From assembly GCA_902588965.1 (NCBI GenBank), contig CACIRD010000003.1:62001-126000 (forward strand): a stretch of 64,000 nt of DNA, read 5' to 3'. The notes below the pieces were generated by a model. The model made no database searches and was not told the origin of the DNA. It saw nothing but the letters and a program-made list of their open reading frames with translations. Source of the DNA: an uncultured Pelagibacteraceae bacterium. Lineage in GTDB: Bacteria; Pseudomonadota; Alphaproteobacteria; Pelagibacterales; Pelagibacteraceae. Shown here in pieces: positions 1-64,000 of the stretch (position 1 is its first letter; every line of letters begins with the position of its first letter). Made by a program: the position numbers and the translations under genes.

Positions 1-362
1 TTATCTATGAAGTTTTAGATTTTGTAAAAAGTAAAATGTCTGGAATGTTAGCCCCAGATGTAGAAGAAAAAGTTACAGGATCAGCCGAAATTCTAGAGAT
101 TTTTAAAGTTTCTAAAGTAGGCAAAGTTGCAGGATCTAAAGTTCTTGAGGGAGAAATTTCTAATGGGTCTAACGTTAGATTAATTAGAGATGGAGCAATC
201 ATATATAATGGCAAGATCGGATCTATTTTTAGAGAGAAAAATCAAACAAAACAAGTTGCAGCAGGTCTTGAATGCGGAATAACTTTGAAGGATTTCAGTG
301 ATTTTCAGAAAAAAGATATAATAGAGGCCTATAATTCAAAGATAACAGAAAGAAGAGTATGA
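1..362 (+). CDS. infB: Translation initiation factor IF-2, C-terminal part (truncated by window start)
   Basis: Open frame continues from position 3 (IYEVLDFVKSKMSGMLAPDVEEKVTGSAEILEIFKVSKVGKVAGSKV...), typical of IF-2 C-terminal domains; followed by rbfA, rpsO and pnp. Confidence 0.93.
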   Translation, partial: IYEVLDFVKSKMSGMLAPDVEEKVTGSAEILEIFKVSKVGKVAGSKVLEGEISNGSNVRLIRDGAIIYNGKIGSIFREKNQTKQVAAGLECGITLKDFSDFQKKDIIEAYNSKITERRV

Positions 363-742
363 GAAATAAAAAATTTGGTAGACCTGCAACCCAAAGACAA
401 TTAAGAGTCGGTGAAATGATAAAACAAGCTTTAGGAATTATTTTTGTCAGAGGTGAGGCAAAACTGCCAAACCTAGATACTAACAATATTACTGTGACTG
501 AAGTTAGAATGAGCCCAGATCTAAAAACAGCGAAAGCTTTTGTTTTACCTTTAGGAGGCAAAAATTCAACAGAAGTTATAGATACACTCAAGGAATTTTC
601 TTATATGGTAAGAAAAGTTTTGTCGAAAAAAATTACAATAAAATTTTTACCAAAGTTATTATTTGTGAAAGATGAATCATTTGACTATGCAGAAAAAATC
701 GAAAATTTAATTAAACAAACTAATAGACAGGAAAAATTATGA
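359..742 (+). CDS. rbfA: Ribosome-binding factor A
   Basis: RPATQRQLRVGEMIKQALGIIFVRGE...; ATGA overlap with infB stop. Confidence 0.92.
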   Translation: MRNKKFGRPATQRQLRVGEMIKQALGIIFVRGEAKLPNLDTNNITVTEVRMSPDLKTAKAFVLPLGGKNSTEVIDTLKEFSYMVRKVLSKKITIKFLPKLLFVKDESFDYAEKIENLIKQTNRQEKL

Positions 743-987
743 TAAAAAAAGCAAAAGAATTAGCAATACATGAAAAAGATGTAGGATCTTCAGAAGTGCA
801 AATAGCTCTATTAACAGAAAAAATTGAAACTCTTTCAAAACATATGAAAGATTTTAAAAAAGATAAACACTCATCTGTTGGATTATTAAAAGCAGTTAAT
901 AAAAGAAAAAAATTATTAGACTATCTAAAAAAAAAAAAATTAGATTCGTATAAAAATGTAATTAGCAAACTAAATATAAGGAAATAA
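739..987 (+). CDS. rpsO: 30S ribosomal protein S15
   Basis: GSSEVQIALLTEKIETL...KDKHSSVGLLKAVNKRKKLLDYLKK matches S15; starts in an ATGA overlap with rbfA. Confidence 0.95.
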   Translation: MIKKAKELAIHEKDVGSSEVQIALLTEKIETLSKHMKDFKKDKHSSVGLLKAVNKRKKLLDYLKKKKLDSYKNVISKLNIRK

Positions 988-3060
988 ATGTTTAAAGTAT
1001 TTAAAAAAGAAATAGAAATAGCAGGAAAAAAAATAAGTTTAGAAACAGGTAAAATTGCAAGACAAGCAGATGGAGCAGTAATAGTACAATGTGGAGAAAC
1101 TATTGTAATGGCAACAGTAGTGGGTGCAAAAAAGGTAAACCCTGAAGTTGATTATTTTCCTCTATCAGTTAACTATCAAGAAAAATATTATGCTGCTGGA
1201 AAAATTCCTGGAGGTTATTTCAAAAGAGAGGCTAGACCTACTGAAAGTGAAACACTTATATCTAGGTTGATAGATAGACCCATAAGGCCGCTATTCCCAG
1301 ATGAATTTAAAAATGAAGTACAACTACTCCCAACAGTCATATCTTATGACAAAGAAAACGAAGCTGATATATTATCTATAATAGCATCATCGGCTGCTTT
1401 AGCTATATCGGGATTACCTTTTATGGGCCCAGTTGGTGCATCAAGAGTAGGTTTTATAAATGGAAAATATGTATTAAATCCATCAAAGATCGAATTAGAA
1501 AAATCCAAATTAGATCTAGTTGTTGCTGGAACAAAAGATGCAGTTTTAATGGTTGAATCTGAAACTAAAGGGTTAACCGAAGAAGAAATGTTAAAAGCTG
1601 TAAAATTTGGTCATGAAAATTTTGTTCCAATTATAAAAATGATTGAAGAGTTGGCTAAGGAGTGTAAAAAACCTGACTGGGTTATTGAAAAGAAAGATCT
1701 TTCTGAAATAAGAAAAAATTTAGAAAAGGAATTTTCAAAAGATCTAAAAAAAGCTTTTTCAACAAGAGATAAACAAGATAGATCTAATCAAATTTCTGAA
1801 ATTACAGAAAAAGCAAAAAAAATATATGAGGATAATGAAAACTATACTGAACTTGATGTTAATTATGAGCTTAAAAATTTAGAGAAAAAAATTGTAAGAA
1901 CAGATATTTTAAAGAATAAAAATCGTATTGATGGTAGAGGCTTATCAGATGTAAGACCCATAATGTGTGAGGTTGGAATTTTGCCTAGAGTACATGGATC
2001 AGCATTATTTACGCGAGGTGAAACGCAGGCAATTGTTACTACAACATTAGGAACATCTGATGATGAGCAAAGAATAGAAAGTCTAGATGGATTACAAAGA
2101 GAGAGATTTATGCTTCATTATAATTTTCCACCTTTTTCAGTTGGAGAAACGGGTAGAATCGGAACTGGAAGGAGAGAAATAGGACATGGTAAATTAGCCT
2201 GGAGAGCAATCCATTCATCATTGCCATCTAAAGAAAGTTTTCCATACACTTTTAGGATTGTATCTGAAATAACAGAGTCAAACGGATCTTCATCTATGGC
2301 AACTGTTTGTGGGGCTTCCTTAGCTTTAATGGATGCCGGAGTTCCAATTAAAGAGCCAGTTGCAGGTATAGCTATGGGATTAATTAAGGAAGGTAAAGAT
2401 TTCAGCGTTTTATCAGATATTCTTGGAGATGAAGACCATCTAGGCGATATGGATTTTAAGGTGGCGGGAACTAAAGATGGAATTACTTCACTACAGATGG
2501 ATATAAAAATAACAGGAATCACTTTTGAAATAATGGAACAAGCATTAAAACAAGCTAAAGATGGTAGAGTACATATATTAGGAGAAATGAATAAAGCTCT
2601 CAATAAATCTAGAGCTGATGTAGGAAAACATACACCTAAAATGGAAAAAATTACTGTTGATAAAAAGGATATAGCAACTGTTATTGGAAAAGGTGGAGCA
2701 ACTATAAGAGAAATAGTTGAAAAATCTGGTGCGAAAGTTGATGTAAATGATGAAGGAATTGTGACTGTTGCTGCTCCTGATGAGGATTCAAGAAACATAG
2801 CAATGCAGATGATTAAAGATTTAACTGCCAAAGCAGAACTTAATAAAATTTATAATGGTAAAGTTATGAAAATCATGGAGTTTGGTGCTTTTGTTAATTT
2901 TTTAGGAAAACAAGATGGTCTTGTTCATATATCTGAACTTGCTGAAAAAAGAGTAGCTAAAGTAACTGATGTTGTTAAAGAAGGTGACGAGGTAAAGGTT
3001 AAAGTCATTGGCTTTGATAGAGGAAAAGTAAAATTATCCATTAAGCAGGCAGTTGTATAA
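988..3060 (+). CDS. pnp: Polyribonucleotide nucleotidyltransferase
   Basis: Full-length PNPase with C-terminal KH ([12 protein letters not shown]) and S1 domains. Confidence 0.97.
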
Positions 3061-3074
3061 ATAATTCTTATTAG

Positions 3075-3224
3075 TTATTTAATTTTATATCTAATTTTAT
3101 TAATTAGAAAAATAGCTATTGCGCTTAAGACAGCAAATACCTCCAGTGAATGACCTGAATTTCCTAAAATTAATTGAACAAAATAAAATATAATACAAAC
3201 TACAAACCAAACTAGTATCAACAT
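3075..3224 (-). CDS. Small membrane protein (49 aa), unknown function
   Basis: Not in ORF track. Translates as MLILVWFVVCIIFYFVQLILGNSGHSLEVFAVLSAIAIFLINKIRYKIK*; two hydrophobic segments; TAATG overlap with the upstream small ORF. Confidence 0.5.
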   Translation of the reverse strand: MLILVWFVVCIIFYFVQLILGNSGHSLEVFAVLSAIAIFLINKIRYKIK

Positions 3225-3337
3225 TATTTACTCTTTTTTTTTTCTTTTTTTAACTTCCTTTTTTCTTTAAAGGAAAGTTTGGCTTTTTTCATAACACTTG
3301 AATCTTTGAATGACTTACCACTATATCTTTTAGACAT
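3224..3337 (-). CDS. Small Lys-rich protein (37 aa), unknown function
   Basis: Not in ORF track. Translates as MSKRYSGKSFKDSSVMKKAKLSFKEKRKLKKEKKKSK*; lies just downstream of fabI and is coupled (TAATG) to the next ORF. Confidence 0.4.
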   Translation of the reverse strand: MSKRYSGKSFKDSSVMKKAKLSFKEKRKLKKEKKKSK

Positions 3338-3341
3338 AAGA

Positions 3342-4142
3342 TTAAGTTATATTTTTTGGATCTGGCATTCCAACTTTATTATAACCAGCATCTACATAAT
3401 GAATTTCACCTGTAACTCCACCTCCTAATTCACTCAGCAAATATAGAGCTGAATTTCCAACATCATGAATATCTACATTTCTTTTTAAAAATGAGTGATC
3501 CTCATTCCATTTATAAAGAAATTTTGCATCACCTATGGCTGAAGCAGCCAAGGTTTTAATAGGCCCAGCACTTATAGCGTTCACTCTAATTTTTTTTTCT
3601 CCTAAATCTCGAGCAAGATATTTGACACTTGCTTCTAAGGCAGATTTACAAACCCCCATAACATTATAATTAGGAATTGCTTTTGTAGACTCATATGTCA
3701 AAGTTAACATGCTTCCTCCATCTTTCATTATCTTTGAAGATTCTTTTGCAACTTCTGTAAATGAAAAGCATGAAATTAACATACTTTTTAAAAAATTTTC
3801 TCTTGTAGTATTTAAATATTTCCCAGATAATTCTGACTTATCAGAAAAAGCCACAGCATGAACCACAAAATCAATTTCTTTCCATTGTGATTTTATATCT
3901 TCAAAAAGTTTTACTACTTCCTCTTTTTTTTCAACATCACAACTAAATGTAAGTTTTGAATTTAATTTTTCAGCTAATGGAACTACCCTTTTTTTAAGCG
4001 CATCACCCAAGTAAGTAAATGCAAGTTCAGCGCCGGCTTCAGCGAGCTTTTGAGAAATGCCCCAAGCAATAGATCTCTCATTAGCAACACCCATAATTAA
4101 TCCCTTCTTACCTTGCATTAAGTTCATATTAAACCTTCTCAA
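3342..4142 (-). CDS. fabI: Enoyl-[acyl-carrier-protein] reductase (NADH)
   Basis: [34 protein letters not shown] and [15 protein letters not shown] are FabI signatures. Confidence 0.96.
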
Positions 4143-5340
4143 ATACTAGGGTTGCATTAGTGCCACCAAATCCAAAACTATTCGACATAATAGAATTAAT
4201 TTTTACATCCTTCTCTACAGAAGTTACTATCGGATACTTTTTAGCCTCTTCATCCATATCAACAATATTAACAGAAGCAGCAATAAAATTATTTTTCATC
4301 ATTATTAAACTATATATAGCCTCGTGAACTGAAGTTGCGCCAAGAGAGTGTCCCGCAAGTGATTTTGTTGAGCTAATTTTGGGTTTATAATCTTTAAACA
4401 CTTTTCCAACAGCATTTAACTCTGTAATATCACCTACTGGAGTCGATGTTCCATGGGTATTTATATAATCAATTTTATTTTTTGCTGTGCTAAGAGCCAT
4501 ATTCATGCATCTAACCGCTCCTTCTCCAGATGGAGCTACCATATCATATCCATCAGATGTAGCACCATATCCAGTTATTTCGGCATAAATTTTAGCCCCT
4601 CTCGCTTTTGCATGCTCGTACTCTTCTAATACTACTACTCCCCCACCGCCTGATATAACGAATCCATCTCGTGTTTTATCATAAGGTCTCGATGCTTTTT
4701 CTGGGGTATCGTTATATTTTGATGATAAAGCTGTCATGGCATCAAACATTGCTGTCATTGCAAAGTGAACTTCGTCACTTCCTCCAGCAAAAATAATCTT
4801 CTGCTTTCCTAATTGAATTAATTCCATTGCATTTCCTATACAATGACCACTTGTTGCACACGCTGAACTTATTGTGTAATTAACACCTTTAATTTTAAAC
4901 GGTACGGCTAAGGTTGCTGATGCTGTACTAGACATTGTTCTTGGAACAACAAATGGACCCATTCTTTTAGGACTCTTATCTCTAGTTTTATCTGCAGCTA
5001 AAATTACGTTTTCGATAGAAGGTCCTCCTGAACCCATTATCATACCAGTCGAAATATTACTTATATCTTTTTCCTCTAATCCTGAATCTTTTACAGCTTC
5101 AGCCATAGAAATATAGTTATAAGCAGATCCTGGGCCCATAAATCTTATAAACTTTCTATCAACATGATCTTCCAACTTTATTTTTGGTTTCCCATGAACA
5201 TTACTTTTTAAATTATACTCTTTGTATTCCTCTGAGAAAGTGATGCCTGATTTTGAGTTTAACAAAGATTTGTAAACTTCTTCTTTATTATTACCTAAAC
5301 ATGAAACTATACCAATGCCTGTTACAACAACTCTTTTCAT
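4129..5340 (-). CDS. fabB: Beta-ketoacyl-ACP synthase I
   Basis: KAS signature [40 protein letters not shown]; located between fabA and fabI. Confidence 0.93.
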
Positions 5341-5840
5341 TATTGAAATAATCCAACTTTTAGATTTTCTGCACTATAAATTTTTTTCCCATCTGCTAAC
5401 AATATGCCATTAGCCAGACCTACTGTTGTTCCTTCTTTAATTAAAATTCTTTTCATATCTATCTCATAAACTGCCTTCTTGACATTTTTTAGAACCTCAC
5501 CCGTAAACTTAACACTATTTACTCCTAATGCTCGACCTCTACCAGGGTTTCCAAGCCAACCAAGATAAAATCCAACTAATTGCCACATGGCGTCTAACCC
5601 AAGACATCCTGGCATCACAGGATCCTCTTGAAAGTGACAATCAAAAAACCAAAGATTATCTTTTATATCTAACTCAGCTTTTATTAACCCTTTTTTAAAA
5701 ATTCCTTTATTCTCACTAATTTCTGTTATTCTGTCAAACATTAGCATTGGTGGCAAAGGAAGTTTTGCATTTCCAGGCCCAAAAAGACCACCTTTTCCAC
5801 AATTAATTAGTTCGTCATAATTGTAGGAATTCTTTTTCAT
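5340..5840 (-). CDS. fabA: 3-hydroxydecanoyl-ACP dehydratase/isomerase
   Basis: [31 protein letters not shown] is the FabA signature. Start chosen at [12 protein letters not shown] (5840); the longer ORF (to 5915) reads through the intergenic region. Confidence 0.94.
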
Positions 5841-5889
5841 AATCTTTAACCTTATTACTTGATTTAAATAAATTATAATATAGAAATAG

Positions 5890-5906
5890 TTTAGAATTAT
5901 TATAAA
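5890..5906. promoter_or_regulatory. ICE-like inverted repeat in the irr/fabA divergent intergenic region
   Basis: TTTAGAA-TTA-TTATAAA, 7-3-7 geometry, one mismatch to a perfect repeat and to the published Irr iron-control-element form TTTAGAA-N3-TTCTAAA. Confidence 0.6.
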
Positions 5907-5914
5907 TAACATCA

Positions 5915-6331
5915 ATGAATAAACAAGATTTTATCAATAAATTAAGAAATTCTGGCTTAAGGCCAACAAAACAAAGAATAAAGATCTGCGAAACTTTGTT
6001 CAATACTGAAAAAACTTTCCATTTTACAGTGAACGATCTTGCAAAAATTATCCATAAAAACTTCAGTGAGAATATTTCTTTAGCAACTGTTTACAATACC
6101 ATTCATGCATTTAAAAAAAAAGGCTATCTAAAAGAAATTTCTTTGGGAAATGACAAGAGTTATTTTGATACTAATGTAAGTTCTCACCATCATTTCTTCG
6201 ATACTAAAACTAACGAATTAATTGATATCGATTTAAATAAAATTGAGCTTAAAAATATTCCGAGTCCTCCAAAAGGAAAATCAATAAAAGATATTGATGT
6301 AGTTATAAATATTGAGAACGATTCTCAATAG
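5915..6331 (+). CDS. irr: Fur-family iron response regulator Irr
   Basis: [90 protein letters not shown] motif and conserved C-terminal pattern of Irr; divergent from fabA as in other alphaproteobacteria. Confidence 0.88.
6310..6330. promoter_or_regulatory. Perfect 9-3-9 inverted repeat (ICE-like core) at the 3' end of irr
   Basis: TATTGAGAA-CGA-TTCTCAATA; core TTGAGAA-N3-TTCTCAA at 6312-6328. No T-run follows on the + strand, so not a canonical terminator for irr. Confidence 0.5.
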
Positions 6332-6348
6332 TTTATAAACATTCTAAA
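6332..6348. promoter_or_regulatory. ICE-like inverted repeat upstream of katG
   Basis: TTTATAA-ACA-TTCTAAA, 7-3-7, one mismatch; lies 4 bp upstream of a -35-like TTGACT (6353-6358). Confidence 0.6.
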
Positions 6349-6352
6349 CTAC

Positions 6353-6380
6353 TTGACTTACACTTTAGACTCATTATAAA
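6353..6380 (+). promoter_or_regulatory. Putative sigma70-type promoter of katG
   Basis: TTGACT (6353-6358), 16 bp spacer, TATAAA (6375-6380). Confidence 0.5.
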
Positions 6381-6389
6381 GTACTTTAA

Positions 6390-8618
<2,229 letters not shown>

Positions 8619-8673
8619 CAAAATATGGTAATAAAAAATGGCCAAAGCAAGTTTACAAGATTTCAATTAAAAA

Positions 8674-8916
8674 ATGACTGAAATAACCAAAGGTCTATTT
8701 GGAGCATCAAAAGAAATATTTGATAATAACAAAGGATCAATTTTAAGAACCGTTGTTTATACAGTAGGGCATTTTGGTATTGCAATTACTGTATTAATGA
8801 TGGTAGCAGATGTTTCATTTATAATAGCTCTAACAGATGCAATAGTAGAACCTTTGGCAAATTCTGTTTGGTATTTTATCTTGGATAAGTGGTGGGCCAG
8901 TAAATCAAAAAAATAA
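8674..8916 (+). CDS. DUF2061-like small membrane protein
   Basis: SILRTVVYTVGHFGIAITVLMMV...ALTDAIVEPLANSVWYFILDKWW resembles DUF2061 family. Confidence 0.7.
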   Translation: MTEITKGLFGASKEIFDNNKGSILRTVVYTVGHFGIAITVLMMVADVSFIIALTDAIVEPLANSVWYFILDKWWASKSKK

Positions 8917-8971
8917 TTTTTTGCGAATGATTACTATTAATTCAAAAAACTAAGTATTTAAATTTTTTTTT

Positions 8972-8986
8972 TGATAACAATTATCA
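8972..8986. promoter_or_regulatory. Fur-box-like palindrome
   Basis: TGATAAC-A-ATTATCA, 7-1-7, one mismatch to the classic TGATAAT-N-ATTATCA; 51 bp upstream of the 59-aa CxxC ORF. Confidence 0.5.
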
Positions 8987-9037
8987 TTAGCAAAAAAAAA
9001 AGTTGAAAAAAAAAGATTTTAAAACTATTTCTATAAC

Positions 9038-9217
9038 ATGGAAGTTCAAAATTATAATTGTAAAAAATGTGGTTTAACAATTGCATCTACTTGTTCCAAG
9101 TGTGATAGAACTGTCGACGTTAAAGTTTTAGATGATGGATGTATTGTTCAAATTACAAAGTGCGGAGATTGTGCCAATATACCAGTTATAAAAGATGTTT
9201 GCTCGCAACAAAAATAA
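9038..9217 (+). CDS. Small zinc-ribbon-like protein (59 aa)
   Basis: Not in ORF track. MEVQNYNCKKCGLTIASTCSKCDRTVDVKVLDDGCIVQITKCGDCANIPVIKDVCSQQK*; three CxxC pairs. Confidence 0.7.
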   Translation: MEVQNYNCKKCGLTIASTCSKCDRTVDVKVLDDGCIVQITKCGDCANIPVIKDVCSQQK

Positions 9218-9218
9218 T

Positions 9219-9710
9219 TCATTCTTTTATTTTAGAAAGTATATTTTCAGCAGCAGAAATTTCGCAGTGTGACGTCTCTTTTTCTGTTCCAAGATAAACT
9301 ACTTTAGCATCTTTTAGAATCATACTATAACGTTTTGATCTAATCCCTAGTCCCCTATCGCTTTTATCTACTTCAGCACCAAGCTTTTTAGTAAATTCTG
9401 CAAATGGATCTGCCAGCATAAGTATTTCATTTTTGGCATTATTTATTTTACCCCATGCATCCATAACAAATGGATCATTTACACAGATACAAATTATATT
9501 ATCAATTCCAACTAATCTAAAATTTTCAAGGTGGTTAATATATCCTGGTAAATGTTTTTGAGAGCAAGTTGAAGTAAATGCACCTGGCATGCCTATTAAA
9601 ATAACTTTTTTATTTTTTAAATAATTAAATATACTTTTTTTTACAGGCTCGTTATCAATCAACTGAAATACATCAGCATCAGGTACTTTATCGTTTATAA
9701 ATAAATTCAT
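9219..9710 (-). CDS. Peroxiredoxin (Prx5-type, redoxin family)
   Basis: KVILIGMPGAFTSTCSQKHLPGYI and VNDPFVMDAWGK. Confidence 0.92.
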   Translation of the reverse strand: MNLFINDKVPDADVFQLIDNEPVKKSIFNYLKNKKVILIGMPGAFTSTCSQKHLPGYINHLENFRLVGIDNIICICVNDPFVMDAWGKINNAKNEILMLADPFAEFTKKLGAEVDKSDRGLGIRSKRYSMILKDAKVVYLGTEKETSHCEISAAENILSKIKE

Positions 9711-9809
9711 TATGAATTTGTTTATATATATTATATTTAATTAGGCTATAAAAATTTAAAGATGAGACGTTTTAACAAATAAAAAAAAAGAATTTTAGAT
9801 AAAAAAAAA

Positions 9810-10271
9810 TTAATTTTTATTTTCATAACCCCATAAATTTACAGCAGTTATCCATCCCTTAAAGTTATCAGTCTCAACTTTACACCACTCTTTTTCACAC
9901 TTTTTTAAAATTAGCAATCTACCGGTTTTAATTTTTGCCACTGGTTTTGAATACTTATTTGGTTTATTAAAAAGTATTTTTGTATCGTTTAAAATTACAG
10001 AACTATTTTTTTTTAATTGTGAACTATGAATCCAGCCGCTATTTTTTTTATTATCTATTATTTTTCTAAAATTATCTTTTTTATCAATTATTTTAACTGG
10101 CAAATATAACTTTTTATAAATAAACTTAATAGGATGATCTCTTGACGGTCCAAATCTTACATTTACTTTAGAGTATTTCAGCATCATAAAATAGTCTGTT
10201 TCAGATGAGAATGAGATTGATATTAGAGATAAAATAAAAAAAAAAATAATTAAAATTCTGTGCATACGCAA
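9810..10271 (-). CDS. Secreted SH3-like domain protein
   Basis: N-terminal signal peptide-like hydrophobic segment, then KVNVRFGPSRDHPIKFIYKK..GWIHSSQL and KGWITAVNLWGY repeats of bacterial SH3 domains. Confidence 0.75.
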   Translation of the reverse strand: MRMHRILIIFFFILSLISISFSSETDYFMMLKYSKVNVRFGPSRDHPIKFIYKKLYLPVKIIDKKDNFRKIIDNKKNSGWIHSSQLKKNSSVILNDTKILFNKPNKYSKPVAKIKTGRLLILKKCEKEWCKVETDNFKGWITAVNLWGYENKN

Positions 10272-11008
10272 TTTTTTTTCTTAGAAAATTTTACCTTTTT
10301 AAAGGTCAAATCTAGCAAATCTATTATTAATAACTTTCCTTCAAGATTACTATTTAATTGTAAAATATACTTTAAAACTTCATTGGCTTGAATATTTCCG
10401 ACAATTCCTGCAACAGGCCCTAGTATACCCTCAGTTTCACAATTGAGTATATTATCAGATAAATCTGCCTGATAAAAACATTTTAAACATGGATTGTTAA
10501 CTTTTTTAAAATTAAAAGAAAAAATATGTCCATCAAACTTACTGATGGCTCCAGCTATCAAAATCTTTTTATGTTTTATCGAATATTCATTCAGTAAAAG
10601 CTTTGTTTTAAAGTTATCAGAACCATCAACAATAATATCAAAACTTTTAAAAATTTTATCTACATTTTCTTTGTTAATTTTTTCTTTAAATATTTTTGTT
10701 TTTGAAAATGGATTTATTTGATGTATTTTTTTCTTAAGTACCTGAACTTTTGGCTTTCCAATATCTTTTGTATTAAAAAAAGATTGTCTATGGATATTAG
10801 AAATACTTACTTTATCATGATCAATAATACCAATTTTACCAACACCGGCTCGACATAAATAATCCGCTACTGGGCAACCCAAACCACCAGCTCCAACTAT
10901 CAAAACTTTTGACTCTAAAATTTTTCTCTGTCCTAAAATTCCTACTTTTTTAAGTACTATTTGCCTTGAATATCGATCAATTTGTTTTTTACTTAAGATA
11001 TTTTTCAT
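10250..11008 (-). CDS. ThiF/MoeB/HesA-family adenylyltransferase
   Basis: RYSRQIVLKKVGILGQRKILESKVLIVGAGGLGCPVADYLCRAGVGKIGIIDHD. Confidence 0.9.
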   Translation of the reverse strand: MKNILSKKQIDRYSRQIVLKKVGILGQRKILESKVLIVGAGGLGCPVADYLCRAGVGKIGIIDHDKVSISNIHRQSFFNTKDIGKPKVQVLKKKIHQINPFSKTKIFKEKINKENVDKIFKSFDIIVDGSDNFKTKLLLNEYSIKHKKILIAGAISKFDGHIFSFNFKKVNNPCLKCFYQADLSDNILNCETEGILGPVAGIVGNIQANEVLKYILQLNSNLEGKLLIIDLLDLTFKKVKFSKKKNCVCTEF

Positions 11009-11442
11009 TTACCAGTTGATCCAAAGCCACCAATTCCTCTAACAGTTTTAGGTAATTCATTTACCTCTTCAAATTCAATATTTAAAACAGGAACTAATAC
11101 CATTTGTGCAATTCTATCATTATTTTTTATTATAAATTCTTCACTACCATGATTAAATATAATAATTTTTATTTCACCCCTATAGTCGCTATCAATTGTG
11201 CCTGGTGAATTTAATATTCCAATACTAGATTTTGCAGCTAAACCAGATCTAGGTCTTATTTGTATTTCTGTATCTTTTGGTATTGCCAATGATATTCCTG
11301 TTGGTACTAAAATAGATTTTTTTGGTAAAACTTTCATAGGCTCATTTACAAAAGCCATCAAATCCATTCCTGATGATCCATCAGTTTTATATTTTGGTAG
11401 TTTTGCTTCAGGATTAAGCTTTTTAATTAAAACTTTTACCAT
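11005..11442 (-). CDS. dut: dUTP diphosphatase
   Basis: GSSGMDL, RPRSGLAAKSSIGILNSPGTIDSDYRGE, GGFGSTGK motifs. Confidence 0.97.
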   Translation of the reverse strand: MVKVLIKKLNPEAKLPKYKTDGSSGMDLMAFVNEPMKVLPKKSILVPTGISLAIPKDTEIQIRPRSGLAAKSSIGILNSPGTIDSDYRGEIKIIIFNHGSEEFIIKNNDRIAQMVLVPVLNIEFEEVNELPKTVRGIGGFGSTGK

Positions 11443-11446
11443 TTTT

Positions 11447-12646
11447 TTAATTAATTTGAGAAATTATTCTTTTTACTATTTCTTCTGCTATAATTTTTTT
11501 TTTAGTGATTGGTATTAATTCATTTGTCATATTTTTATAAAAAATATTTACTTCATTATAATCAGAATTAAAACCAATATTAGATTTTGATACGTCATTT
11601 GCAATTATCCAGTCACATCCTTTTTCATCAAGTTTTTTTTTCGAATTTTTTTCTAAATTATCTGTTTCAGCAGCAAATCCAACTACCAACTTTGGTCTTA
11701 AAGAGTTGTGATTAGAAATATGACTTAATATATCAATATTTCTTTCTAAAATAAGATTTAAATTTTTTTCTTTTTTAATTTTTTGTTTACCAACATTATT
11801 GATTTTGAAATCTGCCACAGCAGCAGAAAAAATTGCAACATCTACAGGAAGATTTGATAAAGTTTCATCAAGCATTTCTTTGGCTGTTTTAATTTTAATA
11901 ATTTTTATATCAGCAATATCTTTTAAATTCGTTGGTCCAGTTATTAAAGTTGTATCGAATCCATTATCTCTTAAAGACTCCGCAATAGCAAAACCTTGTT
12001 TTCCACTAGATTTATTTGTTATAAATCGTACTGGATCTAAAAATTCTTGAGTGGGTCCAGCGGTCACAATAGCCTTAAACTTTTGATTTTGATTTTTGTT
12101 ATTAAAAAAAATCTCAATAGCTTTAATTATTTGGTTTGGCTCAGTCATTTTCCCTTCTCCATACTCTCCACAGGCCATGTCACCTATTTCTGGTCCAATT
12201 ATTCTGTAACCTAAATTTTTAATTTTAATTAAATTGTCTTTGTTTGCAGGATGCTCCCACATTCTTACATTCATAGCAGGCGCTAAAAAAATATCTTTAT
12301 TTGAAGCTAAAATAACTGTTGAAGCTAAATCATCTGCTGAACCAGAGCTAATTTTTGAAATTGTATTTGCTGTAGCTGGCGCAATTAATACTATATCAGC
12401 CCATCTCGATAAAGAAATATGATCCATTTCTGCTTCATTATCCTCATCAAATAAATCTGTATAAACCTTTTCTTGAGATAAAGAAGCTGCTGACAATGGC
12501 GTTACAAATTTGGTTGCGTTTCTTGTCAATATCGTTTTGACCTGACAACCTCTTTTTTTAAGCAGCCTTATAATTTCTAAACTTTTATAAGCAGCAATAC
12601 CACCACAAATTATAAGTAATATTTTTTTATTTAAGAAAATATTCAT
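11447..12646 (-). CDS. coaBC: Phosphopantothenoylcysteine decarboxylase/phosphopantothenate-cysteine ligase
   Basis: CGGIAAYKSLEIIRLLKKRG; APAMNVRMWEHPA; TAGPTQEFLDPVRFITNKSSGKQG. Confidence 0.96.
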   Translation of the reverse strand: MNIFLNKKILLIICGGIAAYKSLEIIRLLKKRGCQVKTILTRNATKFVTPLSAASLSQEKVYTDLFDEDNEAEMDHISLSRWADIVLIAPATANTISKISSGSADDLASTVILASNKDIFLAPAMNVRMWEHPANKDNLIKIKNLGYRIIGPEIGDMACGEYGEGKMTEPNQIIKAIEIFFNNKNQNQKFKAIVTAGPTQEFLDPVRFITNKSSGKQGFAIAESLRDNGFDTTLITGPTNLKDIADIKIIKIKTAKEMLDETLSNLPVDVAIFSAAVADFKINNVGKQKIKKEKNLNLILERNIDILSHISNHNSLRPKLVVGFAAETDNLEKNSKKKLDEKGCDWIIANDVSKSNIGFNSDYNEVNIFYKNMTNELIPITKKKIIAEEIVKRIISQIN

Positions 12647-12653
12647 ATTAAAA

Positions 12654-14234
12654 TTAAAATACTATGAAGCTTAAAAACACAAGCAATAATAAACCAATAA
12701 TACTTTGGTTTCTGAATGATTTTATCTCTAATTCTTTATCTTTTAAAGCAGAATAAGAATTTGAATTATGTGGAATTTGACCACTTGCAAGAAATGTAAG
12801 TGCTTGATTTGCTTTATCCATAATTTTTGGAAAATCAGGTAATCTTCTGAATACTTCAGCAGAGTCTTTTAATGTTTCAGTAAAATTTCCAATTGGATCT
12901 TTAGTTTCTTTAAGCCATTTTTCTAAAACTGGCTTTGAAGTTTCCCATATGTTTGTATCTGGATTTAATTTTCTTGCAACTCCTTCAACTACAACCATTG
13001 TTTTTTGAAGAAGTAATAATTGTGGTTGAGTTTGCATATTAAACTTTTCAGTTATATCAAACAATTGCTTTAGAAGTTTTCCTCCAGAAATATCTTTTAC
13101 AGATTGCCCAAATATAGGCTCACCGATTGATCTTAAAGCTTGAGCAAGTTCATCAACATTTACATTTTTTGGGACTAATCCAGCAATTATATGAACATCT
13201 GCAACTTTTTTGTAATCTCTAACTATAAATCCATATAATATTTCAGCTAGATATTTCCTGTTTAGTTTATCCAATCTTCCCATTATTCCAAAATCGATTG
13301 GAACAATTTTACCACTCTTATCAATAAATAGGTTTCCTTGATGCATATCTGCATGAAAAAAACCATCTCTTACAGCATGTCTTAAAAAATGCTGTATAAC
13401 ATTTGATGCTATATTTTTTATATCTATATTTTTATTTTTAAGTATTTCTTTTTCCCTTATTGAGACACCATCAACCCAATCCAATGTTAATATTTTTTCA
13501 CTGGTATAATTCCAGTATATTTTTGGGATATAAAAACCTGAGTCATTTTTAGTATTTTCAGCAAATTCATTGGCAGCAGCTGCCTCAAATCTTAGATCCA
13601 TTTCGTGATTTGTGATTTCCTTTAAAAGAAATACTACTTCGAGAAGTTTTAGTCTTTTTGTTTTAGTTATTATATTTTCTATAAAGTAAGCTAACAACAT
13701 TAAAGCATCTATTTCTTCATTAAATATTTTTTTAATGTTTGGTCTTAAAATTTTAATAGCTACTTCTTTTACAACACCATTGTCGTTTATTTGCGCTTTA
13801 TGAACCTGGGCTATAGACGCTGCAGCGATTGGTTCACTGATATTCTTTATAGATTTATAAACATCTCCTCCTAATTCTTTTGACAATATTTTTTGAGAAT
13901 CACTTTTGTTAAATGGTGGAACTCTGTCTTGAAGCTTTTCTAGTTGGGATGATAATTTCTCACCTATAATATCTGGTCTAGTTGCTAAAAATTGACCAAG
14001 TTTAATAAACGTAGTCCCCATTCCCTCAATTGATTTGCACAATTTTTGTTCTTCGCTCAGATTTTTTAAAGCTAAATTTTTATTAGAAAAAGATATAGAA
14101 AAGATTGCAAAAATTAATCTAACAATTAAAGGTGGTCGATGAATATTAGATACAACTTTTAATGCATCTGATAGTGCTATTTTTCTTGCTAATTTAAATA
14201 GTATAAAAATTTTCTTTACCATTATATTTTCCAC
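12654..14234 (-). CDS. ubiB: Ubiquinone biosynthesis ABC1-type kinase-like protein
   Basis: GTTFIKLGQFLATRPDIIG; AAASIAQVHKA; DGFFHADMHQGNLF; C-terminal TM segment. Confidence 0.94.
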   Translation of the reverse strand: MENIMVKKIFILFKLARKIALSDALKVVSNIHRPPLIVRLIFAIFSISFSNKNLALKNLSEEQKLCKSIEGMGTTFIKLGQFLATRPDIIGEKLSSQLEKLQDRVPPFNKSDSQKILSKELGGDVYKSIKNISEPIAAASIAQVHKAQINDNGVVKEVAIKILRPNIKKIFNEEIDALMLLAYFIENIITKTKRLKLLEVVFLLKEITNHEMDLRFEAAAANEFAENTKNDSGFYIPKIYWNYTSEKILTLDWVDGVSIREKEILKNKNIDIKNIASNVIQHFLRHAVRDGFFHADMHQGNLFIDKSGKIVPIDFGIMGRLDKLNRKYLAEILYGFIVRDYKKVADVHIIAGLVPKNVNVDELAQALRSIGEPIFGQSVKDISGGKLLKQLFDITEKFNMQTQPQLLLLQKTMVVVEGVARKLNPDTNIWETSKPVLEKWLKETKDPIGNFTETLKDSAEVFRRLPDFPKIMDKANQALTFLASGQIPHNSNSYSALKDKELEIKSFRNQSIIGLLLLVFLSFIVF

Positions 14235-14926
14235 CCTGAATGAATAGCTACAATGCCCCCGCTTAGATTTCTATATTTACAGTTTTTAAAACCAATATTT
14301 TTCATACAGATGATCAATTCCTCTTGATTAACAAAATTATCTATACTTTTAATTAAATATTCGTAAGGCTCACTTTTACCAACAATAATTTTTCCTATAA
14401 TTGGTATTAATTTTGAATAATTTTTATAAATGAACTCTAAATTAGAGTTTGTTATTTTTGAAAATTCTAAACATAAAAAACGGCCTCCAGGTTTTAAAAC
14501 TCTAAAAGCCTCCTCCAGAGATTTTTTAATATTTTTAGTATTTCGAAGTCCAAAACTTATAGTGTAATAATCGAATGAATTATCTTTAAAACCAAGTTTT
14601 TCAGCACTTTGTATATACCAATGAATATTTTTTGAATTAATAAATTTTTTTTTCCCTTCTTCAATCATTTTTTTGTTCGGATCAACATTAAAAACATCTC
14701 CATTGTTCTTAATAGATTCTAAATAAATTTTTCCTATATCTCCCGTCCCACATCCAACATCTACCAACTTTCTATTTTCCGCGGGCGACATCATCATTAT
14801 AAAATCCTTTTTCCATTTTCTATGAATTCCGAGAGACATAAAATCGTTCATTAAGTCATATTTATCGTAAACTTTATCGAATACTTCTTTAACTAATCCT
14901 TTTTGATTTTGTAGAAACTGTCTCAT
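14222..14926 (-). CDS. ubiE: Ubiquinone/menaquinone methyltransferase
   Basis: VFDKVYDKYDLMNDFMSLGIHRKWK; VDVGCGTGDI; FGLRNTKN. Confidence 0.95.
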   Translation of the reverse strand: MRQFLQNQKGLVKEVFDKVYDKYDLMNDFMSLGIHRKWKKDFIMMMSPAENRKLVDVGCGTGDIGKIYLESIKNNGDVFNVDPNKKMIEEGKKKFINSKNIHWYIQSAEKLGFKDNSFDYYTISFGLRNTKNIKKSLEEAFRVLKPGGRFLCLEFSKITNSNLEFIYKNYSKLIPIIGKIIVGKSEPYEYLIKSIDNFVNQEELIICMKNIGFKNCKYRNLSGGIVAIHSGWKI

Positions 14927-14963
14927 AGTATTTAATTTTTTATATAAGATAATATAGTATTAA

Positions 14964-15827
14964 ATGCCAGAATTGCCAGAAGTAGAAATAGTAAAACAAT
15001 CACTTTATAAGAACATAAAATCCAAAAAAATAAAAAAAATTATTATTAAAAATAGAAATTTGAGATTTAAATTACCCAATAATTTTTCATCTACTTTAAA
15101 AAATCACAAAATAAATCATGTCAATCGTTTTTCAAAATATTTAATTATAAGATTTAATGACAATAAATACTGTTTAATTCATTTGGGAATGTCTGGCACG
15201 ATTCATATTGTAAGAAATAAAGATAAAAACTTAATTACAAATACAAGTTTTTATAGTTCTCCTTCCATTCCCAAGAAACATAATCATATTTTTTTGGTCT
15301 TTGATAAATTTAAGTTAATATATAATGATCCAAGAAGATTTGGTTTTTTTAAAATTTTTTTAAGTAACAAAGAGTTATCTGATTATTTAAAAAAATATGG
15401 ACCAGAACCTTTTGAAAAAAAATTCAATGTAAAATATCTAAAAAAAAAGTTAAAAGGAAAAAAAAAAAATATTAAAAATTATCTATTAGATCAAAATTTT
15501 GTTTCAGGTATCGGAAATATTTATGCAAACGAAATATTATTTTTTTCTAAAATAAATCCGAATAAAAAATCTGGAAGGTTAAATGTTAATGATTATAAAA
15601 ATATAATTTTGTTCTCGAAAAAAGTTTTAAAATTTGCAATTAAAAAAGGTGGATCGACCATTCAAAATTTTTTGAACACTGAAGGAAATTTAGGATTATT
15701 TCAGAATTATTTTAAAGTATATGGCAGAGAAAATTTAAGGTGTTTAAGGTATAAATGCACAGGCACTATAAAGAAAAAAAAAATGTCAAATAGATCAACT
15801 TTTTATTGCAATATGTGTCAAAAATAA
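14964..15827 (+). CDS. mutM: Formamidopyrimidine-DNA glycosylase
   Basis: MPELPEVEIVKQSL N-terminus; GIGNIYANEILF; C-terminal zinc finger CLRYKCTG...CNMCQK. Confidence 0.95.
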   Translation: MPELPEVEIVKQSLYKNIKSKKIKKIIIKNRNLRFKLPNNFSSTLKNHKINHVNRFSKYLIIRFNDNKYCLIHLGMSGTIHIVRNKDKNLITNTSFYSSPSIPKKHNHIFLVFDKFKLIYNDPRRFGFFKIFLSNKELSDYLKKYGPEPFEKKFNVKYLKKKLKGKKKNIKNYLLDQNFVSGIGNIYANEILFFSKINPNKKSGRLNVNDYKNIILFSKKVLKFAIKKGGSTIQNFLNTEGNLGLFQNYFKVYGRENLRCLRYKCTGTIKKKKMSNRSTFYCNMCQK

Positions 15828-15877
15828 AAAATAATTGGTTGACCGGCGCTAATTCTATGGCTATACCTCCACCAAAA

Positions 15878-16138
15878 ATGGCAAACACAAAATCAGCAAT
15901 TAAAACTTTAAGAAGAATTAAAAGGCAAACCCTTGTAAACAAATCTAGAAAGACTAGATTTAAAAATGCAATTAAAAAAATGAACGTGCTAATTGAAAAA
16001 AAAAATAAAAAAAACGCATTAGCATATCTACCAAAACTCAACTCCGAGTTAATGAAGATTGCAAAAACAGGAATTATTAAGAAAGAAAAAGCTTCAAGGA
16101 ATCTTTCAAGAATAACTAGAAAAATAAATTCACTGTAA
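15878..16138 (+). CDS. rpsT: 30S ribosomal protein S20
   Basis: MANTKSAIKTLRRIKRQTLVNKSRKTRFKNAIKKM; start chosen at MANTKSA inside the longer ORF 15806-16138. Confidence 0.95.
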   Translation: MANTKSAIKTLRRIKRQTLVNKSRKTRFKNAIKKMNVLIEKKNKKNALAYLPKLNSELMKIAKTGIIKKEKASRNLSRITRKINSL

Positions 16139-16401
16139 CAACTGTTAATTGATATTTATATTTCAACTTAAGATTTGTACTATATAAAAGGTTAGAAATT
16201 TTCTTTTTACTAAATATAGATAGTTTTCATTAAATTTTTTCCTTGGAAATATTCACGTTTAAGTTTTAAAAAAGTTCTCCCATAGATTTAATTTTAATAA
16301 ATAAAAAAATACACCTGCAGATTTTATTTTTTTTTAATTATATTAAAATTATTCTTGATAAAATTTTTTCAATAGTCTTTATTCAATTTCTTTTTAAATT
16401 C

Positions 16402-17814
16402 ATGAAAAACAAAAATATTTTAAATAAATCTGAAACAGAAAAAATTTCTTGGGAAAAAATCCAAGATCAGATGAGAGCAAAATTTGGGAAAGATATTTAT
16501 GAAAGTTGGCTTAGAAAAATTAGTTTCGTTGATCAGTTTAACGACTATATTTTGCTTTCTGTTACAACGCGCTTTATTCGAGATTGGATTACTTCAAGAT
16601 ATTTGGATCAAATACTTCAGATGGTCCGTTTAAATAAACCTGAAATAGGTAGAATAGAACTCTCTATAATAGATAATAATCATAAATTAAATGATACTAA
16701 CCAGGATCAAAAAGTTAGTTCAAAAAAAGACAATGTATCATTCATAAAAGATTTTGTATTTCAATATAATAGAATAGATCCAAATAAAAACTTTGATAAT
16801 TTTATTACAGGACCAAGCAATAATTTAGCTTTTGAAGCTTCAAAAAAGGTTTCAGAAAACAGCTCTCACTATAACCCATTGTATATTTATGGTGGCGTGG
16901 GAATGGGAAAAACACATCTTTTAAATGCAATAGGTCTTAAATTAAAAGATAAAAATAAAGTAATGTTTATCTCCGCAGAAAGATTCATGTATCAATTTGT
17001 AAAATCAATTAAATCTAACGATATGGTCAAGTTTAAAGAATATTTTAGAAATGCTGATGTATTTTTGATTGATGATATTCAGTTTATGAATGGAAAAGAA
17101 GCTATGCAAGAAGAGTTTTTTCATACTTTTAATGCCTTGCTGGATAAAGGTTCTCAAATTATTGTATCTGCAGACAGACCACCTAATAAACTTGCGAGAA
17201 TACAAGAAAGAATAAAGTCGAGGTTTTCAGGGGGCCTAGTTATAGATATTCAACAAACTAATTATGAGCTTAGAAGCAAAATTATAAAAATAAAAACTGA
17301 AGAATTAAAAAATTATTATTCAGAAGGATTAAATATCACAGAGGATATACAAGATTTTTTAAGCAAAGAAATTATAAGTAGTGTTAGAGAATTGGTTGGG
17401 GCCTTAAATAGAATTGTCTCATTTTCAAGAATATACAACAAAACTCCAAATCTATCAGAAACTAAAGTAATTTTAAAAGATCTTTTAAATTTATCAGAAA
17501 ATAAAGTAACTGTAGAATTAATACAGTCCCTGGTTTGTAAATTTTTCAAAATTTCAAAAAACGAAATGCTTTCTGCACGAAGATCAAGATATTTGGTAAG
17601 ACCAAGACAAACAGCTATTTATTTAACAAAAATTTTAACATCTAAATCTTTACCAGAAATTGGGAGAGAATTTTCTAATAGGGACCATACAACTGTTATT
17701 CATTCTATTAAAACAATTGAAAATTTAAAAAAAAGTGACACTGAACTTTGTAACAATATTGATAATTTAAAAAATCAAATTTTATTTAATAAATCGAATG
17801 AAATTCAGTATTAA
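16402..17814 (+). CDS. dnaA: Chromosomal replication initiator DnaA
   Basis: NPLYIYGGVGMGKTHLLNAIG; VFLIDDIQFMNGKEAMQEEFFHTFN; DHTTVIHSIKTIE. Confidence 0.97.
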   Translation: MKNKNILNKSETEKISWEKIQDQMRAKFGKDIYESWLRKISFVDQFNDYILLSVTTRFIRDWITSRYLDQILQMVRLNKPEIGRIELSIIDNNHKLNDTNQDQKVSSKKDNVSFIKDFVFQYNRIDPNKNFDNFITGPSNNLAFEASKKVSENSSHYNPLYIYGGVGMGKTHLLNAIGLKLKDKNKVMFISAERFMYQFVKSIKSNDMVKFKEYFRNADVFLIDDIQFMNGKEAMQEEFFHTFNALLDKGSQIIVSADRPPNKLARIQERIKSRFSGGLVIDIQQTNYELRSKIIKIKTEELKNYYSEGLNITEDIQDFLSKEIISSVRELVGALNRIVSFSRIYNKTPNLSETKVILKDLLNLSENKVTVELIQSLVCKFFKISKNEMLSARRSRYLVRPRQTAIYLTKILTSKSLPEIGREFSNRDHTTVIHSIKTIENLKKSDTELCNNIDNLKNQILFNKSNEIQY

Positions 17815-18910
17815 TCAACAAGATCTTCAACAATCATTAAGTTATTGTCAGGGGATAATAGAAAAGAGAAGTACACTACCAATTTTATCAAATGTGCTTA
17901 TAGATGCGAGCAACTCAAAACTTAAAATCCTAGCAACTGATCTTGATTTAATTTTTATAAACGAAATTAAAAATGTCGAAGTTTCAGAGGAAGGAAGAAC
18001 TACAACAACCTCATCAATAATGTATGACATTATAAGAAAGTTTTCAGCAGGAAAAAAAATTAACTTTAATTTAACTAGTGAGAGCAAGGTTCAATTAGAG
18101 TCAGAGAAATCTATATTCAATTTGAATTGTATAAATGCATCAGAATTTCCAATTACAGATGAAAATTTTAGTGGTAATGAATTTGTCTTACAATCAAAAC
18201 AACTGCTTAAACTATTGAACAAATGTAAATTTTCAGTCTCAAATGATGAAACAAGACATTATCTAAGTGGAATATATTTTCACCAAACTCAAATTGAGGA
18301 TAAACATTTTTTAACAGCCGTAGCAACTGATAGTCATAGGATGTCTATATCAAAGGTTTTGCTTAAAAATAAAATTGAATTTGAACCGATAATTTTACCA
18401 AAAAAAACTATATTTCAAATTTGCGCTCTTCTAGAAGATTATGATGGAGACGTTAAAATTTCTAATCAAAAATCAAAAATTAAATTTGAGCTTGAAAATA
18501 GTATTTTAATTTCAAAACTGATTGATGGAAAGTTTCCAAACTATATTCAGGTTATACCAAAAAATAATAAAAAAAAATTAGAAATTGATTTAGAATTATT
18601 TCGAAACTCAGTTGATAGAGTCGCTTCTGTTTCATTAGATAAAAAAGATGGAGTTAAATTTAATTTAATTAAAGATAAATTAAATCTTTCAGTAAACAAT
18701 ACGAGTAGTGGAGATGGAAAAGAAACTTTAAATGTAAAATTTGACCATGAATTAGATATTAGCTTTAATTCTAGATATCTTATGGATATAGCTAGTCAAC
18801 TTGATGGAAATAAAATAGAAATATTTTTGAATGAAACAGGTTCTCCTGCCCTTGTAAAAGATCCTTCAGATTTTGACAGTATATATGTTGTAATGCCTAT
18901 GAAGGGCTAA
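17798..18910 (+). CDS. dnaN: DNA polymerase III beta subunit (sliding clamp)
   Basis: MKFSINQQDLQQSLSYCQGIIEKRSTLPILSNVLI; ends VVMPMKG; overlaps dnaA end. Confidence 0.96.
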   Translation: MKFSINQQDLQQSLSYCQGIIEKRSTLPILSNVLIDASNSKLKILATDLDLIFINEIKNVEVSEEGRTTTTSSIMYDIIRKFSAGKKINFNLTSESKVQLESEKSIFNLNCINASEFPITDENFSGNEFVLQSKQLLKLLNKCKFSVSNDETRHYLSGIYFHQTQIEDKHFLTAVATDSHRMSISKVLLKNKIEFEPIILPKKTIFQICALLEDYDGDVKISNQKSKIKFELENSILISKLIDGKFPNYIQVIPKNNKKKLEIDLELFRNSVDRVASVSLDKKDGVKFNLIKDKLNLSVNNTSSGDGKETLNVKFDHELDISFNSRYLMDIASQLDGNKIEIFLNETGSPALVKDPSDFDSIYVVMPMKG

Positions 18911-19608
18911 TTGATATTATCTAACTCTTTATAAATATTTGTTTGAAGTAATTTAAGAAATTCTTTTGCTTCTAAATTTGGGTTTATAGGTTTTAAAATT
19001 GAAACTGTAATATCTTTATTTGATTTTAACATTCCAAATTTGGGCCAAACAAACCCAGAATTTATAGCAACTGGCTGGCATTTTATTTTAAGAATTTCGT
19101 AAATTCTAGAGGCACCCTTTTTAAAATCTGTTCTGTTATCAGGACTCACTCTTGTCGCTTGAGGAAATATAATAATAGGACGATTAAATTTTTCTGAAGA
19201 AATTTTAATCTTATTGTAAAAATCTAAGTTTTCTTTACTAATTTTATTTCTATCTATTGAAATAGATTTGATTTTTTTTAAATACCAACCAAAAATCGGA
19301 ATTTTTAACAGTTCTTTTTTTAAAATAAAAATTGGAGAATTAAAAATAGTCTGTAAAAAAAAAGTCTCAAACATAGACTGATGAGAGCTAGCTATAAAAA
19401 ATTTTTCATCATTAATTATATTTTCTTTACCTTTGACGATTATTTTTGATGACAAAAAAATTAATAGACACAATCTTGTCCAGTAGCCCATTAATTTTCC
19501 ACCAGATAAAACTAATTTATGTGGAAGTATTAAAGATGGCAAATAAGCTATACAAATTAAAGTAATTCCTAGGTAGAAAAAAATTAAAAAAAAAATATTT
19601 CTTATCAT
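18907..19608 (-). CDS. plsC: 1-acyl-sn-glycerol-3-phosphate acyltransferase
   Basis: ASSHQSMFETFFLQTIF (HxxxxD-like block) and IIFPQATRVSPD. Confidence 0.85.
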   Translation of the reverse strand: MIRNIFFLIFFYLGITLICIAYLPSLILPHKLVLSGGKLMGYWTRLCLLIFLSSKIIVKGKENIINDEKFFIASSHQSMFETFFLQTIFNSPIFILKKELLKIPIFGWYLKKIKSISIDRNKISKENLDFYNKIKISSEKFNRPIIIFPQATRVSPDNRTDFKKGASRIYEILKIKCQPVAINSGFVWPKFGMLKSNKDITVSILKPINPNLEAKEFLKLLQTNIYKELDNIN

Positions 19609-19615
19609 TTTTTAT

Positions 19616-20830
19616 TTAAATTATTTTATTAATATATTCTCTTTTTGAAATTATTTTAAATTTAGAACTATTAACTAAAACTTCTATTGGTTTTGTTCTC
19701 AAGTTGTAATTTGAGGCTAAAACAATTCCATATGCACCAACATCACAAATTGCCAATATTTCATTTTTTTTTAATTTTTGGTATTTTTTAAGCGTTAAAA
19801 ATTTATCAGTACTTTCACAAACTGGCCCAACAAAATCATGAACTTTATTGAGTATATTTCTATTTTTTTTTAAGGGTACTATATTATGTGATGCACCATA
19901 AAGTGCTGGTCTCATAAAATCATTCATTGCGGCATCCAGTATTATGAAGTTTTTGTTATTAGCTGGTTTAATATAAATTATTTTTGTTATTAACAAAGCT
20001 GCATCCCCAATAATTGATCTCCCAGGTTCAAAAATTATTTTTACTCTGTGCTTTTTTAAAAATTTTTTTATTTCAGAATAATATTTTTTATAGTTTAATA
20101 CTTTCTTATTTAGATTGTAGTTGATGCCCATACCGCCACCTAGATCAATATACTCAAATTTATATTTTGATTTATTTATAAAATTATTAATAACTTTAAT
20201 CATTTTTGAATATGGTTTGTGATCTAAAATTTGACTTCCAATGTGGACGCTTAAGCATTTAATTTTTAAATGCTTCGAATTATGAAAAGCTTTTAATATT
20301 TTAAGAAGTTCTTTTTCATTAATACCAAATTTATCCTCATTTCTTCCAGTTGATATTTTTTTTAAAGTTTGAGCATCTATATTTGGGTTTAATCTTAAAC
20401 CTATATTAATTTTTTTTTTATTTTTTTTTGCAATATTTTCAATAGTTTCTACTTCACTATGAGACTCTGCATTAATAAGTAATATTTTCTTTTTAATTGC
20501 AAAATTAATTTCTTCTGGTGTTTTTCCAACTCCTGAAAAAACAATTTTATTTGGGTTAATACCAGCTTTAATAGCCCGTAAAAGTTCACCTTTTGATACT
20601 ACGTCAGCACCTAATCCAAAACTTCTAATTATTTTTAAAATATGAAGGTTGTTATTAGATTTCACAGAAAAACAAATTAATGGTTTTATGGATTTAAAGT
20701 TACTCTTAAATCTATTTATATTATCTTCAATTTTTTTATAAGAATAACAATAAAAAGGTGTTTTAACTTTTTTAGATAATGAGATAGAACTAACTTTCTC
20801 AATATAAAGATTATTTTTTTTATATAACAT
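19616..20830 (-). CDS. lysA: Diaminopimelate decarboxylase
   Basis: CFSVKSNNNLHILKIIRSFGLGADVVSKGEL; EPGRSIIGDAALL; GPVCESTDKF. Confidence 0.95.
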   Translation of the reverse strand: MLYKKNNLYIEKVSSISLSKKVKTPFYCYSYKKIEDNINRFKSNFKSIKPLICFSVKSNNNLHILKIIRSFGLGADVVSKGELLRAIKAGINPNKIVFSGVGKTPEEINFAIKKKILLINAESHSEVETIENIAKKNKKKINIGLRLNPNIDAQTLKKISTGRNEDKFGINEKELLKILKAFHNSKHLKIKCLSVHIGSQILDHKPYSKMIKVINNFINKSKYKFEYIDLGGGMGINYNLNKKVLNYKKYYSEIKKFLKKHRVKIIFEPGRSIIGDAALLITKIIYIKPANNKNFIILDAAMNDFMRPALYGASHNIVPLKKNRNILNKVHDFVGPVCESTDKFLTLKKYQKLKKNEILAICDVGAYGIVLASNYNLRTKPIEVLVNSSKFKIISKREYINKII

Positions 20831-20949
20831 TAAATATTTTTTAATTTAGTAATATTTTTTTTTGATTCTTTAAATTCTGGGTCTCCTTTTTTCCCACAGG
20901 AAAAAATAACCAAAGAAAGGAATAAAATTATAATTATTTTTTTAATCAT
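20830..20949 (-). CDS. LptM/YifL-like small lipoprotein (39 aa)
   Basis: Not in ORF track. MIKKIIIILFLSLVIFSCGKKGDPEFKESKKNITKLKNI*; lipobox-like LVIFSC followed by GKKGDP, resembling the CGxKGPL pattern of LptM; TAATG overlap with lysA. Confidence 0.75.
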   Translation of the reverse strand: MIKKIIIILFLSLVIFSCGKKGDPEFKESKKNITKLKNI

Positions 20950-22339
20950 TTATTTCTTTTTTATATTTTTTTATCATTTTCTTTATATTGTCGAAAGAAG
21001 TTCCTCCATACGATTTTTTTGTATTTACCGCATTTTTTATATTCATAATATCTAAAATTTTTACACTTATTTTCTTATCTATTGTTTTTATTTCTTCAAA
21101 GGTTAACTCATTAATTTTTTTACCTTTTTTTTCTGCTAAATTCACAATCTTTGCTGTAATTGAATATGCTTTTCTAAAAGGATAATTTAAATCTTTAACT
21201 ATAAAATCGGCAATATCTGTTGAAGTAATATACCCTACATGTGATAATTCAGTCATCCTTTTTTTATTAGGTGTAAAATTAGTTATTACTTCTCTTAAAA
21301 CTTTTAAACAATTTTTAATTTGATCGTAAGAATTAAAAACTAATTCCTTGTCATCTTGTAAATCTTTAAAATAAGATAAGGGCAACCCTTTTAATATTGT
21401 TAGCATTGAGAATAAATTTCCAACTAGAAAACCTGATTTTCCTCTTAGATATTCTAGAGGGTCAGGATTTTTTTTTTGAGGCATTATAGAAGAACCAGTT
21501 ACAACTTTATCATTTAGCTGAATTAGGTTAAATGCATCGGAATTCCATATTATAAATTCTTCAGCAAATCTAGAGATGTGGATTGAGCAAACTGAAATTG
21601 CAAATAAAAAATCTAGAACAAAATCTCGGTCTGCAACAGTATCAATCGAATTTTTTGTTGGTTTTTCAAACTTTAATTTTCTTGTTGTATAAAATCTATC
21701 AATATTAAAAGATGTACCTGACAAAGCAACTACACCCAAGGGATTTTCCATTAGATTATCTAAGTTATTTTGAAATTTTTTTTTATCCCTAGAAAACATT
21801 TCTATATAAGCCATTAAATAATGACCAAATGATATTGGTTGAGCATTTTTTAAATGAGTAAATCCAGGCATGATGGTATTTATATTTTTTTCTGCACATT
21901 TTAAATAAAGTTTCATTGTTTTGTTTAAATCATTAATAACTTCACTAGTGGAATTTCTTAGCCATAATTTAAGATCTGTAAGTACCTGATCATTTCTAGA
22001 CCTAGCAGTATGAATAAAACCGGCATCCTCACCTATTAATTCAAAAAGTCTTTGTTCTATGCTCATGTGTATATCTTCATTTTTATCATTAAAAAAAAAT
22101 TTTTTTTTAAGTATTTCATTTAAAATTTTATTTAGCCCCCATATAATTTTATTTTTTATGGATATGTTAATTATTTTTTGTTTCGCCAACATTTCCACAT
22201 GAACTATAGAAGCACTTATATCTTCCTTGAAAAGTCTCTTATCTATTTTTAACGATGAACCAATTTTTTGAAAGGAAGATGTAGTTTTTTGGTTTATTCT
22301 TGTGCCCCAAACTGGTTTATTGTTTTTATTTTTACTCAT
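20942..22339 (-). CDS. argH: Argininosuccinate lyase
   Basis: DEDIHMSIE-like block, TARSRNDQVLTDLKLW, GSSIMPQKKNPDPLEYLRGK. Confidence 0.96.
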   Translation of the reverse strand: MSKNKNNKPVWGTRINQKTTSSFQKIGSSLKIDKRLFKEDISASIVHVEMLAKQKIINISIKNKIIWGLNKILNEILKKKFFFNDKNEDIHMSIEQRLFELIGEDAGFIHTARSRNDQVLTDLKLWLRNSTSEVINDLNKTMKLYLKCAEKNINTIMPGFTHLKNAQPISFGHYLMAYIEMFSRDKKKFQNNLDNLMENPLGVVALSGTSFNIDRFYTTRKLKFEKPTKNSIDTVADRDFVLDFLFAISVCSIHISRFAEEFIIWNSDAFNLIQLNDKVVTGSSIMPQKKNPDPLEYLRGKSGFLVGNLFSMLTILKGLPLSYFKDLQDDKELVFNSYDQIKNCLKVLREVITNFTPNKKRMTELSHVGYITSTDIADFIVKDLNYPFRKAYSITAKIVNLAEKKGKKINELTFEEIKTIDKKISVKILDIMNIKNAVNTKKSYGGTSFDNIKKMIKKYKKEIND

Positions 22340-22362
22340 GATATGTAACTATACATTTTAGA

Positions 22363-22893
22363 ATGAAATTATTAAGCTATAAATTTTTATTAATACTTAT
22401 ATATTTTTTATCAACAGTTATTTCTTATTCAGACGAGAAACCAGCTATAAAAAATCTAATAATTCATACCAAAAGTAAAAAAGTGCAAAATATTCAATTT
22501 AAAAATAACTTTAATCAAAATATAAAGCTTGAAGAATTCAAAGGAAAATTATTGATTTTAAATTTTTGGGCCACTTGGTGCCTTCCGTGTAGAGATGAAA
22601 TGCCTTCGCTTGATAAACTTCAATCACTTAAAAGTTTTGACAATTTAAAAGTTTTTCCAATAAATGTGGGAAAGGAAAAAAAAGAAAAAGCTGAAAAATT
22701 TTTTCAGGAATATAAAATTGAAAATCTTGATTTATATATTGATGACTCCGTAAATTTGGCAAATAAGTTTAAACTAAGAGGATTACCCACGACAGTTATA
22801 ATAAACAAAGAGGGTGAAGAATTTGCAAGAATCGTAGGCGGAATTGATTTTTCTGATAAAAAATTTATTCAATGGTTAAAACAATTCAATTAA
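22363..22893 (+). CDS. TlpA/ResA-like thiol-disulfide reductase (exported)
   Basis: Signal-like N-terminus; NFWATWCLPCRDEMPSL; LRGLPTTVIINKEG. Confidence 0.9.
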   Translation: MKLLSYKFLLILIYFLSTVISYSDEKPAIKNLIIHTKSKKVQNIQFKNNFNQNIKLEEFKGKLLILNFWATWCLPCRDEMPSLDKLQSLKSFDNLKVFPINVGKEKKEKAEKFFQEYKIENLDLYIDDSVNLANKFKLRGLPTTVIINKEGEEFARIVGGIDFSDKKFIQWLKQFN

Positions 22894-22899
22894 AAATTA

Positions 22900-23556
22900 A
22901 TGAACCTTGCTTTAAATACTAAAATTATCGAACCAGAAAATAAAAATGAGATAGATAATGCTATAATTCTTCTTCATGGTTATGGTGGCGATGGACAAGA
23001 TATAAGCACTTTAGCTTTAAGTTGGAAAAGATTTTTAACTAAAACAGTTTTTCTTTGCCCTGATGCAAAAGAATCTTGTTCAGTAAATCCTAGTGGATTT
23101 CAATGGTTTGATCTAAGCAAAGATGAGCCAAAATATATTTTAAAAGAAGTAAAAAAAACTGAAACTTTACTTTTTAAGTTTATTGATGAAATAAAAAAAA
23201 AATATAATTTACCGAATTCTAAAATTATAATATCTGGTTTTAGTCAAGGATGTATGATGTCAATTAATTTAGGTTTAGTATCTAAAGAAAACTACAACTG
23301 TGTAGTTGGATTTTCTGGTAAAATTATCGATAAGCAAGACTTAGAAAAAAGGAAACTATCCAATACAAAAATGTTACTAATTCACGGTGATATGGATGAT
23401 ATAGTTGCGCCGTCCAGTTTATTAGAGGCAAATGATTTTTTAGTAAGAAATAAGATAGAAGTAAAAACAAAAATAATAACTGCCTGCGGCCATCATATAT
23501 CTGTTGAAGCATCTAGTTATGCATTAAATTATATTAAAGATAATTTAAAATTGTAA
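22900..23556 (+). CDS. Phospholipase/carboxylesterase family alpha/beta hydrolase
   Basis: AIILLHGYGGDGQDI; ISGFSQGCMMSINLGL; HGDMDDIV; ACGHHIS. Confidence 0.85.
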   Translation: MNLALNTKIIEPENKNEIDNAIILLHGYGGDGQDISTLALSWKRFLTKTVFLCPDAKESCSVNPSGFQWFDLSKDEPKYILKEVKKTETLLFKFIDEIKKKYNLPNSKIIISGFSQGCMMSINLGLVSKENYNCVVGFSGKIIDKQDLEKRKLSNTKMLLIHGDMDDIVAPSSLLEANDFLVRNKIEVKTKIITACGHHISVEASSYALNYIKDNLKL

Positions 23557-23629
23557 TAATTTTTTAATTTAACTTTTTATTTGAAATTATTGATTATTAA
23601 AATTATTTAAGTTAATCTATTATAAAAAA

Positions 23630-24196
23630 ATGACATTTATTGATCAAAACTCATCTTTAGAAAAATGTCCTGCGCTAGTGTTAAACGCAGACTATCGACC
23701 ATTGAGTTATTATCCATTATCTTTATGGAGTTGGCAAGACTCTGTAAAATCTGTTTTTTTAGATCGAGTTTCGATTGTTAATTATTATGATAGAATTATT
23801 AGGAGTCCATCATTTAGTATGAAACTTCCAAGTGTTATAGCTTTAAAAAACTATATTAAACCTTTGTCCAACCCAAATTTTACAAGATTTAATGTTTTCT
23901 TAAGAGATAAATTTACATGTCAGTATTGTGGAAGCAAAAAAGAATTAACTTTTGACCATTTATTGCCAAGATCAAAAGGTGGAAAAACAGATTGGGACAA
24001 TGTGGTTACAGCATGCTCCATGTGCAATGTTAAAAAAGGTGGAAGATTATTGAATAAATCTGGCATGACATTAAATCAAATACCTTACCAGCCTACTACA
24101 GAAGATCTTCATAAAAATGGAAAAAATTTTCCACCTAATTTTCTTCATAAAAGTTGGATTGACTACTTATATTGGGATGTGGAACTTGAACCTTAA
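23630..24196 (+). CDS. HNH endonuclease family protein
   Basis: FTCQYCGSKKELTFDHLLPRSKGGKTDWDNVVTACSMCNVKKGGR. Confidence 0.9.
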   Translation: MTFIDQNSSLEKCPALVLNADYRPLSYYPLSLWSWQDSVKSVFLDRVSIVNYYDRIIRSPSFSMKLPSVIALKNYIKPLSNPNFTRFNVFLRDKFTCQYCGSKKELTFDHLLPRSKGGKTDWDNVVTACSMCNVKKGGRLLNKSGMTLNQIPYQPTTEDLHKNGKNFPPNFLHKSWIDYLYWDVELEP

Positions 24197-24730
24197 TTAA
24201 ATTTTTTCTGATATATTAATTGCTAATTTAGAACCAGTTTTTATTATTTTATCAAATATAGAATATATACCATCTTTTGTAGCACCTTTTTCATATGCTA
24301 TATCTTTATGATGAAGTTCGTCCTCTCTGAATTTAATTATTTTCTTTTTAAGATCTTTTTCATCATTTTCAATTTGATCAATTTGATTTTGATAATGTTC
24401 ATCTATTACTTCTTCAACTGAAGCAGTGCATAACATTGCTGCTTTTTTACCTAAAATCGTTGAACCAAAACCTAAACCTATACCCAATAGGTCCCATAAA
24501 GGTAAAAATTTTGTAGGCTTAATGCCTCTTTTTTTTATTTCATTTTCGAAGTAATTTGCATGCTCTCTCTCGTGTTCTTTCATTTCTTCGATAGTTTTTT
24601 TCATTTCATCATCTTTAACCAATGTATTAAGTGCTAATAATTGACCTTCATATATTTTGATAGCACCTCTTTCGCCAGCGTGATCAACCCTTATAAATTC
24701 TTCAATTTTTTTTCTGTTACTTTTTTTCAT
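24197..24730 (-). CDS. coq7: Demethoxyubiquinone hydroxylase
   Basis: FIRVDHAGERGAIKIYEGQ; HEREHANYFENE; REDELHHKDIA di-iron motifs. Confidence 0.93.
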   Translation of the reverse strand: MKKSNRKKIEEFIRVDHAGERGAIKIYEGQLLALNTLVKDDEMKKTIEEMKEHEREHANYFENEIKKRGIKPTKFLPLWDLLGIGLGFGSTILGKKAAMLCTASVEEVIDEHYQNQIDQIENDEKDLKKKIIKFREDELHHKDIAYEKGATKDGIYSIFDKIIKTGSKLAINISEKI

Positions 24731-25199
24731 ATTTTGAAAATTTATTAAATGTTATAAGCGATATAACAAACGATACAAATGTATTTATTGTAGCAAGCGA
24801 AAGACCAAATATAGAAAAAGTAATATTTTTGCAACTAATAGGCATTTTTGATAATTCTTTCAGAAGCTGCTCTTTATCAAAAACATCAAGATTTGAATTA
24901 GAAGCACATAGTGAACTTTCTTCTACAAATCCTCTTTCAATACCTACATGATAAAGAGATAAAAATGTTGATAATAAAAATATTATAAAAATAATAAAGA
25001 GTAATATTTTTTCAAATCTTTTAATAATTGATATAAAAACAATAGTAATAATAGTTAAAAAATATGGCACTCTTTCCAACAAGCAAAGATTACATGGTTT
25101 ATGACCTAATACAAATTCTACGTAATAAGCAAATACAATAGAGAAAATACTAAAATATAAGATTAAATTTAAATATTTTTTTTCTTTCAGTTCGTACAT
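24717..25199 (-). CDS. dsbB: DsbB-family disulfide bond formation protein
   Basis: GHKPCNLCLLERVPYFL; second Cys region ESSLCAS...PISCK; four hydrophobic segments. Confidence 0.85.
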   Translation of the reverse strand: MYELKEKKYLNLILYFSIFSIVFAYYVEFVLGHKPCNLCLLERVPYFLTIITIVFISIIKRFEKILLFIIFIIFLLSTFLSLYHVGIERGFVEESSLCASNSNLDVFDKEQLLKELSKMPISCKNITFSIFGLSLATINTFVSFVISLITFNKFSKYEKK

Positions 25200-25200
25200 A

Positions 25201-25797
25201 TTATTTTAAATAAAAAAAAGTAATTAAAAAAACCAATACTATTAAAATACCTATAATTGTAGTCCAAAGTGTCCCCTTCTTTTCTAAAAATTCTACAAAA
25301 ATTTGACCAAATTTAAATGTTAAATATGAAACCAGGAAAAATCTTAAACCTCTAGAAATCAAACATATTAATAAAAAAATTAAAATATTAAATCCGATAA
25401 GTCCACTAGTTATAGTGAAAACCTTAAAAGGCAAAGGAGTAAAGCCTGCTAGAAAGAGTGTCATTAACCAAATATAAATACCTGTTCCTTCAGTGAGACT
25501 CGATTTAAGGTCATTAACCTTATTTTCATAATTGTAAAATTCCACAACAGACATTGCTAAATCTCCAAAAATAAATCCTATTAAGTAACCAAACAATCCA
25601 CCTAAAACTGAAAAAAAAGTTGCATTTATAAAAATTCTTAAAAACCTTTCTTTTTTTGCCATAACCATAGGAACAATCATCACATCAGGAGGTATTGGAA
25701 AAAAGGAACTTTCAACAAAGGACACAATAGCCAAGTAAATTTCAGCACTTTTATGTGCAGCAAGTTGTAAAGACTTTATATACAATTTTTTAAACAT
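25201..25797 (-). CDS. YqaA/DedA-like (SNARE-associated) membrane protein
   Basis: AIVSFVESSFFPIPPDVMIVPMVMAKKE..GYLIGF. Confidence 0.85.
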   Translation of the reverse strand: MFKKLYIKSLQLAAHKSAEIYLAIVSFVESSFFPIPPDVMIVPMVMAKKERFLRIFINATFFSVLGGLFGYLIGFIFGDLAMSVVEFYNYENKVNDLKSSLTEGTGIYIWLMTLFLAGFTPLPFKVFTITSGLIGFNILIFLLICLISRGLRFFLVSYLTFKFGQIFVEFLEKKGTLWTTIIGILIVLVFLITFFYLK

Positions 25798-25866
25798 TTT
25801 TTGGTTTTATTACAATTTAAGTTTTTATACTATTTATATTTAATATAATAACTTATGAAAACCAAG

Positions 25867-25951
25867 GGGCGAATGGCGGAACTGGTAGACGCGCACGACT
25901 CAAAATCGTGTTTCGCAAGAAGTGAGAGTTCGATTCTCTCTTCGCCCACCA
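25867..25951 (+). tRNA. tRNA-Leu (CAA)
   Basis: GGGCGAA/TTCGCCC acceptor stem, anticodon stem CACGA-CTCAAAA-TCGTG, T arm GAGAGTTCGATTCTCTC, encoded ACCA end. Confidence 0.95.
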
Positions 25952-25958
25952 AATATTT

Positions 25959-27662
25959 ATGGAATTAAAAAAATTTAGAAATTTATTAGAATTATTTTTT
26001 GAACAATATAAAAAACAAAAGAAAGATGAGATTTTTTTAACTTCGTTAAAAAATATAGATAAAAGCTTCACATGGGAAAAAACTTTCAGATCAATAATAA
26101 ATTTTTCAAACGAAATTTCAAAGTTCATTAAAAAAGGAGATAGATGTTTATTGATTTCTGAAAATAGACCAGAATGGCTGATATCAGATTTATCTATAAT
26201 GCTTTCAGGTGGTATTACAGTTCCTGCATACACAACATATACAGAAAAGGATTATGAGTACATAATAGATGATTGTAAACCTTCAATCGTTATAGTTTCA
26301 AATTTAGATCAGTATATTAAAATTAAAAATTTTATTAAAAAAAAAATTTTTATAAAAAAAATTTTTTATTTTGAAAATTTGGAAAATTTAAAAGATGATA
26401 ATTTTATTTATTTCGATGAAATTTTAAAAAATTCTAGCTTAAATTATAGCATCATTCCTGAATGCAATATCATAAGAAAAGATCCAGCTTGTATAATTTA
26501 TACCTCCGGTACCCAAGGCAACCCCAAAGGAGTTGTACTAAGTCACGGAGGAATTTTAACTAACTGCGAAGGTGCCTACGACCTACTCTCAAAGCTTATT
26601 ATAAAATCAACTCGTTTTTTAACTTGGCTACCTCTATCTCATTCTTATGAGCATACAGTTCAGTTTGTACAAATATCTGTTGGTGCTAAAATTTTTTACG
26701 CAGAAGGTATTGATAAACTTATAAAAAACATGAATGAGTGTAAGCCACATATTATGACTGCTGTACCGAGATTTTACCAAAACCTGTATCAGAAAATAAA
26801 TTTAAGCTTTAGTAAAGCAACAGGTTTAAAAAAATATCTAATTGAGTCAACTGTAAAACTCGGTTCAAAAAATATGATAGAAAAAAACCTTAGTTTTTTA
26901 GAAAAAATACTCAATAAAATAAATGAAATATTGGTTCGAAAAAAAATAAAAAAACAGTTTGGTGGTTCACTTAAAACATTCGTTTCAGGAGGTGGAGCTT
27001 TAAATAAGGAAGTAGGATTATTTCTTAATTCCATTGGTCTTCCAACTTTGCAAGGCTATGGTTTGACAGAGACATCACCAGTAGTTAGTTGTAACCCAAT
27101 AAATGATATTAGAATTGAAACTGTTGGACCACCATTTAAACAAAATGAAGTAAAAATTGCTCATGATGGTGAAATTTTAGTAAAGGGTGAAAATGTCATG
27201 TTAGGTTATTGGAATAATAAACAAGAAACAGAAAAAATTATTATTAATAATTGGCTTCATACTGGAGATATAGGAAGATTTGAAAATAATTATCTTATTA
27301 TTACAGATAGAAAAAAAGATATTTTAATCACACCAGGGGGAGATAATATTTCACCATTAAAAGTAGAGAATGAACTTACAAATTCAGACTTTATTGAACA
27401 AGCAGTAGTGTTTGGAGATAATAAACCTTATTTAGTTGCCTTAATTGTACCTTCGGAGGATAAAAAAAATAGTTTTAAAGAACAAATTGAAGGTGAAATT
27501 TTAAAAATAAATAAAAACTTAACAAATATTGAAAAAATTAAAAAATATTTTGTAATAAATGAAAAATTTACAATTGAAAATGGAATGTTGACACCAACAT
27601 TAAAACTAAAAAGATATAAAATTATTCAAAAATTTAAAAATAATTTTGAAAAACTTTATTAA
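25959..27662 (+). CDS. Long-chain acyl-CoA synthetase (AMP-forming)
   Basis: IIYTSGTQGNPKGVVLSHGG; GYGLTETSPVV; WLHTGDIG; ITDRKKDILITPGGDN. Confidence 0.92.
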   Translation: MELKKFRNLLELFFEQYKKQKKDEIFLTSLKNIDKSFTWEKTFRSIINFSNEISKFIKKGDRCLLISENRPEWLISDLSIMLSGGITVPAYTTYTEKDYEYIIDDCKPSIVIVSNLDQYIKIKNFIKKKIFIKKIFYFENLENLKDDNFIYFDEILKNSSLNYSIIPECNIIRKDPACIIYTSGTQGNPKGVVLSHGGILTNCEGAYDLLSKLIIKSTRFLTWLPLSHSYEHTVQFVQISVGAKIFYAEGIDKLIKNMNECKPHIMTAVPRFYQNLYQKINLSFSKATGLKKYLIESTVKLGSKNMIEKNLSFLEKILNKINEILVRKKIKKQFGGSLKTFVSGGGALNKEVGLFLNSIGLPTLQGYGLTETSPVVSCNPINDIRIETVGPPFKQNEVKIAHDGEILVKGENVMLGYWNNKQETEKIIINNWLHTGDIGRFENNYLIITDRKKDILITPGGDNISPLKVENELTNSDFIEQAVVFGDNKPYLVALIVPSEDKKNSFKEQIEGEILKINKNLTNIEKIKKYFVINEKFTIENGMLTPTLKLKRYKIIQKFKNNFEKLY

Positions 27663-27781
27663 ATTTAAGAATTCAAATGGTTTATTATGCGCATAAACTC
27701 TATCTTTTTAACTTAAATTAAAATTAAAATTAAATTTCAATTAAAAAAAAAATTAAATTAAATTTGTATTCAAATAAGTGT

Positions 27782-27810
27782 TTGACATAAGTTAATAAAA
27801 AAAATAAAAA
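27782..27810 (+). promoter_or_regulatory. Putative promoter of the 23-aa polybasic peptide
   Basis: Consensus -35 TTGACA (27782-27787), 17 bp spacer, weak -10 TAAAAA (27805-27810); preceded by a long A/T tract (about 27710-27775). Confidence 0.4.
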
Positions 27811-27822
27811 TAATGTTAATAG

Positions 27823-27838
27823 CGAATCATTTGATTCG
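27823..27838. promoter_or_regulatory. 7-2-7 inverted repeat in the 5'UTR of the polybasic peptide
   Basis: CGAATCA-TT-TGATTCG, perfect arms. Confidence 0.5.
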
Positions 27839-27861
27839 TAAAACAAAACAGGGAGCTAAAG

Positions 27862-27933
27862 ATGGCTAAAAGAAGAAAAAAAGCTAAGAAAAAAGCTAAG
27901 AAAAAAGCTAAAAGAAGAAGAAGAAGAAGATAA
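27862..27933 (+). CDS. Highly basic 23-aa peptide (18 of 23 residues Lys/Arg)
   Basis: Not in ORF track. MAKRRKKAKKKAKKKAKRRRRRR*; preceded by GGGAG (27851-27855) and followed by a strong hairpin terminator. Confidence 0.65.
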   Translation: MAKRRKKAKKKAKKKAKRRRRRR

Positions 27934-27951
27934 TTTTTTTTTTTCTATTTT

Positions 27952-27989
27952 AAAAACGCTTCTCATAAATTTTTGTGAGAAGCGTTTTT
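27952..27989. terminator. Bidirectional intrinsic terminator between the polybasic peptide and carD
   Basis: AAAAACGCTTCTCA-taaatttttg-TGAGAAGCGTTTTT: 14-bp stem with T-run on both strands; carD stop codon begins immediately after. Confidence 0.9.
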
Positions 27990-27990
27990 T

Positions 27991-28800
27991 TTATTCTGGA
28001 TTTTCTATATTTTCTACGTTCTCTGAACTTTCTTGAGTTGTTATAGGACTCTTTGTCTCCACTGGTTTAGTTTGTTGTTCTAAATTTCTTTTTAAAGCTT
28101 TATTTAACTTTTTTTGAGTATCTTCTTTAGATAATTTAAGAACTATTTGAAATTCTGACAAAATTCTATCATAAGCTTTTTCAAATAGTTGTCTTTCACT
28201 ATAAGATTGATCAACAAGAATATCGTCTCCTTTATTTAGGTCTCTCACAACTTCCGCTAATTCATAAATTTTTCCAGATGTTATCTTTTGATCATATTCT
28301 TGTGCTCTTCTACTCCACATAGATCTTTTAATCTTAGGTTTACTTTTTAAAATAGATATAGACTTATTAATTTGATTTATAGTGGACAGAGGTCTTAAAT
28401 GTGATTGTTTATTAATTGGCAATAATCCTATTGCTTTATCTTTCTCAAATTTAATATCATAGCATTGTACTTCAATACCGCCTATAGTTTTTGTACTTGT
28501 AGATAAAATTTGACCTACACCATGTTTTGGATAAACAATATAATCTTTAGGTTTGAAAATTTTCTTTTCTGTTTCTTGTTTTTTTATCTTCTTTATTTCT
28601 GGTTTTTGCTCATTTTGTTTAGGTATCCTTAAATTAGGAGATTTTGGCTTTTCTTTTAATACTTGAGCTTTTTTTATTTTTGGCGACTTTTTTTTCTTTA
28701 TATCCTTTACACTTTTTTTTTTAGTTTTTTTTAAAACTTTTTTTTTTATATTTTTTTTGGGTTTTTTTTTATTCAAGATTTTCTTTAAAATATTTTTCAT
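27991..28800 (-). CDS. carD: CarD-family transcriptional regulator with a Lys-rich N-terminal extension
   Basis: [40 protein letters not shown]..; about 80-residue Lys/Pro-rich N-terminal region. Confidence 0.88.
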
Positions 28801-29098
28801 ATTTGTTTTCTACATCTTTAAATTTTTCATGATCCTGAGGAGGATCTTTCTTTTCACTTATATTCGGCCAAATTTCAGAATATTTTGTGTTTACCTCTAA
28901 CCATTTTTCGCTTCCCTCAGCTGTGTCTGGAACTATAGCGTCTACTGGACATTCTGGTTCGCAAACGCCACAATCTATACACTCATCAGGTTTAATTACA
29001 AGCATATTTTTTCCCTCGTAGAAGCAATCGACCGGACATACCTCAACGCAATCCATCAATTTACATTTAATACATTTATCATTTACAAGGTATGTCAT
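28769..29098 (-). CDS. fdxA: Seven-iron type ferredoxin
   Basis: [18 protein letters not shown] and [16 protein letters not shown] cluster motifs. Confidence 0.95.
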
Positions 29099-29520
29099 TA
29101 TTTATTAAATTTATTTTTTACTTTTTCTTTAATATAGCCAGCGATCGCATTATCAACATAAAGAAGTCCAGTTAATCGTCTCATAAAATTAGATTCATAC
29201 ATGTCAGAAACTCCATCTGAATAAATTATATTCCATAGCATTTCTAATACTTTTTCTTTTATTTTTTCATCTGAATTTTTAATTTCTTTTGTAAAATCAA
29301 GTATTTGATTTGAGTTTTTTTCAAGAATTTCAGCTTTATTTAAAAATTCTGATGTTTTTTCGCTTTTTACTCCAAGTTCTATCAAAGCTTTTATTATAAT
29401 TTTTTTTTCATTTTCAGAGTAATTTTGATCTATTTTGGCGGCATGAATTAAAAGTGCAGCAATTTTAATTTCAAAATTATTATTATTATCTATCTTTTTT
29501 TTTTTTAAAAAATTAAACAT
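29098..29520 (-). CDS. TerB-like (TerB/DjlA N-terminal) domain protein
   Basis: [31 protein letters not shown] and [26 protein letters not shown] pattern. Confidence 0.75.
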
Positions 29521-32003
29521 TACTTAAAATTTATTTCACTTAATATATTAAAAGGATTATCCTTTGTTGATCTTCTAGTATTAATAGATTTTTTGCTCTT
29601 CTTGAAAGGTAAATACTTAAAATAAAAATTATTTTCTTTCTCAAATGTTCTATACCCCATTTTTTTTATTAGTTTAATAAAATCATCTTTGCTACACCCC
29701 AATAAATTTAAAAAGTCTGAAGAAAGTTTTACTTCTTTTTCTTTAGTTTGTTCAGAACTCATTATTTTTAGAAATAATCTTTCCAAAATATCAATTCTTA
29801 CAAAGTAATTATCAAATTTTTCGAAACCACATAGTAGCATAAATTTAGAGTTTATTTTATTTTTATCCTCAAAAAAATTTAAGCCAAATTTAGGTGGTTC
29901 AAGTTCAAAATATTTTTGATGAAAATTTTTCCAAAGTAAGATTCTTAAAGAAACTGCAGAGGGTTTAAATAATCTGTGCAGAAAAATATGATATCGACCG
30001 AATTTCACACCTAATTTTCTTAAAATTTTTCTTTCCTCTTGCTTTAAAAATTGAACATAATTTAAAACTTCATCTCTTTTTATTACACCATTATTTTCAT
30101 ATAGTTGATACGCCAAAGCTCTCACTGATGAATTTATTTCTTTTAAGCTTTTTAAATTTATTAAATTTTCTAAATCTTCATTAATTTTATTGTTAATCCA
30201 TGCGTTTAAATATTCGCTGAATTTATTTTGATCTTCATTATCTATCATTTCATCAATTATTAGCTTTATTTCTGGATTAAGATAATCTTTGCCTGGCATA
30301 AGTTGAGCTATAGCAAAATTATTCCAGTATATTTTGAAATCTTCCCTTAAATTTATTAATCCACTTTTTTTAATTTTTTCAATTCTTTTTAAAATTTCTG
30401 GACCAACATTTTGTCTTGCTGCTTTTTTAAGGGATTTAACATCAGTATCTAGAGCTCCTATTTTAAAGTCTAAATCCAACTTTAAACCTTTAAGCTTTCC
30501 TATAAATTGTTTGTTTATCATAACTTTTTCATCATCAAGAATTTTAGTATCGAAAGATATATCTTGTTTTAGACCTCTCGCTAAAACACTAGCTCTTTTA
30601 TCAATGAAACTTTTTGTTAATTCTTCGTGCAATCGATCTGATAATTTATCCTCAATATTTTTTGTTCTTTCTATCCAATAATCTTGATTTTCTACCCAAT
30701 TAACTTTGTTTGAAACGTAGGACCATGTTCTAACATTTGCAATTCTATTTGAAATAGAGTCAATATTTCCATCTAGTTTATCGAGAGAAGATAACTGCTG
30801 CTTCATAAAATTATTAGTAATTTTACACTTATCATTCCTCAAGAAATTAAAGACTTTTCCAACAATTTCCATATGATGTCCATAAGTCTTCTTTACAAAA
30901 TCAGGAATTTGACAACATTCCCATAAAAGCCGCAGTTCATTTTCATCAGTAAAAATTTTCAGATTTTCTGTATCTTTTAAAAGATTTTTTAAAACTTTCT
31001 CATCTTCACATTCAAAAACTCTTTTTAACCAACTTTTTTTCGGTCTTTCATCTAAAGATTTAATTAGCGCTCTTCCATTTTTAAAATTAAGATTTGTATT
31101 TCTCCAAAAAATAGTGTGTATTTCGTCAAATTGATGGTTTTCTAATGAGTTTACCTCATCAGGATTTATTTCGCCACACTCTCCTGTTCTTCCAAAAGAT
31201 CCGTCATTAAGGTAACGGCCAGCTCTTCCTGCAATTTGACCTATCTCAGATAAATTAAGACGTCTAAGTTTTTTGCCGTCGAACTTTTTTAAATTTGAAA
31301 AATAAACATTCTCTAAATCCATGTTAATTCCCATACCAATAGCATCTGTAGCAACTAGATAATCGACATCACCTGATTGATAAAGTGAAACTTGAGAATT
31401 TCTTGTTTTTGGAGATAAAGAGCCCATTACTATTGCTGCACCACCTTTTTGTCTTCTTAAGAGCTCGGCAATGGCATAAACTTCTTCTGCTGAAAAAGCA
31501 ATAATTGCACTTTTTCTCTCTATTCTTGAAATTTTCTTATGACCCGAATAAGATAGTTTAGATAATCTTTCTTTATTTATATAGTGTACATCACCCTCTA
31601 GTTTTTCTATGATGTTTTTAAAAGAGTTAGAACCCATAAACATTGTTGTTTTTTCGCCTCTAAGATTTAAAAGCCTGTCAGTAAAAATGTGTCCTCTTTC
31701 GGGGTCTGAACACATTTGAATTTCATCAACAGCAACAAAATCTAAATTTTTATCAATTGGCATAGACTCTACAGTGCAAAGATAATATTTGGCATTAGAT
31801 GGTATTATTTTTTCCTCTCCAGTAATCAATGCAACTTTACTTGGATCTATTTTTTTAACGACTTTGTCATAAACTTCTCTTGCAAGAAGTCTTAAAGGAA
31901 AACCCATCATTCCAGAATCAAATGAAAGCATAGTTTCAATGGCAAGAAAAGTTTTTCCAGTATTAGTAGGACCTAGAACAGCTACAATTTTGTTTTTTTT
32001 CAT
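29520..32003 (-). CDS. SUV3-like superfamily 2 RNA/DNA helicase
   Basis: VLGPTNTGKTFLAIETML (Walker A), VAVDEIQM, TDAIGMGINMDLENVYF, QIAGRAGRYL. Confidence 0.9.
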   Translation of the reverse strand: MKKNKIVAVLGPTNTGKTFLAIETMLSFDSGMMGFPLRLLAREVYDKVVKKIDPSKVALITGEEKIIPSNAKYYLCTVESMPIDKNLDFVAVDEIQMCSDPERGHIFTDRLLNLRGEKTTMFMGSNSFKNIIEKLEGDVHYINKERLSKLSYSGHKKISRIERKSAIIAFSAEEVYAIAELLRRQKGGAAIVMGSLSPKTRNSQVSLYQSGDVDYLVATDAIGMGINMDLENVYFSNLKKFDGKKLRRLNLSEIGQIAGRAGRYLNDGSFGRTGECGEINPDEVNSLENHQFDEIHTIFWRNTNLNFKNGRALIKSLDERPKKSWLKRVFECEDEKVLKNLLKDTENLKIFTDENELRLLWECCQIPDFVKKTYGHHMEIVGKVFNFLRNDKCKITNNFMKQQLSSLDKLDGNIDSISNRIANVRTWSYVSNKVNWVENQDYWIERTKNIEDKLSDRLHEELTKSFIDKRASVLARGLKQDISFDTKILDDEKVMINKQFIGKLKGLKLDLDFKIGALDTDVKSLKKAARQNVGPEILKRIEKIKKSGLINLREDFKIYWNNFAIAQLMPGKDYLNPEIKLIIDEMIDNEDQNKFSEYLNAWINNKINEDLENLINLKSLKEINSSVRALAYQLYENNGVIKRDEVLNYVQFLKQEERKILRKLGVKFGRYHIFLHRLFKPSAVSLRILLWKNFHQKYFELEPPKFGLNFFEDKNKINSKFMLLCGFEKFDNYFVRIDILERLFLKIMSSEQTKEKEVKLSSDFLNLLGCSKDDFIKLIKKMGYRTFEKENNFYFKYLPFKKSKKSINTRRSTKDNPFNILSEINFK

Positions 32004-32168
32004 TTCAAAGTTTTGTGTTTAAATTTTTATGACCACTATATATAGTTATGACCCAAGAACAAAAATGGACTAAAACAGGTCCGAATCGACTTGGTATTAG
32101 TTCTCATTTTTTAGTTTTATAAATTGATTATAGCATATTAATAGCAATTATCCACATTCTCATTTATT

Positions 32169-32573
32169 TTAAGAATTTACTTTTAACATCTTCCATACGC
32201 CCGAAGCACTAGCAACTATCCTTTTTTTTGAATACAAGTGGCAAATTAAAAAAACCATTGATTTTGATTTTTTTAAAATTTTTACAAATCCCTTAATTTC
32301 ATCATATATTTTTGTAGGTGCTATAAATTTAATATCTAAAGAAACTGTTACGCATGGAATATTGTTTGAAATTTTTCTCGCTGCAGTTCCGGAACCAGCA
32401 TCAATTATAGATGCAATGTATCCGCCATGAGTTATCTTAGATTGATTTAGATGGCTTTTACTAATCACAGTTTTAAATTCGTATTCTTTTTCTGAAATAA
32501 CTCGAAAAAGTAAGCCTCCATTATGTTTCATAAATCCAGACTTAATACTTATTTGCTCAAATTTCTTTGACAT
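32169..32573 (-). CDS. Hotdog-fold thioesterase (PaaI-like)
   Basis: ITHGGYIASIIDAGSGTAARK; SLDIKFIAPTKI. Confidence 0.85.
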   Translation of the reverse strand: MSKKFEQISIKSGFMKHNGGLLFRVISEKEYEFKTVISKSHLNQSKITHGGYIASIIDAGSGTAARKISNNIPCVTVSLDIKFIAPTKIYDEIKGFVKILKKSKSMVFLICHLYSKKRIVASASGVWKMLKVNS

Positions 32574-32675
32574 AAATTTTATAAAAGAAAGGTCAATATT
32601 ATTAAAAATAAAAAAATTATTATAAAGAAATATATAACCGATTTCATTAAAGATATTTTCATAAAAACCTTACTC

Positions 32676-32752
32676 TGGTGCGCCTGCTAGGAGTTGAACC
32701 CAGAACCTCCTGGTCCGTAGCCAAGCGCTCTATCCAATTGAGCTACAGGCGC
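32676..32752 (-). tRNA. tRNA-Arg (ACG)
   Basis: Reverse strand GCGCCTG/CAGGCGC acceptor stem, anticodon stem CTTGG-CTACGGA-CCAGG, T arm with GGTTCAA, encoded ACCA. Confidence 0.95.
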
Positions 32753-33003
32753 AAATTAATTATTTATAATATATAATTATATTTATTAATGTAAATGTCG
32801 ATAAATAAGTTACTTTTAAAAAATTAATTTTTTTTTGATAGATAGCTTTTATTTAAGAGTATCATTTGTACCCAAAGTCTAGCATCAAGATCACGACAAT
32901 TATTATAATTTTTTAATTTTCTTATAAAAATTTTAAACATAGTTAATAATCAATTTTAAGATTGACTAAAAAAAGATATAAATGTGTTCTAAATTTAAAA
33001 ATT

Positions 33004-33891
33004 ATGTCAAAATCTTTATCAATGTTCAGTGCACTTTTATGTACTTTAATATGGGGCACAACCTTTATAGCTCAAGACACGGGAATGGACAAAATTGGGC
33101 CATTTACTTTTAATGGAGCTAGATTTTTTGTTGGGTTTTTGGCATTAATACCATTTTTCTTTATTTTTGAGTTTAAAAAATTTAATAAAATTTATAATAA
33201 AAATAAAAAACGATTTTGTTATCTAGCTATTTTAATTGGAATATTTTTATTTTTAGCATCTGCATTACAACAAATATCACTACTTTACACAGATGTTGCT
33301 AATGCTGCATTTTTCACAATATTTTATGTGCCAATGGTTCCTATAACTGTTTTTATTTTATTTAAAAAAAAAGTTCATTGGAGTGTTTGGCCATCGGTAT
33401 TACTTTGTATTATGGGTGGATATTTACTTACCGATTTTTATGATGCTACAGTAAGAACAGGTGATTTATTAGTTATTTTATGCGCGTTATTTTGGAGTTT
33501 GCATATAATCTACATAGGGGAATTAATAATAGATTTTGATTTACCAATTACTGTAGGATTAATACAAACTTTCATAGTATCAATTTTTTCATTTTTTATT
33601 GGTCTGTTTTATGAAAATTTTGTTTTTGAAAATATTTTAAATGAAAAGCTTGAAATATTGTACGCGGGAATTCTTTCTGGAGGTTTTGCTTTTGTTTTAC
33701 AAATTTATGCACAGAAAAATATAAGTCCTGCTCCAGCAGCAATAATTTTTTCTTTAGAGGGTGTGTTTGCTACAGTAGCTGCTTGGATTATACTCGATCA
33801 AATTTTAAATATAAATAATATATTAGGATGTTCATTTATACTTGCTGGTGTATTACTGTCACAATTAGTTCCAGAAATAAAAAGATCTTAA
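33004..33891 (+). CDS. EamA/DMT-superfamily transporter
   Basis: Ten hydrophobic segments; LLCTLIWGTTFIAQDTG...; start chosen at MSKSLSMF inside ORF 32962-33891. Confidence 0.88.
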   Translation: MSKSLSMFSALLCTLIWGTTFIAQDTGMDKIGPFTFNGARFFVGFLALIPFFFIFEFKKFNKIYNKNKKRFCYLAILIGIFLFLASALQQISLLYTDVANAAFFTIFYVPMVPITVFILFKKKVHWSVWPSVLLCIMGGYLLTDFYDATVRTGDLLVILCALFWSLHIIYIGELIIDFDLPITVGLIQTFIVSIFSFFIGLFYENFVFENILNEKLEILYAGILSGGFAFVLQIYAQKNISPAPAAIIFSLEGVFATVAAWIILDQILNINNILGCSFILAGVLLSQLVPEIKRS

Positions 33892-34658
33892 TTATAAATT
33901 ATAACAAATAGTATTAGTGAAAGAACAATTCTATAAACTACAAATAGATTTAATGAAAATTTTTTAACAAATATTAAAAAATATTTAATTGACATATAAG
34001 AAAAAATAAACGATAAAATTATTGAAAATACCACAACTAAACCAAATTCTATACCCTCTTCGAATAAATCTTTTGCCATTAAAAAACTCGCACCCATAAT
34101 TGCTGGAATTGATAGAAATAAAGAAATTTTTGTTGAATCATATCGACTAAAATTTAAAAACCTACCCGCAGTTATAACTATACCAGATCTACTTACCCCA
34201 GGAATTACTGCTAGTGCTTGTAGAATTCCAATTATACAAATAGATTTTAAACTAAGGTTATTACTTATTTTTTTTTTTACTTCAAATTTATCAGCAAAGT
34301 ATAGAAAAAAAGCAAAAATTAATGTTGCATAGGCTACAGTCTCTATATTTCTTAAATAATAAATTAAACCAGAATAATAAGTTATAGCACCTATTACTAC
34401 TAAAGGGATAGATCCAGCAACGAGTAGAATTAATAAGCTTTTATCTTTTGAAATGCTTAATAGATCTTTTCTAAAATAAATAATTATTGCTAAAAGGGAA
34501 CCTAAATGCAGACCAATGTCTACAAACAGCGATTGTGAACTAAAGTTTTTAATTTCAGAGATTAAAAAAATATGCGCAGATGAACTAATTGGTAAAAATT
34601 CAGATATACCTTGAATTGCTGATAAAATAAATATTTCTACAAAATCAAGTTCCATCAA
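33888..34658 (-). CDS. uppP: Undecaprenyl-diphosphatase
   Basis: AIQGISEFLPISSSAHIFL; VIPGVSRSGIVITAGRFLNFSR. Confidence 0.95.
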   Translation of the reverse strand: MMELDFVEIFILSAIQGISEFLPISSSAHIFLISEIKNFSSQSLFVDIGLHLGSLLAIIIYFRKDLLSISKDKSLLILLVAGSIPLVVIGAITYYSGLIYYLRNIETVAYATLIFAFFLYFADKFEVKKKISNNLSLKSICIIGILQALAVIPGVSRSGIVITAGRFLNFSRYDSTKISLFLSIPAIMGASFLMAKDLFEEGIEFGLVVVFSIILSFIFSYMSIKYFLIFVKKFSLNLFVVYRIVLSLILFVIIYN

Positions 34659-34800
34659 ATGCTTGGTAAACTATATATTCTGGAAATAAAGCAATAACAT
34701 GGAGGAATATTAGGTATGCAAAAATTGAATTTATCACTTATTTATTAACGTTTTTGAAGAAAAAAGGTAACCTATTATGACCTATTTTTATTTTAAATTA

Positions 34801-34820
34801 GGTATACATTGGTATATACC
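34801..34820. promoter_or_regulatory. Palindromic GGTATA-type elements directly upstream of gltD
   Basis: GGTATACATTGGTATATACC; GGTATATACC (34811-34820) is a perfect palindrome and GGTATA repeats at 10-bp spacing, 8 nt upstream of the gltD ATG. Confidence 0.5.
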
Positions 34821-34828
34821 ACCCAATT

Positions 34829-36268
34829 ATGTCAGATAAAATGCTAAAATTTATTAATATAGGTCAACAAAACCCACCTAAGAGAAATATTCAGAATAGA
34901 AAAGAGGATTTTAAGGAAATATATGACGAATTTATTAATGCAAAAGCAAAAGAACAATCAAGTAGATGTTCTCAATGCGGGGTTCCTTTTTGTCAGATTC
35001 ATTGTCCCTTGAGCAATAATATTCCTGACTGGTTAAAGTTAACAGCAGAGGGAAGATTAGAGGAAGCATATGAATTATCACAAAGTACAAATAATATGCC
35101 TGAAGTGTGCGGACGTATATGTCCACAGGATAGATTGTGTGAAGGTAATTGTGTGATTGAACAATCTGGACATGGAACAGTAACGATTGGTTCGGTAGAA
35201 AAGTTTATAACAGAAAACGCATGGGCAAATGGATGGGTAAAACCAATAAATGTTAAGACTGAGTTAAAACAAAGTGTTGGAATTATAGGAGCAGGTCCTG
35301 CAGGTTTAGCATGCGGCGAGCAATTAAGAAAATCTGGATATCAAGTAACAATATATGATCGTTATGATAGAGCTGGAGGGTTATTAATTTATGGAATACC
35401 CAATTTTAAGTTAGAAAAGTTTGTAGTTGAAAGACGTACAGAGCTTCTAAAAAAAAGTGGAATAAATTTTGTACAAAATTTTGAAGTTGGTAAAGATACA
35501 ACTCTTGACAAATTGAAAGAAAAACACGACGCAATATTAATTGCAACTGGAGTTTATAAAGCTAGAGAAATAAATATTCCTGGTAGTGATTTAAATAATA
35601 TTTTTCCTGCTATGGAATTTTTAACAGCATCAAATAAAAAAGGATTAGGTGATAGTGTTAAAAAGTTTGATGATGGCACTCTTAATGCTGAAGGAAAAAA
35701 TATAGTTGTAATAGGTGGTGGTGATACAGCAATGGACTGTGTTCGAACTGCTGTGAGACAAAATGCAAAATCTGTTAAGTGTTTATATAGAAGAGATAAA
35801 GAAAATATGCCTGGATCTTCCAGAGAAGTTGCTAATGCGGAAGAAGAAGGTGTAGAATTTGTATGGCTTTCAAGTCCAAAAGAGTTTCATGGGACTAGCG
35901 AAGTAGAAAAAATAAGCGTTAATAAAATTAAATTAGGTGAACCAGATGATTCTGGGAGAAGAAAACCTGAAATACAAGATAATGCAGGTTTTAATTTAGA
36001 TGTTGATATGGTGATAAAATCATTAGGATTTGATCCTGAGGACCTTCCAAAACTTTTTAACAATAATAATCTTCAAGTTTCAAAATGGGGAACAATTAAG
36101 ATAGACTTTGAAACTTTAGAAACTAATATTCCAGGTGTTTTTGCAGCCGGTGATATTGTAAGAGGAGCCTCTTTAGTAGTATGGGCAATCAAAGACGGTA
36201 GAGATGCCGCTGAGTCAATTATTAAACATTTGAAACAAAAAGAAATTACGAAAATAAAAGTCGCGTAA
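34829..36268 (+). CDS. gltD: Glutamate synthase small subunit
   Basis: CSQCGVPFCQIHCPLSNNIPDWL; GICPQ-like GRICPQDRLCEGNCV; VGIIGAGPAGLACGEQLR. Confidence 0.96.
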   Translation: MSDKMLKFINIGQQNPPKRNIQNRKEDFKEIYDEFINAKAKEQSSRCSQCGVPFCQIHCPLSNNIPDWLKLTAEGRLEEAYELSQSTNNMPEVCGRICPQDRLCEGNCVIEQSGHGTVTIGSVEKFITENAWANGWVKPINVKTELKQSVGIIGAGPAGLACGEQLRKSGYQVTIYDRYDRAGGLLIYGIPNFKLEKFVVERRTELLKKSGINFVQNFEVGKDTTLDKLKEKHDAILIATGVYKAREINIPGSDLNNIFPAMEFLTASNKKGLGDSVKKFDDGTLNAEGKNIVVIGGGDTAMDCVRTAVRQNAKSVKCLYRRDKENMPGSSREVANAEEEGVEFVWLSSPKEFHGTSEVEKISVNKIKLGEPDDSGRRKPEIQDNAGFNLDVDMVIKSLGFDPEDLPKLFNNNNLQVSKWGTIKIDFETLETNIPGVFAAGDIVRGASLVVWAIKDGRDAAESIIKHLKQKEITKIKVA

Positions 36269-39200
36269 TGAACAGATATTTAAAAAATAAAAAATTACTT
36301 GAAAGAAACAATGCTTATTCACCAGATATGGAACATGATGCATGTGGAGTAGGTCTGGTTGCATCTACTGAAGGAAAGAAATCAAGAAAGGTAGTTGAAT
36401 ATGGAATACAGGCTTTAAAAGCTGTCTGGCACAGGGGAGCAGTGGATGCTGATGGTAAGACTGGAGATGGAGCAGGCATTCATGTTGAAATCCCTAAAGA
36501 ATTCTTTAAGGAAAAAATAGAGGCAACAGGTCATGACTACGACAATTCTGAGATTTGTATTGGTATGATATTTTTGCCAAGAAATAATTACGAGGCTCAA
36601 GAAAATTGCCGAACGTTAGTTGAAAAGGAATTGACCCAAAATGATTTCAATATTTATGGTTGGAGGCAAGTTCCGGTAAATACGAAAGTTTTAGGAGAGA
36701 AAGCAGAACAAACTAGACCTGAAATAACTCAAGTTTTGTTTAGACATAACAATCAAAAATTATCAGGTAAAGCTTTAGAAATAAAACTCTATGAGACAAG
36801 AAGAAAAATAGAGAATAATGTTAGACAAAATCATTTAGATAATTTTTATATTTGTTCTTTCAGCTCTAAATCAATCATTTATAAAGGTATGTTTTTGGCT
36901 GAGGCATTAGCAGATTTTTATCCCGACCTAGCAGACGAAAGATTTATATCAAGGTATGCAATTTTTCATCAAAGATTTTCTACAAATACAGCCCCGAGTT
37001 GGGATCTTGCACAACCTTTTAGATCTTTAGCTCACAATGGTGAAATAAATACTCTTAAGGGAAATGTTAATTGGATGAAAGTTCACGAGCAAGAGATGTC
37101 CAGTGAAGTATTTGAGGATGTTGAAAATTTAAAACCCGTAATTTTACCGGGAAATTCAGACTCGGCATCTTTAGATAATGTTTTTGAATTATTAAATGTT
37201 TCTGGACAACCGGCTCCTTTAGCAAAACTTATGTTAATACCTGATGCATGGTCAAAAAAAAGCGAAGTTCTTCCAAAAGATCATCTAAGATTATTTAATT
37301 TTCTTAACAGTACAATGGAGCCATGGGACGGGCCTGCAGCAATAGCAGCTACAGATAATGAATGGGTCATTGCAGCTACCGACCGGAATGGTCTTAGACC
37401 CCTAAGATATACTGTTACCAAAGATAATTTTTTATTTGCAGGTTCAGAAACTGGAATGATAAATATTGATGAAAATAAAATAGTAATGAAAGGAAGACTA
37501 GGACCAGGTGAAATAATAGGTGTAAGAATTGAAAAAGGAAAATTATTTACAAACGAAAAAATAAAAAATTATTTAGCTAAAGATTATAAACACTTTAACA
37601 ATCAAATTATTGATTTAGATAAAAAATTAGTAATGACTGAGGAAAAACCATTTTTTAAAGGAGATGAACTTAAAAAAAGACAGTATGCATTTGGTATAAG
37701 CCTAGAGGATTTAGAGTTAATACTACACCCTATGGCTGAAGACTCAAAAGAGGCAACAGGATCAATGGGCGATGATACACCCTTAGCTGTACTTTCAGAT
37801 AAATATAGACCCTTATATCATTTCTTTAGACAAAATTTTAGTCAAGTAACTAATCCGCCAATAGATTCTTTAAGGGAAAATAAAGTTATGAGCCTCAAAA
37901 CTAGATTTGGAAACTTAGGAAATATTTTAAATTTTGATAATTTAACAAAAGAAAATATTTATGTTTTAAACAGCCCTATATTATCTAACTCTCAGTTTTT
38001 AAAATTTAATAATTTTTTTAAGAAAAAAATAAAATTCGTAGACTGCACTTTTAAAAATGACGAAAGTCTTGACATTGTTTTAGAAAAAATAAGAAAAGAT
38101 TCTGAGATAGCTGTACGTCAAGGTTCAACACAAATAGTATTATCAGACAAAAATTTATCAGAAGATAGATTACCAATACCTATGTTATTAGCAGTAGGTG
38201 CAATAAACACTTACTTGATAAAACATAAATTAAGAGGATATGTTTCAATAAATGTGCAAACTGGTGAAGCAATGGATACACACTCATTTGCAACACTTAT
38301 TGGAGTGGGTGCTACAACTGTAAATCCTTATCTGGCTTTAGACGGACTATATCAAAGATTTGAGAAAAAACTTTTTGGCAAATTCGAATACGAAGAATGT
38401 GTGAGTAGATATATAAAATCTGTTAATAGTGGACTGTTAAAAATAATGTCTAAAATGGGTATTTCAGTAATTAGTTCTTATAGAGGTGGCTGCAATTTTG
38501 AAACCGTTGGTTTGAGTAGAACGGTAGTTTCAGAATATTTTCCAGGGGTTATTTCAAAAATCTCAGGAATTGGTCTAACTGGTATTGAGAAGAAACTAAG
38601 GTCAATACATGAAAAAGCATTTAGCAATGAAGATAAAGTATTGCCAATCGGAGGTATTTACCGTTACAGAAAGAATGGTGAAGTTCATCAATATCAGGGT
38701 AAATTAATTCATTTGTTACAAAGTGCAGTTACTTCAGGTTCTTATGAAACTTATAAAAAGTATGCTGAAGGAATTTATAACCTACCACCAATTAATTTGA
38801 GAGATCTTATTGATTTCAGAAAAAGATATTTAAACAATCCAATAGATATTTCAGAAGTTGAGCCAGTTGAAAATATACTTAAAAGATTTGGAAGCGGAAG
38901 TATGTCTCATGGAGCTTTATCTAAAGAGGCACATGAGACGCTAGCAATAGGAATGAATCGTATTAAAGGCGCTTCGTGTAGCGGCGAAGGTGGAGAAGAT
39001 GAAGTAAGATTTAAAAAAATGGATAATGGAGATAGTGCGAATTCAAGAGTGAAACAAATAGCCTCTGCAAGATTTGGGGTAACAATAAACTATTTAAATA
39101 ATTGCAATGAAATTGAGATCAAAATTGCTCAAGGTGCTAAACCAGGAGAAGGTGGTCAATTACCAGGATTTAAAGTATCAAAAGAAATCGCAAGATTAAG

Positions 39201-40773
39201 ACACTCAACGCCTGGTGTAACTTTGATTTCACCCCCGCCTCACCACGATATATATTCAATAGAAGATCTTGCACAATTAATTTATGATTTAAAACAAATT
39301 AATCCTAAGGCAAGAGTTGGTGTAAAACTTGTAGCATCTTCTGGAATAGGAACAATTGCAGCTGGTGTTGCAAAAGCAAAAGCAGATATAATTTTAATTT
39401 CCGGCCACAATGGAGGTACCGGAGCGTCTCCACAAACAAGCGTTAAGTACGTGGGGATACCATGGGAAATGGGCTTAACCGAAGCCAACCAAGTCCTAAC
39501 ATTAAATAATTTAAGAGACTCGGTAACCTTAAGAACCGATGGAGGAATAAAAACCGGCAGAGATGTTGTAATTGCAGCCATGATGGGCGCCGAGGAGTAT
39601 GGCGTAGCAACAACTGCTTTAGTGGCTATGGGCTGTATTATGGTTCGCCAATGTCACTCAAATACCTGCCCAGTGGGAGTGTGTACACAGGATGACAAGC
39701 TGAGAGAAAAATTTAGTGGTACCCCGGATAAGGTCGTAAATTTATTTACTTTTATAGCTAAGGAGGTTAGAGAAATCCTAGCGGAATTAGGATTTAAATC
39801 AATTAATGAAGTAATTGGAAGAACTGATTTACTAAGACAGGTAAGCAAAGGATCACCAAATTTAGATGACCTAGATTTGAACCCTTTGTTTGTTCAAGCC
39901 GATAGCGGAAAAAATAAACGTTATTGTGAAGATCAATCAATAAATATAGTCCCAGATACGCTTGATCAAGAAATATGGTCATCTATTGAAAAAAAAATTG
40001 ATAATAGAGAAAAAATAGAAGATATATTTAAAATTAAAAATACACACAGAGCCGTTGGTACAAGAATTTCTCATAATCTTTTTAAAAAGTTTGGTTATGA
40101 AAAGTTAGAAGATGATTTTTTAAATCTAAATTTTGTTGGATCCGCTGGACAATCTTTTGGTGCATTTGGAGGAAAAGGCTTAACTTTAAATTTGCAAGGA
40201 GATGCAAATGATTATGTCGGCAAAGGTTTATCAGGAGCAATATTATCAATTAAACTTTCTAAGGAAAGTAACCTTAAATCTTATGAAAATACCATAATAG
40301 GAAATACAGTTTTATATGGAGCTACTTCTGGGAAATTGTATGCTTCAGGGAAAGCAGGTGAAAGATTTGCTGTTAGAAATTCTGGAGCAATTTCTGTAAT
40401 AGAAGGATGTGACTCTAATGGTTGTGAGTATATGACAGGCGGAGCAGTTGTAATTTTAGGTGATGTGGGTGATAATTTTGCTGCGGGCATGACAGGAGGA
40501 ATGGGTTTTGTCTATGACAAAAATAAATTGTTCAGTAAAAAAGTTAACTCTGAAACAGTAATGTGGCAAATTCCAGAAACAGATTACTGGAAAGATTATT
40601 TAAAATCATTAATTTCAGAGCATTTAAAATATACTGAATCTGAAATTTCAAGAACAATACTAGATAATTTCCAAAACGAATTACCTAACTTTCTACAAGT
40701 TTGTCCCAAAGAAATGTTGGATAAATTGGATAATCCAATTACATTAAAATCTATTATAAAAAAGGTTGTTTAA
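36268..40773 (+). CDS. gltB: Glutamate synthase large subunit
   Basis: HDACGVGLVAST class II GATase N-terminus; GSMSHGALSKEAHETLAIGMNRI; CHSNTCPVGVCTQD. Confidence 0.97.
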   Translation: MNRYLKNKKLLERNNAYSPDMEHDACGVGLVASTEGKKSRKVVEYGIQALKAVWHRGAVDADGKTGDGAGIHVEIPKEFFKEKIEATGHDYDNSEICIGMIFLPRNNYEAQENCRTLVEKELTQNDFNIYGWRQVPVNTKVLGEKAEQTRPEITQVLFRHNNQKLSGKALEIKLYETRRKIENNVRQNHLDNFYICSFSSKSIIYKGMFLAEALADFYPDLADERFISRYAIFHQRFSTNTAPSWDLAQPFRSLAHNGEINTLKGNVNWMKVHEQEMSSEVFEDVENLKPVILPGNSDSASLDNVFELLNVSGQPAPLAKLMLIPDAWSKKSEVLPKDHLRLFNFLNSTMEPWDGPAAIAATDNEWVIAATDRNGLRPLRYTVTKDNFLFAGSETGMINIDENKIVMKGRLGPGEIIGVRIEKGKLFTNEKIKNYLAKDYKHFNNQIIDLDKKLVMTEEKPFFKGDELKKRQYAFGISLEDLELILHPMAEDSKEATGSMGDDTPLAVLSDKYRPLYHFFRQNFSQVTNPPIDSLRENKVMSLKTRFGNLGNILNFDNLTKENIYVLNSPILSNSQFLKFNNFFKKKIKFVDCTFKNDESLDIVLEKIRKDSEIAVRQGSTQIVLSDKNLSEDRLPIPMLLAVGAINTYLIKHKLRGYVSINVQTGEAMDTHSFATLIGVGATTVNPYLALDGLYQRFEKKLFGKFEYEECVSRYIKSVNSGLLKIMSKMGISVISSYRGGCNFETVGLSRTVVSEYFPGVISKISGIGLTGIEKKLRSIHEKAFSNEDKVLPIGGIYRYRKNGEVHQYQGKLIHLLQSAVTSGSYETYKKYAEGIYNLPPINLRDLIDFRKRYLNNPIDISEVEPVENILKRFGSGSMSHGALSKEAHETLAIGMNRIKGASCSGEGGEDEVRFKKMDNGDSANSRVKQIASARFGVTINYLNNCNEIEIKIAQGAKPGEGGQLPGFKVSKEIARLRHSTPGVTLISPPPHHDIYSIEDLAQLIYDLKQINPKARVGVKLVASSGIGTIAAGVAKAKADIILISGHNGGTGASPQTSVKYVGIPWEMGLTEANQVLTLNNLRDSVTLRTDGGIKTGRDVVIAAMMGAEEYGVATTALVAMGCIMVRQCHSNTCPVGVCTQDDKLREKFSGTPDKVVNLFTFIAKEVREILAELGFKSINEVIGRTDLLRQVSKGSPNLDDLDLNPLFVQADSGKNKRYCEDQSINIVPDTLDQEIWSSIEKKIDNREKIEDIFKIKNTHRAVGTRISHNLFKKFGYEKLEDDFLNLNFVGSAGQSFGAFGGKGLTLNLQGDANDYVGKGLSGAILSIKLSKESNLKSYENTIIGNTVLYGATSGKLYASGKAGERFAVRNSGAISVIEGCDSNGCEYMTGGAVVILGDVGDNFAAGMTGGMGFVYDKNKLFSKKVNSETVMWQIPETDYWKDYLKSLISEHLKYTESEISRTILDNFQNELPNFLQVCPKEMLDKLDNPITLKSIIKKVV

Positions 40774-40779
40774 TTTTTA

Positions 40780-41535
40780 TTAAATCAAAGAATAAATAAT
40801 TTTATCAATTTCTTTATTAATTTTATTTAAATTTTTTTTACTTGATAAACTATGATCTCCATTTTTTATAATTATAAGTTTCTTTTTCGCATTTTTAAAT
40901 AAAGATAGTATTTTTTTTGAAAAACTTAAGGGGACAACCTCATCTTTATTTCCATGAAGCATAGTGATAGGTATTTGATTTTTGAATCTTTTATGTAAGA
41001 CTCTATTCAATTTTCCATCTTTTATAAGTTGAAGTGTTATTGGATATTCATATTTTTCTATTTTAAGATAATGTATTTTTTTAGTTAAAATTTCTCTCTT
41101 TATTTTTTTTGTAAATTTATCCCACATTAGTCTTTGAAGAAATTCCGGAGCAGATCCTATTCCAATAAAACCTTTAATTTGTTTTGAAAAATATTTAAAT
41201 TGATTTAAAGCTATCCAAGCACCCATACTAGATCCAACTAAAATAAATTTATTTTTTTTTATAATTTTTTTTATAATTATTTTGGTTTCATTTGACCATT
41301 TTGTTATATTACCACGAGTAAATTTACCCGAAGATTTACCGTGTCCAGAGTATTCCAAAGCTAGGAAGCCAATTTTTTTCTTTTTACAATATCTTTGAAA
41401 GTTTTTAGGTTTTTCACCCTCAAGATCAGACATAAAACCGTGAAGAAAAACTAAATAAATTTTCCTTTTAGGTATAATTGATAAATATCTTAGTTTTTTT
41501 TTATTTTTCAATTTTAAATATTTAAATTTATTCAT
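40780..41535 (-). CDS. Alpha/beta hydrolase
   Basis: VFLHGFMSDLEGEKP; LVGSSMGAWIAL; HGNKDEVVPLSFS; NGDHSLSS. Confidence 0.85.
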   Translation of the reverse strand: MNKFKYLKLKNKKKLRYLSIIPKRKIYLVFLHGFMSDLEGEKPKNFQRYCKKKKIGFLALEYSGHGKSSGKFTRGNITKWSNETKIIIKKIIKKNKFILVGSSMGAWIALNQFKYFSKQIKGFIGIGSAPEFLQRLMWDKFTKKIKREILTKKIHYLKIEKYEYPITLQLIKDGKLNRVLHKRFKNQIPITMLHGNKDEVVPLSFSKKILSLFKNAKKKLIIIKNGDHSLSSKKNLNKINKEIDKIIYSLI

Positions 41536-41582
41536 ATAAAGTTTATTTAGTTAGTTAGTTAATTAATGTATATTTTACTTTA

Positions 41583-42737
41583 ATGGCATCAAAATTAAAA
41601 GTCTTACAGGTAATTCCCAGGTTAGGATATGGGGGTGCCGAAACTGGCTGTTATGATTTAGCTCATTATCTGCATGAAGTTGGTTGTAAATCATATGTGA
41701 TCACGAGTGGTGGCGAACTAATAAAATATATTAATAAAAAAAAAGTTACTTTAATTAAACTTCCTGTTCATAGTAAAAATCCAATACTCATTTTATTAAA
41801 TAGTTTCATAATTAGTTTAATAATTTTATTTTTAAATATCTCAATTGTACACGCTAGAAGCAGAGCACCTGCTTGGTCATGTTACATAGCCACTACTATC
41901 ACAAGAAGAAAGTTTGTGACAACTTTTCATGGAACATATAATATTCAAAATTCTGTGAAAAAATATTATAATTCAATAATGTTAAAATCTGACTTAATTA
42001 TTGCTGGTTCAAATTTTATATTTTCACATATTAATAATAATTATAAAAAATATCTTAATAATAAAAAAAAGTTTTTAGTTATTTTTAGAGGAATAAATAC
42101 AGAGTATTTTGATCCAGATAATATTAAGCAAGATGAAATTATAAAAATAAAAAATTTATGGAAAATTGAAGAAGATAAAAAAATTATTTTATTACCTGGA
42201 AGACTCACTTCTTGGAAAGGCCAAGAGATATTCATCGAGTCGATTAACAAACTTAAATCATCTAATTCTGATATTAAATTTGTAGCTATTTTGTTAGGTA
42301 GTGATCAAGGAAGAAAAGTATATCGAAAGAAACTAGAAACTTTGATACATAAATATAGGTTAACAAACGTAATTAAATTTGTTGATAATTGTAAAAAAAT
42401 GCCTGTTGCTTATAAAGTAGCCGATATAATTATTTCATCATCTATTGAACCCGAAGCGTTTGGAAGAGTAGCAGTAGAGGCTCAATCTATGAGAAAACCG
42501 ATTATTGCAAGTAATATAGGAGGATCTTTAGAGACTATTATAAATAATAAAACTGGTTTATTATTTGAAAGTGGTAATTCGCAATCTTTAACAAATAAAA
42601 TAAATGAAATAATTAGTCTTGATACACTTACATTAGATTTAATGGGTAAAGAAGGAAGAAAAAATGTATTAAAAAGATTTAATATTGAAAAAATGTGTTT
42701 AAATACTTATTCAGAATATAAAAAATTAATAAACTAA
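41583..42737 (+). CDS. Glycosyltransferase family 4 (GT-B fold)
   Basis: RLGYGGAETGCYDLA; LLPGRLTSWKGQEIFIESI; EPEAFGRVAVEAQSMRKPIIASNIGG. Confidence 0.88.
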   Translation: MASKLKVLQVIPRLGYGGAETGCYDLAHYLHEVGCKSYVITSGGELIKYINKKKVTLIKLPVHSKNPILILLNSFIISLIILFLNISIVHARSRAPAWSCYIATTITRRKFVTTFHGTYNIQNSVKKYYNSIMLKSDLIIAGSNFIFSHINNNYKKYLNNKKKFLVIFRGINTEYFDPDNIKQDEIIKIKNLWKIEEDKKIILLPGRLTSWKGQEIFIESINKLKSSNSDIKFVAILLGSDQGRKVYRKKLETLIHKYRLTNVIKFVDNCKKMPVAYKVADIIISSSIEPEAFGRVAVEAQSMRKPIIASNIGGSLETIINNKTGLLFESGNSQSLTNKINEIISLDTLTLDLMGKEGRKNVLKRFNIEKMCLNTYSEYKKLIN

Positions 42738-44653
42738 TGCCAAATATTAAACTACCTGATGGTAAACAAATAAAATTTGATAAGCCTATTAGCGGTTTTG
42801 ATATATGCAATAAAATTAGCAAATCTCTCTCAAAGAATGCTCTTATTATGAGTGTTAATGGCGAACCTAAAGATTTATTTTTTAATATTAAAAAAGACTC
42901 GTCTGTAAAAATATTTACTGCAAAGGACCCTGAAGGACTTGATACAATTCGACATGATACAGCACATATACTTGCAATGGCAGTTCAGGAGCTTTTTCCT
43001 GGTACTCAGGTAACTATTGGACCAGTTATACAAGATGGTTTTTATTATGACTTTTCAAGAAAAGAACCATTTACACAAGAGGATCTTGATAAAATTGAAA
43101 AAAAAATGAGAGAAATTGTTGATAGAGATGAAAAAACAAGAAGAGAAGTTTGGGAAAGAAAAAAAGCTATAGATCATTTCAAAAAAAATGGTGAAATTTA
43201 TAAATCTGAAATAATAAAAAGTATCCCTGAAAATGAAGAAGTTTCACTTTATTTCCATGGAGAATGGCATGATTTATGCAGAGGTCCACATCTTCCATCG
43301 ACTGGAAAAATTGGAAAATATTTTAAACTTATGAAAGTTTCAGGTGCTTACTGGAGAGGAGATTCTAAAAATGAAATGCTTCAAAGAATTTATGGTACAT
43401 CTTGGGCATCACAAAAGGAACTTGATGATTATCTTAAAAGAATTGAGGAAGCTGAAAAAAGAGACCACAGAAAGTTAGGAAAAGAAATGGATTTATTTCA
43501 TTTTAGAGAAGAAAGTCCTGGTTCAGTATTTTGGCATGAAAAAGGTTGGACTCTTTTTCAGAAATTAATTGATTATATGAGATTAAGACAAAAAAGAGCA
43601 GGATATAAAGAAATAAATACACCAGAGATCTTAGATAGAAGCTTGTGGGAAAAGTCTGGACATTGGGAAAAGTTTGGCGAACATATGTATACCTCAACTA
43701 CCCCAGATGAAAAAATTTTTGCTGTAAAACCAATGAATTGTCCAGGGTGTGTTCAGGTTTTTAATCAAGGTTTGAAAAGTTATAGAGATCTTCCATTAAA
43801 AATGTCTGAGTTTGGAAAAGTACACAGATATGAACCATCAGGTGCTCTTCATGGTTTAATGAGAGTAAGAGCTTTCACTCAAGACGATGCTCATATTTTT
43901 TGTACTGAGGATCAAATTACAAGTGAGTCATTAAGTGTAACAAATTTAATTTTAGATATTTATAAAGAATTAGGTTTTAGTGATGTAATCTTAAAGTATT
44001 CAGATAGACCCGATGTGAGGGTTGGAGATGATGAGATTTGGGATAAGTCAGAGTCTGCATTGCTTGAAGCCGTTAAGGCAACTAAACTAGAATATAGTGT
44101 TAACAAAGGTGAGGGAGCATTTTATGGTCCTAAAATAGAATTTGTTCTAAGGGATGCAATTGGAAGAGATTGGCAGTGTGGAACTTTACAAGTTGATCTT
44201 AATTTACCTGAGAGATTAGGAGCATCATATGTTGATAAAGACGGATCAAAGAAAGTTCCTGTAATGCTTCATAGAGCTTTATTTGGATCGCTTGAGAGAT
44301 TTATTGGTATATTAATTGAAAATTATGCTGGTAAATTTCCTTTTTGGATTAGCCCTCTTCAGGTAGTAGTTATACCTGTGTCAGATGAATTTGATAAATA
44401 TGCAAAAGAGATTACTAGTAAGATTAATAGTTCTGGAATAAATTGCCAAGTTGATTTAAAAAATCACAATTTAAATTACAAAATCAGGGAACATTCTTTG
44501 TCTAAAGTACCAATTTTGTTAATATGCGGAAAAAAAGAAGTTGACAGTAATAGTGTAACTATTAGAAGATTAGATTCTAATAAACAAGAAAATATGAAGT
44601 TAAATAAATTTTTAGAAAAATATACTGCTTTAAATAAAGCATCATCGAATTAA
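42737..44653 (+). CDS. thrS: Threonyl-tRNA synthetase
   Basis: TGS domain N-terminus; RHDTAHILAMAV; MNCPGCVQVF; class II aaRS core. Confidence 0.97.
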   Translation: MPNIKLPDGKQIKFDKPISGFDICNKISKSLSKNALIMSVNGEPKDLFFNIKKDSSVKIFTAKDPEGLDTIRHDTAHILAMAVQELFPGTQVTIGPVIQDGFYYDFSRKEPFTQEDLDKIEKKMREIVDRDEKTRREVWERKKAIDHFKKNGEIYKSEIIKSIPENEEVSLYFHGEWHDLCRGPHLPSTGKIGKYFKLMKVSGAYWRGDSKNEMLQRIYGTSWASQKELDDYLKRIEEAEKRDHRKLGKEMDLFHFREESPGSVFWHEKGWTLFQKLIDYMRLRQKRAGYKEINTPEILDRSLWEKSGHWEKFGEHMYTSTTPDEKIFAVKPMNCPGCVQVFNQGLKSYRDLPLKMSEFGKVHRYEPSGALHGLMRVRAFTQDDAHIFCTEDQITSESLSVTNLILDIYKELGFSDVILKYSDRPDVRVGDDEIWDKSESALLEAVKATKLEYSVNKGEGAFYGPKIEFVLRDAIGRDWQCGTLQVDLNLPERLGASYVDKDGSKKVPVMLHRALFGSLERFIGILIENYAGKFPFWISPLQVVVIPVSDEFDKYAKEITSKINSSGINCQVDLKNHNLNYKIREHSLSKVPILLICGKKEVDSNSVTIRRLDSNKQENMKLNKFLEKYTALNKASSN

Positions 44654-45199
44654 GTGGTAGATCATAAAAAAAATTATTTCCATAGACGAAACAAAGATAG
44701 AGGTCCTAGATCAAATAACAGGATTTACTCTCCAGAAGTTCAAGTAATTTCGAGCAGCGGCGATAACTTGGGTGTATTGAATACAAGTGAAGCACTATCT
44801 ATTGCAAGAGAAGAGGGATTAGACTTAATCGAAATTTCTCCAAACGCAAAACCTCCTGTCTGCAAAATAATGGACATGGGTAAATTTAAGTATGATGCTC
44901 AAAAAAAAGCAAACAAAGCAAAAAAAAAACAAAAAAAAATTGAGCTTAAAGAAATTAAATTAAGACCAGTCACTGAGGTGCATGACTATTCTTTTAAAAT
45001 GAAAAATGCTCAAAAATTTTTGACTAAAGGGGATAAGGTAAAGTTTACAATTAGATTTAAAGGTAGGGAATTACAACATACTCATTTAGGAAATGAACTA
45101 ATGGAAAAAATAAAAGCTGATATGTCTACCTTAGGTAAAATAGAAATGCATCCAAAATTTGATGGTAAACAAATGATAATGGTAATTCAGCCATTGTAG
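44654..45199 (+). CDS. infC: Translation initiation factor IF-3 (GTG start)
   Basis: LGVLNTSEALSIAREEGLDLIEISPNAKPPVCKIMDMGKFKYD. Confidence 0.96.
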   Translation: MVDHKKNYFHRRNKDRGPRSNNRIYSPEVQVISSSGDNLGVLNTSEALSIAREEGLDLIEISPNAKPPVCKIMDMGKFKYDAQKKANKAKKKQKKIELKEIKLRPVTEVHDYSFKMKNAQKFLTKGDKVKFTIRFKGRELQHTHLGNELMEKIKADMSTLGKIEMHPKFDGKQMIMVIQPL

Positions 45200-45252
45200 T
45201 TAATATTTAAGGTTGTAAAATAATTATAAAATTTGTATAAGTTCCGCCATAT

Positions 45253-45459
45253 ATGCCAAAATTAAAAACTAAAAGCTCAGCAAAAAAAAGATTTAAAATT
45301 ACTGCTAAAGGTAAAGTTGTTATGGCCCAAGCAGGTAAAAGACATGGTATGATTAAAAGAACTAACTCACAGATAAGAAAACAAAGAGGAACTACAACTA
45401 TGGCAAAGCAAGATGGAAAAATTGTAAAATCTTATATGCCATATAGTTTGAGGGGATAA
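45253..45459 (+). CDS. rpmI: 50S ribosomal protein L35
   Basis: [22 protein letters not shown]. Confidence 0.96.
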
Positions 45460-45460
45460 A

Positions 45461-45817
45461 ATGACAAGAGTTAAAAGAGGTGTTACTAGTCACGCTAAAC
45501 ATAAAAAAGTACTTAAAGCTGTAAAAGGTCAATGGGGTAGGAGAAAAAATACTATTCGTATAGCCAGACAAGCTATGGAAAAATCCATGCAGTACGCTTA
45601 CAGAGATCGAAGAAATAAAAAAAGAGAGTTTAAATCTCTTTGGATTCAAAGAATTAATGCAGGAGTAAGATCTCAAGGATTAACTTATTCAAAATTCATA
45701 TACGCTTTAAATAAATCAGGGATCAAATTAGACAGAAAAATTCTAGCACAAATAGCATATGATAACCCAGAGGCATTTAAAACTATAGTTAAAAAGGCTC
45801 AGGCAGCTCTTAACTAA
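45461..45817 (+). CDS. rplT: 50S ribosomal protein L20
   Basis: [30 protein letters not shown]. Confidence 0.97.
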
Positions 45818-45860
45818 TCTTCTCTATTGTTTTTCTGAAGTTAAGAAATAATCTATTCAA

Positions 45861-46928
45861 ATGTCAGATATTATAAAAATTAAAGATGAATATCTTAAAA
45901 AGCTGAATGAAAATTTAGATCTTATTAGTATTAACCAAATTAAATCTGAGCTATTTGGAAAAAATGGTAAAGTTTCTAATGAATTTAAAAAGATGGGATC
46001 TATTCCAGCAGAAGATAGAAAAAAATTTGCATATGATTTAAATTTAGTAAAAGAAGAGTTGCAAAATGTAATTGAAAAAAAACTAAAAGAAATTGAAACT
46101 CATCAAATAAATTTAAAGCTTCAAAATGAAAAAGTAGATGTTACTTTGCCAGAGAGAAATTTTAATCGAGGTAAAATACATCCTGTATCTCAAGTTATAG
46201 ATGAAATATCATCTATATTCTCAGAAATAGGCTTCAGCGTAGAGGAAGGACCAGATGTAGAGAACGAGTATAATAATTTTACAGCTTTAAACACGCCTGA
46301 CAATCATCCAGCAAGAGATATGCATGATACTTTTTATTTAGATAAAAAAAAAGAGTTTTTACTAAGAACTCATACGTCCCCTGTACAGGTTAGAACGATG
46401 TTGGGAGGTAAACCTCCATTTAAGATAATTGCACCAGGAAGAACTTATAGATCAGACAGTGACCAGACACATGCACCGATGTTCCATCAGGTAGAGGGTC
46501 TGCACATTGATAAAAATATTAATATGAGTCATTTAAAAGGGTGTTTAAATTATTTTATAAAAGAATTTTTTGAAGTTGATAAAATTAAGATGAGGTTTAG
46601 ACCAAGTCATTTTCCATTTACCGAGCCATCAGCTGAGGTAGATATTGGTTATGAGTTAAAAGATGGAAAAATTATTATAGGAGATGGTGACAAGTGGCTA
46701 GAAATCCTGGGATGTGGGATGGTACATCCAAATGTTCTTAAAAATGTAAATGTCGATCCCTCAAAGTATCAAGGCTATGCCTTCGGTATAGGAATAGATA
46801 GATTAGCGATGTTAAAGTATGGAATTAATGATTTAAGAGCTTTTTTTGAAACTGATTATAGATGGCTAAATCATTTTGGATTTGATCCACTAGATGTTCC
46901 TTCAAACTATAGAGGGTTAAGTAGATGA
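45861..46928 (+). CDS. pheS: Phenylalanyl-tRNA synthetase alpha subunit
   Basis: [58 protein letters not shown]. Confidence 0.97.
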
Positions 46929-49333
46929 AATTTACAATTGAATGGCTTAAAGAACATTTAGACACCAAATTTAATGATCAAAAAATAATTGATAAACTAA
47001 CGAATGTTGGTTTAGAGGTTGAAAGTTTTGAAAACCAGACTTCTGAATTAGATGATTTTATAGTAGCTAAAATTGTAAACGCAGAAAAGCATCCCAATGC
47101 TGATAGGTTAAAGTTATGTGATGTAGATATCGGAAAAGATAAAACTGTTAAGGTTGTATGTGGTGCGCCTAATGCAAAGAATAATCTTTATACAGTATAT
47201 GCACCACCAGGAGCAATTATTCCAAAGAATCAAACCAAACTATCTGTCACAAAAATAAGAGGTGTAACTTCACATGGAATGCTTTGTTCAGAATCAGAGT
47301 TGAAACTGTCAAATAAAAGTGAGGGTATAATAGATTTAAATTCAAAGAAGTATATCAATCAAATAGGAAAAAAATTCTTTAAAAACAAAAATCCTAAAGT
47401 TATTGATATTTCAATTACGCCAAATAGAGCCGATTGTCTTGGAGTAAAAGGTGTAGCTAGGGATCTAGCTGCAGCTGGAGTAGGAAAATTAAAAAAAAAA
47501 AATGAGAGTAAAATTAAGTATAAAGGATCACAAAATATTAAGGTCAAAATTATCAATGATAAAAATCAAGGTTGCACCACATTCGGCAGTTGTTTAATTA
47601 AAGGAATAAAAAATACTGAAAGCCCAAAATGGTTAAAAGATAGAATAGTATCCCTGGGCCAAAAGCCAATCTCTGCAGTTGTTGATGTAACAAATTATAT
47701 AATGTTAGATCTTAATAGACCTTTACATGCTTATGACGCAGATAAAATCAAACAAGGTATAATTGTTAGAAATTCAAAAAAAGGTGAAAGCTTTGAGGCT
47801 TTAGATAATAGAAAATATACTTTGGAAGAAAATATGTGTGTAATATCTGACAAGTCTGGTGTTTTAGGCCTTGGTGGTATTATAGGTGGAACTAGATCAG
47901 GAACGGAACTTAAAACTGAAAATATACTTTTAGAATCTGCTTACTTTAAACCAAAATCAATAAGATTAACTTCCAAAAAACTTAATTTAGATTCGGATGC
48001 AAAATTTAGATTTGAGAGAGGCATTGACCCAAATTCAATTGAAGAAGGATTGATTAAAGCGGCAGAGTTAATCCAAAAAATTTGCGGTGGAACAATTAGC
48101 AAACTAGATATTGTAAAAAAAGAAAAATTTAAAAATACTCATATAAAATTCCCAATAGTTTTATTCCAAAATATAACTGGATTTAAAGTGGAATATAAAG
48201 AAATAAATAAAATTTTAAGCAACCTTGGATTTATAATTAAAAAAAATAAAAACAATCTAAACCTTATAGTACCTTCTTGGAGGCCTGATATTGAACAGCC
48301 TATAGATATTGTAGAGGAGATTGCTAGAATTAAAGGCTATGAACAAATTAAAACTAATTTACCAGAAAAAGTTAGAAATAAGCCAACCTTAAATAAAAAA
48401 CAAAAATTATTTCACTTTTTACAAAGGTCCGTCGCTTCAAAAGGTTATTTTGAGACAGTTACCTGGTCTTTCACCGACTCGAAAATAAATCAAATGTTCA
48501 AAGAAAATAAACAAGATGTAGAAATTTTAAATCCTATAAGCTCAGATTTAAATGTTCTTAGAAGCTCAATTTTCTCCAATTTAATTTTTTATTTAAAAAA
48601 AAACCTGGATAGAGATTATAAAGATTTGTCACTATTTGAAATTGGGCCAATATTTAAAGGTAAAAAGCCAGGTGAACAAGAAATTGTAATTGCCGCTTTG
48701 AAATCTGGAATGATGTCTCGACTTAGCTGGAATGAAAAAGAGAGAAAAGTTGATGTATTTGATGCTAAAAGAGATGTTATGCAAACTTTAGTCGAGGCAG
48801 GTTTTGATCAAAGTAAATTATATACAGAAATTAAAACACCAAATTATTATCATCCTGGAAAATCAGGTGCTATTTGTTTATATTCGGACAAAAATGAGCC
48901 AGTGGCTTATTTTGGAGAAATTCATCCAAATATCATTCAAAAACTAGATATAAAAACAGAGGCACTTATATTGTTTGAAATTTATTTAGACAAAATTAAA
49001 GAAAATAATATTAACATTAAGGATCAAAAAACGAAATTCGAATTTTCAGATTTTCAAAAGTCCGAGAGAGATTATGCTTTTATAATTGATAAAAATCTAA
49101 AGGCCCAAGATTTAGTTAAAATTATATCAGAAATAGATAAGAGTATTATAAAGAATGTAAAAATTTTTGATGTGTATGAAGGCCAGAATATTTCAGAAAA
49201 TAAAAAATCAGTTGCACTTAATGTTACTATACAGTCTCCAAATAAAACTTTGACAGATGAAGATTTGGAAAGAATTAATAAAATAATCATTACAACAGTA
49301 GAAAACAAAACTGGTGCAAAACTGAGATCATAA
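46925..49333 (+). CDS. pheT: Phenylalanyl-tRNA synthetase beta subunit
   Basis: [14 protein letters not shown]; tRNA-binding domain [13 protein letters not shown] overlap with pheS. Confidence 0.97.
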
Positions 49334-51138
49334 TGTCTGCATTAGATCATATAAGAAATTTCGCAATTATTGCACATATTGATCATGGCAAATCAACAAT
49401 TGCTGATAGAATAATCCAGAGATGCGGAGGACTTAGTGACAGAGAAATGAAGGCACAAGTATTAGATTCTATGGAAATAGAAAGAGAAAGAGGCATCACT
49501 ATAAAAGCACAAACCGTCAAGCTGAATTATAGGTCAAAGAATGGAAAGGAATATATATTAAATATTATAGATACACCTGGACATGTAGATTTTAGTTATG
49601 AAGTTAGTAGATCTTTATATGCTTGTGAAGGTTCAATTTTGATTGTCGATAGTACCCAGGGTGTTGAAGCTCAAACATTAGCAAATGTTTATCAAGCACT
49701 AGATATAAATCATGAAATAATTCCAATTTTAAATAAAATCGATTTACCAGCTTCAAACATTGACAAAACAAAACAACAAATAGAGGATGTAATAGGTATT
49801 GATACTCAAAATGTTGTGCCATGTTCTGGAAAAACTGGTGAAGGAATAGATGAAATTTTGGAACAAATAATACAAACTTTACCACCACCTAAAGGTTTTC
49901 AAAATGAAAATTTAAAGTGTTTGTTAGTAGATAGTTGGTATGATTCCTATTTAGGTGTTGTTACACTTGTCAGGGTTATTGATGGAACTCTAAAAAAGAA
50001 CATGAAAATTAAAATGATGTCGACTAATCAAGAATATGTGGTTGAAAAAGTTGGAGTATTCACGCCTAAACCAAAAGATATAGAAGAATTAAATTGTGGT
50101 GAGATAGGATTTATAATTACTGGAATTAAAAATCTTTCTGATACTAAAGTCGGTGACACAATATGTGACGCAATCAAACCAATTAAAAATGCCTTACCAG
50201 GATTTAAACCTAGTAAACCAGTAGTATTTTGTGGTCTATTTCCTGTTGATAGTTCAGAATATCAAAAATTAAAAGATGGATTAGCAAAACTTCAACTTAA
50301 TGACTCAAGTTTTTCATATGAAGCCGAGTCTTCTTCTGCTTTAGGATTAGGCTTTAGATGTGGGTTTCTTGGACTTTTACATTTGGAAATTATAACAGAA
50401 AGATTAGAAAGAGAGTTTGATATAAACTTACTTACAACTACACCAGGCGTTGTTTATAAGGTTCACCTAAACAAAGGTGAAGTTTTAGACTTGCAGAATC
50501 CATCAAATTTACCTGATCCAACTTTAATTAAATTAATTGAAGAACCTTGGATCAAAGCAACCATTATTACACCCGATCAATATTTGGGTTCTGTTATGAA
50601 ATTATGCCAAAATAAAAGAGGTGTTCAAACTAATTTAAATTATTCAGGAAATAGAGCAGTTTTAAACTATGAAATTCCTTTGAATGAAGTTGTATTTGAT
50701 TTTAACGATAGAATTAAATCCTTAACTAGTGGATATGCAAGTTTTGATTATGAGATAATTGGACACAAGGAAGGAGATTTGGTTAAATTAAGTATTTTAG
50801 TTAACACTGAACAGGTTGATGCACTCTCAATGATGGTGCATAAAGATTTTGCACAATCCATTGGCAGAGAAGTTTGTGAAAAATTGAAAGATTTAATTCC
50901 AAGACATAACTTCATGATACCGGTTCAAGCCGCAATAGGAGGTAAAATAATAGCCCGTGAAACAATAAAAGGTTTTAAAAAAGACGTTTTAACTAAAATT
51001 CATGGTGGTGGAGCAAGAGATAGGAAAAGAAAATTACTAGATAAACAAAAAAAAGGCAAAGCAAGATCCAAACAATTTGGTAAAGTTGAAATACCTCAAG
51101 AGGCATTTATTGGAGTTTTAAGAATTAACAAAGATTAA
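49333..51138 (+). CDS. lepA: Elongation factor 4
   Basis: [56 protein letters not shown]. Confidence 0.97.
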
Positions 51139-51142
51139 AATT

Positions 51143-52162
51143 ATGGAGAAGGTAAATTGGGGGATAATTGGTCTTGGCAATGTAGCTAATAAATTTGCTG
51201 ATTCATTTAAATTTTCATTAAATGCAAAGTTATTAGGTATTTCTAGCAATTCGCAAGATAAACTTATTAAGTTTAGTGAAAGATTTAAAATTAAAAATCA
51301 GTATTGTTTTAGTAATTACGAAGATATTTTAAAATGCAACAAGATAGATATAATTTATATTGCACTGCCTAATTCTCTCCATTTTAATTTAATTAAAAAA
51401 TGCATAAGTTACAAAAAGAAATTTTTAGTTGAAAAACCGGCTACTATTAATTTTTTTGAAATTAACGAAATTTTTAAGAAATATGAAAAAGAAAACTTTT
51501 TTTTCTCAGAAGCTTTTCCTTACAGATATCATCCACAATTATTGAAAATTATTAATTTAATAAAAAAAAATAAAATTGGAAAACTAGTTTCTATGGAGTC
51601 TTTTTTTGGTAACGATATTTTAACTTCTTTTAACTTTTTTGGATTAAAAATTAAAAAAAAAATTAATAAACTCAATAGATTGTATAATAAAAACTTAGGA
51701 GGTGGTGCCATTTTAGATCTTGGATGTTACCCAGTTTCCTTAAGCACTCTTATTGCACCTTTGTCATCAAAATTTAAAAAAGTTAATTTAGTAAATAAAA
51801 AAAAATTAATAGGTTCATCTGGAGTAGATATAGACTCATACGCTGAACTAATTTTTGATAATGGATTTACCTCAAAAATTGGAGTTTCATTTACGAAAAA
51901 TTTAGGAAGACAAACTAAAATTAAAGGAACAGAGGGTGAGATCATAATACAAGATACATGGTTTTCAGAAATTCCATATCTGATTATAAAAAAGAATAAT
52001 GTTGAAAAAGTTGAAATTGATATTGCTAAAAACCTTTATGCTCATGAAATTGATTTTATAAGCAAATGCGTATTAGATGGAAAAGGTGTAATTGAATATC
52101 CAGGCATAACATTAAATGATACAGTTCAAAATATGAAAATTATAGACGAGTGGATTAAATAA
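51143..52162 (+). CDS. Gfo/Idh/MocA-family oxidoreductase
   Basis: NWGIIGLGNVANKFADS; FLVEKPATIN; GGAILDLGCYPV. Confidence 0.92.
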   Translation: MEKVNWGIIGLGNVANKFADSFKFSLNAKLLGISSNSQDKLIKFSERFKIKNQYCFSNYEDILKCNKIDIIYIALPNSLHFNLIKKCISYKKKFLVEKPATINFFEINEIFKKYEKENFFFSEAFPYRYHPQLLKIINLIKKNKIGKLVSMESFFGNDILTSFNFFGLKIKKKINKLNRLYNKNLGGGAILDLGCYPVSLSTLIAPLSSKFKKVNLVNKKKLIGSSGVDIDSYAELIFDNGFTSKIGVSFTKNLGRQTKIKGTEGEIIIQDTWFSEIPYLIIKKNNVEKVEIDIAKNLYAHEIDFISKCVLDGKGVIEYPGITLNDTVQNMKIIDEWIK

Positions 52163-52164
52163 AC

Positions 52165-52974
52165 ATGAAAAGTAAAATTTTTGACTGTGTTACCTTTTTC
52201 GATAATAATTTCATGTTCGATTTAAGATATAATATTCTTAAAAATTTTGTTGATTATTTTATTATTTGTGAGTCTATTTTTGATCATAGGGGGAGTCCAA
52301 AAAAAAAAAATTTTATTAAAAAAAAATTTTATGATGAAACAAAAATAAAATATTTCTTATTAGAAAAACCTTTTCCAAAAAATACCTCAATATGGGAAAA
52401 CCAAGCAATTCAGAGAGAATTTTTGTTAAAAAGTACTAATGAATTGGCTAGTGATGAAGATTATATTTTTTTTTCTGACCCTGATGAAATTCCAAACCCT
52501 CATGTATTAGAAAATCTAAATCTAAAAAAAAAATATGGTATTTTTATGCAAAAATGTTTCAACTATAAATTTAACCTTTTTAATCAGTTTGAGAGCCCAT
52601 GGGAGGGCTCCAGAGTTTGTAAAAAAAAAAATCTAAAATCAATTGATTTTATGAGACAAAAAGTGAAAAAAAAAAATTTAAATTATAGATTTTATAGAAT
52701 TGATAAGGAGAGAAGTGTCCAAATTTTTGACAATGCTGGTTGGCATTTTAACAACGTTCTAACTCCTGAAGAAATTTCTTTAAAATTAAAAACTTTTGCA
52801 CATGAAGAGTTTGCTGATAAAAAATTTTCTTCTATATCATCAATTGAAAAAAATATTAAAAATAGAAATGACCTGTTTGGCAGAGGCCATAAATATCAAA
52901 TAGTTGAGCTTGATGATACATTTCCAAAATATATTTTGAATAATTATGAAAAGTTTAAAGATTTTATAATATGA
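52165..52974 (+). CDS. Glycosyltransferase family 17-like protein
   Basis: DCVTFFDNNFMFDLRYNILKNFVDYFIICESIFDHRGSPK; YIFFSDPDEIPNP; GWHFNNVLTPEEISLKLKTFAHEE. Confidence 0.85.
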   Translation: MKSKIFDCVTFFDNNFMFDLRYNILKNFVDYFIICESIFDHRGSPKKKNFIKKKFYDETKIKYFLLEKPFPKNTSIWENQAIQREFLLKSTNELASDEDYIFFSDPDEIPNPHVLENLNLKKKYGIFMQKCFNYKFNLFNQFESPWEGSRVCKKKNLKSIDFMRQKVKKKNLNYRFYRIDKERSVQIFDNAGWHFNNVLTPEEISLKLKTFAHEEFADKKFSSISSIEKNIKNRNDLFGRGHKYQIVELDDTFPKYILNNYEKFKDFII

Positions 52975-53819
52975 ATTTACTAAGCTTTTATAAAATTTAT
53001 TATAGGCACAGGATTGTAAAAGCAAATATTTTTCTCAAATTTTATCTGTTTATTATTTTGCCAATTAGATATTTATTAAATTTACCTTTTTTCCCTAAAA
53101 GAATTAATTTGGATATATATTCAAAAAAAAATCAATACCTATTTCAAAAAGATTTAAATTATTTATTTGAGTTTTTTAATAGTGACAAGGGAAATTTTTA
53201 TATTGATCAATATATTCAACCAATTAAAAAAACTTCTTTAAAGATCAATGCTCATGGATATTCCCCATTTTATGAAAAATACTTTGTATTAAAGAAAGAG
53301 GAAAAAATAAATATCCTTGAATTAGGATCTTTTTACGGAAACGCATCAGCAAGCTTATATTACTATTTTAAAAATTCAAAAATTTACTCTGGTGATGTGT
53401 TACCTGACTTGTTTAGATATAAATCAATTAGAATTAAAAATTTTTTAATAGACACCTCAAGTGAAATTTCTATTACTCAAAATTTATTAAATCTAGATAG
53501 AAATTATGATATAATAATTGAAGATGCATCACATTCTCTAAAAGATCAAATAATAAGTTTATTCTTACTTTTTAAAAAAATTAATCCAAATGGTTTATTT
53601 ATATGCGAAGAATTAGACTTCCCCGAGACAAGGAAAGATATGAATCCTAACAATGAATATCCTGATTTAAAAACAATTTTATTGAATATTAAAAATAAAA
53701 AGGATTTTAATTCAAAATATATTAAGCAGGAGGATAAAATATATTTTTTAGAAAATTTTAAAAATATTGAATTATACAAAGGCAAGTATAATGAAGTCGC
53801 TATAATAGAAAAAAAATGA
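52971..53819 (+). CDS. SAM-dependent methyltransferase-like protein
   Basis: INILELGSFYGNASASLYYYFKNSKIYSGDV; YDIIIEDASHSLKDQIISLFLLFKKINPNGLFICEEL. Confidence 0.7.
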   Translation: MNLLSFYKIYYRHRIVKANIFLKFYLFIILPIRYLLNLPFFPKRINLDIYSKKNQYLFQKDLNYLFEFFNSDKGNFYIDQYIQPIKKTSLKINAHGYSPFYEKYFVLKKEEKINILELGSFYGNASASLYYYFKNSKIYSGDVLPDLFRYKSIRIKNFLIDTSSEISITQNLLNLDRNYDIIIEDASHSLKDQIISLFLLFKKINPNGLFICEELDFPETRKDMNPNNEYPDLKTILLNIKNKKDFNSKYIKQEDKIYFLENFKNIELYKGKYNEVAIIEKK

Positions 53820-53834
53820 GATAATTCAAACGAT

Positions 53835-53924
53835 GGAGAGATGGCCGAGCGGTTTAAGGCGCACGCTTGGAAAGCGTGTAAACGGGAAACCGTTTCGAGG
53901 GTTCGAATCCCTCTCTCTCCGCCA
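53835..53924 (+). tRNA. tRNA-Ser (GGA)
   Basis: GGAGAGA/TCTCTCC acceptor stem, anticodon stem CACGC-TTGGAAA-GCGTG, long variable arm, GGGTTCGAATCCC T arm, encoded GCCA. Confidence 0.96.
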
Positions 53925-53977
53925 AATTCATATACAATTTGTTAAGGGAATAAATTATTGTATAGTAGGTTTCATTA

Positions 53978-54793
53978 ATGGATAGAGAGATAACTGTAAT
54001 ACTAACACTTTATAAAACACCATATAATTTACTATATTCATTAAGGCAGTATAAAAAATACAAAGTAATAATTTTTGAGCAAGCACCCAATAAAGATTCA
54101 AAAAAAAAAATAGAAAAGGTATCAAATATTAAATTTGATTATTATTCTTCAAAAAAAAATATTGGCTTACCAAAAGCCTCAAACTTTTTATTATCAAAGG
54201 TACAAACTAGATATTTATTATTTACTCAACCAGATATAAAAATTGATAACAAATCTATTATAAATCTAAAAAAATCATTTAAAGTAAATAAAAATGTAAT
54301 TTTATCGAGCCCAACTTATTCAAAAAAAAGAACAAAAATTAAAAAAAGTTTATTGAAAAATTACATCGAAAAGACAAGATTAAACATGGCATGTGTTTTA
54401 TGTGATACAAAAAAACTCAAAAAGATAGGATTTTTTGATGAGGATTTTTTTCTTTACTGGGAAGATGTTTTTTTGATGAAAAAAATAAATTTTTCAAGAT
54501 TTAAAATGATTCAGGTACTCGACTCTTATGCAGTACACTCAGGAAGCAAATCATCAATAAAGGATTATAAAGTTAATTTTATAAGAAACTCTAATTTTAA
54601 ATATGGAGAATTTTTATTTGATTTTAAAACTAGAAAGTTTAGAAGTCTAAAAATGATAAGACAGATAATTCAAAATATTTTATATTCTTTTATAAACTTG
54701 TTATTTTTTAAAAAGGAAAGTTTACTAAATAATTTATCAAATATATATGGCATTTATAAATTTATTATATTTTTTTTAATAAGACATAAATAA
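53978..54793 (+). CDS. Glycosyltransferase family 2-like protein
   Basis: ITVILTLYKTPYNLLYSL; SKKNIGLPKASNFLLSKVQTRYLLFTQPDI; FFDEDFFLYWEDVFLMKKI. Confidence 0.88.
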   Translation: MDREITVILTLYKTPYNLLYSLRQYKKYKVIIFEQAPNKDSKKKIEKVSNIKFDYYSSKKNIGLPKASNFLLSKVQTRYLLFTQPDIKIDNKSIINLKKSFKVNKNVILSSPTYSKKRTKIKKSLLKNYIEKTRLNMACVLCDTKKLKKIGFFDEDFFLYWEDVFLMKKINFSRFKMIQVLDSYAVHSGSKSSIKDYKVNFIRNSNFKYGEFLFDFKTRKFRSLKMIRQIIQNILYSFINLLFFKKESLLNNLSNIYGIYKFIIFFLIRHK

Positions 54794-55974
54794 TGATAAA
54801 AAAATTTTTAGATTTGGGCCTTCAACCTTTAGCAAATTCTTATATTAAAGAAAAAGATTTAAATAAAAGAGAGAGCAAGTTCAGGCTCGAAGTAATGTTT
54901 AATAGTAAAAATTACTTAGTATCGATAAATAAAAAAATTGCGACGAATAAAATGTTTAACTCAGATTATCCATATAGATCTTCACAATCAAATACAATGA
55001 AAAATTCTTTTAAAAAAATTGCTGAAGAAATTAAAAAAAGATTTAAACCAGAATTTATTATTGAAATAGGAAGTAATGATGGAGCATTTTTATTTAATTT
55101 TAGAAGACAAAAAATACTAGGCATAGAGCCATGTAAAAATATAGCCAAAATAACTACTAAAAAAAAATATAAAACTATTGACGAGTATTGGACAAAAAAA
55201 TTAGCAAAAAAAATTACAAAAAAAAATAAAGCAGATCTTATTTATTCAGCTAATACATTAAGTCACATAAAAAATTTAGAGGAAACTTTTGGAGCTATAA
55301 ATCTAGCATTAAGTAAAAGAGGTGTATTGGTAATGGAAGGACCATCTTTGCTACCTTGCGTAAAAAATAATAGCTATGATCAATTTTATTGCGAGCATGT
55401 ATATGTATTTTCTACTATTTCTTTGATAAATATTTTAAAAAAATATGGTCTTGAAATTTTTGATATAAAGAATTTAAAAACTCATGGAGGATCTTCGAGA
55501 TATTTTATAAAAAAAATATCTAATATCGAAATTAAAAAAAAAAAAATAGTTTTTCAAGAAATTAAAAAAGAAAAAAAATACGGATTAAATAGATTTAAAA
55601 CATTTAAAAATTTTGCGAAAAGAGTAAACAAATCAAAAAAAGATTTGATAACAATTTTAAAAAAATTAAAAAAAAATAAAAAAAAAGTAATAGGATATGG
55701 TGCAACAGCAAAATCATGCACAGTCTTGAATTTTTGTAAAATTAACTCTAATCAGATAGATTATTTTATAGATACAACTCCAGATAAAGTAAATAAGTTC
55801 TTACCAGGAAGTAAAATCTTCATTAAAAAATATAAAAAATTACAAAAAAACCAAGTAGATGTAGTTTTTTTAGGAGCTTGGAATTTTAAAGATGAAATTT
55901 TTAAAAAAGAGAAATTATTTAGAAAAAAAGGTGGAAAATTTTTAACACATGTTCCAAAAGTAAGATTAATTTAG
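54793..55974 (+). CDS. Class I SAM-dependent methyltransferase (sugar C-methyltransferase family), Zn-binding Cys absent
   Basis: FLDLGLQPLANSYI; DYPYRSSQSNTM; FIIEIGSNDGAFLFNF; CEHVYVFSTISLINIL; VIGYGATAKSCTVLNFC. Confidence 0.85.
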   Translation: MIKKFLDLGLQPLANSYIKEKDLNKRESKFRLEVMFNSKNYLVSINKKIATNKMFNSDYPYRSSQSNTMKNSFKKIAEEIKKRFKPEFIIEIGSNDGAFLFNFRRQKILGIEPCKNIAKITTKKKYKTIDEYWTKKLAKKITKKNKADLIYSANTLSHIKNLEETFGAINLALSKRGVLVMEGPSLLPCVKNNSYDQFYCEHVYVFSTISLINILKKYGLEIFDIKNLKTHGGSSRYFIKKISNIEIKKKKIVFQEIKKEKKYGLNRFKTFKNFAKRVNKSKKDLITILKKLKKNKKKVIGYGATAKSCTVLNFCKINSNQIDYFIDTTPDKVNKFLPGSKIFIKKYKKLQKNQVDVVFLGAWNFKDEIFKKEKLFRKKGGKFLTHVPKVRLI

Positions 55975-56122
55975 TTTTTCACCGTATTTATTAAAACTAG
56001 AAAAAAAAATAACAAAACAGCAAATTATTATTGAAATACAACGCTTATTTAAGGTTGTAGCATAACTGTATTTTATTAAATTTTTAAAAAATGGTATACT
56101 TTTTTTTTTCCAAAAAAAATAA

Positions 56123-58179
<2,057 letters not shown>

Positions 58180-58180
<1 letters not shown>

Positions 58181-59457
58181 TGAGGTTACCTAAGACTTCA
58201 ATAAACTTATATTCACTCAATAAATCTACTTATGTAAAACTAAGATGGATTGCATATACTGGTCAGCTCATCTCAGTTTTGATCGTAGAATTCATATTAA
58301 ATTTTAAATTTAATTATTTTTATTGTATTTCCATTATTTTTTTTAGCGTTCTAACTAATATTTATTTACAATTAAAAATAAAAGAAAATCAAATTAATAA
58401 TTTTACTTCAACTCTTTTTTTAAGCTATGATATTTTTCAATTAGGCCTGCTATTTTTCATCACTGGAGGTATAACAAATCCTTTTATATTTTTAATAATA
58501 GTTCCAGCTGTATTTTCATCTCAATATTTGAGTTTAATGAGTTCGGTAATTTTAGTTGTATTCATAACTTTAGTTTTAATAATTTTATCATTTTTTTATT
58601 TTGAACTTCCTCATCCTGGTCAACTGCATTTTCATATCCCTGACTACTATCTATATTCAATTCCTTTATCTATATTTATAGGATTATTATTTTTAGTTTA
58701 TTTCGGAGTTAAATTTGGTGAGGAAAGCAGAATTAGAAAAAAAGCTTTTGATAAGATTCAAGAATTTGTAGCAAAGGAGAATGAACTTCTTTCGCTTGGA
58801 GGCCAAGCTGCTGCAGCTGCCCATTCACTTGGCACACCACTTTCAACAATTTTATTAACTGTTACAGAATTAAAAAAAGAATTTTCAAACAATAGCAAAA
58901 TACAAAAAGATTTAGATTTATTAGTTAGTCAAAGTAAAAGATGTAGAGAAATTTTAAAAAAATTAACTTTAGAACCAAATATTGATGATAGTTTTATTGA
59001 ATCTAACTTGTCATTACTTGACTACTTAAAAGAAATTGTTAGATCTTATGAAGAAATCAGCAAAAAAAAATTTAAAATTAATTCAGAAAAATATAAATAT
59101 CCAATTAATACTGGAAAATCTTCAGAGATTATGTATGGACTAAGAAACTTTATTGGTAATGCCAATAAATTTAGTAAAAATAAAATTGATATATTTATTT
59201 TAAGTGATCAAAAAATAACTCAAATTATAATCCAAGACGATGGACCAGGTTTTCCAGAGGATTTAATTAATAAACAAAAATTAGGTCAGCCTTATATTAG
59301 ATCAAGTAATGAAAAAGCAGGACTAGGTCTTGGAACATTTATTGGCAAAACTTTGTTGGAAAAAAATTATGCAAATATAAAATTTTCAAATTTCAAAAAA
59401 AGTGGTGGAGCAAAAGTAGAAATTAGATGGATAAATAAAGATTTAAGATTAGTATAA
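58180..59457 (+). CDS. RegB/PrrB/ActS-like redox sensor histidine kinase
   Basis: Multiple TM segments; GGITNPF motif; H-box AAAAAHSLGTPLSTI; KRCREILKKL redox-Cys region; DDGPGFPEDL. Confidence 0.88.
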
Positions 59458-59461
59458 TATT

Positions 59462-61261
59462 TTAATGTAATTTTTTTTTGTAATTGAACAAATCACTTAA
59501 TTGATTAATCATAACATCTCCAAGTTCCTGAACATCTGAAATTTTAATGGCTTTAGTATAGTACCTGGAAACATCATGACCAATACCAATTGCGAGTATT
59601 TCTGTATCACTTTTACTTTCTATAAATTTAACAGTTTTTTTTAAATGTTTTTCTAAAAAATCTCCAGAATTTACAGATAAAGTAGAGTCATCAACAGGTG
59701 CACCATCAGATATTACCATTAGAATTTTTCTTTCTTCTTTACGCTTACGCAATCGATTAAATGCCCACTGAATTGCTTCGCCATCGATATTTTCTTTTAA
59801 TAAACCCTCTTTTAACATTAGTCCTAAATTATTTTTTGAAATTCTCCATTGTGTATCAGCACTTTTATAAACTATATGCCTTAAATCATTTAGTCTCCCA
59901 GGATTTTTAGGTTTATTATTTTTATTCCAATCCTCTCTTGATTGCCCACCCTTCCAATTTTTTGTTGTAAATCCAAGTATTTCAACTTTTACCGAACATC
60001 TTTCTAAAGTCCTTGATAAAATATCTGCACAAATTGCTGCAATAGCAATTGGTCTTCCTCTCATAGATCCGGAATTATCAATAAGCAATGTAACAACTGT
60101 ATCTTTAAATTCTAACTCTTTTTCTTTTTTAAAAGATAAAGAACTATATGGATCCATTATAATTCTTGTTAATTTTGAAGTATCTAACAATCCTTCTTCT
60201 AGATCAAATTCCCAAGCTCTTTTTTGACTAGCTAGCAACTGTCTTTGTAATTTATTAGCTAATTTTGTAATAAGATCTTGAAACGTAATTAATTGTTGAT
60301 CAAGATTTTTTCTTAACTTTATAACCTCCGAAGCACTCTCTAAATTTTCAGCTTTAGATATTTCATCAAATTTATTTGTATAAATTTTGTAATCTTTATC
60401 ATTGTTTTCTAAATTCGACTTTTGTAATACTTTCTCATTACTTTGTTCATCAGAGTCCGTATCAACTAATTGTTCATCAATTTTGTGTTCACTAAAGTCA
60501 TAATCGGTATCAATTCCATTTTGATCTTCTTGTTGCTCTTGTTTTTCTTGCGTCCCTTCAGACTCTGGATTTTGATTATTCATATCTTCATTATTTTGAC
60601 CATCCAAATTTTTTTGTTCATCTTCATTTTCTGCTTCTTCCGAATTATCAAAAATGTTCATATCTTGGAGTATTTCTGAAAATTTTGAATTATATACTCT
60701 TTGATTCTCCATATTTTTTTGTAAAAAATTTAAATGTTTATCTAAAGATTTATCGAAATCTTTAGACCAAAAACTCAAGATATTTTCACACAAACTATTT
60801 AGTTTTAAATTAAAAAATTTTTTAAGCATATAAAGTTCGAATGCTTCTGCTATTCCCACATCATCTTTGGTTTTTAGTTGATCTTTTCTTTTAAAATTTA
60901 TTTGATTAGTGTAATTTTCTACAAAATTATTTTTTACACCTTTAAGAATTTTTGATCCTAATATTTCACACCTAATTTTTTCTGATAATTCATATAATGT
61001 CCTGCATGATGAATTTTTAGGTGCATTTTCTTTATAAATTTTATTATTGGAGAATTTCTTTTTTATTGCTTTAGAGTCAATTTCTGCTCTGTATTTGATA
61101 AAATCGGTTCTACTATTTAGATTATCTAGTTCAAAAAAATCTATATTTTGTGAACTTTTATTTTTTTTATTTATTTTAATCTTATAATCATCAGATATGA
61201 CTTTGGCTGTCGAAACTAATGCTAATTTAAATTTTTCTTTTAAGTTATTTTCTTTACTCAT
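59462..61261 (-). CDS. cobT: CobT-like VWA-domain protein
   Basis: [35 protein letters not shown] (MIDAS); acidic central linker; adjacent to cobS. Confidence 0.92.
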
Positions 61262-62223
61262 TTAAGATTAAGCATGGACTCAGGCAATTCTTCACCAAAA
61301 CATCTTTGATAATATTCTGCAATAATACTTTTTTCTGATTCGTCGCATTTATTTAAAAAAGTTACTCTAAAAGCGTATCCAATATCTTTAAATATTTCAG
61401 TATTTTCGCACCAAAAAATTACTGTCCTAGGAGACATTACCGTTGAAATATCACCTACCATAAAACCCTTTCTTGTAAGAGTTGCCACTTTAATCATATT
61501 AGCAACTTTGTCTTTACCTTTAGAATTATTAAAACTTTTATTTTTTGCTAATACTATTTCCATTTCTTTTTCTAAACTCAAATAATTAAGACTAGTTAAA
61601 ATATTCCACCTGTCCATTTGAGCGGCATTAATTTGATTAACACCAGAGTATATTCCTTTTGTATCACCTAGACCGACAGTATTTGCAGTTGCAAACAGTC
61701 TAAAATGACTATTAGGTTTAATTACTTTATTTTTTTCTAGCAAAGTAAGACCACCTTCTGCCTCTAAAACTTTTGTTAATAAAAAAGCAACGTCAGGTCG
61801 CATAGCATCATACTCATCAAAAATTAGTGCTACAGGATTTTGAATTGACCATGGAAGAATACCTTCTTTAAATTCTGTAACTTGTTTATTATCTTTTATC
61901 ACAATTGAATCCTTACCCATCAAATCTATTCTACTTATATGTGAGTCGAGATTAACTCTTACACATGGCCAATTAAGTCTGGCCGCAACCTGGGTAATAT
62001 GGGTTGACTTACCAGTGCCATGAAATCCTTGTATCATTACTCTTTTGTTGAAGCTGAACCCGCTAAGTATTGCGATTGTTGTTTCTTTATCAAATTTATA
62101 ATCTTTGTCTATTTCAGGTACGTACTCATTTTTTTTTGAGAAAGCTTCTACTTCCATATCAGAGTCTATACCAAAAGTTTGTTTGACAGATAATTTTATA
62201 TCGGGTTTAATTTCCAGGTTCAT
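61258..62223 (-). CDS. cobS: CobS-like AAA+ ATPase
   Basis: [80 protein letters not shown]. Confidence 0.94.
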
Positions 62224-62746
62224 TATTAGTTTTTTTTCTATAAGTATTTTTTAATTGAGTATAAGCCAAGGTAATTAGCTTGAGCTTTTCCTCAAATTTT
62301 TTATCTCCGGAATTAATATCAGGGTGAAATTTTTTAACAAGTCTTTTAAACTTTTCTTGTATTTTGTCCCACTTTAAACCTACAGTGACACCGAGAATGC
62401 CGAAAGCTTTAATATCATTATGATCAAATTGGAATTTATTACCAGTTTTAAAGTGCGTTTTAAACTTTAATTCCTCGAATCCATCATTAAGTGCATTATT
62501 CCACAAAACTTTAAAAAAGTTGTCAGAAGAACTAAAGCCCTGCGTCGGTTTGTGCCATGTCATATCTGATTTTAGAAAATTGACTACTTCCTTATCATTC
62601 ATTCCTACAAAATAATTCCAGTTTCTATTGAATTCTTTAACATGCTTCAAGCATAGCAGTCTATAATTTCTGCTATTATCTTTTTCAATTGGGGCTTTGT
62701 ATTCTCCAAGCTCAAAACAATTATTCCAGTCGCAAATAGTCTTCAT
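62207..62746 (-). CDS. J-domain (DnaJ-like) protein
   Basis: C-terminal KRLVKKFHPDINSGDKKFEEKLKLITLAYTQLKNTY. Start chosen at MKTICDWNN, because the longer ORF overlaps bolA on the other strand. Confidence 0.88.
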   Translation of the reverse strand: MKTICDWNNCFELGEYKAPIEKDNSRNYRLLCLKHVKEFNRNWNYFVGMNDKEVVNFLKSDMTWHKPTQGFSSSDNFFKVLWNNALNDGFEELKFKTHFKTGNKFQFDHNDIKAFGILGVTVGLKWDKIQEKFKRLVKKFHPDINSGDKKFEEKLKLITLAYTQLKNTYRKKTNNEPGN

Positions 62747-62771
62747 ATTTTGTATTATTATTTTATTATTT

Positions 62772-63032
62772 ATGGATATAAATGAACTAAATGCAATTAT
62801 AAAAAAAAAAATTTGTGACAAGGTTTCTGTTGAAAAAATCACAATTGAGGACAAAACATTTCTTCATAAAAATCATAAAAGCCACCAAGCTGATAAATTT
62901 CATATTAAAATTACTCTAAAATCCAAAGAATTATCAAAAATCAGCAAAATAGACTCAACAAAAAAAATCTATGAAATTTTAAGTGATGAGATAAAAAATA
63001 ATATTCACTCACTTCAAATATTATTTAATTGA
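62772..63032 (+). CDS. BolA-family protein
   Basis: MDINELNAIIKKKICDKVSVEKITIEDKTFLHKNHKSHQADKFHIKITLKSKEL...; BolA-like fold pattern; divergent from the J-domain gene. Confidence 0.8.
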   Translation: MDINELNAIIKKKICDKVSVEKITIEDKTFLHKNHKSHQADKFHIKITLKSKELSKISKIDSTKKIYEILSDEIKNNIHSLQILFN

Positions 63033-64000
63033 TTTTTTAGAAATCCTTTAATTTTTGAAAATTTAAATTGATTTTCGTATGTAGGCTTACCAATTTTTTT
63101 TAACAGAATTAAATTAATATCTTTACTAATATTTTTTTTATCTGAAACCATAAATTTTATTATTTTATTAATATCTTTTTTTTTAAAAAAACTTTTTAAT
63201 TTTAACGAGTTATTTATGTTATTAATATGTTTAAGGATGAGTTCGCATTCTTTTTTATTCAAAATTTTTTCTTCTAAACTAAATAAGGACGCACTTTTGA
63301 TTCCTAAAAGTACAGCTTCGCCATGATTTAATTTTTTTGAATAACCTAACGTTGCTTCATAAGAATGTGCAAATGTATGACCAAGATTAAGTAATTTTCT
63401 TAAGTTTTGCTCTTTTTCATCTTTTTCAACAATATTTTTTTTTATAACACAACTTTCATAAATTGATTTTTGAATATAAGGTTTTTTTAAAGATAAAATT
63501 TTTGAAAAATTTTTAGATAAATATTTGTAAAATTTTTTATTCGAAATTAATGAATGTTTAAATATTTCTGCATAACCACATATAATCTCTCTTTTTGGTA
63601 ACGATTTTAAGAAATTAGTATCTGACAAAACAAGCCTGGGCTGATAGAATGATCCAATAAGATTTTTACCAAATCTTGTATTTATTCCAGTTTTTCCTCC
63701 TATCGATGAGTCAACTTGTGAGAGAAGGGTTGTTGGAACATTTACGAATATAATGCCCCTTTTAAAAATACTAGATGCAAATGCAGCTAGATCACCCAAA
63801 ATACCACCACCAACAGAAATTACACAATCATTTCTATTGAAATTTTCTTTTAATAAAATATCTAAAATTTTTTGAACACTTTTTTGATTTTTATTTTTCT
63901 CATTTGATAAAAATTTTATAACCTTATTTTTAATATTTAAATCTTTAACGATTAAGCTGGAATATTTTTTGGGTACCTTGCTGTCAATTATTACTAAAAA
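63014..64000 (-). CDS. aroB: 3-dehydroquinate synthase (N-terminus beyond window end)
   Basis: GGGILGDLAAFASSIFKRGIIFVNVPTTLLSQVDSSIGGKTGIN; frame stays open upstream of the listed Met through the window end. Confidence 0.94.
   Translation of the reverse strand, partial: FLVIIDSKVPKKYSSLIVKDLNIKNKVIKFLSNEKNKNQKSVQKILDILLKENFNRNDCVISVGGGILGDLAAFASSIFKRGIIFVNVPTTLLSQVDSSIGGKTGINTRFGKNLIGSFYQPRLVLSDTNFLKSLPKREIICGYAEIFKHSLISNKKFYKYLSKNFSKILSLKKPYIQKSIYESCVIKKNIVEKDEKEQNLRKLLNLGHTFAHSYEATLGYSKKLNHGEAVLLGIKSASLFSLEEKILNKKECELILKHINNINNSLKLKSFFKKKDINKIIKFMVSDKKNISKDINLILLKKIGKPTYENQFKFSKIKGFLKNQLNNI

Follow-up and report, generated by a model that had tools for sequence, protein, structure and literature searches.

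A predicted Irr operator type is conserved ahead of alternative peroxidase genes in SAR11 bacteria

Across SAR11 bacteria (Pelagibacterales), a regulator-operator unit has been kept while its effector gene is either katG or rubrerythrin (rbr). The regulator is an Irr-type protein and the candidate operators are ICE-type inverted repeats. Judging from the comparative evidence set out below, these repeats are probably Irr operators, and Irr would act through them as a local repressor of the adjacent peroxidase gene, released by peroxide and/or by a change in iron or heme (a probability of roughly three in four for this reading as a whole). Pelagibacter was at first seen as an organism without catalase that relies on others for peroxide removal (PMC3033426); later surveys placed katG in offshore SAR11 genera and in South Pacific Gyre clades (PMC12636525, PMC11366302). 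The open literature searched (subscription papers aside) held no account of irr-katG or irr-rbr control in SAR11, or of katG control.

The irr locus and its inverted repeats

The window, i.e., the whole 64,000-nucleotide stretch that was analyzed, is a piece of a SAR11 genome with a GC content of 28%; in the locus search, the nearest relatives bearing a name were uncultured Pelagibacteraceae. The features of the locus are listed below in window coordinates; the promoter hexamers and the ribosome-binding site were identified by sequence.

5340 to 5840, minus strand: fabA, 3-hydroxydecanoyl-ACP dehydratase (TIGR01749, 257 bits, cut-off 238)
5890 to 5906, plus strand: Box A, TTTAGAATTATTATAAA, predicted ICE-type operator in the fabA/irr spacer (13/14 ICE letters, 6/7 arm pairs)
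5915 to 6331, plus strand: irr, Fur-superfamily regulator of the Irr/IrrA type, 138 aa (NCBIfam IrrA, FUR Pfam)
6312 to 6328, plus strand: Box B0, ICE-like core TTGAGAACGATTCTCAA (12/14 ICE letters, 7/7 arm pairs)
6332 to 6348, plus strand: Box B1, TTTATAAACATTCTAAA, predicted operator ending 4 bp ahead of the katG -35 (13/14 ICE letters, 6/7 arm pairs)
6353 to 6358, plus strand: TTGACT, -35-like hexamer of katG
6364 to 6380, plus strand: Box B2, TTTAGACTCATTATAAA, predicted operator over the -35/-10 spacer and the -10 of katG (12/14 ICE letters)
6375 to 6380, plus strand: TATAAA, -10-like hexamer of katG, within Box B2
6397 to 6401, plus strand: AGGAG, katG ribosome-binding site, 9 nt ahead of the ATG at 6411
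6411 to 8618, plus strand: katG, bifunctional catalase-peroxidase, presumed regulated effector (TIGR00198, 1145 bits, cut-off 770)

fabA, the first gene of fabA-fabB-fabI, is divergent from irr; its start was placed at the ATG at 5840, and a TTG further upstream in the mechanical open reading frame was not adopted. irr and katG lie on the same strand (+) with a gap of 79 bp, and the order ahead of katG is B0 (6312), B1 (6332), TTGACT, and B2 (6364, with TATAAA inside), B1 and B2 being spaced by 32 bp. Box B0 overlaps the last codons of irr at the 3′ end of the gene. The sequence-only reading had described Boxes A, B0, and B1, with a perfect 9-3-9 structure for the middle repeat, centers at 6320 and 6340 for the latter two (20 bp apart), and a TTGACT-16-TATAAA promoter for katG. 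A check of the sequence bore out each of these, including the 9-3-9 arms at 6310 to 6330 (TATTGAGAA-CGA-TTCTCAATA) and the hexamers at 6353 to 6358 and 6375 to 6380. Its inventory was correct for these three repeats and overlooked a fourth, TTTAGACTCATTATAAA at 6364 to 6380, which contains the -10.

The right arm of Box A includes a TATAAA (5901 to 5906) that may be the irr -10, 8 nt ahead of the irr ATG. If TATAAA within a box serves as -10, near-leaderless mRNAs would result, for irr here (5901 to 5915) and for katG in many relatives; the candidates, in which the box ends about 8 nt from the ATG, include the katG starts of loci L044 and L051 to L059.

A redoxin/AhpC-TSA family protein is encoded at 9219 to 9710 on the minus strand, so that further peroxide-handling genes lie close to the locus. 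This gene is convergent with that of a small Cys-rich protein of 59 aa (about 9038 to 9217), which begins MEVQNYNCKKCGLTIASTCSKC, has no Pfam match, and is preceded by a Fur-box-like palindrome, TTGATAACAATTATCAT, at 8971 to 8987. The same 59-aa Cys-rich gene is again found downstream of GATAAT-rich sequence in a relative (G138, L188).

Taken singly, ICE-like words do not exceed the chance frequency in either the window or the genome. The window contains nine with at most two mismatches against 5.7 expected, a number reached by 13 of 100 shuffles, and it holds 320 7-3-7 repeats with six or seven matching arm pairs. Across the genome, the loose ICE consensus was not enriched (95 per strand compared to 145 for the reversed control), and a broad Irr regulon is therefore unsupported by that scan. 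Clustering is unusual, since four of the nine window matches fall within 491 bp. The window observation by itself is insufficient for the claim, and it is conservation across relatives that settles the non-chance status of the repeats.

Conservation of the repeats across SAR11

The spacers of 179 irr loci from the order Pelagibacterales were excised and scored, a box being defined as a match to at least 12 of the 14 ICE letters; the chance rate from dinucleotide-type resampling was 0.7 to 1.6% of spacers. Boxes were present in 121 of 124 irr-katG spacers, in 49 of 54 irr spacers without katG (90.7%; mostly rbr), and in 107 of the 161 distinct spacers between fabA and irr (0.7% expected), counts that do not represent independent events as the genomes are related. 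Identity by column was 67 to 100% within the boxes and mostly 28 to 60% in the flanks, and the most frequent form was TTTAGAATTATTATAAA for the boxes at irr and TTTAGAATCATTATAAA for those at katG (B2 position). The ICE form at an Irr-linked promoter (TTTAGAA-N3-TTCTAAA or a near variant) thus occurs in the window boxes and is conserved order-wide. The sequence-only reading had regarded loss of the repeats from relatives with the same gene order as contrary evidence; in these relatives the boxes are kept.

When an irr-katG spacer contains two boxes, their usual distance is 30 to 33 bp, mostly 32 bp, a distance of 20 bp being seen eight times. Box B0 was found in 6 of 123 irr-katG loci, all from the clade of the window, and is an accessory, lineage-specific element; the conserved tandem is B1/B2 (6332/6364). 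The tandem control of katG initially proposed therefore holds as regards conservation of boxes at katG, while the 20-bp pair 6312/6332 was rejected as its key feature because it is confined to the window's clade. TTGAC occupies a fixed position relative to the boxes, 10 to 12 nt before or 3 to 4 nt after: there were 85 instances of TTGAC 10 to 12 nt ahead of a box in irr-katG spacers, and placement just upstream of TTGAC, as for B1, recurred in 45 katG boxes and 39 rbr boxes. In some clades (L043, L046), the sole strong box ends just ahead of the -35.

Several clades have a weak box between fabA and irr, and the score was below 12/14 in 54 of the 161 spacers, including all those sampled from family f2, despite which the box 3′ of irr reaches the full 14/14 in some f2 loci. 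Loss of strength on the fabA side with retention of the box on the peroxidase side indicates that what is conserved is control of the gene after irr, whereas autoregulation depends on the lineage. Autoregulation of irr, another proposal of the initial reading, is accordingly backed by a conserved Box A-type site in 107 of the 161 spacers and does not extend to all SAR11. From the position of the box, Irr control of fabA is possible.

Association of the repeats with irr

No Irr match rose above background in genera g2, g3, and g4. Their KatG belongs to a different, distantly related lineage (53 to 57% identical) encoded at other positions (L189 to L198), and the box is absent both at this distant katG and at fabA. 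Where fabA and katG adjoin without an intervening irr, a box of at least 12 letters was present in three of eight junctions versus 121 of 124 with irr (Fisher 1e-5), the whole-genome search for irr covering G088, G280, and G389 of these eight. Irr-less genomes are thus mostly without boxes. That they never carry them is not fully true, since G389, an irr-less genome about 83% complete, retains a 13/14 box. The strict motif TTTAGAAYNATTMTAA was sought in 24 genomes that carry irr, which gave 33 sites at the irr locus and a further 11 outside it; those of the latter that were inspected were mostly intragenic and chance-like, with the exception of one upstream of fabA in G004. In this genome (L330), a full 14/14 ICE palindrome and a GATAAT-type element lie upstream of fabA, the irr-katG unit being located elsewhere.

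Exchange of katG and rubrerythrin

The gene 3′ of irr was katG in 125, rbr in 50, and neither in 4 of the 179 distinct loci. katG as the target of Irr, the view taken from the window, applies to the window itself and not always elsewhere, as many relatives have rubrerythrin instead. No genome of the order carried both katG (235 of 398) and this rbr (132 of 398), against 78 co-occurrences expected, an exclusion whose significance is inflated by shared ancestry. About nine in ten of the sampled SAR11 genomes thus hold exactly one of the two peroxidases, and the data suggest that, where irr is present, the peroxidase adjoins it under one conserved operator type.

Changes between the katG and rbr states numbered at least 6 on the irr tree and 17 on the fabA tree, both quick FastTree runs, a difference hinting that irr and its effector move together with respect to fabA. 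In G004, a member of family f2 whose relatives have irr-rbr, an f1-type irr is found with katG and no adjoining fabA; the irr-katG pair therefore appears to have moved as a unit.

A 203-aa hydroxylase-like protein (aspartyl/asparaginyl, by eye) is encoded after katG in some SAR11 (L239, L188). The window has no such gene between katG and the DUF2061 gene, and in G157, from which katG is gone, it follows irr and a box.

The Irr protein

The best NCBIfam match of the irr product is IrrA, slightly below cut-off (141.6 bits, cut-off 150) and, with the Irr model (127.5 bits, cut-off 170), far above the PerR (64) and Fur (41) models; the FUR Pfam score is 77.7 bits. A divergent fabA stands beside irr in most SAR11 loci, and S. 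meliloti pSymB and R. pomeroyi are annotated alike. The gene is hence best placed with the Irr type, as originally identified, with the fabA-divergent arrangement of Sinorhizobium and Ruegeria.

In an alignment to B. subtilis PerR, the regulatory-site residues H37, D85, H91, H93, and D104 (the first being H36 in SAR11 Irr) were invariant in 172 of 172 SAR11 sequences, all of which also have the HHH metal/heme cluster. The structural zinc CxxC was absent in all 172, and PerR identity was rejected on this basis; the N-terminal Cys-Pro (CP) heme-regulatory motif (HRM) was found in none of them, indicating that SAR11 Irr is not of the HRM-bearing subtype. Two distant Irr proteins, from S. meliloti and R. 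pomeroyi, have the same kind of PerR-site residues, which therefore represent an Irr-wide trait rather than one that arose in SAR11. At the last site position, where Irr has Asp, the Fur encoded in this genome carries Glu; according to Parent et al. in 2013 (cited in PMC4866751), a Glu-to-Asp change reportedly renders Fur as H2O2 sensitive as PerR. Overall, the sequences portray a protein that is Irr by descent and whose mode of control may be comparable to that of the PerR-peroxidase or Irr-ccpA systems. The HHH cluster of B. japonicum Irr binds heme, and H2O2 activation takes place at the His cluster, the CP motif being the main site of heme/H2O2 generation (PMC4700492); SAR11 Irr, in contrast, keeps the His cluster only.

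DISCUSSION

From the sites, their conservation and promoter placement, their link to the presence of irr, the katG/rbr either/or pattern, and the conserved regulator residues, all established here, we infer the Irr binding, repression, and signal steps of the following scheme. Irr on B1 and B2, whose 32-bp spacing amounts to about three helical turns, would flank the -35 and cover the -10 of katG, and it is from this placement that repression is argued. Box A lies over the probable irr promoter and would confer autoregulation in the window's lineage, and in many lineages overall. H2O2, via Fe-catalyzed oxidation of a PerR-like iron site, and/or a shift in iron or heme would then release Irr and turn the peroxidase on. 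In the clades whose sole strong box stops just short of the -35, Irr could equally well be an activator.

The least secure part of this mechanism is the release signal. A peroxide signal would be in keeping with the kind of enzyme targeted and with the PerR-type site. By analogy, it would also match the H2O2 phenotype that irr mutants show in other bacteria: in R. sphaeroides, the promoters of ccpA and mbfA are bound by Irr, and the irr mutant is H2O2 resistant (PMC3413700). The HHH cluster, and the very name of Irr, would speak for an iron/heme signal. Iron limitation raises rbr (SAR11_0399) 1.57-fold in P. ubique HTCC1062, where the irr transcript follows stationary phase (PMC2864753). SAR11_0399 is presumably the irr-linked rbr, an assignment made here from the sampled loci and not stated in PMC2864753. 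Its rise at iron limitation fits an iron-dependent repressor. A TGATAAT Fur-type element is present near the irr 3′ end/rbr promoter in 47 of 50 rbr loci versus 3 of 123 katG loci, and Fur may therefore explain the rise at low iron. The rbr loci of family f2 (L315 to L325) have a clean TTGATAATNNTTATCAA-type palindrome ahead of the ICE box. The sequences suggest joint control of rubrerythrin by Fur and Irr in this family.

SAR11 Irr may itself be a direct H2O2 sensor, with PerR-like chemistry on an Irr scaffold that lacks structural zinc and the CP motif, a regulon reduced to about one adjacent promoter, and katG and rbr exchangeable behind it. We advance this tentatively, at somewhat less than even odds. 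An explanation that we consider unlikely, if still a serious competitor, is that Irr is a rhizobial-type iron/heme sensor only, repressing KatG, itself a heme enzyme, under scarcity of heme or iron, with no direct part for peroxide. The protein is indeed nearest IrrA, the HHH cluster, through which B. japonicum Irr binds heme (PMC4700492), is universal in the SAR11 set, and KatG requires heme. However, the CP motif is absent from the same 172 sequences, and rubrerythrin, a non-heme iron enzyme, occupies the same slot. The 1.57-fold increase of SAR11_0399 rbr at low iron also goes in the opposite direction, although the Fur-type element could cause it.

It is improbable that the boxes are Fur sites to which the adjacent irr is incidental. 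Such an origin would draw on the recognition code common to the Fur family, the TGATAAT element that 47 of 50 rbr loci carry close to the 3′ end of irr, and the Fur encoded in this genome, but the irr-less genera g2 to g4 have no TTTAGAA-type boxes at katG or fabA even though a Fur-like protein is still found in g2 and g4. The GATAAT-type element is, moreover, separate from the boxes and present in only 3 of 123 katG loci, and Fur was rejected as the main reading on these two grounds. Functionless, chance AT-rich palindromes, as might be surmised from the 28% GC, the near-expectation window total, and the lack of genome-wide motif enrichment, have a negligible probability given position-specific conservation over hundreds of diverged loci, which refutes chance for A, B1, and B2, while B0 may still be one.

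The locus pattern points to a minimal, swappable peroxide-defense switch. Under the preferred reading of local repression by Irr, this would be a small testable circuit through which iron and peroxide are connected in a marine lineage of high abundance, as well as a natural experiment in which a regulator keeps its operator while the target enzyme is swapped. If SAR11 Irr is in addition a direct H2O2 sensor, peroxide defense in these highly abundant ocean bacteria would be a one-slot, plug-in module.

The Irr/ICE systems of rhizobia and Rhodobacter are alike in the Irr-type protein, the location of its gene beside fabA(B,I), the ICE-like operators, and the link to peroxide-handling genes (ccpA and mbfA in R. 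sphaeroides, where katE is not bound by Irr; PMC3413700). They differ in that the SAR11 candidate operators are on the adjoining katG or rbr promoter, with the peroxidase directly after irr in nearly all SAR11 loci and a strict motif close to a single-locus regulon. Irr-box predictions are said to derive from Rodionov et al. in 2006; in S. meliloti and R. pomeroyi, the fabA/irr spacer contained no ICE. Mycobacterial furA is also a Fur-family gene directly upstream of katG, which it regulates, and differs in regulator subfamily, in operator, and in having no rbr alternative. PerR, the Fur-family repressor of Bacillus, Clostridium, Leptospira, and others, has operators on katA/katG/rbr and on its own gene. 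SAR11 Irr resembles it in the H37/D85/H91/H93/D104 site, in boxes on peroxidase promoters and on its own gene, and in the form of the operator, TTAGAATNATTATAA, which is similar to the PerR box, TTATAATNATTATAA. Unlike PerR, the SAR11 protein is without the structural zinc cysteines and scores as Irr, and its arrangement is single-target and next-door, with an either/or effector.
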